A DNA stretch of 64,000 nt from Arbacia lixula (lineage: Eukaryota > Echinodermata > Echinoidea > Arbacioida > Arbaciidae). Both the position numbers and the translations under genes were made by a program. Where the stretch lies: contig OZ022586.1 of assembly GCA_963669155.1 (NCBI GenBank), positions 19,576,307 through 19,640,306 of the forward strand, in the 5' to 3' direction. The notes below the pieces were generated by a model. That model was given only the letters and a program-made list of their open reading frames with translations, was not told the origin of the DNA and searched no databases. Shown here piece after piece: positions 1 to 64,000 of this stretch; the stretch's first letter is position 1; every line of letters starts with the position of its first letter.

Positions 1-621
1 TTTAGTAATTGTCGAGAACATAGCATGAACATTTAATAACGTATTTAAATCATCAGTAATATCATTGTCAGAAAGCAAATCAATATTGAAATCCCCCATA
101 AGATGCATGTTTTTATTTTCTTGATTCAAGTCATGTAAGAGGTTATCGAGATCGTCCAAAAACATTTTCTTGTCCTTGCTTGGGGGTCTATATATGATAC
201 AAATTACATCATTTTTGCTAGAAAGACAAGAATCAATTTCAATAGAAAGTAGTTCAGCACTGTCATTACGAAGAGAGAGATCAGAGCGAAGTTTAAATGA
301 CAGAGCGTTGTTGACATAAAAAGCTACCCCTCCTCCTCTACCCTCTAGTCTGTCAGAACGTATCAATGAATAATTAGGAATGTCATACAGAGGAGGTGAA
401 TTACTATGTAACCACGTTTCGCTGACACCTACTACAGAGAATGTGCAGTCGAGAGAATCTAACAGCAGTTGTACATTGTCAAAATTCCTAGCGAGACTAC
501 GAGCATTCATATGCAAATAAGTTTGCCGTCGACCTTTTTTCTGGAATTCTGTCTTAAACTCAGCAGGTAAATAATATTCACACCTAACATTTGGAGATAT
601 GATGGGATCAATGTCACTCAT
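1..621 (-). pseudogene. LINE ORF2 N-terminus, APE-type endonuclease (runs off window)
   Basis: Reading the minus strand from an ATG at 619-621, the frame stays open to the window edge (207 codons). It contains the apurinic-endonuclease landmarks of non-LTR retrotransposons in order: LHMNARSL, VSETWL (catalytic Glu), RGGGVAFYV, IYRPPS and GDFNIDLL (catalytic Asp and Asn). The style matches CR1/L2-type elements. The reverse transcriptase part lies outside the window. No stop codon is seen in this piece, so the copy may be fairly young. Confidence 0.85.
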
Positions 622-1368
622 AGTTAAAACCACACATCTCAGAGTAGTAATACGTGCTGAGGTACAAGTGTTGCTGAATAATTATAGTCATTAGAGGTAC
701 ATACTCATAGTAGTAAAATACGATGGGGCAACATGAAAAAATAAGAACAAAAATCATTTCTATCAAAATACATGTACGTTTAGCGTATAGTGGCATTTGA
801 ACGAAACATGAATAATCTGCCATTTATACCCAAGCTAGAATTGTCAATAGAAGGTAACAACAATATGAGCACAATTAAATAATTTGTACAAAGGAGTAAG
901 GATATCAGCATTTCTAACTTTTTACCCCTTATCATCAATACTATGTTTTTTTTTCAGTTTTTTTTTTACTTTAACATGGTACGTTTGTATGTGAAAAAAA
1001 GAGAAAATGAACCCTACCTAAAGACTTTTATCAAGGTTTTAAATAGTTATACAATAAATCAGAGTCTTCATACTCGTTAAATTGTAAAAGGTTGCTTCAC
1101 CTACATGTATGTTGTTATTACACAACTCAATAAATAACAGTTTCAATATTTTACTGAGAGCACAAAAAGGTTAAGTCATCAAATAACTTGTAGCATAACA
1201 AAACAGGCGGAAGAAGATTTCTCAATATTTGAAATCAGGAGTTTCAGAAATAATATTTAGATTCACACTGGATCGTGGGTGTCAAAGTTGGTAACAAAGC
1301 AATTACAGGAAATGAGTTAGGAAGAAAAATCAGTACCTTGTTGACGGGTGGTAGTATTAATCCCGGTA
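622..1368 (-). other. Spacer between LINE ORF1 and ORF2
   Basis: AT-rich sequence with T runs near 945-970 and no convincing reading frame. It is longer than the usual ORF1-ORF2 spacing, so it may include a small insertion or decayed coding sequence. Confidence 0.3.
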
Positions 1369-2286
1369 TTAATCCTTGTAATCAATCCACTTAGACGTGC
1401 CTTTTTCTTTTGACTGTAAGCACACATCCGTGCCTCTAACGAAGATTTTCGTAGAAAGCCCGAGCTCTTTACGCATCTTGTAGGCTTCTTTCGCGAGGAA
1501 AGCGCGACGACTTTTCATGGATGGTGGGAGATCCGATCGCATGGTGATCCGTGATTGGGGTTGGGGCATGGCGCTATCCGGAAAGGCTGCAGTCCCGGCT
1601 CGATTTCCCCGCCCGCCTTCAAATGCAGCCAAAACGGCGTTTCGATCCTTCATGTAGCAGAACCGCGCTATGATTGGGACGGGTCCACGCTGGCTGGTCT
1701 GATCACCCGTTCCTCGTCGAGGTAGGCGATGAGCATTGGCGATAGGAATAGCAGCTGCATCTTCAAGGCCAAGGGAAACAAATACATCCTTCAGGACCGT
1801 ATACACATCTTCACCTTCAGCTTGATTTACACCATAGAAGAGGAGATTAGATTTCCGATTGTGGATTTCCAGAGAAAGGAGTTTAACTTCCAAAGATTTC
1901 ACCATCTTTTGTGTTGAATCTTTCACTTCGGGTAACTTCTGATCCTCAATTTCTTTGATTTTCCCTGCGTTGAAGTTCACACTTACTTCTAGGTCGGTAA
2001 ACCTTTTATTGATAGCGGCCAAATCAGTAGAGATGCTATCAAGCTTGGTAGAAATGGATGCTTTAAACGCAGAGATGTTATTATAGAGGTCAGTTAGCGT
2101 AATCTCCTGAACCTCAGGAGGGCTGTCGATTGGGTCGTCCGATGAGCCATCAGCACCCCCAGCTGCCGCGAGGGCTGTTGCCTGATGATGAGGAGGTTTC
2201 GAGGCAGCACGTGTGCGTGTCTTCTTCCTGGTCGCGTCAGCCATGCTTCCAGCAACAGATGAAACAAATTGCTTTAGTATTTCCAC
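1369..2286 (-). CDS. LINE ORF1 protein (coiled coil plus RRM-like L1 ORF1p type)
   Basis: An intact 305-residue frame. About residues 65-135 form a coiled coil (LTDLYNNISAF, LDSISTDLAAI, heptad spacing). Next comes an RRM-like part (NLLFYGV, IPIANAHRLPRR, PIIARFCYMKDRNAVL). The C-terminal part (RSDLPPSMKSRRAFLAKEA) resembles the RNA-binding end of L1-type ORF1p (Transposase_22 family). ORF1p coats element RNA. It precedes ORF2 in the same orientation with about 750 AT-rich bases between. The element is antisense within an NRBP1 intron. Its 5' end probably lies near 2440, where the adjacent foldback begins. Confidence 0.8.
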   Translation of the reverse strand: MEILKQFVSSVAGSMADATRKKTRTRAASKPPHHQATALAAAGGADGSSDDPIDSPPEVQEITLTDLYNNISAFKASISTKLDSISTDLAAINKRFTDLEVSVNFNAGKIKEIEDQKLPEVKDSTQKMVKSLEVKLLSLEIHNRKSNLLFYGVNQAEGEDVYTVLKDVFVSLGLEDAAAIPIANAHRLPRRGTGDQTSQRGPVPIIARFCYMKDRNAVLAAFEGGRGNRAGTAAFPDSAMPQPQSRITMRSDLPPSMKSRRAFLAKEAYKMRKELGLSTKIFVRGTDVCLQSKEKGTSKWIDYKD

Positions 2287-2452
2287 AAAAATAAGTTAAT
2301 TGGTTCACAAATTATGATGAGAAGGATGCCAAATAAGTTCACTCCATAGAAGTAAATGATAAGATGTAAGAGTGTACTCAAAATCGAAAAAATAGTGGGT
2401 GAAGGCAGAGAGCTGTCAAACTACACGTGCGTTCGTGCCGGCGCCATGTTGA

Positions 2453-3258
2453 AAAATTGGTGATGGTGTTGCCTGTATTTAGCCTTATTTTTCATTTTTT
2501 CACTAGTTGAAACTGCCAACAAGCTTCATGTATACTTCTTATGAGGTTATTGTCCATTCCTCCAGCAAGACTGCAACAATTCAGTCATATTTGCACGTTT
2601 CCTTGGGCGAATACCATGTTTGGGGTCTGCCCATATGGTTTCTACAGGGATTTGGTCTAGACATGTGACAACCCCTCCTCAATCCCCCTTTGCTCAGTTT
2701 ATCCACTCTAAAAACTAATTTAAATGAATGTTTGGGTTAATGTGGTAATTAAAGACCTAATTTCAATATATTTCCAACTTTAGGCTGGCTTATTAACATG
2801 GTGCTACATGGTTCATCATACGATTTTACAATCAATAAGGTTTATCAATGGAGATTACACATTGTTTGTGTATTAAGATGTTGGAGCATGTAGCATCATA
2901 TTAATACACCAGCCTAAAAGTAGTAACCCTGTTAAAATTGTGTCTTTAGTCACCACAAAAACACAAACATTCATTTTAATTAGTTTACAAAGGGGTGAAA
3001 CAGAGAAAAGGGGAGATTATGGAGGGTTGTCAAATTTCCAGACCGGATCTCTGTAGAAACCATATGGACAGACTAAAACTACAATGGTATTCGACCAATT
3101 AAATCTGCAAATGGGACTGGATTGTTGCAATCTTGCTGGAGGAATTGACAATAACCTCAGGAGCAGTATACAGAAAGTTTATTGACAACTCCAACAAGTA
3201 AAAAAATAAAAAAATAAAAAAATACTTAGGGTAATACAGGAACCACCATCACCAATTT
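2453..3258. mobile_element. Foldback element with arms of about 350 bp
   Basis: The outer sequence at 2453-2478 (ttggtgatggtg..cctgtatt) is repeated in reverse complement at 3231-3258. The similarity continues inward: the 'cctccagcaagactgcaac' and 'ccatatggtttctacag' blocks each have inverted partners, as does 'ttaggctgg..ttattaa' near 2784 and 2910. The loop is roughly 2815-2880. It has no coding capacity, so it is probably a non-autonomous foldback DNA transposon. Confidence 0.75.
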
Positions 3259-3261
3259 TGG

Positions 3262-3492
3262 TTAGTGTATGTAAACTTTTGACCCACTGAATTTATCCAA
3301 ACTGAAGTTCAATCAACCATATATATGTTTCTAAATATTTTCGTTATGAAAACATACTCTTTGAAAATAAAGTAGATATCATACCCAACCATCTTCATCA
3401 AAATAAAGGATCCCCAATGTTCTTATGGTGGTAAAAAATCATATTTATATGTTTTCTTACCAGGTGTATGTAAACTTTTGGCCTCAACTGTA
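3262..3492. mobile_element. Tc1-like transposon right end (IR/DR)
   Basis: Two direct copies of a motif starting gtgtatgtaaacttttg occur at about 3265 and 3465. The outer copy ends gcctcaactgta with TA at 3491-3492. This inner/outer direct-repeat layout is the IR/DR right end of Tc1-like elements of the Sleeping Beauty type. No transposase frame and no left end were found nearby; a foldback element abuts the inner side. It is a solo remnant. Confidence 0.75.
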
Positions 3493-4290
3493 CATGGCAA
3501 CATATTAAAACAATGTTACTTTAGTGATTTACTTAGATTCATTTGTACTACTGTACATCTCAGTTTAATTTGATCTATTCAACCTCCTTTTACCAGGGTA
3601 GCCCCTTGAGTGAGCAAATTACTGTTATCCACTGGTCCTGGGTACATGTACATTGAACAACAGTTTATGCTGAATAATAAGGAGGATAACTCCACATTTA
3701 TAAAGCGTTTAACAAACACAAAGTTTTCTGTGCCCTTAACATCCAAATAACAAATTACAGACCTTACTTGAAATTATTGATTAAGGTAATAATTTTACAT
3801 CTGTATCTAACAGGGCAGTATGCCAATAAATCTACATTACACTTTTGACCTTTATAAAGTTTAATATACAAACATATGTCTTGAGTAACTTTTGAATGAC
3901 ATGTAGAGCTTTAGATGACGGATATTGAGATTAAATATTAAATACAGCATATCTAATCTTTCCTTCAGATTACATTTATGTGTTCTCTATAGAGATTAAA
4001 TCATATTAAGTACAGCATATCTAATCTTTCATTCAGATTAAAATCATGTGTTCTCTTACACTCATTTAAGCATACAAGATTATCTAGAGCAATTTAGTAC
4101 GTGCTTGAATGAACTTGAGCAAGGTTTGGAAGGCGTGGGCATGGATTCATAAAGCCAAGTTATGATGAGATTATCAGGCCGTGTGTCTTCCTGGAAAACC
4201 AGTTGATTTCATCCTTGAGTGTGTTTGGAGCTATTAGGCAGGATGTTATGTTCACTTGCAGTCAACCTAATCATAGCGCAGTGTAGCCTG

Positions 4291-4460
4291 TGTTCCAGGC
4301 TGTTGTGCATTTCTATTAGCGACTACAATATTCAATAAACAGGTCTGGCTGCACTAGACTTATCATTCTCAATTTTTTCTCCGGCCCATCTGGAAAAAAA
4401 AAAAGAAAGAAGAGAATGAAATAGTGACTAGTCTTGTGAGTACTAGACTCATTTTTTTCC
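4291..4460. repeat. Dispersed repeat, copy A (with B at 4518-4660 and C at 14776-14907)
   Basis: The three segments share the order: caggctgtt..gcattt (A and C), ttcaataaa..g, ctg.agtagact.atcattctc, a tctgg/ctcatc core, then a purine-rich agagaatgaa and a second 'ctagtcttgtgag' in A and B. The actagact/agtctagt blocks face each other, so each copy is a small imperfect palindrome. No coding content. It is a short non-autonomous element family of unknown class. Confidence 0.6.
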
Positions 4461-4678
4461 AGTTTGAATTAGAAGTGTCCTGACTTTTAAGCTGTTGGGA
4501 ATTCAAATCCCAATTATGTTATTGAATAAATGGGTATGACTGCAGTAGACTAATCATTCTCAATTTCTTCTGGCTCATCCAGAGAGAGAAAAAAAGGAGA
4601 ATGAAGGAGTGTCTAGTCTTGTGAGTGCTAGACTCTAGATTTTTACCAGTTTGAATTACATGTATATATGTCTGAAAT

Positions 4679-5851
4679 CCTGGGGCCATATTCATGAAAC
4701 CTTACCAAGCCTAGTTAGGTGCTAAAGTGCATTTGGCTGCATGCATTTTAGAAACCAACTAGGTTAGTATACAAATGATGCACAGGTTTGAGTGGGTCAG
4801 TAGGAATTGTGTACACAAGGTAGCTCTGAATTGCCTGAACCCACGAGGCGAAGCCGAGTGGGTTTCGGGCAAAATTCAGAGCTACCGCGTGTACACAATC
4901 CTACTGACCCACGAAATAAACCTGTGCATCATCTGTTTTATAGAATGGGCCCCAAAATCTAATAAAAAAGGGAAAAATCTCTGTCAACCTCATTTACCGG
5001 ATGCATGGAAAAATCATGCGTCCGGTAATTACCGGATGCATGGTTATGACAAAATCATGCATCCGGTAATTAGTTATTGACCAATCAGATTGCAGAGATC
5101 CATCTTCATCATCAATGATCATCAATGATTGGAATCATCAAAATCTGCCAAGACTAAAAATTATTGACTTTTCACATAGAGAAGTGTCCAAATAACACAG
5201 CCAATGACAGCTAAAATATGAGATGATTTTCTCCATAGACCATGTCAGGTGGAGAAATAGAGTCTGCATGTATAGAACTACCAAGTTCATCACGCTTTTA
5301 TTTGATAACAATCATTTAAACGAACGTAGTCATATCAGAAAAGACAGATTTACTGCGAATGTCCAGGGTGGCATTGAGTGCCCATGAACGTACTCGCAAT
5401 GCACGTTAGTGGGCAAATCACCGCAGCAACGTCTCACACAGTGCTGCGACAGCGTAGAATTCAGTCATGAGTTTGTCCTCTTCTCCATTCGAAATATCAT
5501 ATAAATTAACGTGTTTCACCTCTGCAAAGCGTGTAAATGTACAACATGAGTATTCTGTGTTTCGGGTTAAATTTGTACTTACTGAAAGCGTCTGAATCGT
5601 CCAAAATTTGTTTCAATTCTTCATCTCACTTCATCAGAGTTTCTCGTGATTCGTGGGTGCCGCCATTAGCGTAAGCAACATTGGTATCGATCATGTTAAT
5701 TCTCGGTATCGCGATATCGTGTTGATATCGTGTTGATATCGCGTGCTGCCAGTAAAAAAAAATTACACGGCAATTACGGGTAATTAACCAATCAGATTGC
5801 AGAGATTCTGACACCCATTCTATAATAAGGTTTCATGAATATGACCCCTGG
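4679..5851. mobile_element. Non-autonomous DNA transposon with 26-bp TIRs
   Basis: Left end 4679-4704 (cctggggccatattcatgaa followed by acctta) matches the reverse complement of the right end 5826-5851 with two mismatches. Inside are a hairpin at about 4778-4930, repeated 'attaccggatgcatg' motifs around 4995-5070 with facing partners, and 'accaatcagattgcagaga' at about 5080 and 5790. It has no coding potential. Confidence 0.65.
4778..4930. repeat. Near-perfect hairpin of about 150 bp
   Basis: gatgcacaggtt..gtgggtcagtagga on the left is matched by tcctactgacccac..aacctgtgcatc on the right. Stems of about 60 bp surround a short centre near 4855. Nested inside the 4679-5851 element. Confidence 0.7.
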
Positions 5852-6439
5852 AAGCTAGACTAAGAGCTGATCAATCCAGATTTTACAGCTCAATGTTTCC
5901 TAGTGAAGAAATAACACAGGGGTTCTGGGTTATCTAAAGACCTTTTATGAGAAATGATGTTTCTTCATATAGCATATACTGCAAAAAAAGCTTCAGCATG
6001 TAAAAGGGCCTCATATATCCTTGATTTGAAAAGGATTGGCAAAATCAAAATGGTGTAACGAAAAATAGATCAGCGTGTTTTTTTCATGACATTAGGATTG
6101 ATAATCGGGGGCTGAATCGCTTTGACGCCTCGCAATATGTTTTAATAATAAGTTTTTATTTCCTCAACAAATGTCCGGGGGATCTTGTCGGTCCAGACCA
6201 GAGACCTTCATGAATGTGTCTTCCAATGATCATATTTCCTTTATAGCACAAACGGATAGATGTACTGGTACATGTTGTAAGGACAAAATAACAGATTTAT
6301 ATACGAGGGCTATTTTTCAAATCTGACGTCACATGAACACACACTGCACCTTACTGTGTGTTATACAGTACCCTATGAGAAAAAAATCATATTTGCTTTG
6401 GGTGGCTCTTATAAGCAAAACAGGGGTCTTTACCATTTT

Positions 6440-6560
6440 AGTGATGTATGCAAATGTATAAGATTGGATTAGGTAAGAGCGAGGAGGGGGGGGGGGCATT
6501 TGATGTTATTTTTGTTTTGATGTTCCTCTCCACAGTAAGAAGATCGACCAAAATGAAACA
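6440..6560 (+). pseudogene. Relic copy of an NRBP1 exon end and donor
   Basis: 'ataagattggattaggtaagagcgagg' followed by 'catttgatgttatttttgttttgatgtt..ctccacagtaagaa' parallels the real exon end and following intron at about 6973-7052 ('ttaagattggatcaggtatga', then 'cttttgatttaatctttgttttgctgtt..ctccatagtaagaa'). The coding part is decayed but the donor survives. It lies about 450 bp upstream of the true exon. Confidence 0.55.
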
Positions 6561-6894
6561 GACTACACCATGCTGTGTAAAGATAGTACTCTATGAGAAA
6601 AATAATACATTCACAGGGGCACCTATTAGCATAACGGGGGGCGGGGGGGGGGAGGGGGGATTAATAAATATTTGGTTATGTATGCAAATCTTATGTAATA
6701 GGGCAGTAAAGGGGAAAGTTTTGAATACTTCACTAAATGATTTACATGTCCATGTACTTCCCTGTGTGTGTTTTTCACTGGAAAGTATTCACTTCCTCAA
6801 CTTCATATGTGTTTGTATTTGTATTCTGTTTTGATTTGATTTTAAATGCTCATCAGTTATATTTTATTTTCCTTTTTCTCTTTGATATTTACAG

Positions 6895-7811
6895 CTACCT
6901 ACATTCCTGTGACCCGCCCATTATCCACGGCAACCTCACCACGGATACGGTGTTTATCCAGCACAATGGTCTCATTAAGATTGGATCAGGTATGAACAAG
7001 GGGAAACACTTTTGATTTAATCTTTGTTTTGCTGTTATTCTCCATAGTAAGAACATTAATTGATCAAGCTGTTAACCCAGATTTTCTGGCCTTGTGAACC
7101 ATGGTTCAATAAGGATGTTAAAATTTGCCATGAAACTGCAGTAACCAAATGGATTCATGTGGCTTAATTACGCCCTATAAAGAATTTGACGTTTATTCAT
7201 AGCCTGTTGTCTGTTGTCCTTACAGCAGATCTGCAGTAGTCGCACTGCGTAGTATCTGAGTGGACAAAAAGCTGGCTATCAAATCAAATGTCTCTACACT
7301 ACTACCCCTTAACTTAAAGATTAAAACGTTTTATGTTCCATCATTAAATTAAACACTTAGACATCTAATATTCTATGTTTGTTCATTAGATTAAACTCTT
7401 TCTAATGTGTCAGTCCAAATTGTTTTTTTGTCTCTCTAGTTTTTCTTGATACCATCAACAATCATGTAAAGATGTACATGTACACTATTACAGATTGTCT
7501 TTAACTCTTAACCTGCTGCTGTCACATTTTTGCGACTTAGGAGTAATATGCCGCTGTCGCAAATTTGCGACCAAACTGTGATAGAGAAAACTTTTATAGA
7601 GAAAACCTCCGGCCCCAAGGGGTTTTACCCCCGGCAAGTTAAGAGTTAACATCTGATATTTTTGTTTCTTCAGATGAAAGTTCTTTCATATTTTGTTTCA
7701 TTCTTATTTGTTTGTTTGTCTCCCCAGTTGCCCCTGATGCAATCAACAACCATGTGAAGACCTACACTGGAGAGCAGAGGAATATGCACTACATAGCTCC
7801 AGAGTATGGAG
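6895..7811 (+). CDS. NRBP1: NRBP1 exons with degenerate catalytic loop and DFG equivalent
   Basis: Exon 6895-6989 follows the acceptor ...atttacag and ends at ATCAG|gtatga. It encodes the catalytic-loop region with IIHGNL, where an active kinase would have HRD..N, and ends at IGS, where DFG would be. Exon 7728-7811 follows ...tctccccag, encodes VAPDAINNHVK and the APEYG motif (equivalent of APE at the end of the activation segment), and ends at GGAG|gtaaag. The loss of both key Asp residues is seen directly and agrees with the family being classed as pseudokinases. Confidence 0.93.
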
Positions 7812-10800
7812 GTAAAGGAGATGCATATATATACCTAGACTCCTAACCTTAGTCTTTCCTCTTTTCCCAACCCTAATCCCTAAATATCAACTCATGCTTG
7901 TAGAATGAAATGGAAAGTAATCTAGAATGGGAAAAGGCCAGTTTGGCCATGCATCCCTGTGATGGATGGTCTTGTTATCAGCAGGATATCCATGGATGTA
8001 TCGCAAGATTAGGAACCAGTCTCATGCTCTTGGCTGGAATCAGCAGATTTGAATTGTTTTATTGTGATTACAATTTGCGATTGGAAAGTACAGCAGTTTG
8101 GGATGAGGAGGAACGATTTCCAGAAAAGTGAGTTTTCCCTGAATATGACACAAATTGATGAGGCTGACTTTTCATTATATTGGATGTTTCCAGTGTTTTA
8201 CAAAAAGTGTATGAAGGAGGAGGAGGAGGAGGTATATATGCTGTGTGTGTTAGCCTGGGGATTGGGTAGCCCAAGGATGGGGTACATGGGGGTTTACGGC
8301 GATGTAGCCCTTGCAAGGCCATAAACAGCCCCAGTAAATAGTAAAAGTACCTGCTGGCATGAGCTTTGCTACATGTACATGAATTTTCAACAGAATATGT
8401 TTGTCATGTAAAAAAAAAAATCCTAAAAAATTACTTTTTTTTGGTGTGTGACAGATGGCATCTCTGATAATCAATAGAAATAACAGCATGAGAAAGAGGC
8501 ATTTCTGTTTTGGAATTATTTGCGTGTAGATGAAAGTTTCATTCGAATGCATTTCTGTTTTGTGCTCTCATGTTTTTTTTGGTGACACGAGGTTGGTAGC
8601 TCTGGGTATAATGAATTTTCATGGTGCAGGTTAATGAAACCTGCCCATGGAAGCTGGCGTTGGCAACAACATACCAATCACTCAATTACCACATCAGACA
8701 ATGCTTATATTGGAGATTTGGTTCATTGGCTAGAATTACCCCCATTACACTCCGATCTCTGAATGTGACGAGCATTAATTGGCATTTGATGAGTTTGCTG
8801 ATATCTATTGGAGGAAGTGCTGTCTGGAAAACAAAGGCATGTTGGCTAGGTGGAGTCATGTATGTGGAGTGCAGTGACAAAAATTACACAGGGACTTAGT
8901 GCGATTAAACACAGGGTGTCCCATTTGCAAAAGTCCTGAAACTTGGCAGTAATCAGGAGTATACCCTAACGTGTATGAATCTTACAGTCATAGCTTCATG
9001 AACATTACTTGAAAAAGTCCTTGAAACTGTCCTTGTTTGCATTTGAACCGCAGCGAGCGTAGTTTACATTCATAATCGTATTGTCCCTGTCAGCGCCGAC
9101 GCAGGCGTTGCTCCCATTGAACGCATGCACTGTGGAGCGGACCCAGACCGCACAGCGGTCTACGGTCTCCAGGCTATAGGTTTCAGGTGACCAGCCCAAT
9201 ACCTCAGAATCTACTGATCGCTATAATTTCGTTAAGTCAATTTCCAGTTCTTTTATTGGGAGGGAAGTTCTAATACAGTATAGTCTTCCATTTTCCATGT
9301 CTTTTGCAAAACTTCATATTTTTGTCCTGCAAACGGGACACTCTGTCTTGGAGTCCCTGCAATACAAAAAAGGGGGCCCCAGTGAGTAACAAAAGAGTGA
9401 GGTTCAGGTGTCCGATGTCTACCTGTATTGGGTTACATAACGTAATATGTCAGGCATGTGTCTGCATGCTATACATAGGAGAGCATTGCCACATGAATGA
9501 TTAGCCATGCCATTTGCTTTTGCCACGTAATATAGTTCAATGACCGCCCTATCGATCAAAAGTAATGCATCTATCTATTGATGTCATAGCCTGTACCTTT
9601 ATAAAGACGTTGCCTACAAATATATTTTACATGGACATTGAGGAATCACCTCTATGTATTCATTAGCCATGCAGCGGAAATTGCACGATGCAACAGGATA
9701 CCTGTACGGAAATACATCTGCCAATTAAATGTAATGGATATGTTGAAAACATGGGCACATGACTTTTCATGAATTTACTAGCTCTACTAATGTAATTGAA
9801 AACAAGGGTCATAAAAATGCTGCGTTCACACAAGAACATATTTCTGCTGCTGCTCACAGAGCTGCAAAGTCTCTTTGATTTTGCCAGAGACTTCCTGAAA
9901 GTAGACCAAAAATACTGCATTGGATTTCATCACATCACCCAATCTCCCTGATTATTAATAGATTATTGTCATTAGGTTGTATGCATTTGATAGACATCTC
10001 CATGATTGTTGAGGAAGTTTTGCCAAATCTTCCTGATTGTTGAATTTCAATGTTGGTAGCTCTGTAACAATGCTGCGTTCACACAAAAACATATTGCCAC
10101 TCCTGCTTACACTCTGTACTTTGTTGCTAACATTTTCCCTGCAGGGCAAAGCCAGAAGATTGCTTCTGTAATGATTTGTAAATATCAATGCAGGCAGCTA
10201 CTCCAGCCTAGTGGACAAACCCTCTGAAAATGCTAGCGACAGCCTTCTCACAGCAAGCAGCAGTAGGGGCAAAAACACTTTGTTGGGAATGTACATTACT
10301 GGAAAAACTCTTGGAGCATATGGAGTGGTCTCTAAACCACTAAAATTGTTTATTTTGAACTTATGCAATGTACATGATATTTGAATGAAGACTGAAAGAG
10401 GTTTTTTTTTACAGCTACGAAGGCCTCATTCTCCCAAAGGAGTTTTTTTTTTTTATATATATTTATGTTTCTCCTAAAGGAGTTTGTGATTATGGCGAGC
10501 GGTAGCAAAAAACTGTTTTGTATGCACGTTTCTTAAAGTGTTTGAGTTCAGCCCAAGAAATTGGGTTTCCCGATATACATTTGTAAATAACAATGGAACA
10601 CTGATTTTCTGCAAGTTTTCTGTTGATGTGGGGTGGAAAAATGTGAGGAAAGGTCACCAATGTTATTGACTGGTTTTTGTTTTGTTTCGCCAACAGTACT
10701 TTGTTCAGTTCAGTTAATTTATTTTCCATTTAAAACATGATGACATGTACAAACAAGCCATGACAGAAAAACTTGGAAGGACCCCAAAGGAAGCAAAGCT

Positions 10801-11296
10801 CATTAAATGGGGTCCTGTAAAACATACCATTTAGCGCAGTGTAGCTTTGCATTGCAGCAGCATATGGTAGTAAATATCCTATGAGTGCAGTTGATGACAA
10901 TACTTGGTGTAATGGCAGACATACCTCAATATTATTTGGAAATACACTGCTCCTGACTATGTGGAAATGATATTCACCTGGAATACAGTTCTCTTATTTC
11001 TTCCACTTACCGCAAGGCACCCCGCAAAACATCTCACCATACCATTAGATGGCAATCCACCTATTGAAAAAGAATCAAAGCGGACATGAGAATGTAATTA
11101 CCTGTTACTAGGTAGTCCCAAACGATGTTTCTTTAACTGACAAAATGGCTTATTCTTTTTGCCTTTTTTTGGTGCCCATGTCAAAGGGGAAGGTGACGTA
11201 GGGGTGGAGAGGAAAGAAAGAAAGTTGGTGTAGGAGAGAGAGAAATGAGAGAATGAGAGAGAGAAAGAGAGAGAGAGACAGAGAGAGAGAGAGAGA

Positions 11297-11366
<70 letters not shown>

Positions 11367-14300
11367 TTCTGGATGCCCTAACTTGACAATTTTGTGTTGT
11401 TTTTATGCCAATCTCAGAGGGGAAGGTGACAGTGGCAGCAGACATCTATGCCTTTGGGATCTGTGCCCTGGAGATGGCTGTGCTGGAGATCCAGGGCAAT
11501 GGTGACTCAAGACGCATCTCCAAGCAAGCCATCAAGAACGCTGTCGACCAAGTGGACGATCTCTCACAAAAGGTAGCTTCTTCTTTCCTCTTTGTCTTTA
11601 GTTTTTCCTTTTCTTTAGTATCATTGTCATACTCCTTTCTTCTTAATTCTTCAAGATTGACATACATGTAGATCAAGGAGATACTATCTCACAAAAGGTA
11701 CCTTCCTGGTCTTTCTTCTTTGTCCTTATTTTTTTCCTTTTTAAGAATGCCATTGATCTAGTGGACAATGTTTATTAAAGGGTTACTAAATTATAAAAAT
11801 AAGTTCCCACTAATCTATGTAAAATCATCCGCTAAAAATGAATTTTACATTTGTGCGTTTTTTCAAATTTTTGTCAAAATGAGACATTATTGCGGCAAAC
11901 GATTGTGAAACTCGTTTTTAGTGGATAATTTTACATAGATTAGTGGGAACTTAGTTTTCTAACTTAGTAACCCTTTAAAAGGAACCTTACAAGTCATTCT
12001 TCTCTGTCCTTAGACTTTTTCTTTCCCCTTAGTTCTTCAAAAATGCCATCTTTTAAGTAGAAAATGTCTCAGAAAACGTATCTTCTTTGTCATTGGTCTT
12101 CTTTCCCTCCTTTTTCCCTGACTTCTTTTCAACTCTGCCACAAAGTTTATCTGTTATCCCCCGTGGACAAAGGGAAAGCCCCTGTGAAGTGTTGATTTCT
12201 CTCGTTACATGAAATGCGCAGAGTGTTTGTTTCATTCCATCAGGCTTTAAAAGTAACGCACACAAATGATCATTGACCTTTGACCTTCTAGGACTTCCTG
12301 CGGCGGTCGCTTGATGATGTCCCGAGGAGACTGACCGCAAGGGAGCTGTTGCTGCATCCCGTCCTGTTTGAAGTCCACTCACTCAAACTCCTTGCAGCTC
12401 ACAGCATTGTCAAGAACGAAAGTAAGTACCCTCCCCTCCCCTCCCTTCCCTTTGCTCCCATGTAAATAATGCATAGACGAAATGACTTTGAGTCCTAGCT
12501 CTCACATAGAGTCATGAGTCTGTTGTTTAATTAAATCTTGACCAGGTTTTCTTCAAGAATACTTAGCTGAGACATTACAACACAAGGCTTGAAAAGTAGC
12601 CCCTGGAAATGAGTTTTTAATTTAACCCAAATGATTTGTTCAGCTCATCTGCGCTACAGCATCAATAGCGTTATTAGCAGTTAAATATTGTATTATTTCA
12701 TTCCCGACCAGGTTTCCTTCAAGAACACTTAGCTGAGAAGGAGCTGTCTAAGGTGCAGAAAGATGACGTCATAGCAACCATCTCCCTCCAAGGAGCAGCA
12801 GAAGAAGTGCAATGGAGGTGGGTACTTCACAGTAGGGGGATTTAGCCCTGCAATGCACAATAGTGCCTATTACAGAATGTGATGTTTTCAATGTAAAACA
12901 TTCAGTTCTTTAAATAAATGCCTGTCGTACCGTGGGCTCGTACAGACAAATGAGAAAGAGAAATTGAGAAACTGGTTCCCAAGTATTATATTTTATTTCA
13001 GAGAATAACAGCAAATTAAAGATTATATAAAAATAGTGCCCTCATGAATAACTCAAGAACACCTGTGAACAATAGGGACCTTTCGATTGGGTGAACGAGA
13101 GTGATGTGACGCCCGGCAGCAGGCGTATGTCAACGCGTTTACTCCCTACGTTGAGCCGCTCCTGAAATGCGTTTCGATTTCAGGCGTCACGTCTAGTCAA
13201 CGTAGTGACGTCATGGCCCCTGTAAAAAAGCGCGCGCGCCATCATCGGTGGATAGAGGTCAGTGGGTGGCCCGCATGGCAATCACTGATCTCCCCTCTGG
13301 TTGCAATACGTATAAGGGCGCGGTTAAAATGTATATGTGGGACTGTAGTGTGCATTTGCAACTTGTTACACGACAGCGCAAACAGGTACCTGACAGGCTG
13401 TAGTTGGTACGTCAGTGGTGCTCATGTTAAGTGAGAAGAAGATGAACTTTCTGGTAATATAGCTATTTATATTTTGTTTAAAAAAATAAAAGGAAAAATA
13501 GTAGAACTTCCCACTGATTTGCTGTAACTCAGCATAATCTTCCTCCGGCACCGTCCATACCGAGAGGAGTATGACGTCATATACAGCACGGGATGAGCCC
13601 GGCGCGAGTGAATTGGGTGGTCGGTGAAAACCTGGGTGAACGCGTTGAGCCGAGGGGTGTTGAGCCGAGGGGTCGATTATTAGTGGTTTCTCATACGATA
13701 TAATGCTTAACATTTTTCAGGGTGTGTCCGTTGCATGGCTTGAAAATACATTTATGTGTATGAGTAGTCAGTGCAACTCCGACCATCATTTTGTCCCCAG
13801 AGAGCGCAAGAGTGCCCTTGTGAATAATAAAAGTGTCCCTGTGAACAATGATTCTTTCTCATGATTTATAATGTGCAACATGGTTCAGGGTGTCTGTTTC
13901 ATGACAACAGGCTTGAAAAGTATACTTATGATTACTCAATGCAATGACTCCCTGCACTTACTCAAAATAGCAACATTTTTTCACCCCATAACCTTCTAAC
14001 AAGGAATAATCGTTGCTACATGTATTTCTGAAATTTCTAGCAATGCCAAGAAAGAAAGGATAAGTTGGCGTTGTAAACTTGGCAGTAAAAATGGCGAGAT
14101 TACATCCTCATATGTTAAAGTGTATATAAAACTTATTTCACCAGATTATCAAATTTGCAATTATATTCTGAAAGGCCAGGATTACCTTTGAAGTAATTTC
14201 TTCTCAAAATGATTAATTTCCTCTGAGAAAATTATCCCTAATGCACTTAATACATTTTTGATATTCCATTGTATTGTGCAAGGACAAGGCTGATATTGAG

Positions 14301-17300
14301 TGAGCAATGCTAATCAATAATTTCAATAATCCCTCAAGCATAAGAGCTAATTGTTCAGGTCAAGGTACTCCATATATAGACCCATTTGCCTGGTAATAGT
14401 GCTTTTAACCCTTTTTGTGCCATTGATGCATATTTTTTTTTACAAGTAATATATCCCCATGATTCTAAATATGTTACTAAATATATCCCTAGTACATAAA
14501 TCCCATAGAATCCACAGCTTTGCTGCTAGTTAAGAAAATAAAGGATGAAACTTGCGAGTATAAAGAACTGTTACACAGGTTACTTCTAATGATCAGGGGA
14601 AAAGTTCATTCAAAATTTTTTGGGGCTTCTTTTTAAAGCATATTGGCCGTTTGGCTACAATTTCACATTGTGTCTGGGAATTTGGGGGGCTCTTTTAATA
14701 ATATCAGGGCTCTTTTAAGTGTTTGGGAGGTCAAAATCGCCCCAAGCCCTTGTGTATTTTCCCCCCTGCTAATGATAGCCTGGTTTCCAGGCTGTTTAGC
14801 ATTTTTAATCAAACTATTCAATGAAGGGGCCTGGATGCTGTAGACTAATCACACTTGCTGGTTTGCTCATCGGCTTGCTGAGAAAAGAGGAAAATAATGA
14901 AAGAGATTGCATTAGAAATATGATGATGATAATGATTGTAAGGATGGTGTTGAGGATGATGGATTTCCATAATGTTCATTATGATTGCTATTGTGACTTA
15001 GACATTTTTTTTTCCCTTTTTGCAGAGTATCTCAGGTGCCTGCCCTGGAGTTGGAGAAGTTTCTAGAAGAAGTCAAGTGAGTACCAATGATGCCAGGGTA
15101 TAGGTGGCATAATGTATCATCATCTACAGTACCAGCTGTGGCTCTTTAAATTGTTATAGATTGGCTTATCCATTGCAACATGGTATAAATATGTTACCTC
15201 TTCGCTTGTTACATAAATCACAAATAGCTTTGTGTTATATATTCCAAAGACCACCCAAATTAAGACATTTCATTTACAAATAAAGACTGGACATCCAGCA
15301 CAGGGCAAGCTTTCCAAAAATCACTTTGTACAAATGTCCAATATACATGTAATGTTGGTAACGGGACAGACTAATTTGCAACAATTGGGTCTGTCATGTT
15401 ACCAACTTTACATGGGAAACTTGTACAGGGTTATTTTGAAAATAGAAGTTAATGCTCTGTTCATTGACAAATTTTGATTTGTACAATCTCCATTGAATAA
15501 TTTTTTTTCCAGGTTTCATGGCCAGTGTGTAATGTTCCCATTAACTCCTCCCCCCTCTACAGGAATGGGATCTACCCTTTGACGGCCTTTGCCATGAAGA
15601 GGGCCAACCCTGCCAAGATGCGGCCCCAGAGCCCTGAGACACAGGAGTCGGTCAAGAGCGCCACGCCCGAACCCATCGACATGGAGAGCAGAAAGATCAC
15701 CATGATGCAATGCCAGGTCAAACAGGGCAAGGAAGGAGAGGAGAATGACAACCTACATGTGAGTAGCAGGTGCTGGGTGCTAGGTCAGGCAAGGTTACAA
15801 TTCTTCAGCGTGGTATAAAGTCAATGAAAGTATGAGGATAGCTGGTTTAGTGATAGTTAATCAGGGCAAGGAAGGAGAGGAGAACGACAACCTACATGTG
15901 AGTAGCAGGTGCTGGGTGCTAGGTCAGGCAAGGCGTACATATACACTTCTACATTGTAGTGCAGCAATCAATGTACATATGAGCACCACTGGCTTGGTGA
16001 TTGGTATACCTGTACAATATTTTCTATAGTATACTTGTCAGTGTACAACTGGCTTGGTGATAGGTCAGGCAAGGCATACATATACACTTCTACAGTGTAG
16101 TGCAACAATCAATGTACATATGAGCACCACTGGCTTGGTGATTGGTATACCTGTACAATATTTTCTATAGTATACTTGTCAGTGTACAACTGGCTTGGTG
16201 ATAGGTCAGGCAAGGCATACACTCCTTCAATGTGGTATAATGTCAGTGTATGTATGAGTACTGCTGGTTTAGTGATAGTCTAGCAGGGCAAGGAAGGAGA
16301 GGAGAGTGACAACCTACATGTGAGTAACAGGTGCTGGGTGCTAGGTCAGGCAAGGTATACACTCCTTCAGTGTGGTATAATATCAGTGTATGTATGAGTA
16401 CTGCTGGTTTAGTGATAGTCTAGCAGGGCAAGGAAGGAGAGGAGAGTGACAACCTACACATGAGTAGGGGGTGCTGGGTGCTAGGTCAGGCAAGACATAC
16501 AATCCTACATAATAGTGCAACGGTCAGTGTACGTTTGAGTACCACTGGCTTGGTGATAGGTCAGGCAAAGCACACACTTCTAAAATGATAAAGGATCAGG
16601 TCAAGTAGGGCAAGGAGGGTGAGTCTTCTTCTTCTTCTTAAGATAAGTTTATTACAGGTATCATCGCTCTTCTAATGCCATTATCTATCCATGACGTACT
16701 GTAGGTGACCATTCTGTGCCAATCATCACTGTTATGGGAGTATTTGATTATTTCTATGGTTGATTTCCCACTACATTCTATGATTTGCTTGAGATATGTA
16801 CATGTAATTCTTTACCTTCCTTTTCCTCTTTTCCCCTCAATTTTTTCTCTTTGCCTTCCTCTTCTTTTTCCCCCTTTTATCTATCCTGTCACATGATCAG
16901 TGGGTGCTTGGTACAATGTGGAACACTCCTACAATGTGGTATACTTGTCAGTGTATATACAGTGCAGTTGGCTTGGTGAAAGATCAGGCAAGGTATACAA
17001 AATACTGGTATTATTGAGGAAGATCCACATATGAGTAGGATTGTCACTGGATATGTTGGGTAGTCTTCATATACATGTTTGTGTAGGAAGGGCTTGATGA
17101 TAGGTCAGGCAAGGCATATTGATATACTGGTACTGGTAGTATCAGGAATCATCTGCATCTAACATCCATCAAGATAGAAAAATGGCCTTTGCGGTTAGGT
17201 GGACATGAATGAAGCAGTAATGTGTCATTCAATAGCTTCGTCTTATTTTCTCCCTCGTCCTGACCAGTTGGAGCTCCTACTGAGGTTAGATGACACCATG

Positions 17301-18456
17301 AACAGACAGCTGAGTTGTGAAATCACAACAGGTAAGAAGGCAGAGAATGTGTTGAGAGTAGGGTGTGAAAGACCAGCCAGGGATGCCCCTTGTTGCAGCG
17401 GGCAGATTAGCACAGGATAGAAATCTGTATGGGTGGACTGTAACTACAGAAACGTCCTGATATGGATATACCATCATCACCATTATCATCAAGAATTCAC
17501 AGACATATGTGCCTCCAGGAGTCCTACATCCTTACCCATTCTATAGACTCCCAAGTTTGCCTTATTTCTGGAGAATTCAAACAAATGTGTTAAATCTCTT
17601 GCTTTGTCCTACTGCATCAAAATCAGATCCAGATGTTGTAATGTTCGTCCAATGTAACAGTTGTCATCAAAAGTTGGCGAGAAATTAGTTTTTTTTATTT
17701 TTTCATTTCTTTTTTTACCTTTTTTTTTTTTGGGGGGGGGGGGGGGGAAATTAGAGTTTATGAATATCTTTTCTTAGAAATTGGTAGATATTTTATGGCC
17801 AAGTATTTTGTCAATTTATTATGTTCTTGAGGACTTTAATAAAGACATATTATGTTGATGTTTCTAGATATCGTCGGACCGGAATATTCCCAAAAGAGCA
17901 ATTTATTTTTCTTGTATTTGAGAGTGCTTATAACGTGCATCTAGATATCATAGTACTTGAGTATATTAAAAGTGTTAATGTTGTCTTCCAAAGTTGTTAG
18001 AAGTTAATATATTTTTTTGTGAGTACTGTATTGGGCAATGCTCAACAGGTGCAATTATGTTGTTTTTGTGGAATATTTCCTAAGGTGTAATATTGTTTTC
18101 CTTGTATTTGGCAGAGGAGAGTCCCAGGTTACTGGCTGATGAGTTGGTGCAGTATGGGTTCATCAGTGATGTAAGTAGAATGCTTTCTCAAACTTTTGCC
18201 TTTTTCTTTCTTTCATTTTCTTCTTTTATTCAGGTCAACTGTAGGGGTTTCATTCTTCTATATACATGTACCTTTAGTCTGTCAGTGAACGAGTAGGCTG
18301 GATAAAGAAATGTCACAGCTCACCTGCAAAGGAAAGTACTGCAATCTGACATTGATAATTCTTTCATCCTCCCAGGATGACAGAGAAAGAGTGGCCTCCA
18401 TGATTGAGGAGAAGGTGAACACCATGTTCCAGGGTGCTGTCGCCATAGCAACATAG
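6895..18456 (+). CDS. NRBP1: NRBP1-like pseudokinase adaptor, 3' part (10 exons)
   Basis: Exons read from splice sites and frame: 6895-6989, 7728-7811, 11418-11572, 12292-12421, 12712-12817, 15026-15076, 15563-15758, 17268-17331, 18115-18170 and 18376-18456 (stop TAG 18454-18456). They total 1,018 nt (338 residues plus one base completing a Ser codon), and every junction keeps frame. Landmarks shared with vertebrate NRBP1 are YLHSCDPPIIHGNL, IQHNGLIKIGS, NNHVKTY, APEYG, ALEMAVLEIQGNG, LTARELLLHPVLFEV, LKLLAAH, NGIYPLTAF, TPEP..ESRK and GFISD. The catalytic-loop HRD is replaced by HGN and DFG by IGS, so it is a pseudokinase, as known for the family. NRBP proteins are adaptors linked to ubiquitin-ligase and trafficking functions. 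The first exon starts mid-codon, so the 5' half lies before the window. Relic copies of several exon ends lie in its introns. Confidence 0.95.
7085..7275 (+). repeat. Dispersed SINE-like repeat, copy 1 (copy 2 at 63218-63405)
   Basis: About 185 bp shared with 63218-63405 in the same orientation, by eye roughly 75% alike: ccttgtgaacca.ggt.ca, ctgcagtaaccaaa, gtggcttaat..gccctat, tagcctg..gtct.ttgtc, and gtctgagtggaca at the end. 'ggttcaataagg' in this copy resembles a tRNA B box, so a tRNA-derived SINE is possible. Both copies sit in introns (NRBP1 and RMC1). Confidence 0.55.
7428..7490 (+). pseudogene. Relic duplicate of NRBP1 exon 7728-7811
   Basis: 'tgtctctctag' then 'gataccatcaacaatcatgt' and 'aaagatgtaca' match the real acceptor and exon start at 7717-7770 ('tgtctccccag', 'gatgcaatcaacaaccatgt', 'gaagacctaca'). 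Read in the native phase it gives ..DTINNHVKMY.., close to the real ..DAINNHVKTY... It runs into a stop and has no donor, so it is not a usable exon as it stands. Confidence 0.65.
7501..7650. mobile_element. 150-bp MITE
   Basis: Terminal ttaactcttaac at 7501-7512 is inverted as gttaagagttaa at 7638-7649. The interior holds repeated 'gctgtcgcaaatttgcgac' type palindromes. Confidence 0.6.
8275..8350 (+). repeat. Dispersed 'gggg-ttta-gcccc' repeat (several copies in the window)
   Basis: 'tgggggtttacggcgatgta' then 'gcccttgcaaggcc.taaacagcccc' resembles 28514-28590 ('tgggggcttatggggattta', 'gtcccccataatgcc', 'agagcccccgtaaataac'). Similar blocks occur near 12828-12875, 13800-13850, and in reverse orientation near 14665-14765 and 21725-21815. 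Non-coding short repeat family. Confidence 0.5.
8912..9346. mobile_element. Possible short-TIR DNA element
   Basis: cagggtgtcccatttgca at the left is matched by the reverse complement of tgcaaacgggacactctg at 9328-9345. It is about 430 bp and non-coding, with a CpG-rich middle (9090-9180). Confidence 0.4.
9800..10150. repeat. Local duplication containing 'aatgctgcgttcacaca'
   Basis: 'aatgctgcgttcacacaa' is followed by 'aacatatt' at about 9818 and again at about 10068, with further similarity after it (gctc/actcctgc, ctctgt/agctgc). Two decayed direct copies about 250 bp apart in an NRBP1 intron. Confidence 0.45.
11233..11362. repeat. (GA)n microsatellite
   Basis: Almost pure GA dinucleotide with a few interruptions, ending 55 bp before NRBP1 exon 11418. 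A purine-rich tract this near the acceptor replaces the usual distal polypyrimidine stretch; the local one is ttgtgttgtttttatgccaa. Confidence 0.9.
11418..12421 (+). CDS. NRBP1: NRBP1 exons, C-lobe of the pseudokinase
   Basis: Exon 11418-11572 carries ADIYAFGICALEMAVLEIQGNG, the alpha-F region with the usual DxxxFG pattern, and ends at CAAAAG|gtagct. Exon 12292-12421 carries RRLTARELLLHP, the equivalent of the kinase subdomain XI RPTAxELLxHP, then FEVHSLKLLAAH. The subdomain XI Arg is kept in RRLTA. The intron between them holds two decayed copies of the first exon's 3' end and a MITE. Confidence 0.92.
11670..12110 (+). pseudogene. Two relic copies of the end of NRBP1 exon 11418-11572
   Basis: After the real end (ctctcacaaaag|gtagcttc..tctttg), the string 'atctcacaaaaggtaccttc' with 'ttcttctttgtcctta' recurs at 11685-11735, followed by 'aagaatgccattgatctag' and 'tggacaatg', like the real 'aagaacgctgtcgaccaag', 'tggacgatc'. 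A third, weaker copy is at 12000-12110 ('aaaaatgccatcttttaag', 'tagaaaatgtctcagaaaa'). The MITE 11775-11978 sits between them. Confidence 0.5.
11775..11978. mobile_element. 200-bp MITE with long TIRs
   Basis: ttaaagggttactaa at 11775-11789 is inverted as ttagtaaccctttaa at 11964-11978. The similarity continues for about 60 bp (aagttcccactaatctatgt / acatagattagtgggaactt). TTAA-like ends suggest a TTAA target preference. Confidence 0.75.
12531..12578 (+). pseudogene. Relic copy of the start of NRBP1 exon 12712-12817
   Basis: 'cttgaccaggttttcttcaa' then 'gaatacttagctgagac' is nearly the real acceptor and first codons at 12703-12738 ('cccgaccaggtttccttcaa', 'gaacacttagctgag'). The similarity ends after about 40 bp. 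There is no donor. Confidence 0.65.
13080..13690. mobile_element. CpG-rich insertion in an AT-rich intron
   Basis: CpG-rich sequence with cgcgcgcgcc, repeated acgtca/tgacgt motifs, and gttgagccg at 13152 and again as gttgagccgaggggt, tandem, at 13645-13672. The composition differs sharply from both flanks. Related 'gtgaacaat' sequences sit on both sides (about 13067 and 13840). No clear TIRs or coding frame, so the class is unknown. Confidence 0.35.
15026..15758 (+). CDS. NRBP1: NRBP1 linker exons
   Basis: Exon 15026-15076 (VSQVPALELEKFLEEV) ends at AA|gtgagt. Exon 15563-15758 begins with NGIYPLTAF, as in vertebrate NRBP1, and holds the Pro/Ser/Thr-rich TPEP region and ESRKITMMQCQV, ending ..GEENDNLH|gtgagt. 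The acidic GKEGEENDNLH end and its donor are repeated in tandem downstream. Vertebrate NRBP1 has a shorter acidic stretch here (from memory of the family). Confidence 0.9.
15722..17130 (+). repeat. Tandem array built on an NRBP1 exon end
   Basis: The unit starts with the exon's last 35 bases (cagggcaaggaaggagagga, g.acaacctacat), its donor gtgagtag, then gtgctgggtgctaggtcaggcaagg. The exon-end part recurs at about 15862, 16285 and 16424. The intronic part (gcttggtgataggtcaggca) recurs further, near 16050, 16190, 16545, 16970 and 17095. Two 128-bp stretches near 15935-16065 and 16075-16205 are almost identical. By eye there are eight or more degenerate units. Confidence 0.85.
17691..17747. repeat. 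T-run followed by a 16-base G-run
   Basis: A T-rich stretch leads into an uninterrupted G tract at 17732-17747 inside an NRBP1 intron. Confidence 0.9.
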
Positions 18457-18670
18457 CACACCTCGCTGCTGCTCTGCCGCCCACCCCACCCATCTACTCG
18501 TCCTCCCCACCACCACCCAGTGTCCCTCGTCATCTACCGACACCGCGCGGCCAAATCAGCTCCTGTAAGCCTCAGCCAGCCTCATTCCTTCCATGTGGGT
18601 CATGTGATTGCTGTCACATGACCAGCAAGTCATGTGATCAGCAAGTCATGTGATTATGCATCACATGACA
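18457..18670 (+). other. NRBP1 3'UTR start with palindromic TCATGTGA cluster
   Basis: The non-coding sequence after the NRBP1 stop is C-rich at first, then at 18600-18670 holds five copies of the octamer TCATGTGA or its complement within about 70 bases. In RNA the opposite-facing copies could pair. As DNA they resemble CATGTG E-box/M-box elements bound by MITF/TFE-type factors. The 3' end of the transcript is not certain, because no close canonical AATAAA was found in the next 1.5 kb. Confidence 0.45.
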
Positions 18671-21600
18671 AGCTATGTTGTGTGATAACTATACGTCTTC
18701 TGTTTTGCCCTCTTGTGCCATGACTTCTTTTTGTGACCGACTTTTGTCAAATGAGCGTCGTCGGAAATGCGTAAGGACATGCTTTTCCCCATGAATGGAC
18801 AAAGACCTGTGGGGGGAAATGTGAAACTGTTTTTAATCGTTTTTGTCATCTGTGATGTCGTAGCCTTGGTGATGAATGATTTATGTCGTAAGAGCTGACT
18901 TCTCATTGACATGTACACGTGTGTAATATTTTTGGCATGATATTTATGTTTAATGAACTCGTTGAAGAGAAGTTTTTGTAATGTGACACCTTGCTCTTTG
19001 AGTTAGTGAGATAAACAACTCTGAAAGTCTGAAGCAGCAACTAGCATGTGCTTGTGTACGTATATGTGCTGTTTGGGTCATTAGTATCCAATCAGATACG
19101 ACGACATCAGTGTTCATTCTCAGTTAGCTGAGCAATTTCAGTGTTTAAGTTTGATATGGGTTTAAAATTCTGCTGCTAAAAAAAACCCCGTATTGACTCT
19201 CATGCATGTAACTGTTATAAAATTGTTGAAATACATTTTGAGATATATGGAAAACTGCTAAAGGGGGGGGGGGGGGGGGGGGGGTTACATTTTTGGTTTA
19301 GTATGTAATGTGCAACCATTAAGGTAGTGTGTTAACGCTTTTATAGTGAAACAAATGCCTCCCAACAGTCCAATGGGCAAAAATTTGAGGAAAGTTAAGA
19401 GCAACCTTTTGACAGCGCCCGTTTGTTTCCAAGAACTTGAAAGAAGCCGTGATACGGAGAGTGCTAGAAGGACGTTACAAAAAACATGAATTTCACAAGT
19501 AAATAATGCAAATTAGTCTGACACTGTGAATTACCAACTTTTTGGCTGGAATTGACGTAGCATTATGGTGATGTTTAACTCTGAATTACCAACTCTAAGC
19601 TACGATTGGGTAACATTGTGGTGATGTTTGCAAAAAACACTCCCTTCTTCCTCTAAGAACATGTTCTAAATGCATGCAGTTCATATGTGAGCAATACATG
19701 CTGTACTGAAAGGGAAAGTAGTATTGCAGTGACTTTTGCAATGCAATGTAACTTTGATTCTTCTCCGCAAGTCTAGTGTACATACTTCTTCACAAGTCGA
19801 TCTAGCTCTAGCATATATATTTATGCTTCTCTCCATTCCTGCAATTGATAAAAGTACATGTGATCGAGATGTCATTCTTTAAGTGTGTGGTAATTCTAGT
19901 AAAAAAGGTTGGAATGAATGATAATGCATTTCATCTTCTGGTAAGAGGGGAGATCAGTGATGTGACTATGGGGATAAGGAGATGTGATGTTGCAGTTGGA
20001 TCGTTGCCGTGGAGACCGAGGATGGTAGAACTGAGATTGCAGGTAAACTCTAGAGGAGAGAGGAGGAGGAGGAGAAGGAGATGAAAAAGACGAGGGATAT
20101 CATCAGATTGATGAAGCAGGATTTCTTCCATGACAGTGGAGAATGCAGAAGTATGCGAGCATCTCGTGAGCACGACTGTATCGTGGAGGTTACGCGAAGA
20201 TGATACGCATCGGATCAGAGGTTCCATGCATGGTCCGCAGGAAGCTGGTGGCACACTGCATTGTGGGATTGATGCAACATCCGGTTTCAGCTCGAGCCTG
20301 TTTTAGATGTAATTGACTTACGAGAGAAAAATGTGATGCCGTCCTACATGTACATGTATGAGTGGGACTGGTTGGAGATGATGGACGGATTGTTTGGACC
20401 ACAGGAAGTTGGCTGCATGCTGCATGATGGGATTGGTATGTCAGACGTCGTCTTACCAGAACAATGCTGCGACAGAGATGAGATGTAGATAGAAAAACTT
20501 TTATGAGATATGATAGAGAGAGATAAAGTCAAGACTGAAATGCTGCAAGAATGACAAAGATGATGAGATGGAGTAAGCGTACCCCTATTCAGAAGCAAGC
20601 ACCTTCTGCTGGGTAGCATCACATCGAGTGTACTGGTACCTTTATGTTGTCAAGGAGAGGTCACCAACTGTCCATAACTTGAATCACATCACATTGATTG
20701 GCCCATTTGGAATTCTGCAGTGATAGATACCATCGGAGATATTCAGACAAAAGTGTTACAATAGTCTTGAATTATAGTGTGTGCTGTAGGGCTCATAGAA
20801 TCAGATTTAATCAGAGATTTGATTGGTCAATACTCGCTAAACGCCTTATGTGTTACGCAAAATGTTGTATATGGGCTTAGTGTATTACAGGGGCTAAAAT
20901 GCACATACTGTTTGTCATATACAGTAATGACTTAAGGTAGGCATGTAATGTATCAGAGAAATTATGACACTGCTATGACTGTTGCACTACTCCAATATCA
21001 CAAAGGAATGGCACTTTTAAATAAGTCTGAAGACTTTTCCACATACAGAGTTATGCCATTCTCAGTAATGTATCAATGAAATGAAATGAAAGGATACTGT
21101 TTTAATCGTTGAGCTACTCCATATCACATGAAATCATACATTCACATGTATCTGAAGACTGTTCCATGATTGACAGAAAGTAGGTGTGGTCTTGGGGGAC
21201 TAGTGGTCTTTATAGGCAGGTTGAAATCAAATGGAAGTCTGCTGTATTCCACAGAGTCAGAAATGGATGGTCTTTCTATGCAGGGTGATAGGAAGAAAAC
21301 ATATTGGCCTTTGTCATATTTGTTTGCAGGTGGTAGTTATATAAAGCTCTTTTGAAAATCCTTAGCTACTTTAGAAGGGAGAAACCTCTTGCTTTGTGGT
21401 GATCACATGTCTGGTTGTATTAATTGTAGGTTTTTAAAGAATTGTTAATTTACTCTTTGAAAAGAAAATTTGATTTAAAATGGAAATTAAGTGGTTTACA
21501 TCAAGGATTTGGGTTTCACAGCAGAATTGATTCAAATCAACATTTGAAGATTGGGTTTGATACAATGTACATGTACACTGCATCATGTAGGTTCGTGGTA

Positions 21601-21990
21601 TAGATACTGGTCAAGGGAAAAAATGATTTGCAGGGGGCTACATATTAGGTTTAACATGATGAAACAGACAGCCAGAGCCATGTTATGCATTATACTCAGT
21701 TTACGATATTGTTATTATAATTTTTTTCCTGGGGTTCTTTCATTATTCATGAGGGGCTCTTTGGGGAATAATGCTGGGGCTAAATTGCCCCCGAGCCCCC
21801 ATTTTATTTTTTCTTCTGAAACCGCATGGCAGGGGGATTGGAGGGTTTAGGAGAACTAAGAGAAGGCAAAGAGAGTGATTGTAAGGTTAGTCAGAGCTCT
21901 TGTCTAGCCAAAGCGGCGCTCGTCTGGGGCACTGAACATGTAAGGCAGAGGAAGGTATCAATTAGGATCCACAGCAGATAGCTGGCAGCC
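18671..21990. other. Non-coding region after NRBP1, possible 3'UTR
   Basis: No exon with splice sites and a recognisable protein was found on either strand. It includes a 22-base poly-G tract at 19263-19284 and, around 20050-20600, purine-rich sequence. Whether it is transcribed as NRBP1 3'UTR is not decidable by eye. Confidence 0.4.
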
Positions 21991-21994
21991 GGTA

Positions 21995-21997
21995 AAT

Positions 21998-22075
<78 letters not shown>

Positions 22076-22104
22076 AGAGAGATTGAGAGAGAGATTGAGA
22101 GAGA

Positions 22105-22141
<37 letters not shown>

Positions 22142-22297
22142 CAGCTGAAAAAGAAATAGGCAGAAAATGAGAAAGAGGGACAGGGAACAAGAAAGGTGAA
22201 GAGAAAGAGAGAGAGGGAGAGAGAGGCAGGCGGTTGGGGAGACAGGGATATGATAATTAAAAGACAGAGAGAGAGAGCAAAACAGAGAGATTGAAAT

Positions 22298-22340
<43 letters not shown>
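21995..22340. repeat. (GA)n-rich microsatellite
   Basis: Blocks of GA dinucleotide with GACA, GATTGA and GGCA variants. The Ser/Leu frames on the minus strand and Arg/Glu frames on the plus strand are products of the repeat. An AATAAA follows at 22497-22502. Confidence 0.9.
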
Positions 22341-22349
<9 letters not shown>

Positions 22350-22440
22350 TAGGTAGAAGAGTAGGTAGTAGAGTAGAGTAGGTTATGTGATTCCCGGGGG
22401 CACATCGCGGTGAAGGTCATGTGACTCATGAGAGGCGTGT

Positions 22441-25400
22441 ATGCCAAGTGTGCGAGCTCAGAATGTGTGTTGCTGTAACATGGATTCTTAATTCCTAATA
22501 AAACAAATGTTCAAGATAATTTAGGATGACTTTGAAGATGGTTAGACGCCAACTGCTGTCTTTGAGGGTAGTGCAATGAACATGCCGTGTCATCAATCCT
22601 ATGTGCTGTCTGTCTGTCTGTGTGGCTGTCTGTCTGGCTGGCTGGCTGTATATGATTGGGTGTCTTAACTGTCTTTACCCGGTCAAGTTAACCCTTTGTG
22701 TGCCAAACTAACTGCTGTTTAGGGTTTTTGTGCATTATCAGGTAAACGCTTGTCTCTGTTAATGCAACCAGACATCATTTAGTCATCTCGGTTAAAAGCA
22801 AGAGGTACAGATAGTCGTGTTAAGGATTATGACTTGAACTTTCTGCCGTCAGCTCCAGGGTCCAGATGTTGTTCAGTTTCATTATTGTTACCATTTTGAG
22901 GTGATGCCTACCTGGTACCACAAAATCAGAGTAAAATCAGACCAATGGTCTTTGCTGAAAAGCACCTCATAAAGGATTTTCCAGTATTATTTACCACTTC
23001 TACCCCTTATCTTTAAAAATATTGAATTACAGTAGTAACAGAATACCTGCATTGCAAAGGCACCATTTGTGACGCTGTGTTAGACCATTTCTGACTTCAA
23101 CCTACACGTAGCCTCAAATCCACCTTAACAAACATGACAGTGGTCTACTCCTACATTTCGTACCTGTCTCATCTGCATAGAAGGGCAACTTGTCTTCAAA
23201 TCTTGTGTACTGTCTTTCTTTCACACACAAATATAATGAGCAATTTGCATACACATATCCAATATACTGGAGCATTACTGTTTGATTGTTGATTTATAAC
23301 AAGTAGATATTGACATGATATATGGTACCTGCAGTGAATACATTAGCGATATCTGTAGAAAAGAATATACCTGATATATTCCAGGATATCTATCAATGGA
23401 ATGTTCAACATACAACAGTGCATACCCTATGTAACTCTGATGTGGTTAAATATGATCTGCATGCAGTCATATATTCTCCATATCTTTAAAAATTATACTC
23501 GCATTAATACCTGTCTGTCTCAACTACTAGAGTACCTGTTTAATTCCACTGATATGTAAGTTACATGACCTCCAAATCTTACAACCATATACTTTAAACT
23601 TAAATGATGTGGTGTGTTAAACTTTTCAGTGTCAGAACATTTCAACTGATTGCAAGAAATCTTAGGCAAACACCCAGTAGTAAGAAAAGCAAGGTTCATC
23701 CTGTTAATGAATAGAAAATAGGGGTAATATTGCTGTTACTTAAAGCGATATCATTGACAATCGATTTTGCCCAAGATGGTGCTAATGAAGGTTTTGTGAG
23801 TTGGGAATGAAGGATTAGAAATGGAGATACAAAGTGAGGCCAAGAGAGAAAAATGTCTGTTTTGTCTATGCTACATGCTATTTTATTGTTTCTGTTTTGC
23901 TCATTACTCTTTATGTTTAATATAAACACCTCTGTCACCTATTAGACGCTATGTTATATCCGTGTATATATTATTATGATGAATTATATGTTTTTAGTTT
24001 CTAAGAAAAGTTTGCTCAGACCTCAGTAGTAGTCCCATACACTGCTTTTCATGATGTACATTCTATGTGTTGTTAGAGAGCCTGTTAAAGGGAAGCCGTT
24101 CTTTGTCTTTCGAAGGAAAGTTCTCACATTTTCTCTGATCGACAGATATTTTTTTCTGGTTGTGATATCCAAGATTAGACCAATCTAGGGTATGTTAATC
24201 AACTTTCTGAAGTGAGAATCAGCATTTCTACATGCTTATCTATACATGTTTTGAAACATGTTTCAATACATGATTCTGTTCATCGACTCTCAGAGGTGTG
24301 TTTCTGGCTCATACAAAATGCAATTTTTGCTATAGTTTATTTCAAATCAGCAAGGCTAACTACTGCTAAACATCGGCCGGATTCACCATTGAAAAAGCTT
24401 ATTATAGACTAGAAAATAGCTGGTGGATGCACCCTAGGTAAAGTCATCTTTAATTGAAGACAAGCTCGGTCCGACTAGATTGGTTAATCTTGGATATTAA
24501 GACAATGTGAGAATTGAAAGAATCGTGCAAACCATTTTGCCTGTGCCTGTTCATATACCTCTTTTGTTTAGCTGTGATATTCGTTTGTCTTCTGCGTGTG
24601 TTTGAAGAGTTGACAAGTGAATTACTCATCTCAGTTTAGTGCAATCATCCACTTTCTGTTCTCTTTTTGTCAAAAGCAGAAATAAGGGCCATTTTTTGTA
24701 CTTTTATTTGTCCATTTATAGGTTTTTGTCCCATATACCTTTACTGAAGTTAATTTCTCTGTCTAGGTTTAATCAGTTGTGACCAGCCTTGGCCGTTCAT
24801 GTGATTTATTTGAGAGAGTCATGACTTGTATGCCATTGATCAAGGGTTCCTTAAACATGACAACAAATAATATGTCTTAAAAGACTGTTGCTTATGCCTA
24901 TCATAAGGGATGCTTGATATGCAACTTTTGTTCCTTGCGTATACAACATGTTAAGTGAACTCTTACCTCACCAGGCACTGATAACCCCCATTGGCTTACC
25001 ACACATCTTCATGCCGATGGTGAAGATAAAGTAAAGCTGAGAAAGAGTAAGGGTGGGGTGTCCTTAGGTTAGGTTTCAGCCAGTATTGCAGATAAATGCT
25101 CAAGAAATAAGGTTAACAAAGGAAACATTTTTAGACATTTTTTATACCACATTATACCTGGATTGTCAAACAATTTTGACATGATTTGTTTCTCTGTATA
25201 AATCAGAATGTATTTTTAGCACTGTTTTACCATGCTTTGGTAATAAATAAAATGAATTCCCATGGTTTTAAGAGGGGTAACCATCTCAGTCCCATGGCCA
25301 CACATCTGTGTAACAAACCAATGGGTTTTTCATAGATTAGTACTCCGAGGGTTGATAGTGAAAATAGTACATCGGCATAATGTCTGTCTGTGTTTCTGTC

Positions 25401-28400
25401 CAGTCTGTCACATCATGCTGGAAGAAGGAGTGAATAGTCCACATGTATTTCTCTTGATTAAGGTCAGATCTATTTCTGTTTCTTGACCACATGTACAATA
25501 CCGGTAGTAACCACCCATTCTCCCTCATTCTGATAGATTAATGAATGAATGATACCATGTATAGCTTAGTCCTAGTATACAGTTTTCAATATTAATCAAC
25601 TATTTGCTATTCATGTACATTCCAGTATCAAGTTAACAAGTAAAATATATTGTAAAAGCTGTATGAAAGTATATTATTATGAAAAAGGAAACATACAAAA
25701 ATGTAACAAATATTACTTAATGAATGATTAGACATGTAAGGTAAATACAATGGATACTCACATGAGTCGAGCCACATTATTATATATGGAATATTAAATA
25801 TTTTGATGTACTGTATTTTCAAATTTGTTGTTACATTTTGTGTGTTTACCAACCCTTTTTCAAGTCCGGAGATGATTTTCCCCACTCCGGTATAGGCTTA
25901 TTATCTCACTTTACAAGATGTAATGTATAATGTCTTAAGTAAGCTGTATATTCCCGTTATTTTGTCAGTATTGTTTATATGAACGAACACATGAACCAGT
26001 GAATGGTATGTTGCGTTGTATGCATTGTATATATATCACACTCCATCATCTTGTGCTCTTTTTTCAAACTGATTTTTTTTTTCTTCGATGTGGTACCAAA
26101 GTTTACTGAGTAATGAATGTGTGAACAAGTTATTTTTTATTGAGCTTGTCAATGTCCTTTAAATGCTTTTTGATGTAAGTATTGGATTTCACCAAGTGCC
26201 CTATGTTGAAGCAATGCAGTACGTGTGACGCATTTGGTGCGGTAGTTCCTTCCGTAATGTGGGGGCTATGTTTTGTCTCTTGTTTTAGGCAGCGAAAATG
26301 AGCAGGCTTTGTCTTAGGGTGCGTTTCATAAGAGTTTTTTCTTGCTAGAAACAATGTTTCATAACGAACCACGTGTCAAAACATAATTTCTAGCCGGAAA
26401 AAATATTTTATAAGTGCTACCTTGTCATAAATTTAAACATAGTTTTGATACAGTGTTAGAACACACAAAAGAAGCATTTCTAATATCAAATTAATGCTCG
26501 ATCGATCTCAACAATGGTTTAAATGATGTCACAATTGCGTTGCACAGATAGCGAAGACCAATCTGTCTGTATGTCACAGTGTGTCTGTCACCATCATTCT
26601 GTACATTCTCATAGCCCAAGGACACATTAAGCACCTGAATATCAAAGTGCTGCGTAGAGATTGATTCATCGTTGTGCTTACATACATACATGTACATACA
26701 GGGCTGATGTGCAAAGACAATCTCATCCCACTTGAACACATGTGTTTACAGCGTTTTCTAAAGAGAAGGAAACTAAGTTTGATGCTAGGATAAAATATGC
26801 TGCTTTCACATCATACAGTATACACAAATGTAGATTAAGAACATGTTACTGAATCTGGACAGAGTAGACAAATACAGTTTGCTCAGAGTGTTAGAGATGA
26901 AAATATTATTCACGGCAGATTTAATATGAAAATGTGTGTAATGAGACTTGTGCAAGTAATCTTGCATGGAGTCATGAAATGACATGCATTTTGTCTCTTG
27001 CAAATTGTGAGCTCCTGATTTCTTTGTTTGCTGGTTGTCGCGCAGTACTATCTATAGTTGCGTATCGGTTTGTGTACTTCAGCATGCTCCATGGTATACT
27101 CTGGGCGAAGGCTTGAAAGCTGAGTACCGAGTATTAGACAATGAGAAATGATGCAGTCCAAGCACTGGTAGCTGTTATTTTTCTGTCACACCAATCAGAT
27201 GCCGTAATAGAGCACAGAAGTGTGATGTTGTACGGATATGCATGTTGTCAAGACAATTGGTTCTAAACTATGTGTGTAAAGCTAACACTGGTGATCACAG
27301 TGACGAATCTCATTGAGACTGCTCGCCACTAGACAATGTCGGACAAGTGACTCGCTTGAATGATGTTGTTTAGAACCAGAAGCCTGCATGATAATCGGTA
27401 TCACAACTCCACTTTTGTGGTCTATTGCGCCATTTGCACATTACTGTCAAGCACGGTTATTCACAAGGAAGGTCTTACAATGTGTTGTTATATCTGTTGT
27501 TAAATCGCACACACCCCATCCCACTTTGGCCTGGTCAGTTCAAGTAAAAATTAAGATTTGATGTCAAAAACAGTAAAAACATGAGGTGGCATCCTAAGAG
27601 AAACTTTAATCCGAAACTGTCTTAGCCAAGTCAGTTAGTTTTCTGAAAACTGACTGACGTCACAAACTGTGTTAATAGACCAATCACAGTTTAGGATGAC
27701 CGTTGAAGGCAAAACAGTTTTTTTTCTTCAGAATACCACCCATAGAATCAAGACATGCACTTCTAAGATAAAGCAATGTTTTAGTAGTTGATTGAAGCTC
27801 AAAATCGTCAAATTTTGGGAAGAGCAGCCTTGTGCTCAAGTAAACTATTTGTCTCAAAGGTTTAGAGGAAGGATGTAGTGTAAAACACTCCATTGGCTGC
27901 GTAGATACCCGTAGGTATGCAGAGACAAAATGTACAGAAATATGTTTATAATGTGTGTCTTAACATGCTGCACTCAATGTTTCAAAAAGTGGATTCTTAT
28001 ACTGTGTGCATTTGCTGGCTTTTAGGTCTACAATACAATGTTTTTTTGTCATATGGATTTTTTTTTGTGTTCTAATGCATTTATTTCTCACGTACATGTA
28101 TTGTTATGACACGCGATGTATTTGACTGGGAACAATTGGAGAAGGAATTGTTCGTAATTTATTTGCTTGAAAAAGCTAAGCATCTTCATGTAAAGCAACT
28201 TAGATTTAAAGAATTCTAATGTAGGATTAAAACATGAAATCTATGTTGACCATTAAGTTTAAGAAATTACGCCTATCGCCATGGTAATGTGTGTATGAGT
28301 TTGGAGGAGGAGGAGGAGGCAAAGACATTTGTCTGACTTTGTTTGGGAGAATTGTGCCTTTTATTTTTGGAGTCCATCTTGGAGTGCTTTGGTCTGTGCT

Positions 28401-28656
28401 GTATATGTCCAATGGACATTTGGTTAGTGGAGTGCTGTGTTCACACTAGGCTTTAATTACGTTCTCCTGCATTCACACAATTCATTGTGCCAAGAGCAGT
28501 GACAAAATTACATGGGGGCTTATGGGGATTTAGTCCCCCATAATGCCAAAAAGAGCCCCCGTAAATAACAAAAGTGCCCATGTGATTTTTTTTTTTACTC
28601 ATTACGGTAATTATACATTACATTGATCAAAATTGTTTACTTTTATGACATCAGTA
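22441..28656. other. AT-rich non-coding DNA
   Basis: No convincing gene. Open frames are short and lack domain features. Contains a 'ctgtctgtctgt' microsatellite at 22605-22650 and scattered CATGTACATG palindromes. 26318-26400 begins with ggtgcgtttcataaga, a common MITE-like start, without a matching end. Confidence 0.4.
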
Positions 28657-28820
28657 GGGCATTTCATGAAAGTTGTCAGCACTGACTAAATAGTCAGTGC
28701 TAACTATTTCAGTGAAATCCTCGCTTTTGATTGGCTGAGAGGCACTAGCCTCTGACTGTTACCATGGTAACTTTCGGAGAAAGACAACTTGTCAGTGCTG
28801 ACAACTTTCATGAAATGCCC
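28657..28820. mobile_element. 164-bp MITE
   Basis: gggcatttcatgaaagttgt at 28657 with cagcactgac after it is perfectly inverted at 28791-28820 (gtcagtgctgacaactttca, tgaaatgccc). The interior has a second palindrome, tcagtgctaac. Confidence 0.85.
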
Positions 28821-30533
28821 CCAGGCTTCATAAGAAATTGCAATTGTTTTCCCCTTGGCCAAGAAATAAGGGGTGGCGCAATTTCCTTTTGAGTAGGAAC
28901 CATATCGGCAGTAATAACACACAAAAAATAATTGCATATTGGTGCACCTTTGTTAAAAAATGTGAGTTCATTTACCAAATGTAAGTTAAACAACCTATCA
29001 AAAGAAAGACCAACATTTGAAATTCTGACATATAAGTGCAAAAACTCTTTATGTCTTATTAATTTTGTCAGTGGTAACAGACTTCAGCCAGTGTGAACAC
29101 AGCGTCCTCCCATGTTTCTGATTTGCATCATAACGTCTTCCTCCCGTAAAGCCACAGCACACTGCCATAGTGCTCTCTCCGTGTAAGTGTCCTCGTCTAG
29201 AGAGTAGGGTAGAGAACACACAGATACAAGGGGCTGGTTCCACCAAGCGAAGCCAGCCCAATTCCAGTGCTAACACCAGCGCTAGTCGTGTGGATCAATC
29301 AGTAAAAAAAATTAGAGAGCTTTAGATTGTCACTACATTGAATGTTATTTTGACTTGGAATTTCCACAAGGCATATAACTAAAAGTTGTATGGATGTAAT
29401 CTGAAAATAATATGTGTATAATGTATTTGGTGAAAACTTGTTTAAAACATCACTTTGAAGCCCACAAAATATGTGAAATGCATGAAATGGTAGATATTAG
29501 GAGCTGCCAGGTGATTTGAATAAATGGTGAATATAGTTTGTGTTTGACTCAACAAAACAACGAAATGAGTGTTGTAATAACATGCACACTGAAAAAAAGT
29601 ATTGTTAAATCAAAATTTTTACAAAGTTGAATCCATGTACTTCAAGCATTTTGATGAGTTTGTGTTTCCTCTGTGAGGATTTATTTTATGTTTAAAAATG
29701 AGTAAATATAGTCAAATTTGACAAGTTTTGTTTCTTTCAAGAAAATACCTACTTGTGAAGGATTGATTCTTTTGTAGCTGTAGAATATGAATGTCAACAG
29801 TAAACTTTGCTCTTTACAGATGCTACATACATAATTTTTTAAAAGAGAAAGGGGGCTTGTTTTTTAATTGAGTGTCAAAAATCTGTCGTAATTTCTGTTG
29901 CAATAAGTTGTGAATGAAGTAGAGGTGTAGATGAAAAGTTTTGAATGCAAAATAAACAAAATAAAGTCAACAAATTGTGTGTATTAGTGATTCTCTGCAA
30001 ATGGAAATTGTACAATATGCAACGCCTACTGCATCTCAATGTAAAATACATGTACTAAATTTTCCGTCACTTTCTGTTACATATCATATTAGGGAACCAC
30101 ATGTCTTGCACAACAGAATTTTGATTTACTTAGAAAAAAAAGATAAATGGAATAAGATAACTTGTCTTGAGAAAAAATGTAGGAAAGAAGTTCTGCTAGA
30201 TATTTAACTCCATTACATAGTGGACCAGGTTATGTTGAAAAGCTCAATTTTAAGTATCTACAACTCAACTATATTTTCCAAATTTGTTCTTGTATAATTC
30301 TCTAATCTTTGTCCCCGATGATAATTATTCTAGAAATGGCATTTCATCACACTAATAAAAGTTATTTGATTGAGAATTATGTGCGTTACGGGCTGTTATA
30401 TCTCCACCTTATCTGCACTAAATGCACTTCAATTTGTGACTGTTTACTTGCTATTAATATGATGTATGACAACTATAATAAATGTATGGTTGATAAGATA
30501 ATGTCTATTATTCTGAACGATGTATAACATGCA

Positions 30534-30589
30534 AATAAAAAGTACTGAAACAAAGACAAATGTGTGTTGTACAAAATGCTTGTTTTATT
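30534..30589. terminator. Possible convergent poly(A) signals
   Basis: AATAAA on the plus strand at 30534-30539 is followed 20-30 bases later by the GT-rich tgtgtgttgt, the expected layout of a cleavage site. On the minus strand AATAAA lies at 30584-30589. If used, these would be the tail-to-tail 3' ends of a long NRBP1 (+) transcript and a long MDC1 (-) transcript. The distances to the stops (12 kb and 3 kb) make this only a guess. Confidence 0.25.
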
Positions 30590-30730
30590 TACAATGTCAT
30601 GTGGTCCACTGAATGTGCTTATGACAGCTTAGCTACATTATAATCACATGGCAACACCCACAAACATGTTTCATGAAAATGTTCTTTTTACACAATCAGA
30701 TTTACCGGTTAAAGGAAGGTTTCACTAACA

Positions 30731-31035
30731 GGGTGTTTCACCAAGCTGTTCATAAGCTACGAACGACTTTACGAACGACCAGTGACCCTTTCTTGTGCTA
30801 TATGAGATACCCCCAACTTGTTCCTGTTTTAACATTGTGGGAGTTAATTTCCAACAATCCCAATCAAATGTGACAAATCATTAACTGTGCATTCAGACAC
30901 TTGTTAACAACAAGAATTTTAATTCATAAAGATCAAACTTCAACGATGGGAAGCAAAATAATTGAGAATCTGCTTTAGCACAAGAAGGGGTCACCAGTCG
31001 TTCGTAGCTTACGAACAGCTTGGTGAAACACACCC
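30731..31035. mobile_element. 305-bp MITE
   Basis: gggtgtttcaccaagctgtt at 30731 with cataagctacgaacgac after it is inverted at 30997-31035 (gtcgttcgtagcttacgaac, agcttggtgaaacacaccc). The inner blocks agtgaccctttcttgtgct and agcacaagaaggggtcac also pair. Confidence 0.85.
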
Positions 31036-32110
31036 CAGGATCTATGAGCTTCCTTAGACCTCTGATGATTGAATTGGCATACTCATCGCAGTATATAGGT
31101 CTGAGACAATGGAATCATATGTTGGATGCAACTATCAACCAAGACCTGAGCCAATACACTCTTCACAATTCCATTGTATTAGACCGACGCACTGCAACAG
31201 CGCCATCTATGATGAGAAGCATGTCTACTCACTCATCAAAGGTCTAAGAGAAGCTACTGTGACATATGCAGTCAGCGAAAGTTTACCGATATAGATACGA
31301 TCGTGATTGTGAGAAAAGAACATATTCATACCATTAAACAGATTAAACAAGTGTTTGTTTACTCATATTCAAACACATACCATTCAAATCACCGGGAATA
31401 TCCCAATCAGGAAGTATTCTATGTTGCCATGGTGATGTAACTATCTGTTACAATGATATATTGCAGCATTGAACGCTTTCCCTTTGCAACCAGAGAACCA
31501 GTCGGTAAAACTGAATGCTAGATTACTGCTATTACATCAGCACAGTTTTCATTATTAGAGCATAGTTTGTTTGAATAATAAGCACGCAATATTTTAAAGA
31601 GATACTGTCAACAATTGGAACACAGTCAAATCAAGATTTCTGTGTTTGATCTCTTCAATTACAGTTCGAAGGGAATATTAAAGAAGCCATTTTCGTAATA
31701 TACACTCTAACATATTTCTTCTGAAACAACTTTCCTCCGAACTGCGCATTAGCTCGTTATTGCATTCACCTGTATCTAGTGATTCAGTGTCAATGGATGG
31801 AATGCACTCTGAATCTTTTACATGTAGTTGTTGCTACTCAGATGGACATCTGGAGGTTACCATTACAAAAAGAAACATATTGTTGAAGCAATTTCAGCAA
31901 TTGGGGATATGACAAAGTTGAAACAGAAGTGGTGTTGCTATTCACACATTCTTATGGCAATACATGAACAACATATAAGTCAGTTTGAGACATGCATCAT
32001 ATTTTGTGCAAAACAGACACAGTACAGGCTACTTTGACATAATGAAGAAAAACAAGGCAAACTTGATGAAAGACTGAATACATGTGCTATAACTTGGAAG
32101 TCTGATTTGG

Positions 32111-32139
32111 CTGTTTGTAAACACAACAAAAAAAGTAAG

Positions 32140-32173
<34 letters not shown>

Positions 32174-32640
32174 AAGCAAAATGGCATAACTTTTTATCGA
32201 AGAGGTTTTGGGCAAAATAATTTGGCAGGATTGTTCCTTTTTATTTTTTTTCACCAAAATAAAGGTTTTTTTAAAAGTTTCAAACTCAAGAGGGATGAGT
32301 ATTTGTTACACGGAGCTCACTCAACCAGAACAATGGGTTAAGTGACGGGATAGGTGTTAGTGCATCAAGAGATGGATGATACACATTGAAAGGACATAAA
32401 TTATGCACAAGAAATGGAATTAATCAAAAATTCATTTGACAGAATCCCAAAATTACCCTTGTGACTTTTGAAAAGTGACATTTTTGCCTTTAAAATTTGC
32501 CCACTCATGCATGACTAATTGGATTAATGTGATTTTCCCAAATACGTTAGTCAACATGTTAAGGAACAAAACCTCTATGATAAAAAGTTATGCTATTTTG
32601 CTTAGGGGGGGACTTACTTTTTTGTTGTGTTTATATGCAG
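32111..32640. mobile_element. 530-bp DNA element with expanded poly-C in one TIR
   Basis: Left TIR 32111-32215 (gtaaacacaacaaaaaaagt, aag, C-run, aagcaaaatggcataacttt) is matched by the inverted right TIR 32568-32640. The right copy carries 7 bases at the position where the left has 31 C's (32140-32170), so the C-run is a later expansion within the TIR. Non-coding. Confidence 0.8.
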
Positions 32641-33139
32641 CTTTGGCTTAATATTATTGACCTATTAACATTTCCTTCATGTGGCTGATTGATTGATTTT
32701 AAATGTACAAGCAGAACACTGGATAGATATTGAGTCCTGGTTATTTAGTTTCAAATTTAAAATAATTAACATCATATTAATCTTGACTATACATGTACAA
32801 TTAAAATACTGTCTAAAAGAATGTGATGATCTAAAAAAAAAAAGTACATGGTACAGCGACACGATATACATAATAAAAATCAATACACAGACTTTCCTTC
32901 TTTTGAAGGGGAATAATAATTATAAATCCCTCAGAATGTGCAATACATAAGCACAGTCCTCTTCTAGTGTGAGCATGTGAGCCCCATCTTGGTGCTTTGC
33001 GTTAGTGTGAACAGCTTTAGGTTCAGGGGATGGTTCAGTCTTCATATTTCAGTACCAACTTGATAAACCACTGGGTTGTTTGCATGCAAATTAGCAATTG
33101 CTTGTGCTAGCCTGTTGATATGACTAGCGGTACTCCTAA

Positions 33140-33720
33140 CCGGTCAGTGCCGTCTGGATGGCCTGATGGAAGCCAATGAGAAGGCACTTCCCTGAGCCAG
33201 TTTGGCACAACATTTAAGACAGATGAAACGATGGTCTATTTGAGTTTATACTGCTGTAGGAGAATTGATTGATTGAGGATAACCTTCAGGATGAAATCCT
33301 TTGAGAGTCATCCTCTTAGAAGACGGGTCCTAGTTGTCATCTCTTTGAGACCTTTGATCTTTTTGAGACGGTCTTACAGTCGCAAGGTTTTGGCTAGGGC
33401 CGTACCGTAGGGGTGTACTTGAGTTTATGCTGCTATAGGGGGACATCCTCAGAGACCTACTGCCTTACAACTCGGGTTCTAGCTGTCATCTCTATGGGAT
33501 GGTACCACAGGCGCACAGTTAAACAAATAATACTGTTGTAAGAGGACTGCCTGCTTCAGACGACCAATCAGGATGAACTCTGCCAAGCCTTTGAACTTGG
33601 ATTGGACAACTCCAGTTCTCATCACTCTGAGAACTAACCCAACGTGCCACTGTAGAACCGTCCCAAGGCTTGAACCAAGGCCGTATGTTCTACTTGAGTT
33701 CATAATCCTGTAAGCTGGAC
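33140..33720 (-). pseudogene. Tandem relic copies of the last MDC1 exon
   Basis: The true exon end (aagatgaactcagct.., agtttgtactgctttagtag, attctatttgag) recurs downstream of the stop. A frame at about 33500-33610 still reads GLAEFILIGRLKQAVLLQQY, close to the real SAEFILTGILKQEVLLKQY. Weaker traces (ttgagtttat/ttcata, tgctg, aggatgaa) occur at about 33236, 33420 and 33695. Spacing is roughly 150-200 bp. These lie in the probable MDC1 3'UTR. Confidence 0.7.
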
Positions 33721-33843
33721 ACGGCCAAGAGTTACTTCCACAGAAATCAGGTTCTAATCGTCATCGCTTTGAGAACTAACCCCAAGCTTCACTGTAGAAC
33801 AGTCACAAAGTTTGGGCGACCATGTAGGTCCATGCCGTAGATT

Positions 33844-35785
33844 CTATTTGAGTTTGTACTGCTTTAGTAGGACTTCTTGCTTGAGTATCCCTGTCAAGAT
33901 GAACTCAGCTGAGAGCACTGGCAGACCACCCTTGGACAGACCGGCCCACAGCTGCTTGTCAGCCTCACACGAGACAACGACTGTCTGGGGTGTGGCCTGC
34001 GAGGGCGTCCTACTCAGGAACTGTAGGATATGATGTAAAGAAAACAATTACAGATTAGTCCCAAGTTGAATTCATATTTCCCTTTATTATGAAGATGGTG
34101 TAGAGGAGACTTCTAACAAAATGCTCTACATTCATTTTGTCAAGATCTTTCTTCCATTATGAATACAGACAGGTTGGTTACTAAAGACTTTCTTACAGTA
34201 GGGTACAGGTAGCATAATCATCGTAGATCCTTTTGCCATTGGTACACCAAAATAGGTCCCTCACCTGCTGAAGCTCAGCTCCCTCTCTTCCTTTCACCCC
34301 TCACCCCCTCATAATAATGATGCTTACCTCCTCCTGATAGGGATCTTATCTCCCCACCTGACCTCCCCTCTCCTCCTCCCCCCTCCCCATCTTTCCCTCC
34401 TCCACCTTGTAATATAGATCCTTACCTCGGCCCCAGCACACTTAATGATGTCTTTCATCTGCTGAGAGTCTGGCTTGAACCCCTTGTTAACATGGATGCG
34501 GTAGCCGGTCAGCTTACCTTCCTCTCCCCCCCTCTTGCACCCTCAACCTAACCCCACCACTTCCACACCCCTCCTCCACCCCTCCACCACCCCTCCACCA
34601 CCCCTCCCCTACCCCATCCCTACTCCGTTCCTCCCCCATCTTTGCCCAAGTAATGAGGGGGCTTACCTCCGCCCCTGCACACTTGATGATGTCCTTCATC
34701 TGCTGAGGGTCTGGCTTGACCCCCTTAGTAACATGGATGCGGTAGCCGGTCAGTAGAGGGCTAGCCGAGGCCTTGAGGAGGGAGTCAGAGAGAGAGAAGC
34801 CGTACTGCCTCTCAGCCCCTCGGTCTTTCAGCTGGTAGGGACTAGGATCTGCAGACAAAGTGTCACATCACAAACATAAAGTAAAACATTTGACTGCGCA
34901 TTGTCGACTGGCATGCTAGTATGCTCTCCTGCGTAGCACTGAAGTATTGCCATAATCACATATAGTAAGATTTCATCATCCTTTATCTGGAAAACTTGCT
35001 AATTGGCTATGACGTGCAACTACATTGAGAACGATCTGACATATACTATCATTGTACCAAGTTTGAACAATGTGACTTTGACCTTGGAACTTTGACCTAT
35101 TTGACCCCTAATAAAATCAGATAACTGTCTTGTCATATCTTATCTTATCATTGTACCAAATTTGTTATTTTCATTGTAACAGGTAGTAGACTTCAGAAGA
35201 CTTCAAAAGTTAAAACTTGTCAACTTGTCAACTGGACTTACTTTAACATCAATCAATTGCTGCCAAAGATCAGTCGGCCTGATGAAGTATCCCGGATAGG
35301 ACGTGAAACGTTGCATTTCATAAACAAAGGAAGTCCAGTTGAAAAGTTTTAACTTTTGAAGTCTATTATCTACTACCTGGATGAGTGAGAATATACATAG
35401 ACAACAGGTCGTAATGGTAAAGACTATGGGACCTACATCCCATGTGCCTTCTGCCATGATCCTGGGTTCCATTCTTGTGTGGCATTGAATGATACCAGGC
35501 AGAAATTAGCTCAACATAATAAAATCGCTAAAATCAAAGACAATCTGGGCTCTTTAATAATTACAGCTCATATCTATTATAATTCGATACCCTTCGTCTT
35601 TAAAAATCGTTCTTACCAACAAACATCTTGGACGACTTTGACTTCTCTATCCAGTCTGGCGTTATGATGGTGACTCCTCTGGAAAGGCAGCAGAGGAACT
35701 TGACGGTGCGTCTGACCTTGTCGGTGATGAGATGGGTGCAGTCATGGACGGAGTCTACCAGCTCCCCACCTAGCGTCGTCACAGT
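33844..35785 (-). CDS. MDC1: MDC1 exons 17-19: tandem BRCT domain
   Basis: Exon 35785-35617 has LGGELVDS, THLITDKVRRTVKFLCCLSRG and PDWIEKS. RRTVKF keeps the Arg and Lys that hold the phosphopeptide in human MDC1 (RRTVKFLCAL). Exon 34848-34667 has YGFSLSDSL, LLTGYRIHVTKGVKP and MKDIIKCAGAE. Exon 34020-33844 has TVVVSCEADKQLW, LPVLSAEFILTGILKQE, and the stop at 33844-33846. The order and the WIEKS and LSAEFIL motifs fix these as the two BRCT repeats at the C-terminus. Confidence 0.93.
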
Positions 35786-38700
35786 CTAGGCAGAAAGGAA
35801 AAGGAATAAGATCAACAGGGTGCTATTCCAAAATGTATTAACTAGATTTTTCTCCCAATCAGTATTTAGAAATCTCTCCTCACTTTCCTCCTCATTCCTC
35901 TCGTAAGTTGTCTCCTAACTTTATTGAAATTTATGTAAATCCCCTCCTCACTTGAGAGAAAACTTACAAAAAAAAGTTAGGAGGAATTTTTGAATATTAC
36001 CCTTGATAAAGAAGGTATTCTGATAAAAAAAATAGATCTCAATAGAAGCATTTAAGTGTGAGAAAAACAAATATATATTTTCTTTGGAAATATAAATAAT
36101 TGTAATCAATTGAGTAGCAAACATATGCTTTAGTTCAGAGTAATTTGAAGGACTTCCACGATTTGAGAGCATTGCATGAATTGCATGAATTGCATGAATT
36201 GCATGAATTGAATGAATTAAATGAATTAAATGACTTGAATGAATTAAATGAATTGAATGAATCAAATGAATTGAATGAATTAAATGACTTGAATGAATTA
36301 AATTAATTGAATGTATTAAATGAATTGAATGAATTGAATGAATTGAAAGAATTGAATGAATCGAATGAATTGAATGAATTAAATGACTTGAATGAATTAA
36401 ATGAATTGAATGAATTTAATGAATTGAATGAATTAAATGACTTGAATGAATTGAATGAATTGAATGAATTGAATGAATTGAAAGAATTGAATGAATTGAA
36501 TGAATTGAATGAATTAAATGCCTTGAATGAATTAAATGAATTGAATGAATTAAATGAATTGAATGACTTGAATGACTTGAATGAATTAAATGACTTCAAT
36601 GAATTAAATGACTTGAATGAATTAAATGACTTGAATGAATCGAATGAATTGAATGAATTAAATGACTTGAATGAATTAAATGAATTGAATGAATTGAATG
36701 AATTGAATGAATTAAATGACTTGAATGACTTGAATGAATTAAATGAATTGAATGAATTAAATGACTTGAATGAATTAAATGAATTGAATGAATTGAATGA
36801 ATTGAATGAATTGAATGAATTGAATGAATTGAATGAATTAAATGAATTGAATAAATTGAATGAATTGAATGAATTGAATGAACTGAATGAATTGAATGAA
36901 TTGAATGAATTATAAAGTGGAATCTAAGAATTGCTGATTGAACCTTTTGCCATGAGGGGTCCATGACACCCGTGAACATGACCTTTGGCTTGACCTCGCT
37001 GCCCCTCTTCCTCAGCGATGGGCTGGCCCCTCCCAGCTGGGCCTGCTGGTTGCTACGGCCTCTCTGCCTGGGACTGGGGCTGGCTGATTGGCTGCTGCTA
37101 GGGCTGGAGGCGGAGCTTGGGCTGGGGGCGGGGCTAGCCAGCCTGGCCTTCTTGGATGGGGAGGGGGGAGGGGTTGCCACTGCTGCTGCTCCTCTCTTGG
37201 CTCTTGGTTTAGGCTGAGATTTACAAAATATTGACAAGATAGATAGTCGTCTTTCATTGGATAACTTAGTAGCAGGACCATACTCATCAATAGGAATGAC
37301 ACAAGCTATTTTCATATCATCAGGAAACACACATAACTCTAAACACTGATGAAGCGAGCGATATGATATATGCAATTTTTCATAATAACTTTTATACCTT
37401 TATCATCTTAACCAGGACTTGTATTATTGTTTAATATGGCAGGGAGAGAGATCAGGATAATCATGGACTATATCATGACTATATCACTGATTCAGTACCC
37501 ATTTAGATGGTCCAGTAGATGTGGTAAGGTAAATGCAAGAAACATTCAAGCTCACCACTTCAGGTTCCTCCTTCTTGCTGCGAGATGTTCTGCTGCTTCC
37601 AGACTGCTCAGGTTCTGTGACAGTCAGAGTAGTTCCTGCAGAGTTACGTCCGCTCTTGCTTCTTCCGGTAGTCTTTGTTTCCTCAGACTCCAATTTGCCA
37701 CTGTCCTGGGTCGCAGCTGCAGACAGGCCTTTGGCAACAGAAGGCCTTCCTCGTTTGGTAGCCTTTTCTGATGATGGCGCATTTCGAGCATCTTCCTTCT
37801 TCTTTGAGAGGCTAGATAACGACGCATCAGCAACTGAACTCCGCCCTCTTTTCGCCCCATCACTAGGAACTGTTGCCTGGTTTGTTGGAGAAGGGGCTCT
37901 TTGTCGTTTTTGCCTTGCAGTCCGCGTCACAGGTTGGGGTGTGGCAAAGACACCCTCATCCCCACCGGTCTTTGCTCCCTCCTCCTCTACCACTTTCTGT
38001 CTTGCTGACTTCCTTCCGCCCTTGGTGGGCTTGTCATCATTCACAGAGCTCTCGGCTCCAGAATTCAGTGCCGTTGTCCCTTCAACTGTTCTCCTTCTAT
38101 CACCTTTTAACCTTGCTCCTTCTTGTCTATCACTTTCCTCTTGGCTGTTGGTTGTTGCTCTTCTACTCCGTCTCGTCCCACTGGTTTTCTCACCCTCTTC
38201 AAGGCCATCACTTGTAATTGTAGCTTTTCCTCTGCCTCTAGACTTCACCTGGGCACTTGTATCTAATATTTTTGGAGTCTCTGTATCGCTTAATTTACAA
38301 ACGTCGCGTTCTTTGGTTGAATATTCTATTTGATTTGTGCTTCTCGTTCTTCCTTTTTCCGGAGCATCCGCTTCCTTTGCTGCTGCTGTTGTCTTTGTTC
38401 TTCCGCTCCTTGCTGATTGGGGGTCTGCAGAACTTTCTGCCACTATTACCCTTTGAGATCTTCCACTTCTCGTTCCATGTCCACCACTTTCTTGTGAGTC
38501 GGCTTTCATTTCTGTTCTACCTCTCGTAGTCCTACTACTTCTCACAGCTTGTTCTTCACAGGATTCCTTCTCTGCCACAACTGGTCCACTGTCCTGCTCC
38601 TTGTCATCTCCCTCAGCTGACGTCTTCCTGTTCCTGGTGCCTCTTTGTCCTCTCCCGCCCCGCCCACCTTTCACTCCTGGTACTTCCTCCTTCTCCTCCA

Positions 38701-41700
38701 CTACCCCTCTTTGCAATCTCCCACTTCGCCTTCCCTTGGCATCACCTTGCAAACTCTTCTCCTCTGCCGCACCTGTAGTGTCTGGTGTCCTACTTGAGCA
38801 ATCAGTTTGATCAGTGCCTTTCCGACGTCCACTGCTCCTGGTCGGTCTACCGCCCACCTCCATCTCACCCAAGTCCTTGAGGCTGGAAGTCGTTGATGAC
38901 ATGGAACCAGTTTCATCGCTATCAGCATCGTTCTGGAGCCCACCAACCGTGGTGGAATCTAACCCTGCTCCTGGTAGCTCAACCTGGGCATCTTTTGATT
39001 GTTTCCCTTTCCTACCGATGCCTGTCAGCTTCCGACCCAAGTTCTTGAGTGCCTTTAGCTTTCCTCCTTTCTCTTCCTGGCCTCCTCCATCCCCTTCTGT
39101 CTTAACAGATGATATACTTTCAACAGAAGTCACGCTACTATCAGACATTTTACGTTCACCCTCGCTCTTCGCTCCTGTCCTTGGATGTGCTTTATCAAAT
39201 TTCTTCTTCCTGGTTGGGGCAGCATCTACAAGAGTGAAGGTTTGTTTTGCTCCATCTGTTTCTTCCTCCTCCTTCCCTCCTCTCCTCCTCATCCCTCTTC
39301 TTCCCCCACTCTCCTCTTTCTCCTGAGGAACCAATGGTTCCCCCTCCTCTGGCTCGCTGCCCCTTGTAGCTCCCCTTGGTCTGCCCCTACGACCACCACC
39401 TGTCTGGGCTTCTATGCGTGCTGGTACCAGTATCTCTTGCGCCCCCTCCTGTTTCGCTACCTCTCCTGCTCGACTCCGCTGGGAGACTCTCTTTCCTGCC
39501 TTCTTCAAACCACCATCCAATCCCCCTCCTTCAGGAGTGGCCGTCTCCTTGCTCACGCCCGACTGCTGCGAGGGCCTTCCTCTACTTGTTCTTCCAGCTG
39601 GTGTCTCATCCTCTTTAGGAGCCGCCTTCCTGTTACCCCTCTGAGAGGTCCTTGCTCCCTCACTCTGCACCACAGGGACAGAGGCACTTCCAGCAGCGCC
39701 AGCACCTGTGCCAGTAGTAGCGTCAGCACCAGTTCCTGTGCCAGGACCAGAAGCGCTTGCCTGCTTGTTCCTGCTCGCCTGCAGAGATGGCCTCCCTCTT
39801 GTCTTCCTGCCTGCTGAAGCCTCCGCCTCCTTTTCCTCCTTCCCCTCCACCTTTGGTTGGTCTCCCCCCTCCCCGTCTTCCTCCCCAGGAGCAGAGGGTT
39901 GGAAGGTGACCCTCCTGGCCTTGGTGGGACTCCTCTCAGGCTGCTGTGTCTGCTTGAGGCAGGACCTGGTCGGAGACGGAGTGTTGAAGACCGGAAACCT
40001 GGTAGCTGCAATCTCCTGGAGCTCTTCTTCCTGGCTGTCTGGCACCTGCTGTGAAGAAACGCATTGAACCCTCTCAGTACCAACTAATCATAGTCACATA
40101 GTCAATTTCAACACAGTGTATTGCCTGTGAGACTAAAAGGATTAAAAATGCCACAAAAACCATCTACAACATTTTGATCTAGGTACAGCAGGGTTGGCCA
40201 TTTTTCATTTAAACAAAAACGTATTGGATTTGCATCATAAACCCTGCAGCACAATAAATGTTATTTTTGTACCCCTGTGAAAAATAAAAAAATTCAACCC
40301 ATTCTGCTGCTTTTGCAGGAGGGTATACAATCTTTGATTCAAGAAGGTTCGTTACTTTTAGGGCTGCAAAGAGTGTATAAGAGCGGTTGTCCACAATATA
40401 GAGACAACTAAGTTTGATTGTAATTAATGCTTGCAACAGTTTGAATAACGATGGATTGTCTGATGCATTAAAAACTGTTTGGAACTTTTAGGAACAAAAT
40501 CACAATTTTAAATCCACATTTCTTTTCTTTATGGGAAGGAATAACTTCTATTAGCTATCCTTGCATGATACTTACTGTGTCTGTTTTTGTTTGGGTACTC
40601 CCCTCCTGACTTTCATCTGTTTCCATGGCAACATCTTCTTCTCCATAAGGCACTCTTTTCTCAATCTCTTCCTCAACCTTATTATCATCTTTCCTCGCTT
40701 CTTTTTCCTCCTGACCGTATGGCTGCGTGCACTCAATCTCTGTGGTAGCACCGTACGGCTGCGTGCACTCAATCTCCGTGGTAACACCGTATGGCTGAGT
40801 GGCGTCTATTGGTGTTTCGACTGCATCCGTTTTTGCATCTTCCTCAACTGACGTGCCATAAGCTTGAGTAGCTTCGATTTCCATTTCATCTTCATCCTCA
40901 TGCGCTTTTCGTCCCAAATTACCTTGCCTCTCAATATTTTTCTTTCCATCTCCTTTCTCTTCGTCTCCCATCTTGTAAGTGAGAAAATATTCCTGGGACT
41001 GTGTCGCTGCATCGTCCCCACTTTCATCGCAGGAGTCGGTAACCATGTCAACAGCTTGGGTTGGCTCATCAGCCAATGAAGGATTAATGTCATCCTTCTC
41101 CTCTCCATCTCCATCTTTCTCCTTTTCTTCTTCATCTTCAGAAGCAGCTCCTGGAGACACTGCCTGAGTTGGTTCATCAGCAAAATTTGCCTTTCCAGCT
41201 AATCCATCTTCCTCTACATCAGTATCATCATCATCTTCTGCTGTCACAGGAACGGTTGCCATATCAACAACAGCTCCCTGGGAACCTGATGCATTTGTAT
41301 CATCATCATCATCATCATCATCTGTTGCTATTGGTACAGTGGCAATGTCATCTGTTGAAGCAATCAGATATATTATCATACATAACAGAGAGTCTGTGAT
41401 AGGGATGATGCACATATCAGACAAACTTGACATTTGCAAATTGAGAAAATGCTGAAGCAATGACAAGAGACAATTCTATCACTTCACAGTTTTTATGAAA
41501 AATGTTGATATCTTTCTCTCTATCTACATGTATATTGCTTTCTTTTTCTCCATCTTGCTTGCTTTCTCTCTCCTTCTGTCCCCCTCTCTCGCTTTCTTCC
41601 CTGCTAATTTTCTCTTGCTTTCTCTCTGTCTCTCTCTATCTTGCTTTCACTCTCTGTCTCTCTCTCTCTCCCTCCTACATACCATGTTTAAGAGGAATGG

Positions 41701-44700
41701 TCTCTACCACAGCCAGTGTTTGAGTCTCCAGTGCATCTGTCTCTATGTCAGTGTCTGATTCTGAGTCTGAGACACTACCAGTACAGGGCTGAGTCGCCTC
41801 GTCGTCCACACTCCTAGCACCAAATGGCTATAAAAATCAAATGTAGAAATACAAATTCATCATCGGTGCATTTTTCATAACTTTTTTAAAAGTGTTTTCC
41901 ATACATATGGTCATCAACCATGCATGTTTTCTAACATTTTGTATACATTCAATCTAATTTGTTAAATTAAACTTTCTCGATTGAAATTCTGTTCATACAT
42001 GAGGGAAAAACAGCGCGTTCAAAGAAAAGTAAACTGCATTTGAATTAACAAAAAACTCAGTGCCAACAAAATACAATCTTCCTTGCTCTACAAAAGTAAC
42101 AAACTGACTACACATATGCACTAACAGGCTCTCCTACATACAGTCAAACCTGTCTATAGCGGCCGCTCAAGGGAAACCACAAAAGTGACCACTATAGACA
42201 GGTGACCACTATAGACAGGTCGGCGGCCATTTTGATTTTGAGCATGGATATGTTTTGCACTATGTAACCTTCATGCTGCAACATAATTTATTGCTTACGT
42301 ATGATACATGTATATATACATCTTATTTTTATGTGATATATAAATAGTATTTTATCATGTTTTCGTTCAATGAGGAATATGAATAAACTGAAGGCACATT
42401 TTCGTTATCTGTGTATTATTTCTGTGTGTGCGATTTTGTGTGAGATCTGTGTATCATTTCTTTTGTGCCCTGAAAGGGGCCCAACCAGTTGGCACGGTAA
42501 AGGGTCATGAGCATCCAAGGGTATGTTTGTTTAGTCTAGATCGGCAAAAAGAAGAATGAAACACAATATCATGCCATAAATTTGTCTTCAGTGTTCGAAC
42601 AAAAATGAATAATCAAGCAGATCACTCGTAGAAAGTGATTTTATGTAAACTGTATCAAATGCGTCATTATCAGATGAATATCTGATAATATTCAATATCA
42701 TATTTTCATCGGCTGTCTCAACTCTCGCGAGTCTCGGTGATAAATGCTATGTTAGATATCTTACGCCACGAAAGACAATTTCTATTCTAACTGATGAAAT
42801 AAATGTGGTTTAGCAGAGAAAACACATGTTATTGGATTTCTTTAAAATCTCAAGTTAATGTGCGTTTAGTTTCTTACGTTTGGGATATTCATAATGTCTT
42901 GACCATGCAGCACTGCACGACCTAGCACTGCGAGGAACCACACGCATACATTAGTACGGGCGGGCGTAAATCGTTTAAAACTTTGAACAGAATTGTTAAC
43001 TTTGTCAAATTAACAGAATCTTGAATTGAAATACCCTTCTGAAAAAACCCGGAAACATTCGTTCATTACAAGAATCTGCAACTTATTCATGTCCACATTT
43101 TGAAAAGAAGAGAATGGAGCTCCACCGGCAGCCTACCGGATATGAGGAAAGATAGCAACAAGGGCTGCGTATGATGAAAAGCCCGCTTACTTCGGCATTG
43201 GCGTTGCTTTGAATAGTGAATAAACGGCATAACAATTTCAAAAGAACGACAACTTGCCGAAAACAGGATCTTGAATTAAAATACCCACGTTAATGATAAT
43301 CAAGTGCTCTCTTTTTCGTTGTTAGTAAGAATCTCCTCATCTTCGTGTCTATTGTTTCTCTCTCCGATCGATTGACAGCTAGTGCAAATGCCGTGCATAG
43401 TGCACTCTTACTTCGTCTAAGGTAGCACGATAAATATTAATTCCAGTTAATAAAAGAAAAAAATATATACAGCTACAAATGCACATTAAAATATATCTTC
43501 TATCTTGACATATTTTATTTCATCGAGAAATATTCTTAATCGTGTCTATTAAAATATTTTTGCATCAATAATTTCCGAATGGGAGTTGATTGAAGTAAGC
43601 AACTTATTCCATAGGCATATCGATGAGTTTTGAGTTACAGCCTAGCTGTGTGCTTCTGAGATTGCGCACGCTGAAGAACCGCGCGCTGCTGCCAGCTTGC
43701 AGTAGCGCATATATCGCGGATCCAGACTGGTCTGGGCATGGGCTGAGGGCGCGCGCGAACCCGGGCTGCGCTGGCCTCGGGGCCGAGCGAGGATCCGGGG
43801 TATTATTCATCACAACAATAAAAGCACGGGATGCAGAGACTCACTAAAAAAAAAGAAAAAAAAAAACACCGGACATCGGGATTTCATTGATTAGGGTAAT
43901 CAAGTTAAGATCCTGCTTTTTGTTTGGCAAGGTCTCTCACAAGTTTCATACAATTCGAGAATGTGTTAATGAGCTGTATTACGTCATGCAGCTAGAAAGC
44001 AGGCTTTTCACACCTCTAGCTTTTCACGGCCGTTTAAGTTACGTCACATTGCAAAAAGCCAACTTTCCACGCCGATAGGGACGGGTGATTTCAGAATTGG
44101 TGGCCGCTATACACAGTAAAATTTTGGCCGAGGGAGACAAAATGGGTGGCCGCTGGCCGCGTTAGCCAGGTGGCCGCTATATCCAGGGTCTTTAACACTG
44201 AATTTCTCTGCGGAGGAGTCGAATGTGGCTGCTATAGGCAGGTGGCTGCTGAATCCAGGTGGCCGCATAGCCAGGTTTGACTGTACTTTCACCATGAAGA
44301 TATGGGATGAAATACCCGATATGTACTGACCATTTTTGTCTTGGAATCTTCATCGCTAGACGCTGTTGACGAGTCCAGGTGCAGAGTGGGGCCCGACACA
44401 TCACCTGGGTAACAAGACACATCAATTCACATCATCAATATCATTAGAGTGCTCTGTCCAAGAACTGGATTAGTGACCCATTCATCTTCTGATGATGATG
44501 TCTCTCCAAGCATCTCAATCTTAAGCTAACTGCTTCATTTGTCCACATTCCTGTACGATGCTATTTACAATTGCATTGCGCATCTACCTTGTGTCTTCCT
44601 TCCCTTCAAACAGTGTCTTCCACCAATTGACAAAGAAGTCACTAGATGCAGATGAATGTAAGATGCAGTTAAGGGGAGAGCTGTGAATATATTATGAAAA

Positions 44701-47700
44701 TGGGGTATTGTATCGTACCTTTCTTTGATGTTTCTTCTTCTTCCCAGTCATTCAGGCCCACTGCCTGGGTGGGGGCATCCATTAGGCTTTGTCTTACATC
44801 GTCTGCATCTGTGGGGCACAAAATAAGAGAAGGTTCATCAAGTGGCATTCCTTGTCTCAAGTCCTGTGCAGCGCAAATCAACGCTTTGTGAGCCACATGC
44901 GTATTTATTCACAAATCACAGACACAAATTATGTTGTTAGCCATTACATCTGGCACACAATAGGTTAAGATAATGTACAGAAGCTCTCTGTAGCCCACCT
45001 GAAAACGATGATGATAATAATTGTGACATATTTTACTGTAAAATGTTGGAATATTTTACGGCCTGATCCTTAATGCTTCAGTTCCTGTTCATTATTCCCC
45101 TCCCCATGTTTTCTTATCAAAGAAATTCACCTATAGAAATACCTGAAAAGACTTGTTTACGAACTAGTTATAACGAGCACGAGTATAGAGAGAACCCTGT
45201 TATTACGAGGACATTTTGTGGGTACCAATTTTTCTTCCATGGACCTTAGTGTATTCTGTTATCATTTAAAGACATTAGCTATAGCGAAATTTCTGCTATA
45301 GCGAGGCAAATTCTCAGGCCAAGAATAAAGGAAAAGAAAGGAAATTGACCCCGTTATTATGAACACTCCCTTCAGCCACGCCGCCCAGCGAGCACAACAC
45401 AACACTGATCACACACACTGTGAAAGAATCCACACACACACGACCACACATGCACAAGACCACATTACGTGCGTCCGGTAATGCACGCCCCGGCCCCGCG
45501 CCCAACCATCAACACAGTCACGTACGTATATGGCAAACTAGAGCCTCTACACACATGTGACACTGCGCGTGTATGACCGGCCGTGCATGAAGATTGTGTT
45601 CAATGATCATTCATTGTTTACACGCAATTAGGCCAGCAGCAAGGCCGGGTAACTGAGCCTCCCCGCTGCTTCATTTGTCGGTAGACGGAGACATTGGAAG
45701 TGTCATTTATTTACATTTTCAACTGTGCTGTTTGATATTTTAGTGAATTTTTAGCTAGTGAATTCAGTTTAGAATGCTTGCAAAGCCATTAAAAGTTTAT
45801 TACAGTCTTAGCGGAAAATATGTTATTGTGTAGTCCTATATGTGCATTTGTTTCTGCATGTATTGATCATGTACTGGTATAGCGAGCAATCGGCTATGGC
45901 AAGGAAAAAGTGTTGGTCCCGAACCCCTTGTTATAACGGGGTTTGCCCGTATACGTAGTCAGTTACCTGTGTCAGAATCCATGTCAGGGTCATATGCCTG
46001 CGTTGCCATATCGTCGGATCCTACAGCCAGAGTTGCTACATTGTCCACATCAAAATCTGACCCTGCATCATCTACAGCTTGGGTTGCCATGTTGTTGACT
46101 GCCTGGGTTGCCATGTTGTCAACTGCTTGCGTTGCCATGGTATTGACTGCTTGTGTCGCCATGTTGTCAACTGCTTGGGTTGCCATGGTGTCGACAGCTT
46201 GTGTTACCATGGTATCGACTGCTTGTGTCGCCATGTTTTCAACTGCCTGGGTTGCCATGTTATCGATTGCTTGGGTTTCCATGTTATCGACTGCTTGGGT
46301 TGCCATGGTGTCAACTGCTTGGGTTGCCATGTTGTCAACTGCTTGGGTTGCCATGTTGTCAACTGCCTGGGTTTCCATGTTGTCAACTGCTTGGGTTGCC
46401 ATGTTGTCAACTGCCTGGGTTTCCATGGTGTCCAATGCTTGAGTTGCCATGTTATCGACTGCTTGGGTTGCCATGTTGTCGACTGCTTGGGTTGCCATGT
46501 TGTCGACTGCTTGGGTTGCCATGTTGTTGACTGCTTGGGTAGGGGCGGCTAATGCACTAATGTCAAATGGACCTGAAAAATGAATTGATAGATATTGCAA
46601 TATTATGTCATTGTGGTATGGCAATATTTGTGTTTAATCTGTACCGGTCTATCAGTGGATTGGACTTTGCTAGCAGAGGTAAAAACAAGAAGTGAAGATA
46701 GAATAAGGTGGAGGTGAATAGGTGCCAACACCGGGTGCGGGATGGGACCTGATCCATGTTGCACAAGGGCGGAAATCGCTCCACGAAGGTAGGGGGGACA
46801 TGTTTTTCATCAAGAAGTCGCTAAGCGGGGGTGGGGGGGGGGGGGGGGGGTGATGATGATATTTTAGGGGTACAGGAGTCAGGACCGAAAATAGTGGGGG
46901 GACATTTGATATTGTGTCCCCCCCCGTCCCCCCCCCCCCCCCCCCCCCCGGGATTTCCGCACATGATGTTGCATAGGTTTTCAATTATTTTCAGTTGCCA
47001 TCAATGGTGAATACCATAGCAACAGGTGCAACATTGGCTGTTGTCATGGTCGTTACCATTGATGGTAAGTTACAATGATTGAAAACCTATATGCAACGTG
47101 GCCCTGATGATTGATTGAATGAATAACTCAAGAGGCTCGAGACACAGAAGGATGGAAGAGAAGGAGAAGGGCAAAGAAGGAGAGATGTGGAGCAGATATG
47201 AGAGACGAATGTAGATCTCACCTGTCTCATCAATGTCTGTATCATAATCTGACTCCCCAACAGCAGATACATCTGTGAAGATAGAAAAAGGTCGAAACAT
47301 TGAAGTCATGTTGGAATCCCCATCATACATATGATATCACACTTTGAAGATGGAAATTCCCTTTTTTCATGTTTTTCCCCCTTAATCGTAATCCGGCTGG
47401 AGCACTTGGAGTATTTGGGGGATAAGTTAGGGCAATGGAATGCATCATGGCTGATTATCATGGATATAAATCTAGGCCTTGAGCACAGACCCTCTATCAT
47501 AGTGCACAATAAAAACAAAGTGATTATCTTGAAAGGATCATTGATGAGAGCAAGTATGTTTGTTATGCCGATATCATACTTCTTCAATCTTGAACTTGAC
47601 AAAACATGGCCCATTTTCATGAGGTTTACAGCCTACATTCATTCCAGTACAACTCACCGCTCTTCTTCCTGAATGAAGTCTGCGTCTCCGGAATGAACGA

Positions 47701-50700
47701 ATCGTCCCCTCCTTTCACTGAATGGGAAATAAAAATCAAATTATTAAATCAGAAGATTAAAAGAATAAATCAATGGAAATAAAAGATGAAAATTAAAATA
47801 TAATGATTCAAATAAACAGATTGTACAATTAAATCAAAAGACTGTCTACGATCATTATCAATGGCCCATTTGTACCTGTACAAAAAAGTAATGGTTAACA
47901 CGTTCTCTTCTGAGCCCGCGTATATGTGGGCTGGCTTTTTTTTCCATTCAGATATTAAGCAGCATGACTCCCATACAATCTGCTGTTCAGTAAATAGACA
48001 ACAAGCTATGAATAAACTTTTAATATATTATGGGGCATAATCAAGCCATACCCATTTAATAACAGCAGTTCCAAAATTTTGACATCCTAACTGGACCAGG
48101 GTTTGTGAGCAACAAAGTAATGAAAACAAGAAGATGAAGAAGAATAAAAAAGCAACTGACCTGGTTTGTGTGGCGATTCCTCCTCGTCAGACTCGGCTGC
48201 AAACACCTTCCCACCACCGAGACGTCTTGGTGTCTTAAGACGGAGCTGCTGAGGGCGGGGCGACTCTGAGAGGGAGTCTGTGAGGACCTTCTGAGTTGGC
48301 TGCAACAGATCATTAATATTGAAGCTGGAATCATTCTCATTCTCATCCTGGCGTGGGGAGACGGGTCAGGCAAGCATACAGGATTGGAGGTTGGAAGAGG
48401 AAGGAAGAGGAAGGAAGAGGAGTGGAGGAGACATGGAGAGGAGGGGGAAGCAAGGGAGGACAGGGGGAAACAATAAGCATAGATGATACAAAATGAATGA
48501 ATAACAAATGAATGATAAAAAGATAAATAATAAGGAACGAATAATTAATGAATAATGAATAATGAATGAATAATAAATGATGCATAATGAATTAATGGAA
48601 TATCATATGAATCTATCAAAACAGAGAAAAATACTTCATATATTTGCAGTGGCTATTGTTAAGCTAAGGCCCCCGCCTTATAAAGTGTTGCGATTGATAT
48701 GAATCAATCACAATTTTTTATAGGGTGGGACCCTGATGTTATGAAGTGAACCCAATTAACTACATTTCGCATTATACCTATAACAAAAAATAGTTTTGTC
48801 ACTGTTTATAACTATACAACTTTCCCTATTGATCTGATCCCCTTCCAGTTACCAGTCACCAGTTACCAGAGTAACTTGTCCTTTTCGGTATTACACCTAC
48901 CTCTTGACTAGTCTTTGCATCCAGTCCTGGACTCTCATTCTCTGGTGGTTGCAGCATGAGTTCTGAGTCTGTGTCTGAGCCAGAGTCCATCACATCCTAG
49001 GCATACAGATAACCAAGACAGGTGTTAGAATGTTGGACACGGGGCCCATATGACTAAGTGCTGCATTAAATATAAGCAGAGAAAAGATAATGGCATCCAA
49101 TAACTTCGTTGCAAAGGCACAAATGTCATGCATGGTCTTGCTTTCCTCTGCTTTTTCCCTACCATATTGATCAATTAATCACATTACTACAGAGAACAAC
49201 AGCAAACCATCAATTATATCATCTGTGATATCTCCGCAAAATATTCAATTCTTATTCTTTAAAATACAGTGTTTTAACGCGTCGTGCAGTAAATTGACAA
49301 TCACTTCCTGGGTATGATGAAACAAAACAAAGTTCAGGCATATAAAGCAGCCCCCGCAAATATATAAATTCCCCCCACTGGCACCCCTGATCACAAGCTC
49401 AACGCATGATGGTTGGTATCCTACCTCCTCATCCTTGCACAAGCGGTACTGGCACTTCACATCCCCAAAGATGAGTGTATCATCTTCCTTCAGTTCATAT
49501 CGCACTGACGGCTTCAGGAACATCTGTGGAAAACAACAAGTCAATGCCATAATAACATTTTACTCATTTTTTTATATTAATTTTGTATCATTTGAACAGT
49601 GGTTAAGAACAATGTTTTTCCAGGAGGCTCTGCAAAAAATATTGACAAACATGAATCAATAAAACAACAGCCATATGTGATTTATAAATCTAGAATGAAG
49701 TTATCTCACAATTAGTGTATCAACTACACAACTGTAAGTTTATTTTCTATATTTTTCATGTTTTACACAGGTAGGGTTTTGTTGTTAAAAAAAGAATTGA
49801 CAAAAAGGAAGAAATGTGCATACTTCCAACACAGAAAAGTACAATCCAAAACTTTTTACAAAAATTGATAATGGCTAAAATAGGCAATTGGCTGCCATAT
49901 ACAAAAATAAAATTACATAATAAATGAGCTGGCAAAATAACTGTTTACCTTGCCTCTCCTTGTCTTGTTTCTGCTTTCCAAGTCATGGATGAGATGTATG
50001 TCGCCCTGAACCTCAATACAGGCATGCTGCTTGGACAGGGCCTGTAGAAAACAAGGCAGTATAGTAGATGGTCATTACCTGTAGATACATATCATCACAA
50101 TCTACATCTGATCTAGAATTTACATAACCACATGGAGCACATCCCACAAATAGGACGTTAAATAAAGGTCCTGGGTATAGAAGAGGCACATTCTATGCAC
50201 ATTAAAGAGCCCACTTCACTTCTCGATTAAAATGCAGGGTAAAAACCTGATGGGAGTCGACAGCATAGATATATAATCAAGTGTTTGCAAAGTGCTACAA
50301 AGCATTTCCTGCTATATATCGTGCCTATTTGTATTGTATTATAAGAAAAAGATGAAGAAGACTTGCTGCCTAATGCACTGCACAGTGTAGGAGGAAGCCT
50401 AAATAAATCTATTCATAAAATGCATCCATACCATGCAGTAACTAGGACTAAAAACAGACAAGTACTTGATGCTGTGGTTAGTCATTATGGAAAGTGCTGC
50501 AGCAAATTCAGAACATTTCCTCAAACAGGAGCACATAATCTTACCTTGAAGGCCAAGTGGACAGAGTTGCTCTCATGTCGACCAATTGAATTTTCTCCTG
50601 CAAGAAGACAAACAAGTAATCCTCCAGTCAGAGATAATTTCATTTTGTAAGCAGTACCTTTCACTGCAATTTCATGAGCAATTTTGCTTAAAAGTTAGCG

Positions 50701-52795
50701 GCTCGCCAATAACTTTGAACAACATGAACCCCTTGTGTGCTGGACAAAATTGTGCGTGGTGGGATTTGAGTGTATGAATGATGAATAAATTATTTTTTGC
50801 ACCATTAATCTTGGCTGAACTTGCTAGTAGTGCACAGGGAAGCATTTAGGTAGATGAATAATGTATATGACTTGCTGACAGATGAACAGACATTCCAAAA
50901 ATGATTTGCATTAGAGGCATAACACAGGTACAGAGCACGGCATTACAAACACATTTTCAACAATAAATCAGTTAGAAAAGATACTTGCACAGTATCACAT
51001 CAATGCATAAAAAATAAGCCATTTTTATAATGTATTCAAAGTAATTCATACTTCCTCTTTAAATGCAGTAAGTGTAGTAATTACTTTTACCTGTAGCCCC
51101 TTCATGTACGTCGTGATTCAAATTCAGTGCAGTAGGTGCAATGCGCTCTGAATCGATATTAGTTGTTGGTGGTTCTCAGTAGTCTGTAGTCAACAAACCT
51201 TTGACAAGCTATGTGTATGAGGTTACCATTACAACCAGTATAGTATGGAAGACATGCATAAAATGGTCTATTGCAATGTGATTTTACCTTCATAGATGGG
51301 GTACTCAGTTACTGCAGCGTCTTTTTGAGCTAACACATGTAAATAGGCGACCTGTGTCACAAAAGATAAAAAAACATACAGGACAAGGATAATTCAATCA
51401 GTTCCTGATTCTGGAGATGTCCGTGAGAAAACCAACGGGCTGTGTGACATAAAATAAACAGTAATTCTATTGATACAACTCATGATTACTCAGATCGTAA
51501 CTCATAAGTACACACATGTATGCAAACACTTGAAACACAGTGAAATGTCCGTCCATACATATCACTTTACCCTGTCTCATTCTATATAAATACATAAAAG
51601 CAGTTTAGTTCCAAATCAAATTAAACAAGAGGAAATACAATGGCTTAATTGAAGTTCTGTGGATATTTGGACATAACACCACTTCCTGTCTTCTTTCAGC
51701 TTGCTCATTGAAAGAAAAGATCAATTCACTTTCACTTCCTGGTTATCAATCTAATTAAGGGTTTCCAGTATACTGGGTGATTCAAAACACACACCTCATT
51801 AGTTCTCTCAAATTCTTCATCAAACACTCTACACTGCAGCAATGGCAACACTTTAGCAAAAGATATTAAGGAGAATGAAACCTTGATAAATGCTGGATTG
51901 CGTATAACCACTGGAGGGGCTACCCTTGATAAATAAGACTCATAAATAAATAGCAAGTTTAATTGATACATTCTGTACCTCCCACGTTGAAACTACTGAA
52001 CATCTGTTCTTTGAATAACACTTAGTTTGGAAAGTATGGGACTACTTTGAAAAGAGATTGTTTGAAAGCTGCAAATTAGTATTAAAATTAACTATGGAAA
52101 ATGTTCTTTTCGGAATGACTCCTATTTCATATAATAGAGCCTTCAACAAACTTATCATTTGGGTGAAATGGATAATATATTATGACATAAAATTGGCTGG
52201 AATTCGCCTTATGTCACCAAAAAAAATCTTTAATGAGGTTAAATAATTATTTCTTGTATGAGAAAGCTATTTCATGTGAAAATATGAGGCAAGTTTCTTT
52301 TGAAAAATGTTGGTCAAATTTCATTAATCTTTTTAACTAATGTTGAAAACATTTTTAATCGGTTTGCTACATGCTGTTTTGAACCTTTATCGCTAGTTCT
52401 CTACATAAATTGTTATTATATCTTTGTTTATGCATTTTGTACTGTAAATTATTGATTTCATGACAAGATTGTATATTATCAGTTATTGTTAAACACTCAG
52501 CTGATAATTTTTGTACAATGACTATGAAAGCAAATGTAAATTGAAGCTTTATTGAATAAAACATCCTACTGTGGGGGAAAAAATGAAAAAAAAAAGTTAA
52601 AATGATCAATATCTCTCAAACTTTGGCTCATTTATTTCTCTGAGGTTCAGCATGTATTCAATTCAACTTATTTATTAATATTATCAGGGTTTCACCAGCC
52701 TTTAAGCTCACCGGCTTTCTCTCAGCTCCCCCTCCGCTCTCCTCCTCGGTTTCATCATCAGAGTACCAGATGGCCTGAGTGGCATCCATCTCCAT
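33844..52795 (-). CDS. MDC1: MDC1-like mediator of DNA damage checkpoint (19 coding exons)
   Basis: Coding exons in order of transcription: 52795-52712, 51351-51288, 50597-50545, 50041-49949, 49523-49425, 48996-48901, 48347-48161, 47717-47658, 47272-47222, 46572-45967, 44808-44719, 44404-44331, 41827-41683, 41351-40576, 40048-37556, 37213-36944, 35785-35617, 34848-34667, 34020-33844. They sum to 5,769 nt (1,922 residues plus stop) with every junction in phase and GT/AG borders. Domain order: N-terminal TQAI, FHA (about 29-131), acidic region with SDTD motifs, TQ octapeptide array (about 263-440), acidic TQxY region (about 570-826), basic Ser/Arg/Gly region (827-1657), tandem BRCT (about 1735-1922). 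The plan and length match vertebrate MDC1 (about 2,090 residues in human), which binds phosphorylated H2AX through its BRCTs and recruits MRN and RNF8. The vertebrate PST repeats are replaced by other sequence. Function is inferred from homology. Confidence 0.92.
34425..34510 (-). pseudogene. Relic copy of MDC1 exon 18 with an intact donor
   Basis: It nearly repeats the 3' end of exon 34848-34667: LTGYRIHVNKGFKPDSQQMK, then DIIKCAGAE and |gtaagg, against the real ..HVTKGVKPDPQQMKDIIKCAGAE|gtaagc. The copy starts abruptly at LTGYR, where no acceptor with a polypyrimidine tract is seen. It lies in the intron after the real exon. Confidence 0.75.
36170..36915. repeat. 9-bp minisatellite (ttgaatgaa)n in an MDC1 intron
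   Basis: About 80 copies of a 9-mer with variants ttaaatgaa, ttgaatgac and ttgaaagaa. All units keep a period of 9, so plus-strand frames read (LNE)n and minus-strand frames read (HSI)n or (FNS)n for hundreds of codons. Confidence 0.95.
36944..37213 (-). CDS. MDC1: MDC1 exon 16: linker and start of BRCT1
   Basis: Ninety codons. PKPRAKRGAAAV and a Ser/Pro/Ala-rich linker lead into VKPKVMFTGVMD, matching the first strand of the human MDC1 BRCT (VLFTGVVD), where T-G contact the phosphoserine of H2AX. The exon ends AAAAG|gttcaa, a weak donor. Beyond it the frame stays open into a 9-bp minisatellite. Confidence 0.88.
37556..40048 (-). CDS. MDC1: MDC1 exon 15: 831-residue basic Ser/Arg/Gly exon
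   Basis: A single 2,493-nt exon from acceptor cttcacag to donor GTG|gtgagc. Near its start are SCLK and, 14 residues later, RRVTF, a possible PP1 docking pair. The rest is low-complexity, rich in R, G, S, T, K and E, with four RGRP AT-hook-like cores (TRGRPS, SRGRPS, RRGRPR, KRGRPS) and many RSGR/SGR..R motifs. In position it replaces the Pro/Ser/Thr repeats of mammalian MDC1, which bind nucleosomes. Its antisense frames are long only because of composition. Confidence 0.88.
40576..41827 (-). CDS. MDC1: MDC1 exons 13-14: acidic region with TQPY/TQAY and SDTD motifs
   Basis: Exon 41827-41683 holds ATQPC and SESDTDIETD. Exon 41351-40576 begins with Asp runs and holds PTQAV twice, ATQSQEY, EATQAYG, DATQPYG and ECTQPYG twice. 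In vertebrates TQxF motifs of MDC1 are phosphorylated and bound by the RNF8 FHA domain; here the +3 residue is Tyr. The acidic SDTD motif resembles the CK2 sites that bind NBS1. Confidence 0.88.
41515..41680. repeat. (CT)n-rich tract beside an MDC1 donor
   Basis: A CT/CTTT-rich stretch on the plus strand (GA on the transcribed strand's RNA) directly after the donor of exon 41827-41683. Non-coding. Confidence 0.8.
42139..44285. mobile_element. 2.1-kb non-autonomous DNA transposon with TA target site
   Basis: Left end cagtcaaacctgtctatagc (after TA 42139-42140) and right end ..gccaggtttgactg (before TA 44284-44285) are inverted copies. Subterminal ggccgctata and 'atagacaggt' repeats are found at both ends. 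TA duplication and CAGT-like ends fit a Tc1/pogo-type element. Inside are AT-rich sequence, a CpG-rich block at 43640-43800, and no transposase frame. It sits in the MDC1 intron between exons 41827 and 44331. Confidence 0.8.
45184..45953. mobile_element. Decayed DNA transposon
   Basis: The right end (ccccttgttataacggggtt, tgcccgta) and its inner part (ggcaaggaaaaagtgttggt) resemble the inverted left end (gagaaccctgttattacgag, gtaccaatttttcttcc). ctatagcgag motifs occur on both sides. Interior 45360-45560 is GC-richer. MDC1 intron. Confidence 0.5.
45967..46572 (-). CDS. MDC1: MDC1 exon 10: array of about 20 TQ octapeptides
   Basis: One 606-nt exon (202 residues). After ISALAAP there are twenty consecutive TQA(V/I/L) units with an 8-residue period, consensus (D/N)(N/T)M(A/E)TQAV, then one decayed copy (ATLAV) and a last ATQAY, followed by DSDTG. 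Each TQ is a potential ATM/ATR site. The period is exactly 24 bp, so it grows as a minisatellite without breaking frame. Codons vary between units, so it is not a very recent expansion. The single exon begins and ends in the right phase for its neighbours. Confidence 0.92.
46826..46950. repeat. Facing poly-G and poly-C tracts
   Basis: G tract 46833-46850 (18) and C tract 46928-46949 (22) lie about 80 bp apart and could pair as a hairpin. 'gcggaaatc' at about 46770 and 'gatttccgc' at 46951 flank them, suggesting a small element with G/C-rich inner ends. MDC1 intron. Confidence 0.7.
46968..47097. mobile_element. 130-bp palindromic MITE
   Basis: gttgcataggttttcaatta on the left is inverted as attgaaaacctatatgcaac on the right. 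The similarity continues to ccatcaatggt / accattgatgg. MDC1 intron. Confidence 0.8.
48901..52795 (-). CDS. MDC1: MDC1 exons 1-6: TQAI head and FHA domain
   Basis: Exon 1 starts at ATG 52793-52795 (MEMDATQAIWYSDDETEEE). Its TQAI matches the human N-terminal TQAI, whose Thr is phosphorylated by ATM and bound by the FHA of a partner MDC1. Exons 2-5 encode the FHA fold: AYLHVLAQKDAA, NSIGRH (the Gly-Arg of the phosphothreonine site), LSKQHACIEV (the S-x-x-H motif), DLESRNKT (equivalent of DxxSxNGT, with the usual Gly changed to Lys), and LKEDDTLIFGD. Exon 6 (48996-48901) carries SGSDTDSEL. A minus-strand acceptor at 52811-52817 precedes exon 1, so there is a 5'UTR intron. Confidence 0.9.
51974..52600 (+). 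pseudogene. 5'-truncated LINE, C-terminal end of ORF2
   Basis: The frame from 51974 reads CTSHVETTEHLFFE, an in-frame TAA at 52016-52018, then HLVWKVWDYFEKRLF and ends at 52246. The pattern C..C/H..ETTEHLFxEC..V..FW is the C-terminal zinc-knuckle region of L1/Tx1-type ORF2 proteins; the TAA falls at the usual Cys. An A-rich tail is at 52573-52593. It is dead and lies antisense in MDC1 intron 1. Confidence 0.65.
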
Positions 52796-53300
52796 CTTTC
52801 TCAACTAAAACTGAAAGATCAAGAATAAGATTAAGATATACAGGAATTAGGAAAACATACATTACTGCAACACGTTCCACTAATTCAGATATAATAATAA
52901 TAACAAAAGTTAAGTTAAAATTTAAATCTCAAATTCAATAAAGTTAACTTCACTGGTGTGAGTTAAGTGTTATAATTCCAAGTCAAAGCACGAATTAAAT
53001 AGGCCATAGCATAGGCTTTATAGGGCCTGTAATTTAATCTACAGGCGCACCAACACAAAAATCCATTTATGGGACTGACCTCGACAACTTTTCAGACTTC
53101 ACTAGTCTACCCTCGTATTAATGCAATTTTCAATTCACGAATAAGTTTGACATGGATTAAAAATTAAACCTTAAAATGTTAATAATGCTTCAGATGTTAT
53201 ACCTACCACGAACAGTTCAGGAATAAATAAAGAACTGACCCGACGGCCGACCGACTGGATAACGTGCCTTGGTCCGGCGTCCGCGCGCAAACGAAAGCAA
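52796..53300 (-). promoter_or_regulatory. MDC1 5'UTR and promoter region
   Basis: A short untranslated piece (52796-52810) precedes the ATG, behind a minus-strand acceptor ctttcag. A GC-rich first exon appears to end at 53207 (CGTG|gtaggt). The CpG-rich stretch 53220-53470 is the likely promoter. No TATA box was identified. Confidence 0.45.
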
Positions 53301-53470
53301 ACTTCTGCATGCAATGCAGAACGTACGCAACGTTGATCTAGCAGCCAGCATGCAGCGGCATGTTCGTGTGTTTGTTTATAGGGTGCATAAATTTCCAGCT
53401 CGCCGCTACGGCAGGGCCACGGTACAGGATGGCGTGGGCGAGTGGTCGACGGGGAATGAGGGGGTGGAGA

Positions 53471-53492
53471 GGGGGGGGGGGGGGGGGGGGGG
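53471..53492. repeat. Poly-G tract (22)
   Basis: An uninterrupted G-run just upstream of the MDC1 promoter region. Confidence 0.95.
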
Positions 53493-53820
53493 CTGCCCAG
53501 GTCACGGTACGCTAGAGGCTTAGCTAGATATAAAGTTCTTTTCTGGGTCATTACCTACAACATATGTATACCAAGGACATATGAATCGTAGATACGCCTC
53601 ATACATCTTTGGTTACAATATCATCATGATCAGATGTTGAGAGCAAACTTGTGGCGTGGGTTATACCCGGGGGTTATACTTACTAGTCAACACCTATATG
53701 TATACAACGTACGACCTATCTTATGCTTTTGGATATCATAACGAATTTACTTTTAAAAGTCCAAAATTTTGCTAATAGGTCTACAGGCAAGAACGTGTAG
53801 AAGGAATTCAGAGGGCGAGG

Positions 53821-53824
<4 letters not shown>

Positions 53825-53863
<39 letters not shown>

Positions 53864-54703
53864 ACCGCGTTCACACGGTCCCCCTTGTCGCGGGGTTTCC
53901 CCCGCGACGCGGGGTTTCCCCCTCGAACTCTCTCGTGTGAACGGTCGGGGAGAGAAGTCCCCTCTCCCCCTCGACGGCTGAGGGGTTCGGGGGAGAGTTT
54001 TGGAGGGGAGAGCGACCTTGGACGCGTAATTGATAGCGCACAGCTGTTTTCACTGAATGTGCGCATGCGCGAAATGCCGATCGGTAGAACTACTACCGCC
54101 GTGTCACATCGTGGGTTCCACAAGTAACGTAAACATTCGCTCTGTACATGTATATATGTATACATGTATACATACAGTACTGTACTACTGTGCGTGCAAC
54201 ATGCATGCTGAATTGCAATGTTGATCCTGCATTCGACGTTCATCCATCGACTTATTTTATCGTAGCTTTGGTAAACTATCTCATCTGTACGGTGCCCGTA
54301 CGTTGTAGTAATTATTGTGAGCTGTATAATTTGTATCATCAATATACATGAAATTCAAGAACAAAGAAAGAGAACTGGTTCCAACGTGAGCGGACTCCAA
54401 AATCGTATAGACACGCATACGTACATAGCATGCAAAAAACAAGCTGGCCCGAGCTCTAGCGCGAGCTAGCGAGCTGTGCATGTTAGCGTACCTAGGGCCT
54501 GGCGTACACATTTATAATAGCGATAGCCCTGTACACGATCGCCCCACGGATCGCCCCCGTGGAACGGGGGAAGTCGATACTCGTGTGGACGGTCGGTCGT
54601 AAAAAGATAAGTATCTCTCCTGACTGCCCCCGCGACTCGGGGGACCGTGTGAACGCGGGGAGAGAGACGATGGCTATGGTGGGGGGGGGGGGGGGGGGGG
54701 GGG
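53825..54703. mobile_element. Foldback DNA element between MDC1 and the phosphate carrier
   Basis: acaccgcgttcacacggtcc and ccttgtcgcgggg at 53861-53896 are inverted at 54627-54664 (cgcgactcgggggaccgtgt, gaacgcgggg). Further 'cgtgtgaacggtcgg' and 'cgtgtggacggtcgg' copies lie inside at 53934 and 54582. A GA repeat (53825-53860) abuts the left end and a 23-base poly-G (54681-54703) the right. Confidence 0.65.
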
Positions 54704-55010
54704 AGGGGGAGAGGTTGGTGATAAGGGGGAAGGGGATAGAGCAAATTTATGATTTGCGAGCGAGTGTGAACCATGGACCTAGTTGGTCAATTTGTACGTG
54801 TAAACAAACTAAAAATACAAGTCGCGCAGTGCACGACCAGTGAACTGAAATATCATGCTGTGCTGATGCAATATGACTATTGATAACCCTGTGCATAGCC
54901 TTCTATACACACACTCCCGTTATGATTGATGATTCTGTTTATACATGTACTGCATGTAGAGACCACTGGAGAGACAGGGCGGCTGCATTAACCCACTTCT
55001 CCTGTTCAGG

Positions 55011-56131
55011 ATGTTGCCATCGCTAGTTCTTTATGATGATCAAAGGAAAGGTTGGAGAAACATGGTTCGTTTTGGTCATCCTACTGTAGCTCGCTGCCAG
55101 CCACAAAATGCGGAAGGAAGCTTACGGTTACGGGAGAGTTCAGACGTGGGAACGATCACCGTAATGGCCGCACAGGTTGACAATGCGCAGTCGACTCTGC
55201 CGGCAAGCTGCGAGTTCGGGTCGACGAAGTACCTGGCGATGTGCGGGCTGGCAGGGATCCTTAGCTGCGGCTTGACCCACACTGGCATGGTGCCCCTAGA
55301 CGTCGTCAAGTGTCGACTGCAGGTGGACCCCGCTAAGTACAAGAACACCCTCAATGGCTTCAGGGTGACCGTAGCGAACGACGGAGTGCGTGGACTGGCT
55401 ATTGGCTGGGCGCCGACTGCAATAGGGTATTCGCTCCAGGGTATGTTCAAGTTTGGATTGTACGAGTTCTTCAAGATCAAGTACTGCAACGCGTTGGGTG
55501 AGGACTTGCGTACCGATATCGGACCTGGGTGTACCTTGCGGCCAGTGCCAGTGCGGAGTTCTTCGCGGACATTGCTCTGAGTCCCATGGAGGCCGCTAAA
55601 GTCAGGATGCAGACTCAGCCGGGATTCGCGGGAACGCTACGGGAGGCTGTCCCGAAGATCTGGGCCCAAGAGCGTTTCAGCGGGTTCTACAAAGGGCTGT
55701 ATCCGCTCTGGTTCCGGCAGATCCCGTACACCATGATGAAATTCACGTGCTTCGAACGGACAGTGGAGGCGCTCTACAAGTACGTGGTGCCCAAACCTCG
55801 AGACGAGTGTAGCAAACCGGAACAGCTGGTGGTGACGTTCGTCGGAGGGTACATTGCAGGGGTCTTCTGTGTCCTGGTGTCTCATCCCTTCGACTCCATC
55901 GTCTCCAAGCTAAACCAGGACGCGGGCAGCACGATGCTCCAGGCGGCCAGGTCACTTGGTATGGCGGGGCTCTGGACGGGGTTTGCGCCGCGGGTCGCCA
56001 TGATCGGTACTCTGACCGCGCTCCAGTGGTTCATCTATGACTCCTTCAAGATCTACTTCCGGATGCCACGCCCACCCCCAGCGGAGATGCCTGGGAGTCT
56101 GAGAGCTGAGCTACAGTCCAAGGCTGGGTAG
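55011..56131 (+). pseudogene. SLC25A3: Mitochondrial phosphate carrier (SLC25A3-like), frameshifted, no introns
   Basis: The first part (from ATG 55011, or in-frame ATG 55164) holds repeat 1 with PLDVVKCRLQ at about 55294 and then GWAPTAIGYSLQGMFKFGLYE. After NALGEDL, near 55505, the frame shifts by one base. The second frame carries YLAASASAEF, PMEAAKVRMQTQPG, RQIPYTMMKF, PKP..ECSKPEQLVV, PFDSIVSKLNQ and LTALQWFIYD, ending in MPRPPPAEMP with the stop at 56129-56131. All three carrier signatures P-x-(D/E)-x-x-x are present; the first two have the basic K. SLC25A3 imports phosphate with a proton for ATP synthesis. Apart from the one-base loss it looks well conserved, so an assembly error in a live gene is possible. 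The acceptor-like ttctcctgttcag right before the ATG argues for a 5'UTR intron rather than a simple retrocopy. The N-terminal presequence is unlike the mammalian one. Confidence 0.85.
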
Positions 56132-57761
56132 CGCCCTCTCTGTGTGGTATTCTGAAAACGAACTTAAAGCGGGTTAAGAATTAAGTTTGGATCTAAATTT
56201 GGACAAAACTTCCCTAAAACCATGACTCTGGTCGACTTATTAGCACAATTTTTGACTTTTAAAAGTCAGTTTTCAGACTGATATCGACTAACGTAGCTAA
56301 CACAATTATAGACCAATGCTTCTTTCAGAATAATACGTCTGGTTTCGTAAAGGGGCAATTAAATGCACTCATTCTTTCCCAACATGGTCAAACTGGCAAG
56401 CTTGACCATATTTTATTATTTAAAAAATACCGCATTCAGGTTATTTTCTCCCCTGAAGCAGAAAACACTTACAGACAGGGTGTCCCTTTTGAAGGTCTTT
56501 TTTGGTTACAAAAACCGCACACATTTTCAGGCCAAAAATTGTTCAAAAGTGGAAATCTTATCAAATATTCACAGGATCATGACAAGAAAAGTATATAATG
56601 AAATACCACCTAATCTACTTCTAAAAAATACTTCTAAAAAATTTGACATCCCTTAATTTTATGTTGTGTCAATTTCAGCTTGATTCTACTTGTAATTCAT
56701 TTTTATTATTCCTTAAAAGTGTGAAATGTTTGCGACTTTATGCATTATTTGAATGGAATTGAATAAAAACTATTGAAAAATAACAACAGAAAAGTGTATG
56801 TGTATGTGTGTGAGGGGGGGGGGGGGGAGGGGTGCGCAAGAGTTCAGTGTTTCAAGGTAGCGCGCTGTGATTGGATGAAAGTTTTCCCCTTCTGTCACAA
56901 CACCAATGAGGGCGCGTATTTTTCCTCAGATGTTGTTGAGTCAGAGCCTGCACTGCATGTAGGTTTCAGTAGATCTCTTTGATTAGATTGTTTTTTTTTT
57001 TAGGTCATCTCATTCCTACTGTCAGCAAAATGTGAAATTCAGGTGCGCCGACAAACTTTTCCAACATGCAGACAAGAATTTCCTCCATGCTGATAATCGT
57101 GAAAATAGTATTTGGAATGATTCAACTCATCTTTGTTTGTAGGTGCTTGCTCGCTCAGCGCACTCACACACACAAAAAAAGTAACGTCCAAGCTGTCGAA
57201 ATAACTTACAGCCCATCCTTTTTATAACCCCATAAACCCTCCTAGTACTCGTGATAGGTGCGTGAGATGAACTGTTTTGCCTGGGTTGATACTGAAAGGG
57301 TTAAGATTAGCGTTCCTATTTACGAATGGACGGGAAAATCCTCTCCCACATATTTCATATCATGGGACCTGGCAAATAGCTTGTTTCTGTCAGAACAACA
57401 ATAAAGAAGTGACCCTATATTGCAGAATTGATTGCGCCCCTTCTTGGGATGGTAAAGTGCTCCTCCAGAACACGAAGTTCGTGAAACTACTACTACATGT
57501 AGTTCTGAATTCACACAATATTGTAATAATACATGCCGTGGTAGATTATCAGGGTTTTGGGTCTATACTATACTTTACTTAAGCAGCTCATTCACTTCGC
57601 TCGCTCGACACTGGGAAGATGAAGAGAGAATATGAAACCATGAAAACGTTGCCCCTCTAGTTGATATTAGAATTGTATCACGAAAATGGTTTGAATAGTT
57701 TTTAGAGTAAACATTATGTAGATATCGGATGGGAATAAAGAATGCTATGTGAGAGAAAGAA
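56132..57761. other. Non-coding DNA downstream of the carrier
   Basis: Apart from the LINE-like piece and a G-run at 56814-56827, nothing recognisable was found on either strand. Confidence 0.4.
56343..56790 (+). pseudogene. Possible 3' end of a non-LTR retrotransposon
   Basis: A frame ending at 56656 reads ..IMTRKVYNEIPPNLLLKNTS, resembling the (R..K.WN.IP..L....S...F) C-terminus of LINE reverse transcriptases. It ends in AT-rich sequence with aataaaaactattgaaaaa. The match is short. Confidence 0.35.
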
Positions 57762-57944
57762 ACTTTATCCAGAATATCTTGCTAATTGAAGTCAGCTTGC
57801 ATATTCTTTAAACAACCATTTGACTTGGAAGATCCTGCTTTTGATCATCAAGTAGGTACCTAGCCTAGGTTGTAGGCGTGTGTGAATGTTATCATTACTT
57901 TGCACTGTTCCAATCACCAAAAGTTACTCAATTCAGGAGCTAAT
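57762..57944. repeat. Direct duplication (second copy 58325-58544)
   Basis: actttat.cagaatatcttg at the start and ttttgatcatcaagtaggta, cctagcctaggttg, atgttatcattactttgcac, caggagctaat in order are shared. The second copy has about 35 extra bases in the middle. It ends about 240 bp before the RMC1 start codon. Confidence 0.85.
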
Positions 57945-58599
57945 CAAGCAGCCTCGAAAATAATTCAGCATTTCCACTGTCATCGTATTGGCCTTCAATG
58001 AAATCAGATCATGGACGGGTAATAATGTTGTAACATGGTTGTAAGAGTTCCTTATATCGTTGACTCCTATAAACATTATTTCGTTACCATATACTTAACA
58101 CACTACTAAGGGTGCATTGTTTTTTGTCAGCTTAAGATTTTAAGACCAATCTGTAGGCCTCCACTCGCACAGTGCATTCCTCTTTGGTGAAGAAATGTGA
58201 TTTAAAAAGTAACATTTGAAATTTGACTTTGATTGGAAATGGTTGAGTTCGTTGCTATGATATATTGAGGCGTATTTATTTGTTCAAGCTATTAATTGCT
58301 GACTTGAGGTTATCATTTTTTTAGACTTTATACAGAATATCTTGCCAATTGAAGTCTGATTGCATATAAGTCTTTAAACTAACATTCCTGGTGTGAACAT
58401 TTATACGGAACAGACCTACAACTTCGAAGTTCCTGCTTTTGATCATCAAGTAGGTACCTAGCCTAGGTTGAAGGCGTGTATGAATGTTATCATTACTTTG
58501 CACTGTTCCAATCACCGAAGGTTACTCAAATCAGGAGCTAATAATTTTTTTTGCTTCATCTCATGTTATTAACAGAAAAAAAGATACTGTAAAGGCTAG

Positions 58600-58779
58600 T
58601 TTTCAGTGCCAACCCGAAATACATGATAGCAAGACGACACCCGCCGTCTGGAACGTAGGTTAGCACGCCCGCCCAGTTTCAGCGAAAACGACGACGCTCG
58701 ACGAGAACGATGTTCGTACTATTTTTCACGTTAGAAATGTGAATATTGAACGTCCAACGTTTATTTCAAGAAAAAAAAA
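58600..58779 (+). promoter_or_regulatory. RMC1 promoter / 5'UTR region
   Basis: CpG-bearing sequence (cgacgacgctcgacgagaac) within AT-rich flanks directly upstream of the RMC1 ATG, which follows an A-run. No TATA box was identified. Confidence 0.35.
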
Positions 58780-61700
58780 ATGGCAGACGAACAAGCACAC
58801 TATGTGGAACTGACAGGGAACCCGATTAGATTTGAGCCAATAAGTAGGCAGACAAATGTATTTTATGATGAAGTGAAACGGCAGGTGAGTTGAACATGTA
58901 GCGGTAATTGGGCAGGTAGTCTCGCCGGACTTTCCCGGTAGTAGCTGGTCGCTGACACCACCGCGCGCTGCGGTGCTCTGAATTTGATGTATCATGATCA
59001 ATGCTTTCATTTAAGCTTATAACACAAGGCTGGGCCGGGAGCGTTCGTGTTTCAAATATTGCTCATCATGTCGATTCTGAGATAAACCCTGGTTGTCCTT
59101 ACTTGACATGTAAGCTCGTACTTCTTGAATTGAAGGTAGTATTTCTTCAGTAACAGAGACTCTCTGTCAGAGTTGTTGATTTGTGGAATAGTCTTCCTGA
59201 TTGTGTTGTCTCACATGTCTCAGCAACTTCTGTTAACTCCTTCAAAAATAGGCTTGACAAATATTGGATTAATAATCATGATCTTCTTTATGAGCCTGTA
59301 TAGGCTGTATGTATTTTACACACTGTCCTGACCCACATACATGTTAACGTGATAAGTCAAGGAAACTGTTTCAATCTACGATCAATGAACAGGCGAAATC
59401 CTGCAATCATCGTTGGATTAAAGTAAAATAAAGTAAAGTGCTGATCCTGAGTCAGAATTTGACAGAAAAAAATCAGTTTCTGGTCTGTCATGACTGCATC
59501 ACGGAGGACGTTGGATCCGCTGAGTCTTCTTCCATTGTAGTACAGACCACCATTAGTGTATATTCGTACTGTTGGCAGGTATGGTGTGGGTGCGAATATG
59601 CACTACAGGGTAAGACAAATCCTCTGCTATGTGCAGTGCAGTTAAAGTCTGAGATTGCATCTGGCTTCTGTAAAATGTAATTTAAATTAAAGAATACCCC
59701 GAATGAGATGGTTATTCCTGTCCAACAAGTCAGAATGAGACAGAGTGAGAGTCTAGACGGTAGACCGTAGACAAGCACTTTGGCATGATTGGGCTTGAAA
59801 ATTGCCTACAATTTGTACCAAAGTGTATATTTTTGGACTGGCTTGTAAAAGTACATATTCATGTTAACTCTATACAAGCTGTCATTTTTGCGGCCTTTAC
59901 AAATTCCTGTAGGGTATCGAATGTAACAATAAGCAAAGATATAGCTGCATGATTGAATATATTTTTGGCACAGAATTATTCATTGTTTTCTCGCTGTGCT
60001 TGCTCGTGTGTCGAGGTAGCGTAGTAACACAAAGAGTATAGAGGCATGTCTTTACGTATTTTGCCTTGTTGTGTGTGTACTTGAGCTGTAGGAAGTGAAT
60101 GCAATGTGCAAGGTGTTATGGGCCAATGTACATTGCCATTGTGTCAGTTGCAGAAAGAACAACTCTCAAAACTGTCTTGAGATGCAGTGGTTCATGAAAA
60201 TATGTGGATGTGGAAATATTTGCATATCATTGACAATACATGTTTCTTTGACTTTGTTGTTATTGCCCTATCTAGGTGTTTGCAGTACGGTCTGGTGGTG
60301 CCTTTGGGGTGGTTGTGAAAGGTCCTGATGATAAAACAAGCACCACCTTCCGGTAAGTACAAGTGGCATATTTGTTTCTTTGACTTCCCTGGTCAAAATC
60401 TTAGAGTGATGTGAAAAACTTGACTTGAAATCTATTAATTAGCCTGCAAAAGTGCTGTAAAAACTACCTTTAAGAAATTAGCAGGAGCATGTTTCACCAG
60501 TAACTGTGGGGTATGATATTTTAATTTTCAATGTACTGCAGAATGATGCAATATTCGTAACAACTACACTTGTAGTGACATTTCTTATGTTCTGTTAGCT
60601 CTATTGTAAAAGGAACTTGCTTTAGAAGCAAACCTGCATAGCAATACCACAGCCTATTAGAACCACATTTTGTGTATGTACCTTGAAAAATGTTTGCCAT
60701 TGAAACGACATGTAAATAATCAACAGGAACATTATCATCACCTTTCCACAAAGACCACATTCCTTGTCGCCCTTGCACATTCTTTATACAGGTATCACTG
60801 TGCATAGACAGAAATGTTTTTATCTAACATTAGGGTAAAACAATAATATAATGATCAATATGTATTTATTACACTGTGCTGAAAATTTATGTTTGAATCA
60901 TTTGTCTAACATTAAGGCAAACAATAAAAATGATCAACATGTATCTATTACACTATACTGAAACTTTCTGTTTGAATCGTTTGACCGTTAGCATGGAGGA
61001 CAAAGGCCCTGTGATCTCCATCAAGTTCTCCTCGGACCTCAAGGTGCTGGCTGTCCAGCGGTCACAGAGGACAGTGGTGAGAGCTCCTATCTCAATCAAT
61101 CAGCTCTTTTCTATGTCTGTTGAACAATTGGTTTCTAATAGCACTCTGGCAACATGAATGAATGAAAATAGCGGGACACTGTGTGAGACACCCCTCACAC
61201 TCTGGGAGCCTAAACAGGGTACTGCAAGAAGAGGGAGAAGTCGGGCCACTTACATTAGTGTACTAAAGAATGACACTGGCCTTGAAAGCGTTAGTGAGCT
61301 CAGGACAGCCATGCTGGATAGACAGGTCTGGAGGTGCTACTATGTTTATGGAACCCGAAGTGGCATAGGCTGAAGCCTATGCATGCCCTCGAATTAGTAG
61401 TAGTAGTAGTAATGGCAACAACTGATGTCCAATAAAAACGCATTCAAAAGGCTAAGCCTCCATCAAGGAAAAAAATGAAATTCTTTTTGAGGGGGATACT
61501 CCAAGCCTGATGTCATGAGACAAATAATCTCAACAATTTGTTGCACTATGAGCAAAATACATCTTTGACAGGCACTCTGTTGTTACTTGTAGGGGCTAAA
61601 TCAACCTGATCCCTGTGTTATTTTTTCACTTGCCTCCACACTTGTACACTCTTCCTCGTCTTGAAGCTAACACTAGCATCTTCATCACCTATCACAAATT

Positions 61701-63609
61701 AATCAAATTCCTGCGGCTTACTGCCTTTCAAACTACATACTTACAGTGGAAGGTTGTGAATTTTCTCAAAATGATGAAATTGTGAAAAGGAAATGAAATC
61801 TGGGCATCCATAATAATGACAGTATAGTTCGGCCATGATAACTGCACGTTTTCATTACTACGACTGCCCCTTACATGTATATCTGTCGCAGGTCTCTGTA
61901 CAAGAATTTTTCTCTCAAATGTCCATTGTGTGTCACTTTGTACCCTGCAGGAATTCATCAATTTTAAGGCCGGCAACGCAGAAGCCACTGAGTACTCACA
62001 GACATGCAAGGTAAGGTCCAAAAACTAGTCTGAAAATCATAAAGTCTAGTACCTGCAGAACCTTACACTCACCATAATCCAATCGACTCATAGATTAATA
62101 GTGTACATGCAGGGATATGTCTTTTCACATTTATGATAAGAAATCATGATGGCACAAGTAAAATACATGTCCATGTGTATCATTGTAAGCTTCAACTTCA
62201 GTGTGCTTTTAAAGAAAAAAGGTTGAGCCTAAAAGCAAAACTTCAAATCGGTATGTTGAAGAAAAACTTTATTTGGATGAATCTGTTGTGTTTACACAAG
62301 GGGAAGAAATGTACATATGTTATTCTTAAATAATTGTCTAATGTAGCCAGGAGCTTGACCAAGAAGTGCTTTGTATAATTTCTAAGACTTTGAATGCTAT
62401 TCTCTGCCGTATTGGTAACCAGTGTAGGTTTCTTAGTATAAGTATTGGTGTAATGCGTGTTTATTTCGTACATAAAAGACGTACAACATGCAAATGTAAG
62501 ACTTGTACAGGTGTTTTGCACCCTCTGCAAGTTCAGTAATTGTAAAACAGGGAACTAAGTTAATATCAATATCATGTATACTTTAGAATTTGTATAATTG
62601 TATTTGTCTTTCTGTTTATGTAACTTGTTTGATGTAACATTCCTCATTTGTATCAATGTATCATAACCAGTGAAAATGAAATTTTAAATTGGACAATAAA
62701 TTGCAATATCAATATCTATGAAAGAGGTCCAGCCTACAAACCTAGCATCTTTGGAATCTCTTCAATTTGAATTCATGTTATTATAATACAATCAATCATT
62801 TCATTGTATGGTTACATTTCTAAAATGAATAATATTTTGCAACATGTATAGAAATAGTAACTGTGCTCTTATGAGTTGTGGAAAAGAAAAATAAACTTTA
62901 TATTGTTTTGTTCACACTAGGGTAAGAACACAAAGATCGTTGGCTTCAACTGGATCAGCGGAACGGACATTGTGTTCATCACGGACCATGGTTTGGAGCT
63001 GTACCAGGTGGCGGCAGAGAAGAAGAGTCTACGGTCAATGAAGACGGTCAGCATCAGCATTAACTGGTTCACATTCATGGTGAGTACGATACAGGTTCCT
63101 CAAACTGGTCGCCTTGTTCTCTTTTGAATATATATTCCTACCAAGATGTTCAACTAAAACTCTGCAATTTCAATCACATAGCAATACAGTTGTGTTCTAT
63201 AACCCATTGCTCACAGTTGTTGCTGACCTTGTGAACCAAGGTCCAGTTAGGATGTCAAAATTGTCCACAGAATTGCAGTAACCAAAAGGCTGTGGCTTAA
63301 TCATGCCCTATTTGGAACTTGAGGTTTAAATATAGCCTGTCGTCTATTGTCTGAGAAGCAGATCTTGCTGGAATCGTGCTGCTTAGTGTCTGAGTGGACA
63401 AACATCTGACCGTATTATGCAGGCTCAGTGAGGAATGGGTCAAAGAACTGTTTTTGTATTGAGGATTAGCAACATAATTTTGGAGGAAATGTCCTTCAAG
63501 AAAATTAAATTAACTTCTGTGAACTTTATCTTGCTTTCAGTCTGACAGTGCACTGCTGTTGGTCTCCTCGTCAACCCTGGGCAATGTGCTCACACCTGTC
63601 CACTTCAAG
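58780..63609 (+). CDS. RMC1: RMC1 (C18orf8/Mic1) 5' part, exons 1-6
   Basis: Exons 58780-58884, 60276-60352, 60992-61076, 61951-62010, 62921-63079 and 63541-63609, all GT/AG and in frame (185 residues). The start MADEQAHYVEL and the motifs NPIRFE, VFAVRSGGA, GVVVKGPDD, DKGPVISIKF, LAVQRS, IVFITDHGLE and the NWFTFM region match the N-terminal beta-propeller of vertebrate RMC1. RMC1 is a stable subunit of the metazoan Mon1-Ccz1 complex that activates Rab7 on late endosomes and lysosomes and supports cholesterol export. The gene runs past the window end after the donor at 63610. Introns hold LINE fragments (59154-59430, 61150-61410) and a SINE-like copy. Confidence 0.93.
59154..59430 (+). pseudogene. 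5'-truncated LINE, reverse transcriptase C-terminus
   Basis: The frame 59154-59303 reads RVVDLWNSLPDCVV..SVNSFKNRLDKYW, the typical C-terminus of CR1/L2/jockey-like reverse transcriptases (R.V..WN.LP..V...SVN.FK.RLD). The tail aaagtaaaataaagtaaag fits a CR1/L2-type 3' end. It is in RMC1 intron 1, sense orientation. Confidence 0.8.
61150..61410 (+). pseudogene. 5'-truncated LINE, ORF2 tail
   Basis: The frame to 61373 reads LTLWEPKQGTARRGRSRATY, then LKNDTGLESVSELRTAMLDR and WR, the common C-terminal tail (LxWxP..G.RRRGRP..TW/Y..L..DTG....EL...M.DR..W) of many LINE ORF2 proteins. It is followed by a (tag)n tail at 61396-61411. It starts some 75 bp after the RMC1 exon 3 donor. Confidence 0.7.
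63218..63405 (+). repeat. Dispersed SINE-like repeat, copy 2
   Basis: Same family and orientation as 7085-7275; see that entry for the shared blocks. In RMC1 intron 5. Confidence 0.55.
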
Positions 63610-64000
63610 GTAAGCAGTAGGAATTAGTGAAACACTTGACACATTTGGAAAATGATACTCACACATGTTAATCCACAAGTTGTTTTCTGCTAGAAGTATC
63701 TTGCATTATTAATGACATTATAATTGGAACTTGAATAAAACTGAAATTGATGCATCATAAATCCAAAAGATGTCCAGTTTATTGGGAGTGAGTTTCATGA
63801 CATTTAATCAATTAATATTCTTCTAACAATCGTTTGAATATTAAATTCTCACCTTTGACAAATCAGGACCCCCAAACTTGTATTTATCAGATTATTGATT
63901 CAGAACATGGCAAATAGCCTTTTTCGTAATGATTCACAACTTTCCCCCAACCTGCAAAGTAATGTGTCATTACATTCACCTGTATTGTGTGATTTAGATT

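Follow-up and report, generated by a model that had tools for sequence, protein, structure and literature searches.

The locus raises the question of what MDC1 would do with twenty near-identical TQ octapeptides encoded in tandem by a single exon, and which protein, if any, would read them. We approached it from the predicted gene in which the exon lies, within a window of 64,000 nucleotides (the whole stretch of DNA that was analysed). The features of the gene are collected in Table 1.

The gene around the array exon

Our gene model, a prediction from sequence, joins 19 exons into a protein of 1,922 residues. All 18 introns are GT-AG, the phases are consistent and there is no internal stop; the model is weakest at three donors, those of exon 1 (the sole stop-free choice of three tried), exon 15 (one of five in-phase options) and exon 16 (a weak match). 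Because an acceptor-like site directly precedes the ATG, a 5' non-coding exon upstream is probable. Exon 15 is long and rich in basic and acidic residues; the PST repeats of MDC1 are reported from mammals only (PMC11014961).

The sequence-only reading had named the gene MDC1, and the name was upheld by the FHA and BRCT domains, both of which matched MDC1 chains best among solved structures. For the FHA domain, which Pfam recognised at E 3.7e-11, MDC1 chains, presumably human and mouse, were the best 4 of 15 PDB matches (best E 1.8e-12; next protein 2.4e-5). For the BRCT domain they were the best 4 of 7 (best E 8.8e-52), followed by PAX-interacting protein 1 (4.2e-36). The alignment also retained the phosphothreonine contacts of the FHA domain (G-R, S-K-x-H and N), and the S-K pair corresponds to Ser140/Lys141 of Chk2, two residues that PMC11884936 names. 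All four gamma-H2AX contacts, G1899, R1933, K1936 and E2063 (numbering of PMC11014961), were identical in the BRCT alignment. An N-terminal FHA domain and a C-terminal tandem BRCT domain occur in all 119 metazoan MDC1 proteins of a published survey (PMC11014961), and by both of these common features the predicted gene is MDC1.

Table 1. Features of the predicted MDC1 gene, with positions counted along the window
Feature	Position	Strand	Remarks
Exon 1, MEMDATQAIW, N-terminal TQ with Ile at +3 (T6)	52712..52795	minus	gene model
FHA domain, exons 2-5, residues about 29-131	49425..51351	minus	G55, R56, S70, K71, H73, N92 kept
Exon 6, SDTD motif (NBS1-type), residue 138	48901..48996	minus	gene model
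Exon 10 (array exon)	45967..46572	minus	606 bp, phase 1-1, residues 263-464; predicted splice sites
20 consecutive octapeptides xTQA(V/I/L)(D/N/E)(N/T)M	46064..46543	minus	last unit ends DDA
Decayed unit ATLAVGSD, Q lost	46013..46036	minus	T codon 46033
Terminal unit ATQAYDPD, aromatic +3 (RNF8-type)	45983..46006	minus	T codon 46003
APTQAV motif, exon 11 (T478), resembles first array unit	44759..44776	minus	
DEPTQAV motif, exon 14 (T629)	41158..41178	minus	
DEPTQAV motif, exon 14 (T665)	41050..41070	minus	
Four TQ(A/P)YG motifs (T729, T752, T764, T776), RNF8-type cluster	40714..40869	minus	
Tandem BRCT domain, exons 16-19	33844..37213	minus	PDB matches; gamma-H2AX pocket residues kept

The BRCT region carries traces of local duplication. 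The 3' part of exon 18 (LTGYRIHVTKG...KCAGAE and the donor) is present twice on the minus strand, at 34421-34512 and 34662-34753 (92 bp, 91.3% identity), and the second copy, which reads LTGYRIHVNKG, looks like a relic because scanning for acceptors gave none that fits it. The last BRCT exon also has a partial, degenerate copy (GLAEFILIGRLKQAVLLQQY) at about 33480-33620, minus strand. In the intron just past BRCT exon 16, an 18-bp minisatellite occupies 36171-36911 (41 copies, score 1111); it is crossed by long open frames and is non-coding in the gene model. ARAGORN found no tRNA or tmRNA over the window, and Rfam gave no match at the gathering score.

The predicted protein contains three strict SDTD motifs, at residues 138, 462 and 543 (exons 6, 10/11 and 13), together with two looser forms; the motif at residue 462 arises where the array exon is spliced to exon 11. 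A survey of MDC1 proteins assigns SDTD motifs for NBS1 to vertebrates only and gives invertebrate MDC1 TQxF repeats only (PMC11014961). If the host is an invertebrate, as is likely, strict SDTD motifs in its MDC1 would be an exception to that survey.

The array exon and the classes of TQ site

The predicted borders of the array exon are a good acceptor (aattcatttttcag; tttttcag) and the donor CAG/gtaact. Its product starts with GPFDISALAA, runs through the octapeptides and ends in a short tail with ATLAV and a final ATQAY. The earlier description of about 20 in-frame TQA(V/I/L) units in one exon, with one decayed unit and a terminal ATQAY, agreed with our count, which was exactly 20, with both outlying units on the C-terminal side of the array. 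The exon borders predicted here coincide with the coordinates that the earlier description gave. The period is 24 bp (T codon of the first unit at 46540, of the last at 46084), and Tandem Repeats Finder reported 46077-46540 with 19.3 copies, 85% matches, 0% indels and a score of 641.

Across the 20 units, T, Q and A of the core were each present 20 times. Position +3 was V in 18 units, L in one and I in one, while the residue before the threonine was A in 15, E in three, P in one and V in one. The residue after V/L/I was D (16), N (3) or E (1), and the last two positions were N (14), T (5) or D (1) followed by M (19) or A (1). Among the 20 units, 15 were distinct as DNA and 11 as protein, so the array is not a recent perfect amplification. 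Unit-to-unit identity was about equal over lags 1-10 (0.84-0.87), and this flat profile, together with the 15 distinct DNA units, spoke against an assembly artefact or recent amplification in the form of a simple collapsed or copied block. A search with the consensus unit, allowing up to 6 substitutions, found no copy in the 64-kb window beyond the array exon.

With 21 TQ and no SQ in 202 residues, the array exon has the density of an SQ/TQ cluster domain, which is defined by at least three SQ/TQ per 100 residues. It encodes 31 acidic residues, no basic residue and 3 glycines. TQ is also frequent outside the array, where residues 132-1700 contain 17, compared with about 6.6 expected from composition.

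The whole predicted protein has 38 TQ and 13 SQ, and we sorted the TQ sites by their +3 residue, although this position predicts the FHA partner only weakly (PMC4037201). Val, Ile or Leu stands at +3 in 26 of the 38 (the 20 array units, T6, T181, T478, T554, T629 and T665) and Tyr in five (T453, T729, T752, T764 and T776); the rest have other residues (7), and none has Phe. Outside the array, a hydrophobic +3 follows 11 of 18 TQ against a background of 13.5% (p = 3.5e-6), and merely 2 of 13 SQ. Tandem Repeats Finder reported a 36-bp repeat at 40714-40801, inside the TQ(A/P)YG cluster. No array unit has an aromatic +3, and in the array exon only the terminal ATQAY does. The array thus belongs to the aliphatic class, and an RNF8-type cluster exists apart from it.

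The N-terminal motif ATQAI (T6) shares its aliphatic +3 with the array units. For this reason, the dense phospho-switch of the earlier reading can be specified further, as a switch with a candidate reader, MDC1's own FHA domain. A recent copying of the array from the N-terminal exon was rejected, as 4 of the 5 codons at -1 to +3 of the N-terminal motif have a third base unlike that of the array consensus. The APTQAV and EPTQAV motifs of exons 11 and 14, which are closest to the first unit (APTQAV), may be the likelier seed. Exon 14 also has two look-alikes that lack TQ, ATVPI (in DDIATVPIA) and ATVPV (in DMATVPVTA).

A candidate FHA-docking array and its possible readers

From these features, the exon probably encodes a docking array for an FHA domain of one protein or another. 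We tentatively put forward a more specific reading, possible but short of probable: a multivalent FHA-docking array switched by ATM/ATR, and read most likely by MDC1's own FHA domain in trans. After a break, the BRCT pair of MDC1 would bind gamma-H2AX, ATM/ATR would phosphorylate the array threonines, and each pT-Q-A-(V/I/L) octapeptide would then form a full ligand for one FHA domain. The phosphorylated units would most likely be read by the MDC1 FHA domain of another chain. With one FHA domain and about 20 ligands per chain, such contacts would build hyperbranched assemblies rather than pairs, with the kinase as the on switch and a phosphatase as the off switch. In the AB-f case of Flory, hyperbranched growth proceeds without gelation; here gelation would occur only if FHA-FHA contacts supplied extra cross-links. 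An FHA ligand comprises at least 6 residues around the phosphosite (PMC13067819), so the 8 residues of each unit should suffice. Being symmetric (phase 1-1), the exon would let splicing include or omit the array.

The closest parallel is human MDC1, whose N-terminus reads MEDTQAIDW and whose self-association rests on one N-terminal site, threonine 4. Both proteins have an N-terminal FHA domain and a TQA-aliphatic motif at the extreme N-terminus (ATQAI here, TQAID in human), but where human MDC1 has one self-docking site this protein has one plus twenty candidate sites in tandem. How much valency matters for self-association is hard to test in human MDC1. Twenty near-identical copies beside a separate RNF8-type cluster would set the two functions apart and make valency directly testable, and if self-docking is true, array-bearing MDC1 may form large assemblies where the human protein pairs. 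A bolder version, which we regard as doubtful, is that the self-docking phosphosite was multiplied about 20-fold, turning a kinase-controlled dimer into a hyperbranched polymer; the animal's repair foci would be built by MDC1 self-assembly, with the number of units tuning focus size. Previous work has shown that in human MDC1 the FHA domain binds the phosphorylated N-terminus of the protein itself (PMC4157861) and that dimerisation is regulated by N-terminal phosphorylation (PMC8841529). A proposed analogy is TIFA, in which pT9-FHA contacts drive phase separation (PMC10865109): there too the phosphothreonine of one chain is bound by the FHA domain of another to give a higher-order assembly, although TIFA uses one phosphosite, T9, and acts in another pathway.

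Several points count against self-docking, or against docking in general. The single FHA domain per chain would be limiting, and most phosphosites would thus stay free or be taken by other readers. Human MDC1 has been reported not to be liquid-like at breaks (PMC8514019, citing Kilic 2019). Another FHA role is on record, since the FHA domain of Drosophila MU2, an MDC1 orthologue, binds the MRN complex; self-binding goes unmentioned in the excerpts of that report (PMC2672170). Array units may also lose TQ without obvious penalty, because ATLAV and the two exon 14 look-alikes lack it. In a single-sequence AlphaFold2 prediction, the array exon appeared as long helices and not as an extended ligand (mean pLDDT 67, pTM 0.25); a disordered ligand could refold upon binding.

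The chief rival to self-docking is that the array docks another FHA protein of aliphatic +3 preference, most plausibly a Chk2-type kinase, and clusters it for trans-autophosphorylation as Rad9 does Rad53; we hold this to be unlikely. The FHA domain of Chk2 favours Ile or Leu at +3, which speaks for such a reader, as do the spare sites that a limiting MDC1 FHA domain, at one per chain, would leave. In yeast Rad9, 6 SQ/TQ within 69 residues bind FHA domains of Rad53, and several of them must be phosphorylated (PMC13067819). The Rad9 SQ/TQ cluster domain and the array both have clustered PIKK sites able to load several FHA-bearing molecules, but the Rad9 sites are dispersed and are read by Rad53, as opposed to 20 near-identical tandem units here (PMC13067819). 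What favours MDC1's own FHA domain over a Chk2-type kinase is that the aliphatic motif also stands at the N-terminus beside the FHA domain, as in human self-docking (PMC4157861).

Constraint on the array protein

The sequence-only reading had taken the conserved register with varied codons as a sign of selection on the protein. We compared 19 of the 20 units with the consensus, omitting the 20th, whose last two codons depart from the pattern. The 19 units contain 18 distinct single-base changes, 10 silent and 8 replacement, over 5 silent and 19 replacement sites, which gives a ratio of 0.21; the two-base change of GTC to TTG was scored per base, so one step was counted as Val to Phe though the unit reads Leu. 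In the five other frames, for which 18 shifted units were used, the same ratio was 1.97, 1.97, 1.14, 0.52 and 2.88. The homogeneity of the units is owed partly to duplication, an effect that counting distinct changes reduces but does not remove. The T, Q and A codons had 5 distinct silent changes and no replacement, and all 60 keep their amino acid. When 18 distinct changes were drawn at random in 20,000 simulated draws, at least 10 were silent in a fraction of 0 to 0.0002, and no T/Q/A replacement occurred in 0.0005 to 0.00115 (transition biases 1 to 8), figures that ignore gene conversion between units and treat as independent changes that are not wholly so. The changes between units thus support constraint at the protein level, as had been proposed, and this constraint is strongest on T and Q; a lack of constraint on TQ, for which we checked, was not what we found.

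Replacements were confined to -1, +4 and +5, apart from conservative ones at +3. FHA specificity is reported to lie at +3, +1, -2 and -3 (PMC4157861). In the array, Q at +1 is constant; M at -2 is constant in 19 of 20 units, a constancy that is uninformative because just one codon specifies Met. The MDC1 frame and one plus-strand frame run without a stop through the 480 bases of the array, and the other four have 1, 2, 4 and 12 stops. We rejected another frame as the true product, as constraint there is weaker or absent (0.52-2.88) and the MDC1 frame joins the neighbouring exons in phase.

These results bear on two explanations that need no docking partner. One is that the phosphorylations act in bulk, as negative charge, a kinase buffer, a threshold or a timer, with no reader at all. 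With its acidic residues, its 21 TQ and its lack of basic residues, the exon product would be strongly charged if fully phosphorylated, and a bulk role requires T and Q alone. It would not demand the invariant Ala at +2 or the aliphatic residue at +3, both of which are kept despite silent changes in those codons, and we consider a bulk role quite unlikely.

The other is that the array is a neutral minisatellite without particular function, which slippage or unequal exchange has lengthened within a disordered part of the protein. The 24-bp period in codon register without indels would fit such growth, as would the decayed unit that follows the array, and an exon of phase 1-1 may change length or be skipped with the frame intact. 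Neutrality is improbable in view of the low ratio in the MDC1 frame compared with the other frames, and of the absence of any replacement among the 60 codons for T, Q and A.

Ubiquitin ligases, folding and comparable proteins

Rather improbable, in our judgement, is an array that recruits RNF8- or Pellino-type ubiquitin ligases as an enlarged TQxF region. DEPTQAV, which occurs twice in exon 14, is similar to the human motif DEPTQAF, and this likeness would suggest that an aliphatic residue may replace an aromatic one and the reverse; the array exon, moreover, finishes with one ATQAY. In human MDC1, four pTQXF motifs recruit RNF8 and Pellino (PMC11884936). Like that cluster, this protein has several ATM-type TQ in a disordered region, namely the four TQ(A/P)YG and the ATQAY; unlike it, the array repeats its motif 20 times at a constant spacing of 8 residues, with Val, Ile or Leu at +3, whereas the four human motifs (T699, T719, T752 and T765) are unevenly spaced (PMC11884936). 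The RNF8 FHA domain prefers Tyr or Phe at +3 (PMC4037201), and neither occurs in any of the 20 units, yet Tyr does occur at five other TQ of the same protein.

It is very improbable that the octapeptides fold, as a long helix or, in the manner of the T4 gp5 needle, as a beta-helix. The AlphaFold2 single-sequence model has helices at 5-101, 110-172 and 175-192, with pLDDT of 70-90 for 90 of 200 residues, 50-70 for 97 and lower for 13, at a pTM of 0.25 and with no alignment behind it. Pfam Gp5_trimer_C also matches (E 2.5e-9; score 37.7 bits, cut-off 30.9), gp5 being a phage spike protein, but we take this match as the product of the 8-residue period common to both; the exon encodes just 3 glycines.

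Returning to the docking array, the plant protein BCP4 offers a further comparison, as it is MDC1-like and has a variable number (3-10) of TQx-hydrophobic motifs (PMC11014961). Unlike this MDC1, BCP4 has no FHA domain, and the excerpts of that survey describe no tandem period (PMC11014961). A tandem TQ array in MDC1 is not described in the portions of the open-licence literature that came up, which is weak evidence of novelty; orthologues of the array-bearing MDC1 may sit unremarked in public databases.

Other parts of the window hold features separate from the MDC1 gene. At 54960-56131, plus strand, two overlapping open frames are mitochondrial-carrier-like, with Pfam Mito_carr in both; the frame is broken once near 55500, which points to a retrocopy or a sequence error. 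Probable pieces of a non-LTR retrotransposon lie at 1-681 and 1369-2295, minus strand, with an endonuclease-like domain (Exo_endo_phos), upstream of which a frame of 308 codons, unmatched in Pfam, appears ORF1-like by eye. A tandem repeat of about 140 bp is present in 5.6 copies at 15723-16506.
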